Assembly: GCA_014728085.1 (NCBI GenBank)
Contig: WJMF01000173.1
Coordinates: 1-46,723 of the forward strand
Reading direction: 5' to 3'
Length of the DNA: 46,723 nucleotides
From: Candidatus Zhuqueibacterota bacterium
GTDB lineage: Bacteria; Zhuqueibacterota; Zhuqueibacteria; Residuimicrobiales; Oceaniaggregativiventaceae
Shown here: positions 1-46,723 of the stretch, one piece after another
Numbering within the stretch: the first letter of the stretch is position 1
Layout: every line of letters starts with the position of its first letter
Made by a program: the position numbers and the translations under genes
The notes under the pieces: generated by a model
Database searches by the model: none
What the model was told of the DNA's origin: nothing
The model's input: the letters and a program-made list of their open reading frames with translations, nothing else

Positions 1-1
1 G

Positions 2-382
2 GATGAAAACGGGCGGGTGATTTCGATGGACTATAGCGGCAATACCATTCCGCTTTTTCCCAACCGGCTGGCCAATGCACGGCTGACCTGCAGCTTTTCG
101 TTTGCCGATGCCTCGCTGCACCTGCAGCACGTCGGCAATCAGTACCTTGACAATACGGAAAACAATGACCGTGCATTGGATCCCTATACGCTGTTGAATC
201 TGCGACTGGATAGCCAACTGACCTTTTTGGGATTTCAATCGATTGGCCTCAGCCTGCAGCTCAACAATGTTTTGAATGAAAAATACATTCCATCGGGATA
301 TTACGATGCCTGGTCCGGCTATAATTACTATTTTCCGGCTGCGACACGGAACTACTTTATCGAACTGACCACGAAATTATAG
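2..382 (+). CDS. TonB-dependent receptor, C-terminal fragment
   Basis: The reading frame is open from the left edge of the window, so only the last ~126 residues of a larger protein are present. Alternating polar/aromatic strands, the phrase LNNVLNEKYIPSGY and the late Tyr/Phe-rich strand before the stop are typical of the last beta-strands of a TonB-dependent outer-membrane receptor, which imports siderophores, cobalamin or glycans using TonB energy. The GTG at 17 is an internal codon and not a start: the frame reads DENGRV upstream of it. The gene is followed 21 bases later by a symporter gene on the same strand, so the pair may move one substrate across the outer and then the inner membrane. 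The substrate cannot be told from this fragment. Confidence 0.75.
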   Translation, partial: DENGRVISMDYSGNTIPLFPNRLANARLTCSFSFADASLHLQHVGNQYLDNTENNDRALDPYTLLNLRLDSQLTFLGFQSIGLSLQLNNVLNEKYIPSGYYDAWSGYNYYFPAATRNYFIELTTKL

Positions 383-403
383 AGTAGTAAAAAAGGAGCT
401 CTC

Positions 404-1783
404 TTGACTCTGCCGGATTATGCAATTATATTTGTCTATCTGATTTTCATACTGTTACTGGGATTGAAAAAAAGCCGCGATTCAGGCCCGGATTTAGAGA
501 GCTATATACTGGCGGGCCGGCGTTTGACACTGCCCGCTTTTGTCGCCACCCTGGTCTCTACCTGGTATGGCGGGATATTGGGGGTGGGTGAATTTTCCTA
601 TCTGTACGGGCTTTCAAACTGGCTGGTTTTCGGCGTTCCCTATTATGTGGCAGCCGTTTTATTTGCCCTTCTGGTGGCAAGAGCGGCGCGTCGTCAGAAA
701 CTTTATACCATTCCGGAGCAATTGCAGCGCTCCTATGGCCGTTTTGCCGCTCTCACAGGTACCCTCTTTGTTTTTATTCTCACGCTTCCCGCCGCCTATG
801 TGCTGATGCTGGCTGTGTTGCTGCAATACCTCTTTCCAATCCCCCTCTTCTGGGCAATCACCGCAGGCATGCTTTTCAGCATGATCTATGTGCTGAAAGG
901 GGGCTTTAACGCCATCATTCGTACCGATAAATTGCAGTTTTCCCTGATGTATCTCGGATTTTTTCTCATTCTGCTGATTTGCCTGCAAAAATACGGTGGT
1001 TATGGTTTTTTAAAACAATCCCTCCCAGAGTCGCATTTTCAGTGGCACGGCGGTCAGGGGGCAACCTATATCATTGCGTGGTTCTTTATCGCCCTCACCA
1101 CCCTGATCGACCCCTCGTTCTATCAGCGTTGTTTTGCCGCCAAAAGCGACAAGGTGGCGCGCCGGGGTATCCTGATCTCCGTTCTGTTCTGGATTGTATT
1201 CGATTTTATGGCCACTTTTGCCGGACTATATGCCCGGGCGGTGCTGCCCGAGCTGGAGAATCCGGTTTCCTCCTATCTTGAGCTCGCCGGCAACGTTTTA
1301 CCCCCCGTTGTTCTCGGTATTTTTTTCACCGCCCTGCTGGCAACCATCATGTCTACAATCGACAGTTTTTCTTTTCTGGCAGCCATCACCATCGGCAGGG
1401 ATTTCCGCCACCGCTATAAAGAAGAAGCAAAGGACGAAATCGTACAGCGCCATATCCAAATCGGCCTCATTATTACGGCGGTCATCAGCATCGCTCTGGC
1501 CCTATATGCGCGCTCGGTGGTGAAAATTTGGAAGGATATCGGCTCACTGGCAACACCGGCGCTTTTAATCCCGCTGGTAAGCAGTTTCTTTCACCGTTTC
1601 CGCATGCCGAGTCGCTGGGTTCCCGCTACCATGCTCAGCGGCGCGGCGCTATCTGCGACGTGGCTTTTAAGCAAAGAACTTACCGGAAGTTATTTGTTTC
1701 AAATCGAACCCATTTATCCCGGACTGGCGATCTCGTTTATATTATACCTAACCAGCAAAGGTTTCGCTGGCCGGCAAAATTAA
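404..1783 (+). CDS. Sodium:solute symporter (SSS family)
   Basis: A 459-residue polytopic inner-membrane protein with about 12 hydrophobic segments. The N-terminal helix, the SYILAGRRL motif after it, and the STWYGGILGVGEF segment are typical of the SSS (SLC5-like) family of Na+-driven uptake proteins for sugars, amino acids, vitamins or organic acids. The start is TTG at 404, preceded by a clear AAAAGGAG six bases upstream; no ATG lies near it. It follows the TonB-receptor end closely, suggesting one transcript. The STIDSFSFLAA segment (near residue 310) corresponds to the conserved helix carrying Na+-site serines in the family. The substrate is not predictable from sequence alone. Confidence 0.85.
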   Translation: MTLPDYAIIFVYLIFILLLGLKKSRDSGPDLESYILAGRRLTLPAFVATLVSTWYGGILGVGEFSYLYGLSNWLVFGVPYYVAAVLFALLVARAARRQKLYTIPEQLQRSYGRFAALTGTLFVFILTLPAAYVLMLAVLLQYLFPIPLFWAITAGMLFSMIYVLKGGFNAIIRTDKLQFSLMYLGFFLILLICLQKYGGYGFLKQSLPESHFQWHGGQGATYIIAWFFIALTTLIDPSFYQRCFAAKSDKVARRGILISVLFWIVFDFMATFAGLYARAVLPELENPVSSYLELAGNVLPPVVLGIFFTALLATIMSTIDSFSFLAAITIGRDFRHRYKEEAKDEIVQRHIQIGLIITAVISIALALYARSVVKIWKDIGSLATPALLIPLVSSFFHRFRMPSRWVPATMLSGAALSATWLLSKELTGSYLFQIEPIYPGLAISFILYLTSKGFAGRQN

Positions 1784-1919
1784 TGGCAACAAAATCCCCT
1801 TCCGTGTCGATTTCTTTTGATTTTTTGTAAAATATTGATTTATTTATAAATCACAGACAGACGACCCTGTATTTGCTTTTCAGAATTTTTCAATTCATGA
1901 TTTTAAAAGGAGAGCCGTT

Positions 1920-2669
1920 ATGAAATGGCATTGGCTAATGAGCGGTTCAAGCAAGAGCGGTTTCAAATGGACCGGCGGTGAAACCATCGATCGTGAATTC
2001 GGCGTCCTGGTCGAAGCGGTTATCGGTGAACCCAATTTCAAGAATATCTGGTGGATGGAAAAAGCCCTGGAGGCGAGCAAGGCCGTTGCCCGGGTCAAGC
2101 TGCCGGCGGGATCAGCAACCGGATTTCTCATCGCGCCTGATATTCTCATGACCAACAATCATGTTTTTGAAAACAAGGCAGATGCCGCCAATGCAACCAT
2201 CCAGTTCAATTACCGCCTGATCGCTGATGGATCGCCGGCACCTGTCGATGAGTGGCAATGCGATCCGGATGACTTGTTCAAAACCAACCCGACCCTGGAT
2301 TACAGCATCGTCAGGCTTGAATCCAAAGAAGACAAAAAAGCAGGAGATTCGCGGGGATTTTTCAATCTACGCCACGGAGTTGATTCTGTTGTCAATCAAC
2401 GCGTCAATATCATTCAACATCCGGGCGGCAGGTTCCAGGAAATCGCTTTTCGAGAAAACCTCATAAAAGATGTTACGGACAGCTATATTCAATACCTGAC
2501 CGATACCGATTACGGCAGCTCCGGATCTCCGGTTCTCGACGACTGGTTCAACGTCATCGCTCTGCACAATCAACGCGTTCGCGATCCCAATGATCCCTAT
2601 CGCTGGTACCGCAATCAGGGATTCCGGGTCACTGCGATTTTATCCGACGCGGGAAACCTGATACCCTAG
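1920..2669 (+). CDS. Trypsin/V8-like serine protease without signal peptide
   Basis: A 249-residue protein with a complete chymotrypsin-fold triad: His81 in TNNHVF, Asp127 in TLDYSIV and Ser201 in YGSSGSPV, the last in the GxSGSPV form found in V8-like glutamyl endopeptidases. An AAAAGGAG lies 8 bases before ATG 1920. The N-terminus starts with polar and Trp-rich sequence and has no signal peptide or lipobox, so the enzyme is predicted to be cytoplasmic, which is unusual for this fold outside DegP-like and conflict-system proteases. The ~60 residues before the protease core are not recognised. It sits alone between the symporter and a methyltransferase remnant; no partner is evident. Confidence 0.8.
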   Translation: MKWHWLMSGSSKSGFKWTGGETIDREFGVLVEAVIGEPNFKNIWWMEKALEASKAVARVKLPAGSATGFLIAPDILMTNNHVFENKADAANATIQFNYRLIADGSPAPVDEWQCDPDDLFKTNPTLDYSIVRLESKEDKKAGDSRGFFNLRHGVDSVVNQRVNIIQHPGGRFQEIAFRENLIKDVTDSYIQYLTDTDYGSSGSPVLDDWFNVIALHNQRVRDPNDPYRWYRNQGFRVTAILSDAGNLIP

Positions 2670-2714
2670 TAACTCATAATAAAACTCTAACGATCATAAT
2701 TAGATAATAATGCT

Positions 2715-3167
2715 ATGAAACAAAACAGCAAAACATTATTCAGTCAGGATAGAAAAATATCACAACATTTTGACTTGACCGAATCGATTACGCTTTATCA
2801 TGGTGATTGTCTTGATCTTCTCAGAACGATACCGGATGAGTCTTTACAACTTGTCGTCACTTCGCCTCCCTATAATATCGGCAAGGAATATGAAAAGAAA
2901 CTGGACCTCGATGTTTATATTCAACAGCAGGAAAACGTCATCGCCGAATGTGTCAGAGCTTTATCTCATAAAGGTAGCATATGCTGGCAAGTTGGCAATT
3001 ACGTTGATAGAGGGGCGATTATTCCATTGGACACGATTCTGTATCCTGTATTTTCGAAATATGACTTGATGCGTAATCGAATTATTTGGCATTTTGAACA
3101 TGGCCTTCACTGTAGTCGCAGATTCTCCGGACGCTATGAAACGATAATTTGGTTTACAAAATCATAA
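2715..3167 (+). pseudogene. Truncated site-specific DNA methyltransferase (N6-A/N4-C type)
   Basis: A 150-residue frame that matches the first half of a DNA methyltransferase. It has the catalytic motif TSPPYN (residues 49-54) and the conserved block ICWQVGNYVD, then IIWHFEHGLHCSRRFSGRYET. In this class the catalytic motif comes first and the AdoMet-binding motif (DPFxGxGTT) comes last. The frame stops at TAA just after the IIWFTK block, and no sequence resembling the second half is seen in any frame before the next gene. The AdoMet-binding half is therefore missing and the product should be inactive. No restriction endonuclease gene lies beside it. The likeliest reading is a deletion remnant of an orphan or restriction-modification methylase. 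Confidence 0.75.
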
Positions 3168-3184
3168 GAGTACAAGAGGTTACG

Positions 3185-3631
3185 ATGAGACATTTTTTGT
3201 TTATACTGATCGTCTTTTTACTGTTCAGCTGCGCCAACATTAAAGTCGTCAAGGTCGATGATCACAATCAAAATCAAACAGGGTTGCGCTTTTACAGGCC
3301 GCACCCCTATCTCGTCATCGGCAGAGATAAAAAGGATGCTCTGACGGGGCAGATTATCTGGCTTCCCAATGTAAAAGAAGAGTATGCCATCGTCTCAACT
3401 CCGGGAATCGGTGATACCGATCTGAAAGTAACCCTGGAAAATGGCTGGAACCTGGTCCAATACGGAGAGTCTATAGAAACCCGGCTACCGGAGTTGATCA
3501 AAGAACTCGGCGATCTCGGTGAACTGGCTCTTACATTACAAACCAGAATGCCGCAAGCGGTGGAAGGATTTTACAGAATTGAATTCAAAGACGGATTTGT
3601 GTCCGGATTTACAAAAATAGAATTTCCTTAA
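3185..3631 (+). CDS. Small putative lipoprotein, function unknown
   Basis: A 148-residue protein starting at ATG 3185, chosen because AGAGGT lies 5 bases upstream and because it directly opens a lipoprotein signal (MRHFLF, hydrophobic core, LFSC lipobox with Cys16). A longer frame from 3149 overlaps the methyltransferase remnant and would spoil the signal peptide. The mature part is polar, with a possible small beta-rich domain and no motif I recognise. It lies 14 bases before the Gfo/Idh/MocA gene and could be cotranscribed with it. Envelope location is inferred only from the lipobox. Confidence 0.65.
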   Translation: MRHFLFILIVFLLFSCANIKVVKVDDHNQNQTGLRFYRPHPYLVIGRDKKDALTGQIIWLPNVKEEYAIVSTPGIGDTDLKVTLENGWNLVQYGESIETRLPELIKELGDLGELALTLQTRMPQAVEGFYRIEFKDGFVSGFTKIEFP

Positions 3632-3645
3632 AAGAGAACAGAACA

Positions 3646-4626
3646 ATGAATATTCGATGGGGTATACTCGGAACCGGCAAAATAGCCAATGTTTTTGCAA
3701 ACAACCTGAAACAGGTAGCTCTGGCGGATTTGTCCGCCGTGGGATCGCGCGATCTGAGCAGAGCAAAATCCTTTGCAAAGGATCATTCCATAGCCAAACC
3801 GTATGGTTCCTATGAGGAATTGGCCAAAGACACAAAAATTGATGTCATCTATATCTCAACACCACACCCGTTTCATTGCGAAAACACATTAATGTGTTTG
3901 AACCACGGCAAGGCGGTGCTATGCGAAAAGCCGTTTGCGATCAATGCCGAACAAGCCGGACAAATGATCCTGACTGCCAAAAAAGAGAATCTGTTTCTTA
4001 TGGAAGCAATGTGGACACGGTTTCTGCCGGCTATCATAAAAACGAAAAAATGGATCGACAAGGGAAAAATCGGCACCGTCAGGTTCGTCAATGTAGATTT
4101 TGGCTTTCAGGCTTCGTTCGATGAGCACCACCGGCTCTTCAATCCGCAGCTCGGAGGGGGTGCTTTGCTTGACGTCGGCGTCTATGCCCTGGCATTTTGT
4201 TCTATGGTGTTTGAAAAAAAGCCAAAAGAGATCAAAAGCTTTGTCAAAATGGCGAAAACAGGTGTTGACGAACAGGCCGTGATCATTTTGCAATACGACG
4301 AAGACCAGTTGGCGACCATTACCTGCTCTACCCGTGTCGACACGCCGAATGAAGCCATGATAATGGGCACCAAAGGACGCATCCACATGCCGGCAAAATT
4401 CTGGGGTGCCGAGTCAGCTGTTCTGATCAAGAAAAAACAGAACAGAGTGCGCAAGGCGCCGCTTGGCGGTAAGGGATTCGTTTATGAAATTGAGGAGGTC
4501 AACCGCTGCCTGCGACAAAATCGTCTGCAAAGTGAATACATGCCCCTGAACGAAACGCTGGCGATAATGGAGATTATGGATGATATTCGGGCGCAATGGA
4601 ATTTATCGTATCCAACGGAAAAGTGA
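3646..4626 (+). CDS. Gfo/Idh/MocA family NAD(P)-dependent oxidoreductase
   Basis: A 326-residue cytoplasmic dehydrogenase. The N-terminal Rossmann fold opens with GILGTGKIA (residues 6-14), and the family EKP motif is at 94-96 (the Lys acts in catalysis). The EAMWTRFLP segment and the LLDVGVYAL helix fit the branch that includes dimeric dihydrodiol dehydrogenase and related sugar or polyol dehydrogenases. The length is normal for the family. A weak AAAAGAGAA precedes ATG 3646. The stop is 9 bases before the pseudouridine synthase start, so the two are probably on one transcript. The exact substrate cannot be assigned. Confidence 0.85.
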   Translation: MNIRWGILGTGKIANVFANNLKQVALADLSAVGSRDLSRAKSFAKDHSIAKPYGSYEELAKDTKIDVIYISTPHPFHCENTLMCLNHGKAVLCEKPFAINAEQAGQMILTAKKENLFLMEAMWTRFLPAIIKTKKWIDKGKIGTVRFVNVDFGFQASFDEHHRLFNPQLGGGALLDVGVYALAFCSMVFEKKPKEIKSFVKMAKTGVDEQAVIILQYDEDQLATITCSTRVDTPNEAMIMGTKGRIHMPAKFWGAESAVLIKKKQNRVRKAPLGGKGFVYEIEEVNRCLRQNRLQSEYMPLNETLAIMEIMDDIRAQWNLSYPTEK

Positions 4627-4635
4627 CCAAAGGTA

Positions 4636-5397
4636 TTGAAACCCTCTATTCAGCAAAACAAGAACAACCAACTCGACGTCATTTACCTGGACAATCACCT
4701 GCTGATCATCAATAAAGCGGCAGGAGTGCTGATACAGGAGGACCGTACCGGCGATATCGATTTGTTATCTTTGGCCAGGCGTTATATCAAGGATAAATTC
4801 AACAAACCCGGAAATGTCTATCTCGGACTCGTCCACCGGCTGGATCGGCCGGTCTCCGGAGTGGTCTGTTTTGCACGAACATCAAAAGCTGCATCGCGTT
4901 TATCCGCACAATTCCGCCAAAACAGGGTTAAAAAACGCTATGTGGCCATTGTCGAGGGCCATTGCGAAAAATCCGGCACCCTGCGGCACTATCTGCTCAA
5001 GGAAGCGTCCCGGGTCAGAATTGTCCGGCCACAGCATGCAAAAGCAAAAAAAGCCGAACTGAATTACAGATCCTTGCACAACAAAAAAAATACCAGTCTG
5101 CTGGATATCGACCTGTTGACCGGGCGACCGCATCAAATTCGGGTACAACTTGCTGAAACCGGACATCCGATTCTGGGCGATCTGCGTTATGGCGCCCGCC
5201 ATGTTTTTGACGGGAAAAATCTGGCGCTGCACTGCTTTAGCCTGGGATTTGAACATCCGGTTAAAAAAAACTGGATACAGACTGTTGTCCAGCCTCCCGC
5301 GGTTTGGCAGGAATATTACAAAAAAGAAATCGATCGAATAATAGATGAAACCGGAGGTGAGTTTGAAAACAATCGTAACCGAGATGAAAATTCCTGA
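4636..5397 (+). CDS. RluA-family pseudouridine synthase
   Basis: A 253-residue RNA-modifying enzyme that isomerises uridine to pseudouridine in rRNA or tRNA. The catalytic motif HRLDRPVSG carries Asp70, and the LLTGRPHQIRVQLA block with GHPILGDLRYG is typical of the RluA branch. It has no N-terminal S4 domain, which suggests a short RluA/RluC-like catalytic unit. The start is TTG 4636; an in-frame stop lies just upstream and the only purine-rich stretch (AAAGG) ends 2 bases before it, so the start is less certain than the gene. The last 35 bases overlap the start of the rfbC-like gene, a sign of coupled translation. Confidence 0.85.
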   Translation: MKPSIQQNKNNQLDVIYLDNHLLIINKAAGVLIQEDRTGDIDLLSLARRYIKDKFNKPGNVYLGLVHRLDRPVSGVVCFARTSKAASRLSAQFRQNRVKKRYVAIVEGHCEKSGTLRHYLLKEASRVRIVRPQHAKAKKAELNYRSLHNKKNTSLLDIDLLTGRPHQIRVQLAETGHPILGDLRYGARHVFDGKNLALHCFSLGFEHPVKKNWIQTVVQPPAVWQEYYKKEIDRIIDETGGEFENNRNRDENS

Positions 5398-5929
5398 CGT
5401 TAGACAGATTGCGGTTGAAAAATTCGGCGATGAACGCGGCTTTTTCGCCGAAGTCTACAACGAAAAAACATTCAAAACGCTGGGACTTGCCACCCACTAT
5501 GTACAGGACAACCATTCGCGTTCCGCTAAAAACGTCTTGCGCGGATTTCATTATCAGGATATGAACGCACCACAAGGCAAACTGGTGCGCTGTTCACTGG
5601 GTAAGATTATTGATATCGCCGTAGACATTCGAGTAGGTTCACCCACGTTCGGCCAATTCGTGTCGGCAGAGCTCTCGGCAGACAATCTTCTGCAGCTTTA
5701 TGTCCCGGTCGGATTTGCCCACGCCTTTTTGGTGTTGAGCGACTTTGCCGAGGTTCAGTATAAATGCACCGGCTTTTACAATCCCGCTGCCGAAGGCAAC
5801 ATCATCTGGAACGATCCGGATATCGCCTTTCCCTGGCCGATCGACGATCCGATTCTGTCACAGCGAGACCAGGCAGCGTCCTCTCTGCAAACTTATTTGA
5901 AACAACCGGCATTTATCTATGGAAAATAG
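5363..5929 (+). CDS. rfbC: dTDP-4-dehydrorhamnose 3,5-epimerase family protein
   Basis: A cupin-fold sugar-nucleotide epimerase of the dTDP-L-rhamnose pathway. The N-terminal FGDERGFFAEVYN, the catalytic base in RGFHYQ (His63), the VDIRVGSPTFG strand and the PVGFAHAFLVL segment are all present. The start is placed at TTG 5363 because GGAGG ends 5 bases upstream; the in-frame ATG at 5345 has no ribosome site. That gives 188 residues, about the usual family length, and a short N-terminus like that of RmlC. rfbA, rfbB and rfbD are not in the window, so the gene may act with a cluster elsewhere or on another 4-keto sugar. Confidence 0.85.
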   Translation: MKTIVTEMKIPDVRQIAVEKFGDERGFFAEVYNEKTFKTLGLATHYVQDNHSRSAKNVLRGFHYQDMNAPQGKLVRCSLGKIIDIAVDIRVGSPTFGQFVSAELSADNLLQLYVPVGFAHAFLVLSDFAEVQYKCTGFYNPAAEGNIIWNDPDIAFPWPIDDPILSQRDQAASSLQTYLKQPAFIYGK

Positions 5930-5953
5930 AAAGGCAAACCACATGCGAACAGT

Positions 5954-6100
5954 ATGGATGAGCAGTACTGTGAACCGACAAGCGGGCCGATATTTATTCA
6001 CGATGACCCCGGAGGTTTTCTCTGGTATTCCGAACGCAGCGGTTACCGGCATCTTTATCTATATCAACGAATAACCGATTATCTTTTTAACTACTTGTAG
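5954..6100 (+). pseudogene. Fragment of a dipeptidyl-peptidase IV-like (S9B) beta-propeller
   Basis: A 48-codon frame in the gap between the epimerase and symporter genes. It contains FLWYSERSGYRHLYLY, which closely resembles the conserved WxSERDGxxHLYLY blade of the DPP-IV/S9B N-terminal propeller, preceded by GPIFIHDDPGG. After LYLY the similarity ends and a stop follows 13 codons later. The ATG at 5954 has no ribosome site. The frame is the same as that of the upstream gene past its stop. The simplest explanation is a small remnant left by deletion of a secreted peptidase gene; a real short protein is less likely. Confidence 0.5.
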
Positions 6101-6109
6101 GAGCCGACA

Positions 6110-7438
6110 ATGAAAACGCTGTTGAAATGGTATCTTTCCACATCCCTGGTATTGCGAATTTTATCCGCATTTCTCTTTGGCTCATTGCTTGGAGGGTTGT
6201 TGTGGTTCATATCGAGCCGGACCGGTGCTGATACGGCTCAGTCGATTATTCCCTTTATCTCTCCGTTCGGCACGATTCTCATCAACATGCTTAAAATGAT
6301 CGTCATTCCGGTGATCTTTTTTTCGCTGGTCATCGGGGCAGCCAGTTTGCCGATTCAACGCTTCGGTCGCATCGGTGCCAAAGTTATGGCATGGTACTTT
6401 TTATGTTCTTTTCTTGCCGCTGCTGTCGGAGTGACTCTGGCCCTGGTCATAAATCCCGGAGGCGGAGCGGATTTGAGCGGCTGGGAACAACTCGCCAACA
6501 CCATGGGAACCCAAACCGCTGACCTTGGCGAAGACGTCGCCACAGAGGGCGGTATCGTTGACATGCTGATCAACATGTTTCAAAACCCTTTCCAGGCGCT
6601 CGCAGAGGGAAATTTTCTGCCCATCATTATTTTTTCCATCATGTTCGGGCTCGGTATACGGGTAACGATTGAAGCCTCACAGGATGAAAAGTTTATCGCG
6701 CGTATGGAAAATCTGATCGATATTTTCACCGCCGCCCGCGATGCCATGTTTAAAATGGTCGACTGGATTCTCGAATATTCACCGATCGGAGTCTTTGCCC
6801 TTTCCATTGTCAATTTCAGCATGTATGGACCCAACATTGTCGGTCCCTATGTCGGTGTAACGCTCGGCATCATTGTCGGCATATTGGTAATGGTCTTTGT
6901 TGTCTATTCGTTCCTGGTTTTTCTGGTCACCCGGAAAAATCCCTACATGATCCTCAAAGGATTGCAGGAAGCGATGATCACCGGTTTCATCACTCGAAGC
7001 AGTGCCGCCACGCTGCCGGTATCCATGCGGGTGGTGGCCGAGGAGCTCAAGGTCAAAAATGAACTCTCAAGTTTCTCACTGCCGTTGGGCGCTACCATCA
7101 ATATGGATGGTGTCTGTGTTCATCTGCCCATGTTTGCGGTACTGGCTGCAAATATGTTCGGAATTACCCTGACACCGGTTGCTCTGATCACTCTGGTTCT
7201 CACAACGGTTCTGGCATCAATCGGTGCCGGCGGTGTGCCGGGGGGCAGTCTCATGCTGTTATTCATCATTCTCGAAAACATGGGATTGTCAACCAGTCAG
7301 GTGGCCGTAATTGTGGCACTGGCGCTGGGGATTAATCCGATTCTGGATATGTTTGAAACTTCAAATAATGTAACCGGAGATATGGTGTGTACGTACGTTG
7401 TTGCCCACAATGAAGATCTGATAGATAAAAAACACTGA
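6110..7438 (+). CDS. Dicarboxylate/amino acid:cation symporter (DAACS, GltP/DctA-like)
   Basis: A 442-residue inner-membrane carrier that takes up glutamate, aspartate or C4-dicarboxylates with H+ or Na+. Family signatures are intact: the Ser-rich hairpin SSAATLP (297-303), GATINMDG (NMDG at 331-334, ion site), the IGAGGVPGGSL re-entrant hairpin, and the final NPILDMFETSNNVTGD helix that binds the substrate carboxylate and amine. The length is normal for the family. GTAGGAG lies 6 bases before ATG 6110 and overlaps the stop of the peptidase fragment. The transported acid cannot be chosen between glutamate-like and dicarboxylate substrates. Confidence 0.92.
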   Translation: MKTLLKWYLSTSLVLRILSAFLFGSLLGGLLWFISSRTGADTAQSIIPFISPFGTILINMLKMIVIPVIFFSLVIGAASLPIQRFGRIGAKVMAWYFLCSFLAAAVGVTLALVINPGGGADLSGWEQLANTMGTQTADLGEDVATEGGIVDMLINMFQNPFQALAEGNFLPIIIFSIMFGLGIRVTIEASQDEKFIARMENLIDIFTAARDAMFKMVDWILEYSPIGVFALSIVNFSMYGPNIVGPYVGVTLGIIVGILVMVFVVYSFLVFLVTRKNPYMILKGLQEAMITGFITRSSAATLPVSMRVVAEELKVKNELSSFSLPLGATINMDGVCVHLPMFAVLAANMFGITLTPVALITLVLTTVLASIGAGGVPGGSLMLLFIILENMGLSTSQVAVIVALALGINPILDMFETSNNVTGDMVCTYVVAHNEDLIDKKH

Positions 7439-7549
7439 TTAGTCGAGCAGCAGTGATGTTCTGCCGGTCAAAGCCGGGAAAACCATCTATACTCCAAAAT
7501 AATGCCATAAAAAACAGAGATAAACAATCCTATTCCCAACAGGGATAAT

Positions 7550-7915
7550 ATGAGCAAATTTAAATTAAAAGCGAGGATTAAAAGCTTTTATTTTGCCGGT
7601 CGCGGCATTGCCTATATGATGCAATCACAGCATAATGCATGGATACACGCATTGGGTACACTGATGGCGATCGCGCTGGGATTTATTTGTAAATTGCAGA
7701 CGATCGACTGGTGTATCATTTTGTTGGCCATCATGGCGGTTTGGACAGCAGAAACCTTAAACACAGCACTTGAATTTCTGGCTGATGTGACCTCTCCCAA
7801 TTTTCATCCTCTGGTGGCCAAAGCCAAAGATGTCGCGGCAGGGGCTGTCCTTATCACTGCCATATGTGCCGGCATTATCGCTCTGATCATTTTTTTACCC
7901 TATTTAAGAGCCTGA
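7550..7915 (+). CDS. dgkA: Diacylglycerol kinase / undecaprenol kinase (DgkA family)
   Basis: A 121-residue membrane enzyme with three transmembrane helices that phosphorylates diacylglycerol or undecaprenol at the inner membrane. The family signature is clear: AETLNTALEFLAD followed by SPNFHPLVAKAKDVAAGAVL, which carries the catalytic Glu and the ATP/Mg site residues. It is preceded by AGGGATAAT before ATG 7550. The last 29 bases overlap the 3' end of the convergent glycerate kinase gene. Whether the lipid substrate is diacylglycerol or undecaprenol is not visible in the sequence; the Asp in FLAD is shared by several members. Confidence 0.88.
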   Translation: MSKFKLKARIKSFYFAGRGIAYMMQSQHNAWIHALGTLMAIALGFICKLQTIDWCIILLAIMAVWTAETLNTALEFLADVTSPNFHPLVAKAKDVAAGAVLITAICAGIIALIIFLPYLRA

Positions 7916-9020
7916 AAACGCGGTCGGCTGTGCCCTGCACCAACGCTTCACCCTTGTCAAGAGCCTCTTCAAGGCTCATCGGCCGTGAGCAAATACTAAA
8001 TGCCGAGAGCAGTCCGGTTTTATACAGATCATCGATATCATCCGCAACGCTTCCCGCCAGGGCGATGACCGGTATATTTAAGGGATTTGCATGTTGCAAA
8101 ACGCCGCTAATGGTCTTGCCATGCAGAGTCTGACGATCTATTGCGCCTTCACCGGTAACGATTACATCCGCATTCCTGATCCGTTCGCCAAAGTGACAGG
8201 CGTCAAGGACAATATCGATCCCGGGACAAAGATTTGCCTGCAAAAAAGCCATCAAGCCGGCACCCAGCCCGCCGGCTGCACCGGCTCCCGGTATGTTTCG
8301 CACCTCTTTACCGCTCTTCCTCTCAATAATATCAATAATATGGGCCATCTTTTTTTCCAGCAGGGAAAGCTGGTCGGTTGTCGCTCCTTTTTGAGAAGAA
8401 TAAACAAAAACAGCACCATCAGGACCGAGCAATGGATTGCTGACATCGCACGCCACCACCACGTTGGGTGTCTCCAGACATTGATGAGTATCTATATCCT
8501 TTACAGATCCCATGCGTTCCCCGGTCATAAATTCATCGATTTCGCTGTCATCATGGCCGATAAAACGAACACCCAGAGCCTGAGCCATTCCGGTTCCGCA
8601 GTCCGTGGTTGCCGACCCGCCGATACCGATAATGATCTTGTCGACTTTTTTTTCCACTGCATGCCGGATCAGCTGGCCCGTTCCGAATGTAGTGGTCTTG
8701 AGAGGATTTCGCTGATCAGCCGGTACCAGCGGCAATCCCGATGCAGAGGCCATTTCAATGACCGCTGTATTTTCATTTCCCAGAATTCCATATTGAGCGG
8801 TTACCTCATCACCAAGAGGACCGTTCACTCTGCATTCAATTGTCTTTCCATTCGTAGCGGTTACAAGCGCCTGAACGGTTCCTTCTCCGCCGTCGGCCAG
8901 CGGTATAGAGTCTATGAGCGCCTCCGGCAACACGGCTTTTGCGGCACGTTCCATTGCCGCACAAGCCTGTTCTGCAGTCATGCTGCCCTTAAAAGCATCC
9001 GGGGCCAATATTATTTTCAT
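7887..9020 (-). CDS. Glycerate kinase
   Basis: A 377-residue enzyme that phosphorylates D-glycerate with ATP and feeds it into glycolysis. It starts MKIILAPDAFKGS, the classic opening of the GarK/GlxK family, and contains the GGSATTDCGTGMAQALG loop and GEGAIDRQTLHGKT. The ATG at 9020 is preferred because GAAGGGAAG lies upstream and the family N-terminus begins there; a 16-codon upstream extension has no support. The 3' end overlaps dgkA tail to tail. It is divergent from the SLC13-type transporter (157-base gap), so that transporter may supply glycerate or a related acid, but this is only suggested by position. Confidence 0.9.
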   Translation of the reverse strand: MKIILAPDAFKGSMTAEQACAAMERAAKAVLPEALIDSIPLADGGEGTVQALVTATNGKTIECRVNGPLGDEVTAQYGILGNENTAVIEMASASGLPLVPADQRNPLKTTTFGTGQLIRHAVEKKVDKIIIGIGGSATTDCGTGMAQALGVRFIGHDDSEIDEFMTGERMGSVKDIDTHQCLETPNVVVACDVSNPLLGPDGAVFVYSSQKGATTDQLSLLEKKMAHIIDIIERKSGKEVRNIPGAGAAGGLGAGLMAFLQANLCPGIDIVLDACHFGERIRNADVIVTGEGAIDRQTLHGKTISGVLQHANPLNIPVIALAGSVADDIDDLYKTGLLSAFSICSRPMSLEEALDKGEALVQGTADRVFRLLNRVKK

Positions 9021-9177
9021 CTCTTTCTTCCCTTCAATTGAGACAATCACAGCATTCAAAATTGTCAAACGTTTGATATTAATATTTTTGTTGCTTTACT
9101 AGCCGAAAAATAATACCTTAAAACTTATAAATCAACTGCTTTACCGGTCTTTTTGAACAAATTATATCAGTCGTTTT

Positions 9178-10968
9178 ATGGGTTTTGAAGCTTGGATCGT
9201 TGTTTTACTGGTCATTGCCATAATAACCATTCTGGCCACCACGAAATATTCCCCTGATCTTATCTTTCTCGCGGCCCTTGGTTTTCTTTTGGTGAGCGGT
9301 ATTCTGTCGCCTGCGGATGCCCTTGCAGGATTGACGAACCAGGGGGTGGTTACCGTGGGGATACTCTATATTGTGGCAGCAGCACTTCGGGATTCAGGCG
9401 GTATGCAGTTGTTTACCCCCCAGTTGTTGGGCAAACCCAAAAACCGCTGGCTCGCCCAGATCAGAATTATGCTGCCGGTGACCGCCTTGAGCGGTTTCCT
9501 AAACAATACCCCTGTGGTTGCCATGTTTATTCCGGCTATTTCAGATTGGGCAAAAAAACACAATATAGCCGTTTCAAAATATATGATTCCGCTCAGCTAT
9601 GCAGCAATTTTTGGCGGCATCATTACACTCATCGGAACCAGCACCAACCTTATCGTAAATGGTATGCTGATTCAGTATGCAAAACAGCACAACCTCGAAT
9701 CCCTGATGGGTGGTTTGAATATGTTTACCATTGCCAAAATCGGAATACCCTGTGCCGTGCTTGGCATTATTTATATTCTTTTTTTCAGCCATTGGCTTTT
9801 ACCTGAACACGGCTCGGTCTTGAGTCAGTTGCACGATCCCCGTGAATATACCGTAGAGATGATCGTGGAACCCAAATCCCCGCTGGTGGGCCAGTCTATT
9901 GAAAAAATGGGTCTGCGGCAGCTACGGGGTATGTATCTCATGGAAATCGAAAGAGGGGGAGAACTCATCATAGCCGTCTCTCCGCAGGAAAAATTGCAAG
10001 CCAACGATCGTCTTGTTTTTGTCGGGATTGTGGACTCGATCGTTGATCTGCAAAAAATGCGCGGACTCGTACCGGCAACCAATCAGGTTTTTAAATTGCA
10101 GGGACCCCGGGCCAAGCGCTGCTTAATCGAAGCAGTGGTTTCAAATTCCTTTCCCTCAATCGGGAAAACCATTCGCGAAAGTCACTTTCGCACCATATAC
10201 AATGCCGTGGTCATTGCAGTTGCCAGAAATGGACAACGCATTCGAAAAAAAATCGGCGATATTATATTACAACCGGGAGATACATTGTTACTGGAAGCGT
10301 TGCCGTCGTTTATCGATCAGCAACAAAATTCCAAGAATTTCTTTTTGGTGAGCAAAATTGAAAATTCTGCCCCGATTCGATTTGAAAAAGCATGGACCGC
10401 TATTCTTATTCTATTCGTAATGGTAATACTGGCAGGAAGCGGAATCCTGAGCATGCTCAAAGCAGCAACCCTGGCAGCGGGGCTCGCCGTATTAACCGGC
10501 TGTGTCAGCTGGTCGAATGCAAAACGCAGTATTGACTGGCAGGTTCTGCTGGTTATTGTCGCCGCTTTTGGAATCGGTAAGGCTCTGGAAACCACCGGTG
10601 CCTCTTACACCATCGCTCAGTACCTTATCAGCCTGGCCGGCGATAATCCGATTCTCGTCCTCATCGTTGTCTATGGCATAACCTCGCTTTTTACAGAATT
10701 GATTACCAATAACGCCGCTGCTGTTTTGGTGTTTCCGATCGCCATGGCATCTGCGGTAAATATGGGCGTAAATCCAATGCCATTCATCATTGCCATCATG
10801 ATCGGAGCTTCAGCGAGCTTTGCCACACCCATCGGGTACCAAACCAACCTGATGGTATTTGGACCAGGGGGGTATCGTTTTTCAGATTATTTTCGCATCG
10901 GATTACCGCTTAATCTGCTATTCTACATCATAACCGTGACCTTTGTACCTCTATTCTGGCATTTTTAA
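9178..10968 (+). CDS. SLC13/DASS-type anion symporter with two TrkA-C domains
   Basis: A 596-residue inner-membrane protein. The two transport halves carry the repeated SNT-type motifs: LNNTPVVAMFIP (from residue 108) with GTSTNLIVNG in the first half, and ELITNNAAAVLVFPIA with ATPIGYQTNLMVFGPGGY in the second. Between them, residues ~220-385 hold two soluble TrkA-C (RCK_C) domains, each with a PLVGQSI- or PSIGKTI-like opening; these bind regulatory ligands. This architecture is known for sulfate or dicarboxylate permeases. The ribosome site before ATG 9178 is weak. Divergence from the glycerate kinase suggests a carboxylate substrate, but sulfate is equally possible. Confidence 0.85.
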   Translation: MGFEAWIVVLLVIAIITILATTKYSPDLIFLAALGFLLVSGILSPADALAGLTNQGVVTVGILYIVAAALRDSGGMQLFTPQLLGKPKNRWLAQIRIMLPVTALSGFLNNTPVVAMFIPAISDWAKKHNIAVSKYMIPLSYAAIFGGIITLIGTSTNLIVNGMLIQYAKQHNLESLMGGLNMFTIAKIGIPCAVLGIIYILFFSHWLLPEHGSVLSQLHDPREYTVEMIVEPKSPLVGQSIEKMGLRQLRGMYLMEIERGGELIIAVSPQEKLQANDRLVFVGIVDSIVDLQKMRGLVPATNQVFKLQGPRAKRCLIEAVVSNSFPSIGKTIRESHFRTIYNAVVIAVARNGQRIRKKIGDIILQPGDTLLLEALPSFIDQQQNSKNFFLVSKIENSAPIRFEKAWTAILILFVMVILAGSGILSMLKAATLAAGLAVLTGCVSWSNAKRSIDWQVLLVIVAAFGIGKALETTGASYTIAQYLISLAGDNPILVLIVVYGITSLFTELITNNAAAVLVFPIAMASAVNMGVNPMPFIIAIMIGASASFATPIGYQTNLMVFGPGGYRFSDYFRIGLPLNLLFYIITVTFVPLFWHF

Positions 10969-11101
10969 ATTTGACAGCAGATGATTTTTATACCGGCATC
11001 CCGGCTGTGCAGATTGCGAATATTTTAGCGAACAGGCTAATATAACCATTGATAGTGCAGACTTGAATAATCTGATTTTTCAGAAAAAATTTATACAATA
11101 A

Positions 11102-14962
<3,861 letters not shown>

Positions 14963-14972
14963 GGAGGCTGCG

Positions 14973-15176
14973 ATGGATTGTAAACAGGAAAGGAATTTAA
15001 CAAACTGTAACTGTAGTTACGAACCCTGTTCACGAAAAGGAATCTGTTGTGAGTGTATACAATATCATCTGCGGGCTCGTGAACTGCCCGCCTGTTGTTT
15101 CCCGGACGATACAGAGCGCACCTTTAACCGGTCTTTTGAAAAATTTTCGGAATTGGTTAACAATGGTTCGATTTAA
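14973..15176 (+). CDS. DUF6485-type Cys-rich small protein
   Basis: A 67-residue protein with nine cysteines, including [13 protein letters not shown] and ACC clusters, followed by [16 protein letters not shown]. The pattern fits the DUF6485 family, whose function is unknown; the Cys spacing suggests a metal-binding or Fe-S module. The start is ATG 14973, with AAGGAGG 6 bases upstream, and not the earlier in-frame ATG at 14955 inside the end of the GH2 gene. The gap to the GH2 stop is 10 bases, so the two share a transcript. No functional link to the galactosidase is obvious. Confidence 0.75.
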
Positions 15177-15205
15177 TTGTACGAAAGCATCAGGGGCGAT
15201 ACCGG

Positions 15206-15571
15206 TCAGCAAGTCACGTGAAAAAGCCCTGCAATCGTCCCTTCCTCTCTTTCATTCCATTCCCGGATGGCATCCGGTGTTTTTAAAATATGGACGGTAC
15301 AATCTTTTTTGTCGAAATACGCTGTTGCTTCATCGGATAATGTAACCAGACCCACCTGACCGGAACCGATGATAAGATGTGTGGTTCCTTTTTCATAGAT
15401 GTGTTTGGCTTCTTCCCGGGAAATTTTATGGGAAGATCCGTATTTCTTTTTGGATAATTTTTTCTTTCGTTTATGCACAGAGCCATCAGACCGGATCAGG
15501 ACATCGTGGTCATATTTTGTACCATCGATGATAATAGACCCGAATGTCGTATCATTGATTTGGGGTTTCAT
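15206..15571 (-). CDS. Mth938-like domain (DUF498) protein
   Basis: A 121-residue protein containing FGSIIIDGTKYDHDVLI near the start, and the central LIIGSGQVGLVTLSDEA loop followed by WNEREEGTIAGLFHVTC. These mark the Mth938/NDUFAF3-like fold (PF04430). Its molecular role in bacteria is not known; a eukaryotic relative assists complex I assembly. GGGAG lies 10 bases before ATG 15571. The gene sits directly downstream (minus strand) of a promoter, a candidate structured RNA and a strong terminator hairpin, so it may be controlled by readthrough of that hairpin. It is convergent with the DUF6485 gene. Confidence 0.75.
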   Translation of the reverse strand: MKPQINDTTFGSIIIDGTKYDHDVLIRSDGSVHKRKKKLSKKKYGSSHKISREEAKHIYEKGTTHLIIGSGQVGLVTLSDEATAYFDKKDCTVHILKTPDAIREWNEREEGTIAGLFHVTC

Positions 15572-15595
15572 ACAACATCAACTCCCGGTTAATCC

Positions 15596-15632
15596 AAAAT
15601 AAAAAGGCACAAAGGTTTGCCTTTGTGCCTTT
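15596..15632 (-). terminator. Intrinsic terminator
   Basis: A perfect 13-bp stem (15603-15615 paired with 15620-15632) around a 4-base loop. In the minus-strand direction it is followed by a T-rich tract (TTTTATTTT) at 15604-15596. It can end both the giant gene upstream and the candidate small RNA. On the plus strand the hairpin is followed by CCCCTC, so it should not terminate plus-strand transcripts. Confidence 0.85.
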
Positions 15633-15679
15633 CCCCTCAATACTGATGTCCCCCGAGTGCCTGATTGTTCAGGTCCCCA
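15596..15679 (-). ncRNA. Candidate ~84-nt small RNA or attenuated leader
   Basis: On the minus strand a near-ideal sigma-70 promoter (15686-15714) predicts a start near 15679, and a strong intrinsic terminator ends the transcript near 15596. The predicted RNA has a 5' hairpin CCUGA-ACAA-UCAGG, a G-rich single-stranded stretch with three GGA motifs (GGGGA, GGGGGA and GGGGAA), then the terminator. The GGCAC of the terminator 5' arm also occurs just after the first hairpin, allowing an alternative pairing with the 3' arm. It could be a free small RNA (GGA motifs recall CsrA targets) or a leader that attenuates the Mth938 gene starting 25 bases further on. I recognise no known riboswitch family in it. 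Confidence 0.5.
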
Positions 15680-15685
15680 TTACTA

Positions 15686-15714
15686 TATATATTATTTTTC
15701 ATCCAGATTGTCAA
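15686..15714 (-). promoter_or_regulatory. Sigma-70-type promoter
   Basis: On the minus strand: a perfect -35 TTGACA (15709-15714), a 17-base spacer and a -10 TATATA (15686-15691). It lies just after the giant gene's stop codon and points at the candidate RNA and the Mth938 gene. It is one of the best-matching sigma-70 promoters visible in the window. Confidence 0.65.
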
Positions 15715-15737
15715 GCACAATTCTTGATTTTTGATCA

Positions 15738-18700
15738 TTATTTCAGCAGCGTTAATTTTCTCACCGTTCTTTGCGTTTCACTGTCAGACCTGAAAAAAGC
15801 GCGTAACAAATAGACACCGCTGCCACAGGGTTGTCCCATATCATCACTTCCATCCCAGGAGAGCCTGTACAGTCCCGCGGGTTTTCGGCCATTGATAAGA
15901 CGCTTTACTTCCTGGCCCATAAAATTATAAATCGCGATGGTTACCCTGCCCTCTTCCGGAATGGCGATATCCACATTTGTCCGGTTATTAAAAGGATTGG
16001 GATAATTGGGGTAAACATGAAAAGATTCCGGCAAGGTGATGTCTTTCGATTCGGATGCAACGGGGATATTCTTTTTCGGCAGGGAACTGCCTTCGACCAG
16101 GCGCAAATAGTCAAAATAGGCAACCAGAGAGACGTCCGGATACCAGGTATTGCCGATAAGACCGATCGCTGTCGGCGTCTGGGTTACCGTCAGCGTGACG
16201 GCGTTCGACCAACTGCTCTCGGAAACGGCTTTATATTCAAAATAATAGGCGCTGTTTACCTTGCGTATACGCAGTTGAACAATGTTTCCGCCATAATAAT
16301 AGAGAGAGGCAAATTGACCCTCTCCCGTGCGAAAGAGTTTGATGACATTGGTATCATAATTGTATCCGAAATAGAATATATCGGTTTCTGAAAAATAGAC
16401 TTCAAGACCGATAATAAATTTATTTCCGGTATAGGCATCGAGTTCGAGTTGGGTCTCTGCTTCCCAATTGTCAAAAGTGAGCTCCCGGCGCAGCTGGGGA
16501 GCATCGTCCTTGCCGGTCCAGTGGTGATAGGTCTCGCCCGACGGCACATCCAGTTTTAAAAATCCGGGACGATCATTAAGATCAAAAGTGGGACCGGCTT
16601 TTGGAATATCGACAACATAATTATCAAGGCTGGTATCAAACTCCTCATCGATCTGTGACTCGGGACGGACCCTGAGCGTAAAAGAGGCGGTATCCTCGTC
16701 TGCTGTGGCCTGTGAATCGGTGGTCTTGAAGGTTACAACAACCGTATCCGCCGCCGAAGGCGTGCCACTGATGACACCGGTTGCGGCATCGAGCGACAAA
16801 CCGGCAGGTAAGCTTCCGTTCTCTACAGACCAACTATAGGGTACAACGCCCCCCTCTGCTTCCAGTTGAGCTGAATAGATATCGTTCAGCCGCGCAGAGG
16901 GAAGAGAGACGGTTGTAATTTGAACAGGTTCGATACCGGCGATAACCAGCTCAAAGGTATGGCTGGTACTGTCAAATGGCGCCTGGCTGTCCTTAACACC
17001 AATGGTAAACTGAAACGTACCGCTTTCACTCGGCGTGCCACTGATCCTGGCCAGAAGGGGATCAAACGATATACCTGTCGGCAGTGAACCGCTTTGCATG
17101 TTCCATTCATAGGGCGCAACACCATCGTGTGCATGCAAATCCTGTTCATACAGATTCCCCCGAGTTCCGGAGGGCAAAAAGGCAGTGGAAATTTTCAGCG
17201 GATAGGGATTATCCGGCTGCATTTGAAAAAGTTGATCGCCCTGTACATTGGAATAGGTCACAACATCTCCGTTGCTCAGCACAACCTTGATGTCGCAGTG
17301 CGTATGTGCACCCAGGCCGAAGTGAAGCGGGGTCTGATTCTGGCTCAGATAACCATAATTCGAAACCACCTGTTGATACCCCAAACGATAATTATCGTCA
17401 TTGAGATGACCGGCAACATAGAGGGTTACTTTGGCACCATAACCGCCATAGTTATTGTCCGATCCAATACAGAGTATATCGATATAGTGATTCGAGGTCT
17501 GCAAATCATTTTGAATCAGAAAATTTTGTCCATCTTTGCAGGCCACATAGTAATCAATATCACCATCGTTATCGATGTCGCCATAGCCGCCGCCGCGGGC
17601 ATCAACCGCACTAACTTCCAGAGCAGGGTAATTGCCCGGTACTAAGCCACTGGCTCCGTCGTTGAGGTAAAGTTTTGGCGTGGCGCCGGGTTCCTTTTCA
17701 TCGTTTTTGATGAGATACATGTCCGGGTCGGTATCGTTATCGACATCTCCAAAAAGGACGGTATAACCACTTACCGGGATGTTGAAATCAGCAGACATAT
17801 CTACAAAGGTTCCGTCACCGGCATTCCTGAAAACCCCCAGAAGAGGGACAGGCCCGCCTGAGAGGGCAAAATTGACCGCGAAAAGATCCAGATCACCATC
17901 GTTGTCAAAATCGGTAAAGGTGGCGCCATTGGTACGGCCACCAACCGCCACACCACGAGGCCCCGCCTGCTCTGTAAAATTACCCGTACCGTCATTGACA
18001 AAAAGCCAGTTGGGCGCATTATGAATTGATTCCTGTCTTCTGCTCACATAGACATCGATATCACCATCATTATCAAAATCAACAGCTGTAACCCCCTGTT
18101 GGCCGAATACATCCGGATTTTCATCAGGACCCTGCAAACCGCGATCCTCACGGGTAAATTGCCCCGCTCCGTTGTTGATATAAAGCTCATTGGGATCACC
18201 CCAGTTAACCGCGTAAATATCCAGGTCGCCGTCGTTTTCGATATCAAAAGCCACAGCACCACGCGTGCCGTTGTTTTCTGTCGAAATACCGGCCCAGTCC
18301 GTGATATCGGTAAAGGTACCATTGCCCTCGTTTTGATACAACCGGTTCCTGCCCTCCGGACTGGAGGCATTGAGCGGCATGTTGGCAAAAAAGAGATCGA
18401 GGTCTCCATCGCCATCAAAGTCGGCGTTGACAATGGCATGCGAAAGGCCGGCATCGCTCGTCCCCCGTAAAGCAGCCTGATCATCAAACAGATTGCTGCC
18501 ATTATTGATATATAAATGATCCGGAATACTCAGATCACGGACGGCATTGCTGACGAGCAAGTCCATTCGGCCATTCTTGTCCACATCCGCAAAAGAAACG
18601 CCATGGCCGTAACCATTGGCGGAATATCCGCTCGTTCCTGATGACTGGGTAATATCGGTAAAGGACAACTGATGCGCAGCCCCTTCGGTTTCAAACCACT

Positions 18701-21700
18701 GGTCTGCTGACTGGGATTGATTGTCTTTAGCATCCTTGACGAGTATTCTCAGATGATAGACAGATTGTGCCTGCAAACTGCCGAGATCAACCCGGAAAGC
18801 ATTCTGAAAAACGGTGGAAAGCGGTGTCAAATTACCATAGCTCGTATCTGTCCCCCATTCCACCTGGCCGATAGATGGCTCATCCGTATTCCAGGTCACC
18901 GTAGCGCTGTTCTGGGTGATATTGATAATACGAATATTGCTGATGGACGGCGGCGTCGTATCACCGGGATCTATAACACGACCAAAATGAAGCACAGTAT
19001 CATTCTGATAGGGAGAGGTCAGGTTATACACATTTCCGCCGTAGACATGTCCCATATCCGTGCTGTTTCCGGTTTTGGGATCATACCAGGAAGCGAGAAA
19101 GACCTGTGTGGCGGATGACATATCCACTTGAACACTACCGCCGTTCTGGAGGTAGATAACATATTCTGAATCCGGATTGGCCAAACAGTAATTCCCCTCC
19201 GATACCCATTCATTATGCGGCTCCATGCTGTAATACCGGACTCCGTTCATAAAATCGGACAGGTAGGTCATATATTGTGCACCCGGACTGTTAAGCTCAT
19301 CGAGCTTGATGATGAGCTCCTTGCCCGTGTAGGTATATTTATTGCCATAGGTAAAATAACCGCCACCGAGTACAATAGCCCAGGCCCGTTTACGCACCTC
19401 GTCCGCGGTTAGATTATTATAAGCATAATAAGGAGAGCTGGGGTCTGTCGGTCCTTCATAGCCGAACTCATCATTGGCGACCAGAATATTATAGCTTCTG
19501 TCATCTATAATTTTTGCATTGACAGAATCGGGTATCAGTCGAATTTGCTGCATGATATAATCCAGCCAGCCTGAAAACTCTGCATAATGAGCAGAGTTTG
19601 ATTCGTCACCGCTTGGATGAATGGAAATGGGATGATCGTAGGGATCATACTGTTCAACCACATCGCCATGATAGCTGTATTCAGAAGGCACGCTTTCTTC
19701 GGTATATTCACCCGAAACGATCCACTGAACATTATAGGCGGAATATCGGGAAATGCAATAGCGCACAAATCGTTCAAACTGATCCTGCGTATAATCGATA
19801 AATGTTTGCGCCCAGGTAAATACAATACCCGGCATAATGCCCTTTGACAGCATATACTGCACGCGTTTATCCACATATTGAAAGAAGGACGGCTGCAAAC
19901 GATCCCGATCTTCATCATTGAGCCATAAATAACCGCCTTCGTTCAAGGTCGGATCTTCAATATGATCAATGCTGCCATAGAGAGAATTAAATCCCTGAGA
20001 TGCCCGTGCATCAACAAAGGGAATGAATAGACTGTCATAATCCGCATTTTTACTTCTGTACATACGCCACGACGTATCTCCCATGCGGAAAAAAGGCGTA
20101 CCGTCGTCATAAAAATAGTGGTATCCGTTCACTTTGACAAAGCCATGGCTGGAAGAAGAGATACAGTTCAACATCCCGGTCTGTCCGTCCAGCAACGGAT
20201 CGTTTGATTGAACGCTGTAATACCAGGAACCGACAGCGGTGGGTGCAAAACGCACTTTAAACAAATTATCGCCCACCCAAAATCCTTCAAGAGTAATGGT
20301 TTTGCTGTCGGGGCCGTTAAAGGTCACTGTTAAGGTCACATCTGTATACGGATTGGTATGATTTCCGCCAATAAAAGGTAGATCCTGTGCCTGATAGAGT
20401 TCGATATCTCCGATACTTTCCTCGGGCAGAGCATTGATGTACATATAACGCGTTTGCGAATCAGTGCCCCCGCCACCGGTGGCGGTAAGCGTGACGGTAT
20501 ATTCGCCCGGTGTCAGATAGGCATGATAGGGCTCCTTTTCATTCGAATGCGCTGAACCATCGCCGAAATCCCACTCCCATTGATCTACCGAGCCGGTGGT
20601 ATGATTGAAAAAACGCACCGCAAAAGGTACGGCTGCTTCGGTGGGATCAGCGGTAAAATCCGCAACAGGCGGAGGCGGTGGTACTTCTGCCGTGATATAA
20701 TCCTCCCGAATTTTATGATCGGTTTCTCCTTCACCGGTGACGGTAAGCTGTACCGTATAGATGCCGGCCTCGCTAAAAATATGCTGGGGATTTTGTGCCG
20801 TGGAAGGTGAGGAGCCATCACCGAAATCCCATTGCCAGGAATCGACATTACCGGCGGAAGAGTCATAAAATTGTACGGTCAATGGTATGTACCCCCGAGT
20901 GGTGTCTGCGATAAAATCAGCATAAATGGACTGGGAGTCTTGGTTCAGGCGCAAATAATCAAATTTGGCAGTTAGGGCATTCCCGCTGGAAGCAGTTTTG
21001 GCGATCAGCCCAATGGCAATCGGGGTTAGTGTGTTGCTGTCACTGGTTAAATTTATCCACGTTGAGGCTCCCTCCTGCCGGTAATCAAAATAACAGGTAT
21101 TGCCGATTTTTCGAATGCGCAATTCAACGCTGCTGCCACCGCCATAACTTTCCAGGGTGCCAAGCTCTCCGGTTGTCGACCGGGAGGCACTGAGGGTGGT
21201 AACTTGATCCGTAAATCCCCATGTATAGAGATCATCATAGTTATAGTAGACCAAAAGCCCCACCTTGCAGGAGTTGCCTTCAGTAAAGGACAGATCAAGC
21301 CTGGTTTCAACCTGCCAATCTTCTGCCTCGATTGTACGCCTCAATTGCGGTGCGTCATCAACGGTTTCCCAGTGATTATATCCCGCATCTCCCGGGACAT
21401 CAAGCTGTAGATAACCATCCCATTTGTCGGATCCGAATGAAAATGTAGGACCGGATTTGGGAATATCCACGATATACCCGTTCAGGCTTGAATGAACGAA
21501 TTCTTCATCAAGATAGGGTGCGCCGTATATCTGCAGGGAAAGGGCTTGTTGATCAAATGAGCCCAAAGAATCTTCCAGCTGAACGGTAAAGGCGAATGTG
21601 CCCGAATCCGACGGTGTTCCCGAAATGACACCGCTCAGGCTGTCTACCGCCAATCCCGACGGCAGCGAACCGGAGGTAATAAACCATTTGTATGGTGGAA

Positions 21701-24700
21701 TGCCCCCCTGGCCCTCCAATGTCTCGCTGTAATAATTGTTATACGTTCCGGAGGCCAAATCAGTCGTCAGGATGTTCAGAGGCGCAATCGGATCGATTTG
21801 CAGCTCAAAACTTTTTTCAGCACTGTCGGAGAATGTTTGCGCATCTTTGACGCGGAAGGTTAGCATGGTGGTATCGGCAACCGTGGGTTTTCCGCTCAAT
21901 AACCCATCCAGGCTATTCAAACTCAATCCGCCGGGCAGCGTACCATCGACGAGTTGCCAGGTATATGGTGACAACCCTCCCTGAGCCTGGAGCTGATAGC
22001 TGTAATCTTCATATGCGCTACCATGAGGCAGCGTATCACTGGTTACCGAGAGCGACGGAAGCGCTGTAATTTCCAGTGAAAGTGTTTTATCAACGCTATC
22101 CGAAGGCACATGACTGTCATATACCCGAAACGTCAAATCAACAGTATCCGCCTCTGTGGGCAAGCCCTGCAGGGTACTGGTGGTGGGATCAAATGTGATT
22201 CCGGCAGGGGGTGTTCCGCTGACCAAAGACCAGGAATACGGCGGTGTTCCGCCGCCGGCTGTTAGAGAATCGAGATAAGCGCTGTATTCGCTTCCGCTTT
22301 GAAGAGAAGAATTGGTAATCACCAATTCATCTCCCCGCAGTCGCAGATAATCAAAATCAGCAACGACTTGGTTGCCAATATTCCAGGTGTTTCCTGTCAA
22401 GCCGACGGCCAGTGGTTGTGCCGATGAATAATAGCTGCCGGCACCTATCCATTCATCTGCCCCTTCGGCGCGATAATCAAAATGATAGTCAGAGCCGATC
22501 TTGCGTATCCGCAGCTCGACGCGATTACCACCTGTATAATAAACCGGAAAATAATTACCAACGCCGCTGTGAAACATTCGTAAAGCACTTGTATCCTTGA
22601 AAAACCCCCAATAGAAAATATTGCCGGCGGAAAAATAAACTTCCAAACCTGTCACAAAGTTGGCATTTGGTGTAAAAGTGACCAACTCCATCAGGGTGGT
22701 AATTTGCCAGTCACCTTCACCGACATCGCGGCGCAGTTGCGGTGCCTCATCGCTGCCGGACCAATGCCAGTAGGTGGTGGTGGCGGGAATATCCAGGCGC
22801 AAATAACCATCCCACTTTTCGGTACCAAATGTGAATGTCGGGCCCGCTTTGGGAATATCAACAGTGTAGCCATTTAAACTTTGACTGACAAATTCTTCAT
22901 CCAACAGGGGTTGATCCGAAATAGTAAGGGTAAATGATTTGCTTGTTTCAGCGGATCGATCATCCTTTAAGGTGACTGTGAATGAAAAATCTCCGCTTTC
23001 TGCGGGGGTACCGCTAAACGCACCGCTCAAACTGTCCAGAACGATTCCGCCCGGCAGACTATCCGCATCTACATACCATTTATACGGCGTCACCCCGCCT
23101 GCCCCCTGCAATTGTGCAGAATAGGGCACACCGGTGGTTCCTCCCGGCAATCCGCTGGTTTCTATGACCAGAGGAGGTATGTCCGCAATGCGCAACTGTA
23201 GATTTTTATCGGTGCTATCAGCAGGAACCTGACTGTCTTTAAGTCGAATGGTTAACAGAACGGTATCGGCAACAGAAGGGGTACCGCTGATCTCCCCGGT
23301 CAGCTGATCGAGGCTTAGACCATTCGGCAATACACCGTTAACGATCTGCCAGCTATAGGGAGGCATCCCTCCCGACCCTGTCATCGTGGCATTATATGGT
23401 GAGCCGACCTGACCCGCCGGCAACGTATCAGAGACAATAACAACGGCTGCAAGGGATTCAATTTTTAGTTGCAATGTTTCATCTGCACTATCGGCAGGTA
23501 CAGCGCTGTCGTGAACCCGAAAAGTAAGGTCAAGCGTATCCGAAACAGTCGGCGTACCGTTTAGCACACCGTTACTATTCAGCAAAAGTCCGTTTGGCAG
23601 CGTGCCGTTCACAAGCGACCAGGTATACGGACTTGAACCGCCGGAAGCGATCAGAGTATCTGCATAGGGAGAATAGGCTTGCCCGCTTCTCAAAGAGGTG
23701 GAAGTGATACGCAATGCGTCTCCCCCCAGGCGGAGATAATCAAAATCAGCGACGATTTGATTGCCGATATTCCAGGTGTTTCCGATCAAACCAACAGCCT
23801 GGGGTTGCTGCCCTGACCAGTAATCGCCGGCAACGATCCAGCTTGCCGCACCTTCGGCGCGATATTCGAAATAATAAGTGTTCCCCTCTTTGCGAATTCT
23901 CAATTCAACGATATTACCGTCAGTATAGGTCACCGGAAAATAATTACCGATACCGCTGTGAAACATTCGCAATGAACTGATATCGCGAAAAAATCCCCAG
24001 TAAAATATATCGCCGGCGGAAAAATAGACTTGAAGACCCACCACGAAACTCGCATCCGGCGTATAGGATGATAATTGCATCCTTGTGGTCACCTGCCAGT
24101 CGCCTTCGCCAACGTCGCGGCGCAGCTGCGGCGCTTCATCACTGCCGGACCAATGCCAGTAGGTGGTCGTGGCAGGAACATCCAGACGCAGATATCCGTC
24201 CCATTTGTTACTGCCGAACGTGAAGGCGGGACCGGCTTTGGGAATATCAACCGTATAACCGTTCAGATGTTGCTGGGTAAATTCTTCATCAATAAGGGAT
24301 TGCGGTTCGATATCTACAGTAAAAGAGCGGTCGTCCGTTCCGGATTCAGAGTCGGTTACCTGGATTGTGAAGGTATAAAATCCGGCCAGCGTGGGGATGC
24401 CGCTGATGTTACCGGTGGCATTGTCGAGCAAGAGGCCGTTGGGCAATACGCCGGAAGTCAGATCCCACTGATATGGCGTCTGACCACCCTCGGCTTCTAC
24501 TGTGGCATTATACAACACGCCCTCGGTTCCATCCGGTAAAGAGGTGGTGACGATCTGCAGCGGCGGCTCACCCGATTCGACAACTACAGACGCGTTGTTG
24601 CCGGCGGTTGAAAATTTTATCCAGACATAATTGTTATTGTTATCGTGATACCAGCCGGATGCATTCAACTCAAAGTCGGCAAACGTGGCTTTCTCGCCGA

Positions 24701-27395
24701 GCAGAGTATTATTGAGCTTGACCGCTTCCGGAAAATCGGCATATTTTACCTTGAAGATATAATCTTCACTGCTGCTCGAAACGGTTATATGCGTTGAATC
24801 GCTATTCTGAATACAGGCAAAAGCAATGTCCGTTTTTTCTTCCTGACGCAGAGTAAATCCGGACAAAGGCGCCGGATAGACAAGCATGGTCAAATAGCCG
24901 GCTGATTGGGTGCTGCCATGTCCTGTGATGCCATCACGGACATTCATCGGAATAAATGCGCCTTTACGTACAAAAATCGGATAGCGGTCCAAAGGAACGT
25001 TATAGGCGGAAAGAGTACTCCCGCCGGAATGGACATTGTCATCGTTCCAGTAATCGACCCAGTTATCTCCTGCCGGAAACGTAATCGATCTGCTGTTTGT
25101 ATTTTCATAAATGGCGGCAACAAAGAGATTCTCACCGAGCAGGTATTGCCAGGTGCCGCTTTGAGGATCGACAAGGGAGACCCCCTGGTTATGACTGCGC
25201 ACCCCTTCGCTGTAAAGGTAGGGAACCAGCTGGCTGTGTAATTTGGCAAAGTAGCGATAGATTGTCGTGGTTTCAGAATCGTACATCCAGGGGCGGTGTT
25301 CGCCCAGACCTCCATTTTCCATTAACGGCGACATGGCACCGAATTGGGTCCAGCGGATAAGCAATTCCCTGGTAATCGGTGTTTCTCCGGAAAATCCACC
25401 GATATCGGAGCCGATGGCGATAAAGCGACGGTCTGCAGCCAGATAAAAATTGGTCAGAGCATTCAGAAGGCCGTCACTTCCCCAGGTATGTTGCTGATCC
25501 CCTAGCCAGTTGAGCGGCGAATAGGCGAGCGGCACATAGGTCGAATCCGCAGTGTTGTCGTCATAGGGTTTGTTCATCGTGATTGCATATTTACCGGCCC
25601 GTTGCAGGGTATATTCATAAAAATCCCGATAATGCAACGTGCTATAGTCCTTTTTGGAGATGGTTCCCGTATAACAGGAAGCGTTATCAGGCATTCGGCG
25701 GTTTCCGGCATCGACTTTCCAGCCATCGATACCCATCATCAAAACTTTGTCCATTTGACCGTGCCACCAGGCGACCGCCCCGGGGTTCGTATAATCGATA
25801 AAACTGCCATACCCTTTCCACCATTGATAGAGGGCACCGTCATCTAAAAAGTAACCGCGACTTTTTGCATAATCGTAATTCGGCGATTTGCCATTAAAAG
25901 ACCCGCTGAGATCTTTTTCATTGATCAGGCTGGTGATCCAGGTAATAACTTTGATGTCCATTGCATGAAGGTCATCAACCAGTTGTTGCGGAGTGGGATA
26001 GCGGGCGGGATCGAAAATAAACGAGTTGTATTTTGTTTCCCAGGGGCTGTCCAGTATCACCCCACCCACCGGAATATCCCGGCTCGCGTACCCCTGAACC
26101 AAATCTCTAACCGCACTTTCGCTATTGTCTATATCTTCCCATACCCAGGGTTCATAAATCCATGCCGGTGGTATCGGGTTTTTATCGTCAACGACAAAAA
26201 CCTCCACCGTGTAGGATTGAGTTATGGTTTCAGTCAATAGATTATCATCATCGACCTGAATGGTAAAATTATAGGTCCCCTCAGCAGTCGGCGTCCCTGC
26301 GATGAGACCGCTACTGCTTTGCAGTACAAGCCCGTCCGGCAGACTGCCGCCGGACACACTCCAGTCATAAGGAGGTATTCCGCCCTCTACCTTGATCGTA
26401 TCGGAATAGCTTTTATCTTGAATGCCGTTTAACAACTGATCATTTGTGACGATTAACGGAGGAACGGGTTGGATATCGATGGAAAAGTCTTTACCAGCGG
26501 TATCCGCCGGCGTACTGCTGTCGATAACCTGAACGGTAAAAGACTGATTTTCAACCTGTGTGGGGGTACCGCTTATCGCTCCGGTAGAGGTGTCCAGGGT
26601 CAATCCATTGGGAAGAGAGCCTTGTGACAGTGACCAGGAATAGGGTTGAGTACCGCTTGCAGCTTGTAGCTGTTCATTATAGGCTATTCCGACATTACCG
26701 CCACTCAATGAATCCGATAAAATCAGAACTTTATCACCCTGAAAACGCAAATAGTCAAAATCAGCATCTATGGCATTGCCGGATTTCCAGGTGTTGACGA
26801 TCAGACCCACCGCCTGGCAGGCGGCACCGGAATAATAAGTACCTGCCTCATTCCAGATCCCGCTTCCTTCTTCCCGGTAGGAAAAGGTGTAAATATTATC
26901 CTCTTTTTCAATCAGCAACTCAACTGTATTGCCGCCGGTATAGACGGTTTCCATATAATTACCGACACCGCTGTGATACATACGCAGAGTATTGCTGCTG
27001 CGGGAAAACCCCCAATAAAAAAGCTCGGTTTCGGAAAAATAGACCATCAACCCCGTGATAAAAGTTGCATCATGGGTAAAAGTTGAGAGCTGCAGTCGCG
27101 TCTCGACCTGCCAGTCATCAGAGTTGATATTGCGGCGCAGCTGTGGCGCCTGATCCGATGTAGACCAGTGCCAATAAGTATCCGTTGAAGGAACGGATAT
27201 GCGCAAACAGCCGTCCCATTTATCCGTTTTATGGGTAAAAGCCGGTCCCGCTTTTGGAATATATTGAATATATCCATTTAGGCTCCCGCTGGTAAACTCT
27301 TCATCAGGTGCCGATTGTGATCCCACCCGGACCGGAAAAGCCAACGCCACGAACAGTACAACTGATATTGCGAATAGATAAAATTTTCTCATCAT
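15738..27395 (-). CDS. Giant T9SS-exported multimodular glycoside hydrolase (GH31 + DUF5060/DUF4038 + UnbV)
   Basis: A 3885-residue protein. The start is ATG 27395 (GGAG 8 bases upstream; a GTG at 27404 has no spacing). Domains: signal peptide 1-28; beta-sandwich module copy 1 (31-218); two putative-Ig (He_PIG) domains; GH31 (~406-942) with likely nucleophile Asp562 in GWKVDAGN, acid/base Asp633 in WLGDQQHTW, and GSDIGGFSG; one He_PIG; copy 2 (1036-1222); three He_PIG; copy 3 (1499-1684); three He_PIG; copy 4 (1963-2150); two PKD; DUF5060 (~2327-2405); DUF4038 apiosidase-like barrel (~2412-2720) with Glu2563 in SGEYTEE and Glu2643 in NDEFGYEG; FN3 (~2812-2900); seven FG-GAP calcium loops and UnbV/ASPIC (~2905-3391); two He_PIG; copy 5 (3583-3765); T9SS sorting domain (~3793-3885, YPNPFN). 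Probably a cell-surface or secreted polysaccharide degrader; exact substrates unknown. Confidence 0.9.
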   Translation of the reverse strand: MMRKFYLFAISVVLFVALAFPVRVGSQSAPDEEFTSGSLNGYIQYIPKAGPAFTHKTDKWDGCLRISVPSTDTYWHWSTSDQAPQLRRNINSDDWQVETRLQLSTFTHDATFITGLMVYFSETELFYWGFSRSSNTLRMYHSGVGNYMETVYTGGNTVELLIEKEDNIYTFSYREEGSGIWNEAGTYYSGAACQAVGLIVNTWKSGNAIDADFDYLRFQGDKVLILSDSLSGGNVGIAYNEQLQAASGTQPYSWSLSQGSLPNGLTLDTSTGAISGTPTQVENQSFTVQVIDSSTPADTAGKDFSIDIQPVPPLIVTNDQLLNGIQDKSYSDTIKVEGGIPPYDWSVSGGSLPDGLVLQSSSGLIAGTPTAEGTYNFTIQVDDDNLLTETITQSYTVEVFVVDDKNPIPPAWIYEPWVWEDIDNSESAVRDLVQGYASRDIPVGGVILDSPWETKYNSFIFDPARYPTPQQLVDDLHAMDIKVITWITSLINEKDLSGSFNGKSPNYDYAKSRGYFLDDGALYQWWKGYGSFIDYTNPGAVAWWHGQMDKVLMMGIDGWKVDAGNRRMPDNASCYTGTISKKDYSTLHYRDFYEYTLQRAGKYAITMNKPYDDNTADSTYVPLAYSPLNWLGDQQHTWGSDGLLNALTNFYLAADRRFIAIGSDIGGFSGETPITRELLIRWTQFGAMSPLMENGGLGEHRPWMYDSETTTIYRYFAKLHSQLVPYLYSEGVRSHNQGVSLVDPQSGTWQYLLGENLFVAAIYENTNSRSITFPAGDNWVDYWNDDNVHSGGSTLSAYNVPLDRYPIFVRKGAFIPMNVRDGITGHGSTQSAGYLTMLVYPAPLSGFTLRQEEKTDIAFACIQNSDSTHITVSSSSEDYIFKVKYADFPEAVKLNNTLLGEKATFADFELNASGWYHDNNNNYVWIKFSTAGNNASVVVESGEPPLQIVTTSLPDGTEGVLYNATVEAEGGQTPYQWDLTSGVLPNGLLLDNATGNISGIPTLAGFYTFTIQVTDSESGTDDRSFTVDIEPQSLIDEEFTQQHLNGYTVDIPKAGPAFTFGSNKWDGYLRLDVPATTTYWHWSGSDEAPQLRRDVGEGDWQVTTRMQLSSYTPDASFVVGLQVYFSAGDIFYWGFFRDISSLRMFHSGIGNYFPVTYTDGNIVELRIRKEGNTYYFEYRAEGAASWIVAGDYWSGQQPQAVGLIGNTWNIGNQIVADFDYLRLGGDALRITSTSLRSGQAYSPYADTLIASGGSSPYTWSLVNGTLPNGLLLNSNGVLNGTPTVSDTLDLTFRVHDSAVPADSADETLQLKIESLAAVVIVSDTLPAGQVGSPYNATMTGSGGMPPYSWQIVNGVLPNGLSLDQLTGEISGTPSVADTVLLTIRLKDSQVPADSTDKNLQLRIADIPPLVIETSGLPGGTTGVPYSAQLQGAGGVTPYKWYVDADSLPGGIVLDSLSGAFSGTPAESGDFSFTVTLKDDRSAETSKSFTLTISDQPLLDEEFVSQSLNGYTVDIPKAGPTFTFGTEKWDGYLRLDIPATTTYWHWSGSDEAPQLRRDVGEGDWQITTLMELVTFTPNANFVTGLEVYFSAGNIFYWGFFKDTSALRMFHSGVGNYFPVYYTGGNRVELRIRKIGSDYHFDYRAEGADEWIGAGSYYSSAQPLAVGLTGNTWNIGNQVVADFDYLRLRGDELVITNSSLQSGSEYSAYLDSLTAGGGTPPYSWSLVSGTPPAGITFDPTTSTLQGLPTEADTVDLTFRVYDSHVPSDSVDKTLSLEITALPSLSVTSDTLPHGSAYEDYSYQLQAQGGLSPYTWQLVDGTLPGGLSLNSLDGLLSGKPTVADTTMLTFRVKDAQTFSDSAEKSFELQIDPIAPLNILTTDLASGTYNNYYSETLEGQGGIPPYKWFITSGSLPSGLAVDSLSGVISGTPSDSGTFAFTVQLEDSLGSFDQQALSLQIYGAPYLDEEFVHSSLNGYIVDIPKSGPTFSFGSDKWDGYLQLDVPGDAGYNHWETVDDAPQLRRTIEAEDWQVETRLDLSFTEGNSCKVGLLVYYNYDDLYTWGFTDQVTTLSASRSTTGELGTLESYGGGSSVELRIRKIGNTCYFDYRQEGASTWINLTSDSNTLTPIAIGLIAKTASSGNALTAKFDYLRLNQDSQSIYADFIADTTRGYIPLTVQFYDSSAGNVDSWQWDFGDGSSPSTAQNPQHIFSEAGIYTVQLTVTGEGETDHKIREDYITAEVPPPPPVADFTADPTEAAVPFAVRFFNHTTGSVDQWEWDFGDGSAHSNEKEPYHAYLTPGEYTVTLTATGGGGTDSQTRYMYINALPEESIGDIELYQAQDLPFIGGNHTNPYTDVTLTVTFNGPDSKTITLEGFWVGDNLFKVRFAPTAVGSWYYSVQSNDPLLDGQTGMLNCISSSSHGFVKVNGYHYFYDDGTPFFRMGDTSWRMYRSKNADYDSLFIPFVDARASQGFNSLYGSIDHIEDPTLNEGGYLWLNDEDRDRLQPSFFQYVDKRVQYMLSKGIMPGIVFTWAQTFIDYTQDQFERFVRYCISRYSAYNVQWIVSGEYTEESVPSEYSYHGDVVEQYDPYDHPISIHPSGDESNSAHYAEFSGWLDYIMQQIRLIPDSVNAKIIDDRSYNILVANDEFGYEGPTDPSSPYYAYNNLTADEVRKRAWAIVLGGGYFTYGNKYTYTGKELIIKLDELNSPGAQYMTYLSDFMNGVRYYSMEPHNEWVSEGNYCLANPDSEYVIYLQNGGSVQVDMSSATQVFLASWYDPKTGNSTDMGHVYGGNVYNLTSPYQNDTVLHFGRVIDPGDTTPPSISNIRIINITQNSATVTWNTDEPSIGQVEWGTDTSYGNLTPLSTVFQNAFRVDLGSLQAQSVYHLRILVKDAKDNQSQSADQWFETEGAAHQLSFTDITQSSGTSGYSANGYGHGVSFADVDKNGRMDLLVSNAVRDLSIPDHLYINNGSNLFDDQAALRGTSDAGLSHAIVNADFDGDGDLDLFFANMPLNASSPEGRNRLYQNEGNGTFTDITDWAGISTENNGTRGAVAFDIENDGDLDIYAVNWGDPNELYINNGAGQFTREDRGLQGPDENPDVFGQQGVTAVDFDNDGDIDVYVSRRQESIHNAPNWLFVNDGTGNFTEQAGPRGVAVGGRTNGATFTDFDNDGDLDLFAVNFALSGGPVPLLGVFRNAGDGTFVDMSADFNIPVSGYTVLFGDVDNDTDPDMYLIKNDEKEPGATPKLYLNDGASGLVPGNYPALEVSAVDARGGGYGDIDNDGDIDYYVACKDGQNFLIQNDLQTSNHYIDILCIGSDNNYGGYGAKVTLYVAGHLNDDNYRLGYQQVVSNYGYLSQNQTPLHFGLGAHTHCDIKVVLSNGDVVTYSNVQGDQLFQMQPDNPYPLKISTAFLPSGTRGNLYEQDLHAHDGVAPYEWNMQSGSLPTGISFDPLLARISGTPSESGTFQFTIGVKDSQAPFDSTSHTFELVIAGIEPVQITTVSLPSARLNDIYSAQLEAEGGVVPYSWSVENGSLPAGLSLDAATGVISGTPSAADTVVVTFKTTDSQATADEDTASFTLRVRPESQIDEEFDTSLDNYVVDIPKAGPTFDLNDRPGFLKLDVPSGETYHHWTGKDDAPQLRRELTFDNWEAETQLELDAYTGNKFIIGLEVYFSETDIFYFGYNYDTNVIKLFRTGEGQFASLYYYGGNIVQLRIRKVNSAYYFEYKAVSESSWSNAVTLTVTQTPTAIGLIGNTWYPDVSLVAYFDYLRLVEGSSLPKKNIPVASESKDITLPESFHVYPNYPNPFNNRTNVDIAIPEEGRVTIAIYNFMGQEVKRLINGRKPAGLYRLSWDGSDDMGQPCGSGVYLLRAFFRSDSETQRTVRKLTLLK
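16098..16649 (-). repeat. Beta-sandwich module, copy 5 of 5
   Basis: Opens DEEFDTSLDNYVVDIPKAG and ends YFDYLRL. It is the most C-terminal copy, between the last He_PIG domains and the T9SS sorting domain, and a few residues shorter than the others because of a gap near the start. Confidence 0.8.
20946..21509 (-). repeat. Beta-sandwich module, copy 4 of 5
   Basis: Opens DEEFVHSSLNGYIVDIPKSG and ends KFDYLRL. It differs in the middle: the FYWGF strand is LYTWGF, and the HSG.GNY loop is replaced by a Ser/Thr-rich loop, so its binding face may differ. It leads straight into the PKD domains without He_PIG domains. Confidence 0.8.
22338..22901 (-). repeat. Beta-sandwich module, copy 3 of 5
   Basis: Opens DEEFVSQSLNGYTVDIPKAG and ends DFDYLRL. 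It shares long identical blocks with copy 2 (SDEAPQLRRDVGEGDWQ and GNTWNIGNQ) and, like copy 2, is followed by three He_PIG domains, so the duplicated unit is probably one module plus three Ig-like domains (~460 residues, ~1.39 kb). Confidence 0.85.
23727..24290 (-). repeat. Beta-sandwich module, copy 2 of 5
   Basis: Opens DEEFTQQHLNGYTVDIPKAG and ends DFDYLRL. It is nearly identical to copy 3 through the first half (WDGYLRLD, ATTTYWHWSGSDEAPQLRR, DVGEGDWQ), which suggests recent duplication or gene conversion. It follows the GH31 domain and one He_PIG domain. Confidence 0.85.
26742..27305 (-). repeat. Beta-sandwich module, copy 1 of 5
   Basis: Coding repeat of ~188 residues. It opens DEEFTSGSLNGY, has APQLRR, LMVYFSE and FYWGFSR in the middle, and ends DFDYLRF. 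This first copy, just after the signal peptide, is more diverged than copies 2 and 3. The fold looks concanavalin/LamG- or DUF1349-like, suggesting carbohydrate binding. Confidence 0.8.
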
Positions 27396-27472
27396 ACCCA
27401 ACACTCCAAAACATCATTTAAATGAATTGTCATCATCCATCCTGTTACGAGAAATCAATCCCTTTTATATTT

Positions 27473-27501
27473 AATATAAAATAATCCAGCTTAAATGTAA
27501 G
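27473..27501 (-). promoter_or_regulatory. Probable promoter of the giant enzyme gene
   Basis: Minus strand: -35 CTTACA (27496-27501, 4 of 6 matches), 17-base spacer and -10 TATATT (27473-27478, 5 of 6). The predicted start near 27466 leaves a ~70-base leader before ATG 27395. Confidence 0.45.
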
Positions 27502-27526
27502 AAAAATCGGAATTTTTTAGCCCTAA

Positions 27527-27542
27527 ATTGACGTAGATCACA
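27527..27542 (-). promoter_or_regulatory. CRP/FNR-type binding site
   Basis: Minus strand TGTGA-TCTACG-TCAAT: one half-site of the CRP consensus (TGTGA-N6-TCACA) is perfect and the other matches 3 of 5. On the plus strand it also reads TTGAC-GTAG-ATCAC, close to an FNR box. Its centre is ~68 bases upstream of the predicted start, within the range of upstream activator sites. Confidence 0.4.
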
Positions 27543-27770
27543 CTGGAATTGCAACTGTGAGCTGAAAATTTGACCAAGGTAAGAATTGCAGACAGCAGGT
27601 TTTAGAATCACACCCAAAGCCACAGGTGTAGCGAAGAAGCAGAATGCCGGCATGCCCCGCTATGATCCATTCGTGATTTTATATATAATAAAAATTATTT
27701 ACCCTTTCTGCAACTTGTTTTTTTTGTAAAAGTTTAATACTTTAAAAATATTATCAAGAGAGCGAGCTGG

Positions 27771-28331
27771 ATGAATGTAAAAACTGTCCTCTATCAAAAT
27801 GTCAGAGCAGACATCCTCGATGGCGATGTCTTGCTTTACCGGGGTACCGGTTTTTTTGCAAAAATGATACAGGTGGTCACCCGTTCGAAGTATTCTCACA
27901 CCGGCGTTGCGGCGTGGTGGAATAATCGCTTGATGGTTTTAGAAGCGGTTAACCGCGGCGTTATGGTCACGCCCTTGTCCAAAAACATAGAGTCTTATCA
28001 CGGCGACATTGAATGGTATTCGGCAAAATCCCATCTGTCCTCAAAAAGGCGATCCGATATGGTTGATTTTGCCCAGCAGGAACTGGGCAAGGCATATGAC
28101 TATCTGAAAGCGTTCTGGCTCGGGCTGGCCTTTCTGTTACGCAGGCCAAAGGATCCAAACGATGCGTTGATCAAGGCAACAAAACTATTCTGCTCCTTTT
28201 ACGTCGCGCAAATCTATAATTCTGTGGGCATAGATTTGCAACCGGGATTGAGTGACCGGCATATGGCTCCGGAAGATATTTCAACCTCATCCAAATTGAT
28301 TTACAGGGGTATTCTAAAAAGAGAAATATAA
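27771..28331 (+). CDS. Permuted NlpC/P60 (YiiX/YaeF-like) papain-fold protein
   Basis: A 186-residue protein of the permuted papain-like NlpC/P60 superfamily. It has the order expected of the permuted form: first GDVLLYRGTGFFAKMIQ then SKYSHTGVA (catalytic His43), a Glu in VLEAVN (Glu57), and later the catalytic Cys141 in LFCSFYVAQIY. Such enzymes are amidases or acyl transferases acting on lipids or peptides; the substrate here is unknown. There is no clear signal peptide. GAGAG precedes ATG 27771, and the sppA gene begins 23 bases after the stop, so the two probably form an operon. Confidence 0.78.
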   Translation: MNVKTVLYQNVRADILDGDVLLYRGTGFFAKMIQVVTRSKYSHTGVAAWWNNRLMVLEAVNRGVMVTPLSKNIESYHGDIEWYSAKSHLSSKRRSDMVDFAQQELGKAYDYLKAFWLGLAFLLRRPKDPNDALIKATKLFCSFYVAQIYNSVGIDLQPGLSDRHMAPEDISTSSKLIYRGILKREI

Positions 28332-28354
28332 CTCATACACAGAAAGGGTCGATA

Positions 28355-30220
28355 ATGGATCATGAAAATCAAAGAGAAAGAGCCCATTCCTTACAAAAGC
28401 CTAAAAGAAACCGCTCCGGTTGCTGGATCGCTCTGGCCATTGCAGGGGTTTTAGCCGTTTCCTTTTTTGCCTTTATATTCCTGTTTATCGTTATGCTCGG
28501 TTCCTCTTTTACCTCAAAGCCTCCCACCATTGCTGCAAACAGTGTACTGGAGCTAAAACTGCCGGGAGAATTACAGGAACAGGCAACTCCCAATCCATTC
28601 GCCATATTCATGCAAGGACAAAAACCACTTACCTATATGCAAACCCTTTCCGCCTTGAAAAGAGCCAGCAAAGATTCCAGGATAGAAGGTATTTATCTGA
28701 ATCCAATGCACTTTCAGGCGGATATCACCAAAACCCTGGAGATATACCGGCTCCTGGAAGAAATCAAGGAAAACGGCAAATTCGTCTATGCTTTTATAGA
28801 ATTCGGCAATGAATGGGACTATTTGCTGGCAACGGTGGCGGATTCTATTTTTATGCCGCCGGAATCGATTATCGAACTCAATGGTTTCGCCATCCTGGAT
28901 ATTTTCTGGAAAGGCACCTATGACAAATTGGGCATCGACTATTATGTACAGCAATATGAAGAGTATAAAGCAGCCGGTGAAACCGTCAGCAGAACCGGAT
29001 TTAGCCGGCCCGCAAGAGAGTCTCTCAATGATTTGCTCAATCATCGCCTGTCAACGTGGTTAAAGACAGTTGCCAAAGCAAGATCACTCGAAGAACACAA
29101 CCTGGACTCTGCCCTGCGAAAAGGTATTTATCAACCCGAAGATATGTGGTCACTGGGATTAATCGATGCCATAGAGCCGCACTGGAAAGTGGAAGAAAAA
29201 CTAAAACGGACGGCAAAAGGATCCAAACTCCGCCTTACCCCTCTGGCCAAATACGCAGCAAGCAAATCCGGACTCAAAAAATCGGATTACAGGGATGATA
29301 TTGAGATTGCAATGGTGGTGGTTTCCGGAATCATGCTCAGCGGCGATACCGGCGATATTGCTCCCTTTGAAAACTCTGTATGTGGATCAAAAAGCTTTGC
29401 GCGCCATCTGGACAAGGCGCGAAAAAATGACAAGGTTAAGGCCATCATCATCCGTATCGATAGTCCCGGTGGATCGATTATGGCCGCAGACGAGATGTGG
29501 TCTGAAATCAACCGCACACGCCGGCAAATGCCGGTATTCGCTTCCATGAGCTCTGTTGCCGCATCCGGCGGCTATTATATCGCCACCGCCTGCGATACTA
29601 TTATCGCGCATCCGACGACGGTAACCGGATCGATCGGAGTGGTATCCATGATACCCAATTTCAGTAAAACTTTGGATAAAATCGACGCAAACACAGACAC
29701 TTTGAAAACCCATGACTCGGCGCTGTTTTTAAATCCCCTTCTGCCCTTTGGATATCAGGACAAGGCATATTTTTCAAAAATGTCGAAAAGCGCCTATTAT
29801 CGCTTTGTCGAAAAGGTGGCGCAAAGCCGAAACTTGACATTTCAGCAGGCCAGAGAGTTGGCCAAAGGCAGGATATGGATCGGTGATCAGGCTTTTCAAA
29901 AGGGGCTCGTTGATACCCTGGGTAATTTACTGTCCAGCATTGAAATCGTCAAAAATCGCCTGGGAATTGATAAAACAGAAAAGGTTCGCATCCGGATCTA
30001 CCCGGAACCGGAAGATAACCTCAGCGCCTTTTTGAAACTCTTTTCCGTGCAGGCTATCGGTAACAGAAGAGTAAACACGATTGGCGAGGATGAACAAACT
30101 CTATTAAAGGCGTTGCCCGTATCAGCACAGGAAAGCATTCAATACCAGATGCAGTTGCATCATCTGGCCTTGCAGGAGCATATCTTAATGGTAATGCCAT
30201 CGCTGCCGGATATTCACTAG
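28355..30220 (+). CDS. sppA: Signal peptide peptidase SppA (67K type)
   Basis: A 621-residue inner-membrane protease, close to the 618 residues of E. coli SppA, that degrades signal peptides left in the membrane. A single N-terminal transmembrane helix (~25-50) is followed by two tandem ClpP-like domains. The Ser/Lys dyad is split between them as in the family: Lys205 in EEYKAAGE in the first domain and Ser404 in VAASGGYY in the second. TGSIGVV follows. AAAGGG precedes ATG 28355. Its TAG stop overlaps the TAG of the convergent nagA in one CTAG palindrome. Confidence 0.92.
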   Translation: MDHENQRERAHSLQKPKRNRSGCWIALAIAGVLAVSFFAFIFLFIVMLGSSFTSKPPTIAANSVLELKLPGELQEQATPNPFAIFMQGQKPLTYMQTLSALKRASKDSRIEGIYLNPMHFQADITKTLEIYRLLEEIKENGKFVYAFIEFGNEWDYLLATVADSIFMPPESIIELNGFAILDIFWKGTYDKLGIDYYVQQYEEYKAAGETVSRTGFSRPARESLNDLLNHRLSTWLKTVAKARSLEEHNLDSALRKGIYQPEDMWSLGLIDAIEPHWKVEEKLKRTAKGSKLRLTPLAKYAASKSGLKKSDYRDDIEIAMVVVSGIMLSGDTGDIAPFENSVCGSKSFARHLDKARKNDKVKAIIIRIDSPGGSIMAADEMWSEINRTRRQMPVFASMSSVAASGGYYIATACDTIIAHPTTVTGSIGVVSMIPNFSKTLDKIDANTDTLKTHDSALFLNPLLPFGYQDKAYFSKMSKSAYYRFVEKVAQSRNLTFQQARELAKGRIWIGDQAFQKGLVDTLGNLLSSIEIVKNRLGIDKTEKVRIRIYPEPEDNLSAFLKLFSVQAIGNRRVNTIGEDEQTLLKALPVSAQESIQYQMQLHHLALQEHILMVMPSLPDIH

Positions 30221-31395
30221 TCGTTATGCGCAATGAATGTTTTTTTGCGCGGATCCTCTTTTTGATAGACGATGTTTCCGTTTATCACAGTGGCATAAAC
30301 GCTGAAATCAGCGTCGAGAAGAAGCAGATCAGCATCTTTACCGACTGAGACAGATCCCTTTCGATTGTCAATACCCAGAACGCGGGCGGGATTCAGAGTT
30401 ACGGTATCAAATGCCTGCTGCAGATGACAACCGCTACATCGCTTGAAATTCAGCGCCAGCTGCAACAAACTCTGCGTGGTACCGATCAGTGTGCCATCGG
30501 GATAGCGGGCAATACCGTCTTTTGAGATATATTCCCTGCCATCATACATCCAGGTACCATCCGGCAATCCCATTCCCTCGATACCATCGGTTATGCAGAC
30601 GATTCTTTCCGTTCCAAACAATTTATAAAGCATATTGACGATAGCGGGATGAATATGGACACCGTCACAAATAACCTCGGCATAAACGTGGGGATGTTCC
30701 ACAGCAGCCACAACCGGTCCGGGTTCTCGATGATGCAGGCCGGCCATGGCATTGAAGCTATGGGTAATATGCGACACACCGTTTTTATAGGCATGTTTCG
30801 CGGTCTCATAGTCCGCATTGGAATGACCCAGAGCGGCAATGATGCCGTGTTGCCGGAGAAAATCGATGATCCGTTCAATACCTTGCACCTCGGGCGCAAC
30901 CGTCATGATTTTCAAATTTTTATGGCTTTGCGCCCGGATATTCTGTAGCAGGGATAAAGAAGGCGCTTTTATATAGCTTTCGGGAATACCTCCGCGTTTA
31001 TCCCGATTGATAAAGGGTCCTTCGAGATAGAGCCCGAGCAAGTCAGCACCCTGGAAGGATAAACAGGAAAAGAGGTCGGAAATGAACTCGTGGTGGTGTG
31101 GATTATAAACTGCTGCGGCCAAAAAACCGGTGGTGCCCAGTCTTGCCAGGGTTGCGGTCATATTATCCATCTCCTGTCGATTGGCGGAGATCAGATCCGT
31201 GCCGCCGGCGCCGTGAATATGGAGATCGATCAAACCAGGAACAACAAGACGGCCACCTCCGTTGAGCGTTTTTCCGGCGGATTCAAGCCCCCGGTCAATG
31301 GTGGTCAGTTTTCCGTCTTTGATTCGTATATCCACTGAATCGTTACGGCTCAAAAGCCTGACATTTTTGATAAGAAGATTTCGAATAGATGACAT
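30217..31395 (-). CDS. nagA: N-acetylglucosamine-6-phosphate deacetylase
   Basis: A 392-residue amidohydrolase that converts GlcNAc-6-P to glucosamine-6-P in amino-sugar recycling. All key residues are visible: His59/His61 (HIHG), Glu125 in LEGPF, His191 in GHSNA, His212 in THSFNAM and the catalytic Asp270 in ITDG. The length is normal. Its ATG overlaps the TGA of the upstream phosphatidyltransferase gene by one base (TGATG), so translation is probably coupled. It is the last gene of a six-gene minus-strand operon. nagB is not in the window. Confidence 0.93.
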   Translation of the reverse strand: MSSIRNLLIKNVRLLSRNDSVDIRIKDGKLTTIDRGLESAGKTLNGGGRLVVPGLIDLHIHGAGGTDLISANRQEMDNMTATLARLGTTGFLAAAVYNPHHHEFISDLFSCLSFQGADLLGLYLEGPFINRDKRGGIPESYIKAPSLSLLQNIRAQSHKNLKIMTVAPEVQGIERIIDFLRQHGIIAALGHSNADYETAKHAYKNGVSHITHSFNAMAGLHHREPGPVVAAVEHPHVYAEVICDGVHIHPAIVNMLYKLFGTERIVCITDGIEGMGLPDGTWMYDGREYISKDGIARYPDGTLIGTTQSLLQLALNFKRCSGCHLQQAFDTVTLNPARVLGIDNRKGSVSVGKDADLLLLDADFSVYATVINGNIVYQKEDPRKKTFIAHND

Positions 31396-32003
31396 CAGAG
31401 TTTATAATTTGCCGATTTTACAAAGACCAGTATCGTTGCCTGTATACACGTCGCCAGCATTAAGACAAATCCTGCACAAAGAATATAAAAAGAAGCATTG
31501 ACAGAATATTTATTCAAAAGGATAACCAGGAGAAAGAGAAAAATATACTCCGGTCGAAAAGCAAAACGCCAAACGACCTTTTCCGTCGGATCGGGAACCG
31601 CCAGGCGATGGTTTGCATAGGCGACAATGAATGGCGGCATAAGGGTAAAAAAGAGAAGCAGGAACAAAAAAATATGCAAATACAACGGTTGCACTGGAAA
31701 ATCGAGAAAAAAGAACGCGAGTATCAACAACATATCAACCACCCGGTCAACGGTACCATCCCAAAAAGCGCCAAGAGGCGTCGCCTGGTTTGTATAACGC
31801 GCGACTTTGCCGTCTATCATATCCATCAGGGTCGATAGTAAAAAAACAATCATACCAACCACAATATAGCCATCGATAATCAGCCAAAAGGCAAAAAAAC
31901 CGGTAAAGAGCGACAGGGTTGTCCAGGTATTGGGAGAGAGAAATCGAAACGATTTCCCGATACTGCGTTCAAGCGCCGGCGTTGTAACAAACTCCTTTAT
32001 CAA
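31395..32003 (-). CDS. CDP-alcohol phosphatidyltransferase family protein
   Basis: A ~202-residue membrane enzyme that joins a CDP-activated lipid to an alcohol. The signature D-x2-DG-x2-AR-x8-G-x3-D-x3-D is complete (Asp61, Asp64-Gly65, Ala68-Arg69, Gly78, Asp82, Asp86), with about six hydrophobic helices. The start is set at TTG 32003 because GGAGG ends 5 bases upstream; the GTG at 32006 would leave only 2. The alcohol (glycerol-P, serine, inositol-P or other) is not predictable. It lies between the metal transporter genes and nagA and is translationally coupled to nagA. Confidence 0.85.
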   Translation of the reverse strand: MIKEFVTTPALERSIGKSFRFLSPNTWTTLSLFTGFFAFWLIIDGYIVVGMIVFLLSTLMDMIDGKVARYTNQATPLGAFWDGTVDRVVDMLLILAFFFLDFPVQPLYLHIFLFLLLFFTLMPPFIVAYANHRLAVPDPTEKVVWRFAFRPEYIFLFLLVILLNKYSVNASFYILCAGFVLMLATCIQATILVFVKSANYKL

Positions 32004-32046
32004 CACAGCCTCCTGTATGCTTTTTGAGTGAATATGCGAGCAAAAG

Positions 32047-32895
32047 TCAGCCCGATTTTTTCTTTAACACATCTCTGTGCAGCTGTTTGCGTTGTCTGCG
32101 CAGCGGTGAACAAAGCAAGGCGATAAAAAACAAAGCTGTAGCAACGAGAACAATGGTTGCCCCGGAAGGCACATCGACAAGAGAAGAAATCAACATTCCC
32201 AGCCAGCAGGCAAACACGCCGAAAAAGACGGAAAGTATTTGCATTTTCTTAAAATCCCGGGTCAATTGAAACGCAGTGGCTGCCGGTGTCACCAACAGGG
32301 CAGAGACCAAAACGATTCCAACCGCTTTTATGGATATGACAACGGTAAAGGCGATCAAAAACAGCATAAGCAGGTTGAGCTTTTTGACCGGCAGACCGAC
32401 CACCTGCGCCATCTCGCGATCAAAGGTGAGAAATAAAAATTCCTTTTGAAAAAGGAGCAAAATCGATACGACCAAAATGGCCAGAACGATGGTTAGATAG
32501 AGATCTTTATTGGAAATAATCAAAATATTGCCGAAAATATAGCTGAAAAGATCGACGTTATAAATTTTCATAACACCAACCAGAAAAGCCCCGAATGCCA
32601 TGGTAGAGGCAAAAAAAATACCGACAGCCGTCTCCTCTTTAACTTTGCCCCGTTCACTTGTGAACCCAATGGCCCAGGCTGTTGCGACACAAAAAGCAAA
32701 TGCCGAATAAACCGGATTGACATTCAGCAAAAAACCCACAGCCACACCACCAAAGGAAGCGTGGGCAATGCCCGCCCCGATAAACGATAATCCTCTGAGT
32801 ATAATATAGACGCCGATTAAAGCACAAACGGCCCCAATCAGGGTGGCAGAGACAATAGCCCTTTGCATAAATCCATACTGCAACAAATCAATCAA
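32047..32895 (-). CDS. Zn/Mn ABC transporter permease (ABC-3 family, ZnuB-like)
   Basis: A 282-residue inner-membrane permease with about eight helices. GLSFIGAGIAHASFGGVAVG, LVGVMKIYNVDLFSYIFGNIL and ISIKAVGIVLVSALLVTPAATA are typical of ZnuB/MntB. The start is TTG 32895, which overlaps the end of the ATPase gene by 8 bases and has AAGGAG 7 bases upstream. A longer frame reaching 33072 runs antisense-free through the ATPase gene in another phase and is not part of the protein. It forms a transporter with the ATPase and the substrate-binding lipoprotein. Confidence 0.9.
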   Translation of the reverse strand: MIDLLQYGFMQRAIVSATLIGAVCALIGVYIILRGLSFIGAGIAHASFGGVAVGFLLNVNPVYSAFAFCVATAWAIGFTSERGKVKEETAVGIFFASTMAFGAFLVGVMKIYNVDLFSYIFGNILIISNKDLYLTIVLAILVVSILLLFQKEFLFLTFDREMAQVVGLPVKKLNLLMLFLIAFTVVISIKAVGIVLVSALLVTPAATAFQLTRDFKKMQILSVFFGVFACWLGMLISSLVDVPSGATIVLVATALFFIALLCSPLRRQRKQLHRDVLKKKSG

Positions 32896-33697
32896 TGTTC
32901 TGCTCCTTATGCCTGGAATCATCATAGGGAACCACCATATGAGGAACCTTTCCGTGATGAAAAAAGAGGGCATCACAGCCGTACATTTCAGCCATGTTAT
33001 CCCTGGAAAGCACGGTTTCCGGTTTCCCGTGCGCCACCAAATGGCGATTAAGACAGGCAATAGAGTCGACATATCGCGATATCACACCAACATCGTGAGA
33101 AACGAGCAGCGTGGTTAGAGAAAGCTTTGCGTGCATTTCATGCAACCAGTGATATATACTTTCCGCAGTGCGAACATCGAGGGCCGCCGTCGGTTCATCC
33201 AGCAGCAGTAGTTTTGGTTCAATGGTCAATGCGCGCGCAATAAGAACGCGCTGTTGCTGGCCGCCGGAAAGCCTGCCGAACTGGGTTTCCGCGTGATCGG
33301 TCATCTCGACCATGTCCAATGCAGAGTAAACCTGCTTCCAATCTTCCTCGGTTGCCGGTTTCGCCATGCCGATCTTGTGGCTCCGGCCCAGAAGAACAAC
33401 CTGTCTGACCTTAATCGGAAAAGTAACGTCGAAATGATGGTGTTGTGGTACATAGCCGATGTTATCGATAACTTTTATGAGATTTTTCTGATCCGCACCA
33501 AAGACCCGTACCGAGCCGGCGATCGGTTTGATCAGGCCAAGAATCGTTTTCAACAGCGTCGTTTTCCCGGAACCGTTGGGCCCGAGAATACCACACAACT
33601 CTCCTTCTTGCACCTTTAAGGTGACGGATTCCAGCACCACTTTATCCTGAAAAGCCACCCATAAATCGTTAATATCAATAATAGTATTATTCTTCAT
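32888..33697 (-). CDS. Zn/Mn ABC transporter ATPase (ZnuC-like)
   Basis: A 269-residue cytoplasmic ATP-binding subunit. Walker A GPNGSGKT (39-46), the Q-loop region VPQHHHF, signature LSGGQ (143-147), Walker B LLLLDEP (Asp167/Glu168) and the H-loop His201 are all present. The ~20 residues after residue 250 include a His-containing tail (HHGKVPH). ATG 33697 follows an AAAGGTAG. It is cotranscribed between the binding protein (11-base gap) and the permease (8-base overlap). Confidence 0.93.
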
Positions 33698-33708
33698 CTA
33701 CCTTTCTT

Positions 33709-34617
33709 TCACTTGAATGCACGAGACATTGCGTTTACATTTTTTTTCATGAGCTCGATGTAACGATCATTTTTCTCATCTCCCAGGGGATCAAGTATGA
33801 CCACTGAAATATCGGTTTCTTTAGCGATGAGCTTAACCGTCCTCGGAGACATTTGCGGTTCTGCAACGATAACCCTGCTTTCCGCTTTTTTGGCGATTTC
33901 AAGAATATCGGCAAGGTCCCGGGGAGAAGGATCCACACCGGGTGCTTTTTGAATGACAGCAGCAACATCAAGATCATAACGCCGGGCGAAATAAACCCAG
34001 GCGGCATGATAGGAAATAAATTTTTTATACCGCCAGGTCTCAACGCGATTTTGAATAAAAACATGCAGATTCTCCAGTTCTTCAATATAGAGCTGTGCGT
34101 TTCGCTGGTACTGCTGCTGACTGGATGAATCCGCTTTGATCAGTCCATCGCAAATATTTCTCACCTGTCCGATAGCAAGACAGGGGTCCAGCCAAATATG
34201 CGGATTATAGGTTTCATGACCATGATGATCCCCTGCATCTCCTCTTCCTCTTATCAGATCGAGATGATGACCCGACCGTAGCGAATCCAATAGCCCCTCT
34301 GAGGTATTGACGACGACAACAGGCTTTGTCATATTATCGAGTAACTTTCGAGTCCAAAATTCGAATCCAAGACCATTGACAACCAACACATCCATTCGGG
34401 AGAGCGAATGTACTTTTTGCGGTGTCAGCGAAAAAGTGTGCGGGTCTGCTCCCGCCGGCACAACAGTGAGAACCTCGACGCGGTCTCCTCCCACATGACG
34501 CACAAAGTCTGCTAAAGGCAAAATACTGGCAGCAACAGTCAGTTTATCCGGATTTTTCTCGGGCAGATTCTGACAGGCGAAAAACAGCGCAGGGATGATG
34601 ATCCATATTTTCTTCAT
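33709..34617 (-). CDS. Zn/Mn ABC transporter substrate-binding lipoprotein (ZnuA-like)
   Basis: A 302-residue lipoprotein: the signal ends in LFFAC with Cys15. Metal ligands match the cluster A-I family: His60 in GADPHTF, His140 in NPHIWLDP and His204 in SYHAAW, plus the acid in LDPLGDE. A short His/Asp-rich loop (residues ~117-134, with HH and HHGHE) is characteristic of zinc-binding members, which favours Zn over Mn. GAGGATC precedes ATG 34617. It is the second gene of the operon, 10 bases after the SDR gene. Confidence 0.9.
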   Translation of the reverse strand: MKKIWIIIPALFFACQNLPEKNPDKLTVAASILPLADFVRHVGGDRVEVLTVVPAGADPHTFSLTPQKVHSLSRMDVLVVNGLGFEFWTRKLLDNMTKPVVVVNTSEGLLDSLRSGHHLDLIRGRGDAGDHHGHETYNPHIWLDPCLAIGQVRNICDGLIKADSSSQQQYQRNAQLYIEELENLHVFIQNRVETWRYKKFISYHAAWVYFARRYDLDVAAVIQKAPGVDPSPRDLADILEIAKKAESRVIVAEPQMSPRTVKLIAKETDISVVILDPLGDEKNDRYIELMKKNVNAMSRAFK

Positions 34618-34627
34618 TAAATGATCC

Positions 34628-35395
34628 TCAGCGTTTATTATACATCAATTTGGCATACCAGCGATGAGGCAAAAGTCGGGACAATTTGGCAGCGATCGAC
34701 AGCCTGTAGGGAAAATGAATTTCCGCTTTACCTTTTTCCAGGCCCCTGACGATGCGCCGTACCGCTTTATCCGTTGACAGAAAGAACGGCATATAAAACT
34801 CATTTTCGTCCGTCATTTCAGATTGTACAAATCCCGGAGAAATGGTCGTTATCTGAATATCGCTCTTATATAAATCGATATAGAGCGATTCCATAAGGTT
34901 AATCAGTGCTGCTTTGCCGGAGGAATAGGGCGCAGAGCCGGGCATGCCGCGGTACCCTGCAAGGCTGGCGGTAGCTGCTATCATCGAGGGCATGTTCCGG
35001 TCGCGAAAATAAGGATAAAAATAATCGATAAAATACAAAACACCCCAGAAATTAACATCAAAGGTCGCCTTAAAGGCATTCAAATCCATATGGTTTATAT
35101 TATATGAAGAACCGACTCCGGCATTGAGAAGCAATACCTGAGGGACCAGTTTTTTATCGATGAGGTCGTCACAGCTGGATTTTACCTGATGCTGATCGGA
35201 AACATCACAGCGATAGATCAAATGTTGTCGTTGAGCATCCGGTGCGGGGAGCTCGGTTAAGAGCTCTTCGAGCCGCTGCCTGCGCCTGGCGATGAGTATG
35301 AGCTGGTTATTCTTCCCAGCCAGTTGTCGTGCCAGCTCGCGGCCGATGCCGGAGGAAGCACCTGTGATCAAAACGATTTTGTTCTCAATGGTCAT
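34628..35395 (-). CDS. SDR family NAD(P)-dependent oxidoreductase
   Basis: A 255-residue classical short-chain dehydrogenase/reductase. Cofactor motif TGASSGIG (11-18), NAG (91-93), and the catalytic Ser144, Tyr157 and Lys161 (PYSSGK) are intact. It has no membrane segment. RRR follows the second beta-strand, hinting at NADP preference. The ribosome site before ATG 35395 is poor (CCGGATAA). It is the first gene of the minus-strand operon that carries the metal ABC transporter; a link in function is not evident. The substrate is unknown. Confidence 0.88.
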   Translation of the reverse strand: MTIENKIVLITGASSGIGRELARQLAGKNNQLILIARRRQRLEELLTELPAPDAQRQHLIYRCDVSDQHQVKSSCDDLIDKKLVPQVLLLNAGVGSSYNINHMDLNAFKATFDVNFWGVLYFIDYFYPYFRDRNMPSMIAATASLAGYRGMPGSAPYSSGKAALINLMESLYIDLYKSDIQITTISPGFVQSEMTDENEFYMPFFLSTDKAVRRIVRGLEKGKAEIHFPYRLSIAAKLSRLLPHRWYAKLMYNKR

Positions 35396-35750
35396 GATTC
35401 TATTATCCGGCAGAGAAACCGGAGATTCCTTCCCTTAGATGGATGATCATGATAAAATATTTCCGGACAAACACCGGATACATGTCAGGCAGAAATATCA
35501 TACAAACCCTTGCATCAAACGCTGTAAAAATATATTAATATAATATCTGAAAATCAATGCTGTATTACAGGTGGTTGCAATGTTTTTAATGATTGCATTT
35601 CTGCAATTTTTTTAATATTCTATATTATTCGAAGAGTTGCAGACCTCACATAAACAGGATCTAAAATAAATCTAAAACGTTGGATCTCAAGGCCACACAA
35701 GACGGGAGGACAAGAACAGACATATAATAGATCATCAAAGGAGGACTGTT
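35396..35750. other. Divergent intergenic region
   Basis: 355 bases between the SDR operon (minus) and the KamA-like gene (plus). It contains an inverted repeat TCCGG-N7-CCGGA at 35462-35478 on the operon side, a set of alternately pairing repeats at 35576-35613, and a TATAAT at 35723-35728 close to the KamA-like start with no good -35. No coding sequence was recognised. Confidence 0.55.
35576..35613 (+). promoter_or_regulatory. Attenuator-like alternating repeats
   Basis: Three six-base blocks: TGCAAT (35576-35581), ATTGCA (35592-35597) and TGCAAT (35602-35607), the last followed by T6. The middle block can pair with either neighbour; pairing with the third forms a terminator-like hairpin. 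The stems are short and AT-rich, so this may be chance. Confidence 0.3.
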
Positions 35751-37541
35751 TTGTACAAAGCTGAAAATATATCCCATCTCTTTTCTATTGATACCGATCT
35801 CCACGACCTCTTGAAGAAATCATCCAATCCGGCAGACGCCAGAAAAAAATTCAGCCAATATCTGGATAAACTCGCCGATGCTCTTCATGATAAAAAGCAC
35901 GAAATGAAAAGCCTTGAATGGCTGTTGCAAATGAATTGTGTTAACACACTACGGGAAATTATATCTCTGCGAAGTGAAAAAATAGCAGAATTTAACTTTA
36001 TAGAAATATTGTGGAACCTGGCCCGGGAGGATGAAAACCTACCGCCCGACCTGTCAGAGGCCTTTTTTGAAGATATGACCAACATCCTGAAAGGTGCCCT
36101 GGGCAAAAGCGAGGTGTATGAGAACCAGGATTATCCTGAATTCATGAAACTGGAAGGACGGGAAGCAGCCGTTGAACGTTCAAAGGATCTCGACCATATC
36201 GCGTTGGAAACGATTGAATCGATAAAAAAATATCCGTCCGGTTTGGACCGGGACATAATAGAAAAACGCAAACACAATCGCAGCCATATACTCGATCAGC
36301 TTCAGGGGAATGAGGATGACTGGAATTCACATCTCTGGCAAATCCGGAACGTGATCAGGAACAGAGATCAATTACAAAGACTCGTAGATTTGAATGATGA
36401 GGAAGAAGAGGCCATAGACCTGGCCAAGGAGCATCAACTCCCCTTTGGGATTACACCATACTATGTTTCCCTCATGGATCAGGAGCCGCATCGAAAATAC
36501 GACCACGCGGTCCGCGCACAGGTTATTCCTCCCCTGCACTATGTCAAAAAGATGCTCGAACACCGGGAAAATCGCTCCTATTCTTTTGACTTTATGCATG
36601 AGCACGATACCTCACCGGTGGATTTGATTACACGCCGTTACCCGCAAATCCTCATTCTCAAGCCCTATAACACATGCAGTCAAATCTGTGTTTATTGCCA
36701 GCGAAACTGGGAAATCGACGACGTACTGATGCCGAATGCATTGGCATCCAAAGACAAGATAATGGAAGCTCTGGATTGGGTTAAAAACCACCCTGAAATC
36801 ACAGAGGTTCTCGTAACCGGTGGTGATCCACTGGTCATGCAGGATAGCAGAATCCATTTCGTCTTGTCGGAAATTGCAAAAGTCGATCATGTTGAACGCA
36901 TCAGAATCGGTTCACGAACACCCGTCGTCTTGCCCATGCGGGTCACGGATGATCTTATTAAACTCATCGGTGAATTTCATCTTCCCGGCAAACGCGAAAT
37001 TTGTCTGGTCACTCATTTTGAACATCCTTATGAAATTACGCCCGAATCCATGAATGCGGTACAAAAATTTCGCAAACTCGGTATCAGCGTCTACAACCAG
37101 GCTGTCTTTACGATTGAGAACAGCAGAAAATTCGAATTGGTGGCTCTGCGACGCTTTTTGAGACTCATCGGAGTTGATCCCTATTATTCCTTCAACACCA
37201 AAGGCAAAGAGGAAACCAAAAACTATCGTGTACCGATGGCCAGATTACAGCAGGAAGTTAAAGAAGAGGCCCGCCTGATGCCTGGAATGATTCGGACGGA
37301 TGAACCGGTGTATAATGTTCCCAGGCTGGGGAAAAATTACGTTCGGGCGGAACAACACCACACTCTTTTGACCATTTTGCCAGATGGAAGCCGTGTTTAC
37401 GAATATCATCCATGGGAAAAATATCTTTCGCTGACCAAAACGTATATCGATAGAGACGTTCCCATTCTTGATTATCTCAGGGAATTGGAAAAACGGGGCG
37501 AAGATATAAAACAATATAAAACCATATGGTATTATTTTTAG
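35751..37541 (+). CDS. KamA-family radical SAM protein with long N-terminal region
   Basis: A 596-residue protein. The radical SAM cluster motif CSQICVYC (Cys309, Cys313, Cys316) is followed by a typical KamA-like barrel with EVLVTGGDPLV and RIGSRTPVVLP. About 300 residues precede the motif, against about 125 in classical lysine 2,3-aminomutase. The region that in lysine aminomutase carries CDLSLG with a lysine-binding Asp reads SFNTKGKEETKNYRVP here; a DEP followed by PRLGKNYV may supply the second Asp and the PLP lysine. The enzyme probably moves or modifies an amino group, but the substrate should differ from lysine. The start is TTG 35751 with AAAGGAGG 6 bases upstream. It appears to be monocistronic. 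Confidence 0.82.
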   Translation: MYKAENISHLFSIDTDLHDLLKKSSNPADARKKFSQYLDKLADALHDKKHEMKSLEWLLQMNCVNTLREIISLRSEKIAEFNFIEILWNLAREDENLPPDLSEAFFEDMTNILKGALGKSEVYENQDYPEFMKLEGREAAVERSKDLDHIALETIESIKKYPSGLDRDIIEKRKHNRSHILDQLQGNEDDWNSHLWQIRNVIRNRDQLQRLVDLNDEEEEAIDLAKEHQLPFGITPYYVSLMDQEPHRKYDHAVRAQVIPPLHYVKKMLEHRENRSYSFDFMHEHDTSPVDLITRRYPQILILKPYNTCSQICVYCQRNWEIDDVLMPNALASKDKIMEALDWVKNHPEITEVLVTGGDPLVMQDSRIHFVLSEIAKVDHVERIRIGSRTPVVLPMRVTDDLIKLIGEFHLPGKREICLVTHFEHPYEITPESMNAVQKFRKLGISVYNQAVFTIENSRKFELVALRRFLRLIGVDPYYSFNTKGKEETKNYRVPMARLQQEVKEEARLMPGMIRTDEPVYNVPRLGKNYVRAEQHHTLLTILPDGSRVYEYHPWEKYLSLTKTYIDRDVPILDYLRELEKRGEDIKQYKTIWYYF

Positions 37542-37671
37542 AATGAAAACGGCTTTTACCGGTTCTGTTTTACATTGAAACAGAGATTCATGAAAATACA
37601 ATAGTCGGAAAATTTTCATTTTATTAATGAGCTCAAGTCATTGTTTTTTCATTTTCTCTTCCATCATTTGT

Positions 37672-37687
37672 TGGCATTGAATTTGAT
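37672..37687 (+). promoter_or_regulatory. Sigma-54-like promoter (imperfect)
   Basis: TGGCAT-N5-TTGA: the -24 element is good, but the -12 element reads TTGA instead of TTGC. The spacing (GG to G/A) is right and the distance to ATG 37715 fits a leader containing AAAGGAGG. Sigma-54 promoters nearly always need GC at -12, so this is weak alone; a better site precedes the facing operon. Confidence 0.3.
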
Positions 37688-37714
37688 ACAATATGTTAAA
37701 CAAAGGAGGAAGGA

Positions 37715-38848
37715 ATGTATCGTATCCTCGGTTTAATTCTAATTTTGCTGATAGCCGGCTTGCCGCTTTTTGCTCAGGAGGTTCGTCTGGATGCACAACT
37801 CGTCGATCAGAACCTTCAGGTCTATTTTCTCAACGATTTTAATTTTACCGGCAATTCGATACCCACTCAGGATGTTTTTTACCTGACCATTGAGAACAGA
37901 ACAAACCAGGTACTGACCTGTTTTCTAAGTCTGGCCATTCGTTCCGAAGAGTATGGCCAGCTGGCGTACGGAGAAACCAATGCATTTCAACTGCCGGTAA
38001 CCCCGCCGATACGCATTACCAATCGCAATCTGTTTACCACCTCACAACTTTTTTCGCTAAGCCATTATACCATTGAGACGGCAGCCGAGGAGCTGAAACG
38101 AAAAATTCTCGCGCTGGGCAAGCTGCCTTCCGGGACCTATTCGCTGGGATTTCAATTAAGAACAAACACCGGGCTCGAAGAAACGGAGCTGCTTACCTTT
38201 ACCATTTCAAACCCATCGACGCTCGATTTAATCGCCCCCGGCAATAATGCCGGTGAAAAGGTGGGCGACATGATATATACCACCTATCCCCTCTTTCGCT
38301 GGGAATCCAATATGGAAACCTTTCGCCTGATGATCGCGGAAAAAGTACCGGTGCTTCACGACGATGCTTCTCCTGAAGAAATTATTCAAAGCAAGATTGT
38401 ATATGATGTCACGCTAAGGGTCGATCCGACGTTAAACACCAACTCTTCAAATGAACATGAAATCAGAATCCCTTCTACCTATTACCAGTATCCCTTTGCC
38501 GGAGCGCCCCCATTGGAACCCGGAAAGACCTATTACTGGCAGCTTTATGGATTGCCCGCCACATCCAGCAGGGCAATCGAATTTCCCGGCGAGATTTGGG
38601 CCTTTACCATCGCCGATCCCGATCAAGCACTGAGTGATGCAAATCTGCAAACTCTGTACAACCTGTTGCTCTCTTTGCCCACCGAAGAGCTCGCCGACCT
38701 CCTGGGCCCGGGAGGGCCCCTCGAAGGATATCTTCCCAGCGGACGCATGCTTGTTAACGGCAGAGCTGTGACGATTGATCAAATGATTCAATTGCTGGGA
38801 GAATTTCAATCGGGAAGATATCGTATAGAGAACATAATTTGTCAGTAA
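37715..38848 (+). CDS. Secreted protein, function unknown
   Basis: A 377-residue exported protein with a signal peptide (MYRILGL to about LFAQ, residues 1-21). The rest is beta-rich: residues ~22-170 have no recognised motif, and ~175-300 resemble an Ig/fibronectin-like fold (YPLFRWESNMETFRLMI, then EPGKTYYWQLYGLP). The C-terminal ~70 residues are helical (LQTLYNLLLSLPTEELADLLG). AAAGGAGG lies 5 bases before ATG 37715. It is the first gene of the four-gene operon ending with the CHASE2 cyclase, so a role in envelope sensing is suggested by position only. Confidence 0.7.
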   Translation: MYRILGLILILLIAGLPLFAQEVRLDAQLVDQNLQVYFLNDFNFTGNSIPTQDVFYLTIENRTNQVLTCFLSLAIRSEEYGQLAYGETNAFQLPVTPPIRITNRNLFTTSQLFSLSHYTIETAAEELKRKILALGKLPSGTYSLGFQLRTNTGLEETELLTFTISNPSTLDLIAPGNNAGEKVGDMIYTTYPLFRWESNMETFRLMIAEKVPVLHDDASPEEIIQSKIVYDVTLRVDPTLNTNSSNEHEIRIPSTYYQYPFAGAPPLEPGKTYYWQLYGLPATSSRAIEFPGEIWAFTIADPDQALSDANLQTLYNLLLSLPTEELADLLGPGGPLEGYLPSGRMLVNGRAVTIDQMIQLLGEFQSGRYRIENIICQ

Positions 38849-38862
38849 TAAAGGAGTTCACA

Positions 38863-39519
38863 ATGAAATGTTGTGTGCTTTGTTTTTTAATATGCATATC
38901 CTTTCTGGCCACCGCGCACAGCCGGGATGAAATTGCTTTGGTCATAAAATGTGACGGTAACGCTCAATACAGGCAGTCGGAGCAGGACTGGAACAAACTC
39001 GGTATCGGTAAAAGACTTGAAGATGGTGATGAAATCAAAACCGGAAAGGGTGCTCAGGTCACAATTGTTTTCATCGATGACAAATCTTTGATGAAAATTC
39101 GCGAAGAATCACAACTCATTTTACACGGCAAACGGGAAGAAAAAAACATCATAAAAAAAATCGGGCAGCAACTGGGACAGCTTTGGTTCAAAGTGACCAA
39201 TCAGGAAACGCAATTGCAGGTCGAAACGCCCAGCGGCATTGCAGCCGTCAAGGGCACGGAATTCTATAGCCTGGTAGATGATCTCGGCAACACTACCATT
39301 ATCGGTATTTCAGGTATTGTTGAATTGTTCAATTCCCTGGGGCGAGTGCAGGTAGGCCCATCTCAAACCGGAAAAGCCGGCAAAAAGAGCATACCGGTTG
39401 TTGAAAAATCCGAAGAATCAATGGATTGGGGAACCGATTCCGGCACGCTCAATGAACTGGAAATCGAATTCGAAAACGAAAATGGTGAAAAGAAGACCCT
39501 GAAACTGCAATACAAATAG
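38863..39519 (+). CDS. FecR-domain periplasmic protein
   Basis: A 218-residue protein with a signal peptide (MKCCVLCFLI to about TAHS). The FecR domain spans ~25-165, with LEDGDEIKTGKGAQVTIVF and the diagnostic ETPSGIAAVKGTEF (121-134) then GISGIVELFN. The start is ATG 38863, with AAAGGAG upstream; the frame from 38839 overlaps the previous gene. FecR domains are usually periplasmic, and similar proteins are often encoded beside sigma/anti-sigma pairs or adenylate cyclases. There is no anti-sigma N-terminal part or DNA-binding region. It lies 14 bases after the first gene of the operon. Confidence 0.85.
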   Translation: MKCCVLCFLICISFLATAHSRDEIALVIKCDGNAQYRQSEQDWNKLGIGKRLEDGDEIKTGKGAQVTIVFIDDKSLMKIREESQLILHGKREEKNIIKKIGQQLGQLWFKVTNQETQLQVETPSGIAAVKGTEFYSLVDDLGNTTIIGISGIVELFNSLGRVQVGPSQTGKAGKKSIPVVEKSEESMDWGTDSGTLNELEIEFENENGEKKTLKLQYK

Positions 39520-39552
39520 CAGTCAAAAATGAGCATCAACTAGTGAGGGCGT

Positions 39553-42138
39553 ATGTCCAAAATCGCATTGGTCCTGCTCTTTTTCTGTGTTACCCTGACA
39601 CATTCGCAGTCCAACCTCGTACATGATCCGATATACTCTGCAGAGCAGAACTCGGATATCGCCATCAGGGCCCGCATTGCAGAAGGTCAAAGCCGTGCTG
39701 TTATGATGCAGGTATATTTCAAGACACCGGATGCCCCCTCCTACCACCACATCGAGATGCGCCGCCAGGGGGATCTGTGGACCGGGAATATACCGGCCGA
39801 GTACACCCATAGCACGCTCTTGCAATATTTTATAACCGCCCTTTTGAATAATCAAACCGTAGTGACCTTTCCACAATTTAATCCCTACAAACAGCCTGCA
39901 CGAATTGTGCTCTTAAAAACTCAGCCGGATAGCCGGAAAACGACAGAAAAAGATACAATCAAGACCGCGCCAAAACCTCCGCCACCAGTAACCGGCAAAG
40001 AAGAAGCGGTAGCGACCAAAGAATTGCAACCACTACCTGAAAAGGCGCAAACACCGCAACAGTCCAAAACCGACAGCAGCGCAGCGCAAAGCCGACCGCG
40101 GGGCCGGGAATCGGTTTTCCTTATTCTGTCTCCCGAGCCCTTTGAAGAAACACAAAGCGACCAGTTGGTCTTTGGCGTGTCCGTGCAGGATACGGCCCTG
40201 ATCGATTTTACCACCATAAATATTTATCTGAATGGTGAAAATGTAACAACCAACGCCACCATCACGGATTTTATCATTACCTGTCAACCCGAAAACCTGG
40301 CGGCGGGAAACCATTTGTTTAAAATCAGCGCCATGGACAGCAGCCATAGCAAATCCTTTTCAAATAGCGTTTCGGTAACCGTAAATACTCAGCTCTCAGC
40401 GCCATCTTCAGCTCATTTTTCAGCCCATATTTTTTCCGATCTTCGTCAAGAGAGAATATCAGAACAAACAGAGACCATCGGCATCGGTGGTGGCAGTTTT
40501 CGCGGCCACTATGGCAGTATTGATTACAGCGGACGTTTTTTCCTCACCTCTTTGGATACCCGGAATCAACAGCCGCGAAACAGATTCCATTTTGCCCTAC
40601 GCAGTAAATATGCGGGAATCATCACCGGAGATGCTTATCCAAGGTATAATGATCTCATTCTTTGGGGCAAACGGGTACGCGGGATCGAAGGTTACCTGAG
40701 GCTGGGATTTTTCAATGTACAAGTGGTCTATGGTCAGACCGTCCGGGCGGTTGCCGGCAGTTTGATTTCAGGCACAGAAAATCCGGTACAAAATGGTCAG
40801 ACCATTATCGATTCTCTTATTTACAAATACGGGACACATGAGCAGAACCTCTTCGCCATACGACCCAGCTTCGGAAGCGGTAAACACTTTCAGCTCGGCT
40901 TTACCTTTGCCAAAGTAAAAGATGACCCGTCATCAACAACGTATGGCAGTGATCCACAGGATAACATTGTTGTGGGGCCGGATATTAAAGTGGTGCTGGA
41001 TAATTCCAGAATAGTATTGCGGGCGCTGGCCGCGACGAGTATCACCACCCGTGATATCAGCGCAGGAGCACTGTCGAAGCAAGAGATCCTGAACACATTT
41101 GGAGACGTCTCACTGCCTTTTGATCCCCTTGATTATGATCACATCCTTATCATAAACAGCAGCACAACGCCGATCGATATAAGCAAAGGCGCTTCAATGG
41201 CTTATGATATCGGCATCAGACTGGACTATTTTAATAATCTTCTTAGAATCGGTTACAAATCCATCGGCTCGGAATATAATTCACTGGCAAACACCTGGAT
41301 TCGCAAAGACATTCAGGGGCTCTATTTTCGTGATCGCATACGCCTCTTTTCCAACAAATTGTACGGCATGTTTTCATTTGAAAACTATCAGGATAATTTT
41401 TCCAGTCAGAATATCAACCCCGAAATCGATCTGAAAACATTCAATTATTCACTGCATTATTATCCCGGTCAGGGTTTGCCCCGGCTGGGGGCAACCCTGC
41501 GCACTCACAGCCGCAACAACGGCGTCACCGCCGTGGAAAGCGACACCATTTCCTATGGAAATAATATAGATATCCTCAGCATTGATAACAGACAGAATCA
41601 AATCCAGCGTGATCTTTCCATCTATATGGGTTATCATTTTAAATTGGCGGATTTTGATCAAAACATCAGAATAGACTTTATTTCGGGAAACAGGCGCGAT
41701 CGTTTTGATGAAAAACGGGATTCACTCTACTTTTCCCAGGATCTGAGCTCCAGTGTGGGCTTGTTTTCTCTGAGAACGAGATTTACCCCCAAGCTGAACA
41801 CCACCCTGAGCTTTGCCCGTAACAGCAATTTGGCGGGCGAGTTATCAGAATACAAATATACCATGTTCGGCCTCGGAGCAGACTATATGTTTTACAAAGA
41901 TAAAATCCAGGCCTTTGCCCAGTTTCAAAGCACCATGACCGAGGGAACCTCCTATAGCGAGCAATCCCTCAATTATAGGCGAAATTTTTTCCGCATCGGC
42001 GCGACCTGTTTTTTATCACCGGGACACCGGATCTCTTTGGAAGGAAATATATTCGCAATTCGCGACAAAAGCGATTTGAATACAATCGGCAATTATACGG
42101 ACAGCATATTCAGATTATTTTATGAAAAATATTTTTGA
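39553..42138 (+). CDS. Pro-rich, beta-barrel outer-membrane-like protein
   Basis: An 861-residue protein with a signal peptide (MSKIALVLLF to THSQS). Residues ~20-120 form a small beta domain; ~125-205 are Pro/Lys/Gln-rich low complexity; ~205-300 look like an Ig-type domain (NGENVTTNATITDF); ~300-861 alternate polar and aromatic strands (for example NQQPRNRFHFALRSKYAG, SAGIRLDYF-like blocks) and end FRLFYEKYF, an aromatic C-terminus as in outer-membrane barrels. GAGGG precedes ATG 39553. The last 17 bases overlap the cyclase gene, implying coupled expression. No family is recognised; the domain order suggests a surface sensor or anchor. Confidence 0.7.
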   Translation: MSKIALVLLFFCVTLTHSQSNLVHDPIYSAEQNSDIAIRARIAEGQSRAVMMQVYFKTPDAPSYHHIEMRRQGDLWTGNIPAEYTHSTLLQYFITALLNNQTVVTFPQFNPYKQPARIVLLKTQPDSRKTTEKDTIKTAPKPPPPVTGKEEAVATKELQPLPEKAQTPQQSKTDSSAAQSRPRGRESVFLILSPEPFEETQSDQLVFGVSVQDTALIDFTTINIYLNGENVTTNATITDFIITCQPENLAAGNHLFKISAMDSSHSKSFSNSVSVTVNTQLSAPSSAHFSAHIFSDLRQERISEQTETIGIGGGSFRGHYGSIDYSGRFFLTSLDTRNQQPRNRFHFALRSKYAGIITGDAYPRYNDLILWGKRVRGIEGYLRLGFFNVQVVYGQTVRAVAGSLISGTENPVQNGQTIIDSLIYKYGTHEQNLFAIRPSFGSGKHFQLGFTFAKVKDDPSSTTYGSDPQDNIVVGPDIKVVLDNSRIVLRALAATSITTRDISAGALSKQEILNTFGDVSLPFDPLDYDHILIINSSTTPIDISKGASMAYDIGIRLDYFNNLLRIGYKSIGSEYNSLANTWIRKDIQGLYFRDRIRLFSNKLYGMFSFENYQDNFSSQNINPEIDLKTFNYSLHYYPGQGLPRLGATLRTHSRNNGVTAVESDTISYGNNIDILSIDNRQNQIQRDLSIYMGYHFKLADFDQNIRIDFISGNRRDRFDEKRDSLYFSQDLSSSVGLFSLRTRFTPKLNTTLSFARNSNLAGELSEYKYTMFGLGADYMFYKDKIQAFAQFQSTMTEGTSYSEQSLNYRRNFFRIGATCFLSPGHRISLEGNIFAIRDKSDLNTIGNYTDSIFRLFYEKYF

Positions 42139-44203
42139 TCAAAAGTACAGTATATACCATTATTTTACCTTTGCCGTGCTGTTGCTGGCGTTATTGCTCT
42201 CCCTGCTGCCTATATTTCAAAATCTTCAGCTCAAAATTATCGACACCCTGTTTTACCTCAGAGGCGCAAAAGCGCAGGCGGATACATCCGTCGTTATTAT
42301 CGCCATTGATGATATGGCCATGAAAAGCCTTCCCCGGCACTATCCCTTTCCCAGACGATACTATGCAAAGATGGTACAAAATCTGAAAAAAGCCGGTGCC
42401 AGACTCGTTGTTTTCGATATCGAATTTACGGAACCCAATATCGAAAATCCACAGGAGGATCAGTATCTTGCGCGAGTGGTTGAGAATGCCGGTAATGTTA
42501 TCCTGGCCGGTAAAATCGTCAAGGAAACCGGCAGCTATGGCATTGAAAATATTTATATACTCGAACCCATCGAACCGCTGGCCCGGGCCTGCAATGGCTG
42601 GGGGTTGGTCAATGTCTATGAAGATCTCGACGGCTTTATCCGCAGATACATGCTGGACTATAAAGTCGGTGAAAAACACCATTATTCCCTGAGTGTTGAA
42701 GCGATCCGCTCTCTGGAAGATGTCGGCAGCGGTAACAACAAAAAAGACCTGCTCGTTTTAGGCCGTTATGCCATTCCCAAAGCCACGGTAAACAGCATGT
42801 ATATCAATTATCGCGGGCCGGCAAAAACATTCCGAACCTATTCCCTCGCGAGTGTGCTGGATGATTCGACATTCAATCTTTTGGGCGATGAAGATACGGA
42901 CATATTTGAACTTCATAAAGAATGGAATACCTTTTCAGACAAAATAGTGATGGTGGGGGCAACCGCCGAGGAAATCCAGGATACCAAGCTGACACCTTTT
43001 TTTCGCTATAAAAACCGCGCGCAAAAAATGCCCGGCGTAGAGGTTCATGCCAATGCGCTGAGCACTATTTTGCAGAGAGAATTCATCAAAGATATTCCCA
43101 CATGGCTAAAGGGATTCTTTTATCTATGTGTTGCCTATTTAACCACCATTCTTACGCTTGCCTTTCGCCCCCTCAAATCATTTCTTTTTAATATCTTGTT
43201 ATGGGCAGGGGTCGCCCTGGTGTCATTGTTTCTTTTTTCACAACTCAGAGTGATTGTGCCGTTCATACCGCCGTTTTTAATGATCCTGCTGACCTTTGTG
43301 AGCGGAAATACGTACAAAATTGTCATCGAACAGCGGGAAAAACTGCGGATACGCCAAACCTTTCAGCACTATGTGGCACCGTCCATCGTCGATAAAATGC
43401 TGAGCCAGAAAAGGCTTCCCATATTCGGCGGTGAACGTCTTGAGCTGACGATACTCTTTGCAGACATTAAGGACTTTACCCGCTTTAGCGAATCGAACGA
43501 GCCCGAGCACGTTGTCAATCGCTTATCGGAATATTTCAGCCGCATGGTGGATATCATTTTCAAGCACAACGGTACCATAGACAAATTCGTCGGGGATCAA
43601 ATCATGGCCATATTTGGTGCCCCCTATTCCATTCCCAACCACGCTGAAAAGGCCTGTCAGGCCGCTATGGAAATGGTTGCAAACCAGTCTATGTACCAGC
43701 AGGATCAGCCGTTTGAAATCCGCATCGGCATCAACACCGGCAAAGTCATCGTGGGTAACCTGGGATCGAGTCAGCTATTCGATTATACCGTCATCGGGGA
43801 TGAAGTGAATATCGCCTCGAGGCTGGAAGGTGCCAATAAACTCTACGATACGACGATCATCATCAGTGAAAATACAAGACGGGCTATACCTGAGCAATGG
43901 GGATTGCGCCAACTGGATTATGTTCGCGTCAAGGGAAAGTCAAAAGCCATCACCATTCACGAACTCCTTGCAGCTGATGAGCAAAGTATGGATGATCAGG
44001 GGGAATTGATCGAACATTTTTCCAGGGGATTAAAAGCGTACAGACAACGGCAGTGGGCAGATGCGCTGATACATTTTCGCTGGATATTGCGTCAAAAACC
44101 GAATGACGGCCCCTCACGTCTCTATTCACAACGATGCCTCGACTATATCGCCAACCCGCCTCCTCCGAATTGGGATGGAGCGTATCGATTCGAATCGAAA
44201 TAG
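42122..44203 (+). CDS. CHASE2-domain adenylate cyclase (class III)
   Basis: A 693-residue inner-membrane sensor enzyme. A first transmembrane helix (~15-35) leads to a periplasmic CHASE2 domain (~45-320; VVIIAIDDMAMKSL, VVFDIEFTEPN), then three helices (~328-395), then the cyclase domain (~440-625). Metal-binding Asp448 (FADIKDFT) and Asp492 (KFVGDQIMAIFG) and the substrate Lys488 are present, with YTVIGDEVNIASRLEG, so it is predicted to be an active adenylate cyclase making cAMP. A short TPR-like tail (~640-685) follows. No ribosome site; the start overlaps the previous gene by 17 bases. Confidence 0.9.
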   Translation: MKNIFDQKYSIYHYFTFAVLLLALLLSLLPIFQNLQLKIIDTLFYLRGAKAQADTSVVIIAIDDMAMKSLPRHYPFPRRYYAKMVQNLKKAGARLVVFDIEFTEPNIENPQEDQYLARVVENAGNVILAGKIVKETGSYGIENIYILEPIEPLARACNGWGLVNVYEDLDGFIRRYMLDYKVGEKHHYSLSVEAIRSLEDVGSGNNKKDLLVLGRYAIPKATVNSMYINYRGPAKTFRTYSLASVLDDSTFNLLGDEDTDIFELHKEWNTFSDKIVMVGATAEEIQDTKLTPFFRYKNRAQKMPGVEVHANALSTILQREFIKDIPTWLKGFFYLCVAYLTTILTLAFRPLKSFLFNILLWAGVALVSLFLFSQLRVIVPFIPPFLMILLTFVSGNTYKIVIEQREKLRIRQTFQHYVAPSIVDKMLSQKRLPIFGGERLELTILFADIKDFTRFSESNEPEHVVNRLSEYFSRMVDIIFKHNGTIDKFVGDQIMAIFGAPYSIPNHAEKACQAAMEMVANQSMYQQDQPFEIRIGINTGKVIVGNLGSSQLFDYTVIGDEVNIASRLEGANKLYDTTIIISENTRRAIPEQWGLRQLDYVRVKGKSKAITIHELLAADEQSMDDQGELIEHFSRGLKAYRQRQWADALIHFRWILRQKPNDGPSRLYSQRCLDYIANPPPPNWDGAYRFESK

Positions 44204-44248
44204 ATATCGACACAGACGATAGTGGATAAAAATGAAAAGATTCCCAGC

Positions 44249-44263
44249 AAACCCGGCGGGTTT
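44249..44263. repeat. Short hairpin between convergent operons
   Basis: AAACCC-GGC-GGGTTT, a 6-bp stem with a 3-base loop, lies in the 243-base gap between the cyclase gene and the facing gene. No T-tract follows on either strand, so it is at best a weak terminator. Confidence 0.3.
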
Positions 44264-44446
44264 AACCAGCCTTAAACTCGAGTGATATCAAATCTTCCCG
44301 GACAAATTTTAATACCATTTTATGATTACTTTTGGTTTTATGCAATCCTTTTTGATAGAGCTATACGTTGCGGAAGAAACGACTACTTTCTTTGGGCGGG
44401 AAAAGAGATCGCAGTGCGTTGACAGGTGTTTGTTCTGTTGGTTTGA

Positions 44447-45742
44447 TCAGCCGATTCTGCGGAGCCATTCACGGGCTTTTTCCACGTATTCGCTATTGGG
44501 ATAATCATCGATAACGCCCTGAAAATAGCTGCGGGCTCTTGCCGGATCGTTGAGTTTAAGATAGCACCTTCCCAGCATCAGGGTGGCGTCGTCTTTTTTA
44601 TAGGAAAAAGAAAAATCAAAAACCTTATGAAACGCCTCTGCGGCACCGGAATAGTTTCCCTTGCCGAACATGCATTCGCCGACCCAGTACTGACAGTTTG
44701 AGGCGAGTTTATGGCCGCTATAATTATTCAGCAATTGGCGAAAAGTCGAAATGGCCTGGTCATAATTGCGCGAGTAAAAGGAGCGCAGTCCCTGTTCATA
44801 GACGGGAGAAAACCCACTGTCATCGGTATAGGTTCGGGTGCCATATTGTCCGCTGGATTCAAATTGTGAAATGCGTTGATTTTTGAGATTGAGACTGGCA
44901 CGCAATTCCTGAATTTCTTCCTCTTTTTCCTGAACCATATAATTCAATTCATCGATTCTGGACTTGAGGACGATATACTGCTCCATCCCCAATTCACCCT
45001 CATAGTTCTCCATCTTGTCGATATTGGTGACCAACTCTTCAAAGGTTTCCGTGCGTTCCGGGGGTGTGGTTTCCCGGGGTTCAACCTCTTCCATTTCAGC
45101 CGGTTGCAGCGCCAGAAGATCATCGCGGCGGCGTTGTGGCTGGCCAAAATAATAATTAAAGCCAAGGCGGGTGTTCAGGTAACCATCGTTCGATTCCCCT
45201 GAATAGGCTCCGTCCAGCAAATCGCCTGTTGTAAATCTGTAATCGGCAAATGCTGTCAATGACATTTTTTTGTTGATAAAATAATCCAGCCCCCCACCAA
45301 AAATAAAAGCACCGTCGTAATAGCGTTCATCATCCAGCGTTCCGATTGCCCAGTTTTTTGTCTTTCGATACTGGTAATTGTGTACGCCGAGGCCGATAAA
45401 GGCATAGGGACGAAGAGATGCTGTGGAAACGATAAAATAATTCAGCTTGAAATCCCCGGTAAACATGTTGGTTTCGAAACTGTTATAGGTAAATCCGTCA
45501 TTCAGTTCCTGAAATCCAAGGGCGAACGCCAGCCCGAATTTGGAGCCGAGCTCGAGATTAAACATAAATTCGAATCCCGGCCCTGCACCGGTATGCTGTA
45601 TATCGCAAAAGGGTTTGGCCGCACCGAGGTTTAATCCGATACTCATATTGGATCGGGCAGGAGTTGAAGATGTTGCAAGCTGTGCCTGTAATGAGACCAC
45701 CAAGATGAGCAAGCAAAAGATGCTATAACGAAAGAATTTCAT
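44447..45742 (-). CDS. Outer-membrane beta-barrel fused to coiled coil and TPR domain
   Basis: A 431-residue protein. A signal peptide (to about LQAQ, residue 21) is followed by an eight-stranded OmpA/OMP_b-brl-like barrel (~30-205; SIGLNLGAAKPF, LGLGVHNYQYR, FNYYFG), an acidic linker, a coiled coil (~245-295, LKSRIDELNYMVQEKEEE) and TPR repeats (~305-431; YEQGLRSFYSRNYDQAIS, SNCQYWVGECMFGKGNY) like those of CpoB/YbgF. This fused order resembles a barrel joined to a Tol-associated periplasmic factor. AAAGGAG lies before ATG 45742. It is preceded 65 bases away by another minus-strand gene. Confidence 0.75.
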   Translation of the reverse strand: MKFFRYSIFCLLILVVSLQAQLATSSTPARSNMSIGLNLGAAKPFCDIQHTGAGPGFEFMFNLELGSKFGLAFALGFQELNDGFTYNSFETNMFTGDFKLNYFIVSTASLRPYAFIGLGVHNYQYRKTKNWAIGTLDDERYYDGAFIFGGGLDYFINKKMSLTAFADYRFTTGDLLDGAYSGESNDGYLNTRLGFNYYFGQPQRRRDDLLALQPAEMEEVEPRETTPPERTETFEELVTNIDKMENYEGELGMEQYIVLKSRIDELNYMVQEKEEEIQELRASLNLKNQRISQFESSGQYGTRTYTDDSGFSPVYEQGLRSFYSRNYDQAISTFRQLLNNYSGHKLASNCQYWVGECMFGKGNYSGAAEAFHKVFDFSFSYKKDDATLMLGRCYLKLNDPARARSYFQGVIDDYPNSEYVEKAREWLRRIG

Positions 45743-45807
45743 ATTTCAGGCTCCTTTATTTCCCCCAAAATCAATCTTTACTCCTAAACAGACCCTCTTG
45801 CACGAAC

Positions 45808-46335
45808 CTATTCCTTATTATATTTATTTTCCAATTCCAAAGGGAGAATATTTGAAATGCTGACGTTCTGACCGGTATTCTCATTGTAGGCCTGCAACAT
45901 TTCTTTAATGACTCGGATCAGGTTCTCCAGCGTTTCAAAATCGTTATTATTTTGAATCGCCTTGCGAAGTTCCAGCAATTTATCACCGATGCGGTCAAAA
46001 TAATAATTGCTTAGTGATTTATGGATCAGCGTTTTAACCTGAACATCGATAACCTGTTTCTTTGAGACAACATTTTTCAGGGTTCCATGTACCCGATAAA
46101 AACGCAATTGTTTGGTCAGACCTTCGTCAATTCCTCCATACATAAATGTAGAAGGATAATTCATATAATAGTCGGTTTTTTCGTCTGCAAAGTAAACGAG
46201 CAGATAATTTTCAACGATCTTTCTTTCCTCTATAAAAATCTCACGATGCGTAACATAATGAAGTGTATTTTCCTCCCTGAAATAGTTTACACGTACCACT
46301 AAATCGGCAGATGAAAAATAGAATAATTCTTCCAT
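45808..46335 (-). CDS. Hypothetical protein, unknown family
   Basis: A 175-residue protein without a signal peptide. The N-terminal part is beta-rich (ELFYFSSADLVVRVNYF, FADEKTDYYMNYP), and the C-terminal third is helical (LLELRKAIQNNNDFETLENLIRVIKEML). No motif is recognised. The start is ATG 46335, 9 bases after AAAAGG; GTG codons at 46341 and 46344 are alternatives. A sigma-54-type promoter lies 46 bases upstream. Being first in a two-gene unit with the barrel/TPR gene suggests a shared job. Confidence 0.65.
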   Translation of the reverse strand: MEELFYFSSADLVVRVNYFREENTLHYVTHREIFIEERKIVENYLLVYFADEKTDYYMNYPSTFMYGGIDEGLTKQLRFYRVHGTLKNVVSKKQVIDVQVKTLIHKSLSNYYFDRIGDKLLELRKAIQNNNDFETLENLIRVIKEMLQAYNENTGQNVSISNILPLELENKYNKE

Positions 46336-46380
46336 AGCCACCACCCTTTTATGCCCTTTTCCTGACTTTACATAAAAAAA

Positions 46381-46396
46381 AGCAAGTTTTATGCCA
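46381..46396 (-). promoter_or_regulatory. Sigma-54 (-24/-12) promoter
   Basis: Minus strand TGGCAT-A-AAAC-TTGCT: it matches the -24 TGGCAy and -12 TTGCw elements with the required 10 bases between GG and GC. A predicted start ~12 bases further on leaves a ~36-base leader before ATG 46335. No sigma-54 activator (AAA+) gene is in the window. Confidence 0.5.
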
Positions 46397-46723
46397 CGGA
46401 GGAAAATATTTGGCCAGCTTTGTAAATTTTAAACTTTTGTTTTTTATAGCATTAAAACAAAAGAAAAAATCGCCTCATCGGTCAAGTCGAAAAAGATGTC
46501 ACAAGTGTCATAAAATGTATTATATGAATACACTTTTAAATGACACTGAAAAAAGAACGATAAATGTAAAAAAAAGTGCGAATTATGCCATCACAAAAAA
46601 GATAGAAATAAAAAAGAGTTTTGTCAAGACCTTTTTGTTCAATATTTGAACATACAAACAAATAGTGTATCAGAATGTAGCAAAATTGTGACAAAAATCA
46701 CAATCTGTTTTCTGGTGGCGAAA
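46397..46723. other. AT-rich non-coding right end with two inverted repeats
   Basis: No gene is supported; a 79-codon Lys-rich plus-strand frame has no ribosome site. A hairpin with outer stem GTGTCAT/ATGACAC and inner stem TGTATT/AATACA spans 46505-46546. A perfect palindrome TGTTCAA-TAT-TTGAACA lies at 46636-46652, overlapping a possible promoter (TTGTCA at 46621, TATTTG at 46643) pointing right, out of the window, as an operator would. Confidence 0.5.

Follow-up and report, generated by a model that had tools for sequence, protein, structure and literature searches.

A 3885-residue KSB1 protein joining a GH31 and an apiosidase-type domain with lectin-like modules and a type IX sorting tail

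What may a bacterium do with a single chain of 3885 residues in which two glycosidase domains lie far apart among repeated non-catalytic modules? The gene that raises this question lies in the window, the 46,723-nt stretch of DNA analysed here, which is a complete contig (C90) of a draft genome (5.19 Mb, 97.9% complete, 244 contigs). The related organisms form candidate division KSB1, a phylum of which we know no cultured member. KSB1 bacteria carry many CAZymes (PMC9012183). The first-pass annotation had placed the 3885-residue frame correctly at 15738-27395, leaving its strand unstated; it is the minus strand, and translation from the ATG at 27395 meets 0 internal stops and gives a protein of about 427 kDa and pI 4.3. 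RNA families and tRNAs were searched for in the whole window and none was found. We propose, with a probability of about 0.7, that this protein is a secreted two-enzyme glycosidase, exported by the type IX secretion system (T9SS), whose ConA-like modules hold a target that is most likely a pectin-type branched glycan.

The domain content had been proposed from the letters alone, and Pfam and NCBIfam searches recovered every class: the GH31 domain and the DUF5060/DUF4038 apiosidase-like barrel, both far above cut-off, the He_PIG domains (about eleven had been counted; 11 stretches, E 5e-123), two PKD domains, the FG-GAP/UnbV region (FG-GAP_3, 6 stretches, E 5.6e-37; UnbV, E 6.8e-11) and the T9SS sorting domain. 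Exactly five copies of the lectin-like module were located, as predicted, and the four catalytic residues that had been named, Asp562, Asp633, Glu2563 and Glu2643, are all exact (motifs WKVDAGN, WLGDQ, VSGEYTE and ANDEFGYEG). The residue-level map gives this order:

15738..27395, minus strand: whole gene, 3885 aa
27315..27395, minus strand: signal-peptide-like N-terminus (MMRKFYLFAISVVLFVALAFPVRVGSQSA), read straight from the translation
26727..27317, minus strand: lectin-like module copy 1, aa 27-223 (copy alignment, domain map)
26199..26717, minus strand: two He_PIG, aa 227-399 (Pfam, domain map)
24561..26198, minus strand: GH31 catalytic region, aa 400-945 (barrel 407-729, GH31 third domain 750-815, further beta domain; without the GH31 N-terminal beta-sandwich)
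25710..25712, minus strand: GH31 nucleophile Asp562 (invariant in 34 relatives)
25497..25499, minus strand: GH31 acid/base Asp633 (invariant in 34 relatives)
24315..24557, minus strand: He_PIG, aa 947-1027 (domain map)
23706..24305, minus strand: lectin-like module copy 2, aa 1031-1230 (AlphaFold2 model, pLDDT 88)
22923..23711, minus strand: three He_PIG, aa 1229-1491 (domain map)
22323..22913, minus strand: lectin-like module copy 3, aa 1495-1691 (76% identity to copy 2)
21534..22319, minus strand: three He_PIG, aa 1693-1954 (domain map)
20934..21512, minus strand: lectin-like module copy 4, aa 1962-2154 (domain map)
20430..20924, minus strand: two PKD, aa 2158-2322 (Pfam, domain map)
18960..20423, minus strand: DUF5060, apiosidase-type (PF13204/DUF4038) barrel and Collagen_bind_2, aa 2325-2812 (Pfam, alignment to relatives and solved chains)
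19707..19709, minus strand: putative acid/base Glu2563 (aligned to the 4n0r acid/base)
19467..19469, minus strand: putative nucleophile Glu2643 (invariant in 15 relatives)
18711..18959, minus strand: FN3-like domain, aa 2813-2895 (Pfam E 0.0065, weak; homologous stretch in G007 proteins)
17196..18710, minus strand: FG-GAP propeller and UnbV region, CRTAC1-like, aa 2896-3400 (Pfam; 9etn match)
16665..17195, minus strand: two He_PIG, aa 3401-3577 (Pfam, domain map)
16095..16664, minus strand: lectin-like module copy 5, aa 3578-3767 (copy alignment, domain map)
15762..16004, minus strand: T9SS type A sorting domain / FlgD-like Ig tail, aa 3798-3878 (Pfam, TIGR04183)

The two catalytic domains

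The GH31 barrel (E 1.3e-51) and the GH31 third domain (E 3.4e-12) are accompanied by a KxD/WxD-type nucleophile motif and a GD acid/base, and both catalytic Asps are invariant in 34 relatives from KSB1, Chloroflexota, Bacillota, Hydrogenedentota, Acidobacteriota, Planctomycetota and others, a clade that spans at least eight phyla. Most of these relatives have 540-660 aa with the barrel close to the N-terminus, most stand-alone ones having about 30-75 aa before it. Pfam found no GH31 N-domain family in the giant or in five close relatives; here He_PIG or PKD precedes the barrel. This beta-sandwich has been described as 'generally conserved in GH31' (PMC9061262); CAZy membership does not hinge on this domain, so the protein stays filed in GH31 as part of a divergent clade. 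The model predicted without it reaches a pLDDT of 93.7, and the top folds are all GH31 enzymes (TM 0.84-0.86), with the cycloalternan-forming enzyme, FjDex31A, Agd31B and YicI among the matches (TM ~0.85); in the whole-fold comparison alpha-glucan enzymes rank first.

Which sugar might this domain release? Two residues before the nucleophile, where GII/MGAM-type alpha-glucosidases have Trp, the giant has Lys560, and Lys is invariant in the clade. The role of this Trp has been described (PMC9491548, PMC9061262): in GH31 structures it blocks galactose, as in glucosidase II, whereas Lys allows it, and MYORG, with Lys at the equivalent position, is an alpha-galactosidase (PMC9491548). In our alignment the alpha-xylosidase YicI also has Lys there (FKTDFG). 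The replacement therefore argues against a standard alpha-glucosidase and does not choose among galactose, xylose or another sugar; judged by this residue, an alpha-galactosidase or alpha-xylosidase seems more likely than an alpha-glucosidase. For the Arg that precedes the acid/base in the classic motif, the clade has Lys or Arg further upstream, with an insertion. Gene neighbours were also considered as a guide to substrate and set aside, as they gave no consistent partner (GH29 twice, in Oscillospiraceae and Hydrogenedentota; GH42-like twice; GH28, GH77 and a sulfatase once each). The sulfatase gene lies directly upstream of the stand-alone GH31 in a genome of the window's own family (L046:5448-7004, G001:C263), which suggests a sulfated substrate in that genome. 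In the open-access literature we found no paper on GH31 lacking the N-domain and no characterised member of the clade.

In the second catalytic block, DUF5060 (E 1.4e-17), the PF13204 barrel (E 1.4e-35; 123.9 bits against a gathering score of 26.5) and Collagen_bind_2 (E 7.8e-8) are consecutive. Both acidic residues are present: Glu2563 aligns with the clan-A acid/base of 4n0r and Glu2643 is invariant in 15 relatives, which with the score places the barrel in PF13204/DUF4038. The nearest solved chain is 4n0r, a putative glycoside hydrolase, followed by 8t9w (an apiosidase) and 3kzs/5msy. The GH140 apiosidase BT1012 (5msy) and 8t9w share the PF13204 barrel and align with the giant at the catalytic positions, but in sequence these proven apiosidases are more distant than 4n0r, so 'apiosidase-like' is a family label and not an activity. 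Some copies of the domain may be inactive, to judge from the one in G008, which is 52% identical to that of the giant and misses the acid/base Glu. In the open-access literature we found little on DUF4038/GH140 and nothing relevant for DUF5060. Other large carriers of the domain are a protein of 1834 aa that combines two DUF5060/apiosidase-type domains with four PKD (L048:7257-12758, G001:C124) and one of 3016 aa in which the apiosidase-type domain is joined by five malectin domains, ten BACON_2 domains and a T9SS-type tail (L049:8969-18016, G054:C302).

Lectin-like modules, export and genome context

Eleven copies of the lectin-like module, from two genomes, align at 59% mean column identity. 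Copy 2 is modelled by AlphaFold2 as a beta-sandwich (pLDDT 88) with a ConA-like fold of the GH43_C2/DUF1349 type: Foldseek places GH43 accessory (C-terminal) domains on top together with the DUF1349-like 3o12/3mep, at E ~1e-7, and also sets it near VIP36/ERGIC-53-type lectins. By sequence no PDB chain was matched, and Pfam GH43_C2 matches some copies only, and weakly. At E <= 1e-10 the module occurs in 2 of 82 genomes searched from the phylum, with six copies in the window's genome and twelve in G007, the genome KSB1 Zod_Metabat.1209; at E 1e-3 there are thirteen in G007 and two weak matches in other genomes. In G007 a C25 peptidase and an apiosidase-type/propeller protein bear it too, which makes it a shared module of secreted proteins. 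The model makes glycan binding likely and the module a candidate new CBM family, but given its peptidase carrier it may not be glycan-targeting. That peptidase has two copies and a T9SS tail (L109:2067-6422, G007:C484), and the sixth copy of the window's genome is on a protein with a T9SS tail that is cut by a contig end (L112, G000:C56:2754-3656). The FG-GAP propeller of the giant resembles that of human CRTAC1 (9etn, E 1e-18), which to our knowledge is not fused to enzymes.

The T9SS sorting domain proposed for the C-terminus scores 33.8 bits with TIGR04183, over the cut-off of 23 (36.6 in the genome scan), and the same genome has genes of the apparatus: SprA_N at C27:47188 and a C25 peptidase at C27:40792, this being the one of four C25 (PorU-type) peptidases that shares contig C27 with SprA. 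At least 150 T9SS tails were counted in this genome. From the tail and the SprA and C25 genes we infer that the giant is exported via the type IX system.

Pectin is a plausible substrate on the genome context, as GH28 occurs above cut-off in seven places and GH78 in 4, of which 3 are strong. The first-pass annotation had looked for a substrate clue in the nearby GH2 beta-galactosidase, and this argument is weak. The GH2 gene is real (11123-14962, plus strand) but lies on the opposite strand and is convergent with the giant, with a DUF498 gene between them and no operon, so a shared pathway was rejected as evidence. The window holds no SusC/D genes, and the giant has no co-directional CAZyme neighbours. 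The GH2 enzyme itself is LacZ-type, and a Laminin_G_3 (ConA-like) domain is inserted (aa 627-801) after its GH2 barrel and before LacZ_4.

We hypothesize that the signal peptide takes the giant into the periplasm and that the C-terminal tail then directs its export by way of the T9SS. On or close to the cell surface, the ConA-like modules, spaced by Ig-like He_PIG and PKD domains, would hold a glycan or other insoluble target, on which both barrels could act simultaneously, GH31 as a retaining exo-alpha-glycosidase and the DUF4038-type clan-A glycosidase by removing branch sugars, e.g. apiose. The Ca-type FG-GAP/UnbV propeller may serve in additional binding or as a scaffold. The substrate class would most likely be pectin of the plant type or another glycan with similar branching.

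Counterparts in KSB1 genomes and alternative readings

The domain combination at such a size had been called unfamiliar, and it is rare in the collections searched: among records other than nr and metagenome contigs, the pair of GH31 and PF13204 at such a size with the lectin-like module has a single counterpart, in KSB1. This is a 4013-aa protein of G007 (JAFGEC010000668.1), from the same order and a different family, in which the same domain classes are joined in one chain. Its order is apiosidase-type, lectin-like module, FN3, GDSL, PKD, propeller, two He_PIG and lectin-like module, then three He_PIG, GH31, He_PIG, lectin-like module, two He_PIG, lectin-like module, He_PIG, lectin-like module and tail, so that the block with GH31 follows the one with the apiosidase-type domain and propeller, the reverse of the order in the window's giant. 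The GH31 domains are 59% identical, and the apiosidase-type domain of G007 is a distant paralogue (~24% identity). Among 22 genomes of the order a close GH31 was found in five and a giant in two. Elsewhere the modules occur in separate proteins: G010 and G014 encode PKD-GH31-PKD-propeller-tail proteins of 1723 and 1754 aa; in G001, a genome from the same family as the window's, GH31 stands in a protein of 854 aa and two apiosidase-type domains in another; and G007 itself has a separate 1608-aa protein with apiosidase-type, lectin-like and propeller parts. These separate proteins, together with the swapped giant, indicate that the order has long possessed the modules, with giant fusions only occasional. 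The GH31 tree gives no firm branching order within the KSB1 clade, so transfer and parallel fusion are not separable, and we do not claim horizontal transfer of the giant between the window's genome and G007, even though it is between these two that the GH31 domains are most alike (59%) and G001 is the one in the window's own family.

A more far-reaching reading, which we regard as tentative and on the whole unlikely, is that KSB1 combine a private repeated ConA-like adaptor on giant T9SS proteins with the shuffling of whole enzyme blocks (a GH31 without N-domain and of new specificity, and a DUF5060/DUF4038 enzyme joined to a CRTAC1-like propeller), which would make a covalent, single-chain counterpart of the cellulosome for branched plant glycan.

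Could the giant instead serve as an adhesin or structural protein of the cell surface, with catalysis lost in one or both barrels and glycan binding in its place? Non-catalytic modules make up most of the chain, its CRTAC1/UnbV propeller and He_PIG domains are of kinds typical for surface proteins, and both the peptidase that carries the lectin-like module and the G008 relative without its acid/base would fit such a role; yet the giant keeps all four catalytic residues, and the invariance of the GH31 Asps and of Glu2643 among relatives supports catalytic competence, so we consider this improbable. We give a similarly low probability to the idea that the barrels act on unrelated glycans and that the fusion only saves on export, the giant being a T9SS carrier that gathered modules without synergy. 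The opposite block order in G007, its distant apiosidase-type paralogue and the separate proteins just described all agree with it; without selective benefit, however, the meeting of GH31 and a DUF5060-type glycosidase in one chain in two families would be a coincidence, one that a shared supply of modules explains equally. An assembly or annotation artefact fusing two genes, conceivable in a draft of 244 contigs with tandem units of one lectin-like module and three He_PIG within the frame, is dismissed: the longest exact repeat in the frame is ~26 bp and the tandem units share only 64% DNA identity, so that an assembler misjoin is hardly possible, the window has no N, codon-position GC is even along the frame without a break, and a 4013-aa counterpart exists in a second KSB1 genome.

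Comparison with known multi-enzyme proteins

The two-enzyme, T9SS-exported glycosidase that we favour has a near likeness in the G007 giant, which shares GH31, a DUF5060-type glycosidase, FN3, PKD, FG-GAP/UnbV, He_PIG, five lectin-like modules and the T9SS tail, and differs, besides the reversed blocks and the paralogous apiosidase-type domain, by an extra GDSL esterase and HYDIN-like domains. Nothing was found in the open-access literature on KSB1 giants. CelA-type enzymes of Caldicellulosiruptor are smaller than the giant. Like it, they have two catalytic ends with repeated modules between (GH9-CBM3-GH48; PMC6892212), but they are free cellulose enzymes with no T9SS. CelAly and similar GH and PL fusions of marine flavobacteria (PMC13235733) also join two catalytic classes with Big-type and unknown binding modules and act on a mixed cell wall; the activities of CelAly (GH5 and PL31) are proven, whereas those of the giant are predicted. 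The multi-catalytic T9SS CAZymes of Bacteroidetes ('Ca. Paraporphyromonas polyenzymogenes', FjChiA; PMC5831590) share with the giant several catalytic domains, a T9SS C-terminal domain and a place outside a classical PUL. Those enzymes are GH5, GH8/GH11, GH5/GH26 or GH18, the six-GH5 proteins having ~1900 aa, in contrast to GH31 with a DUF4038-type domain in 3885 aa, and in KSB1 rather than Bacteroidota.

Multi-catalytic T9SS CAZymes were already known; what is new, among the records searched, is the combination of families and the size, together with the swapped-block counterpart, the lectin-like module confined to 2 of 82 genomes of the phylum and the GH31 clade without N-domain and with Lys for Trp, itself a concrete target for new specificity. 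If active, the giant would rank with the larger multi-enzyme glycosidases, and the fusion of CAZymes in blocks for export by the T9SS would reach beyond Bacteroidota.
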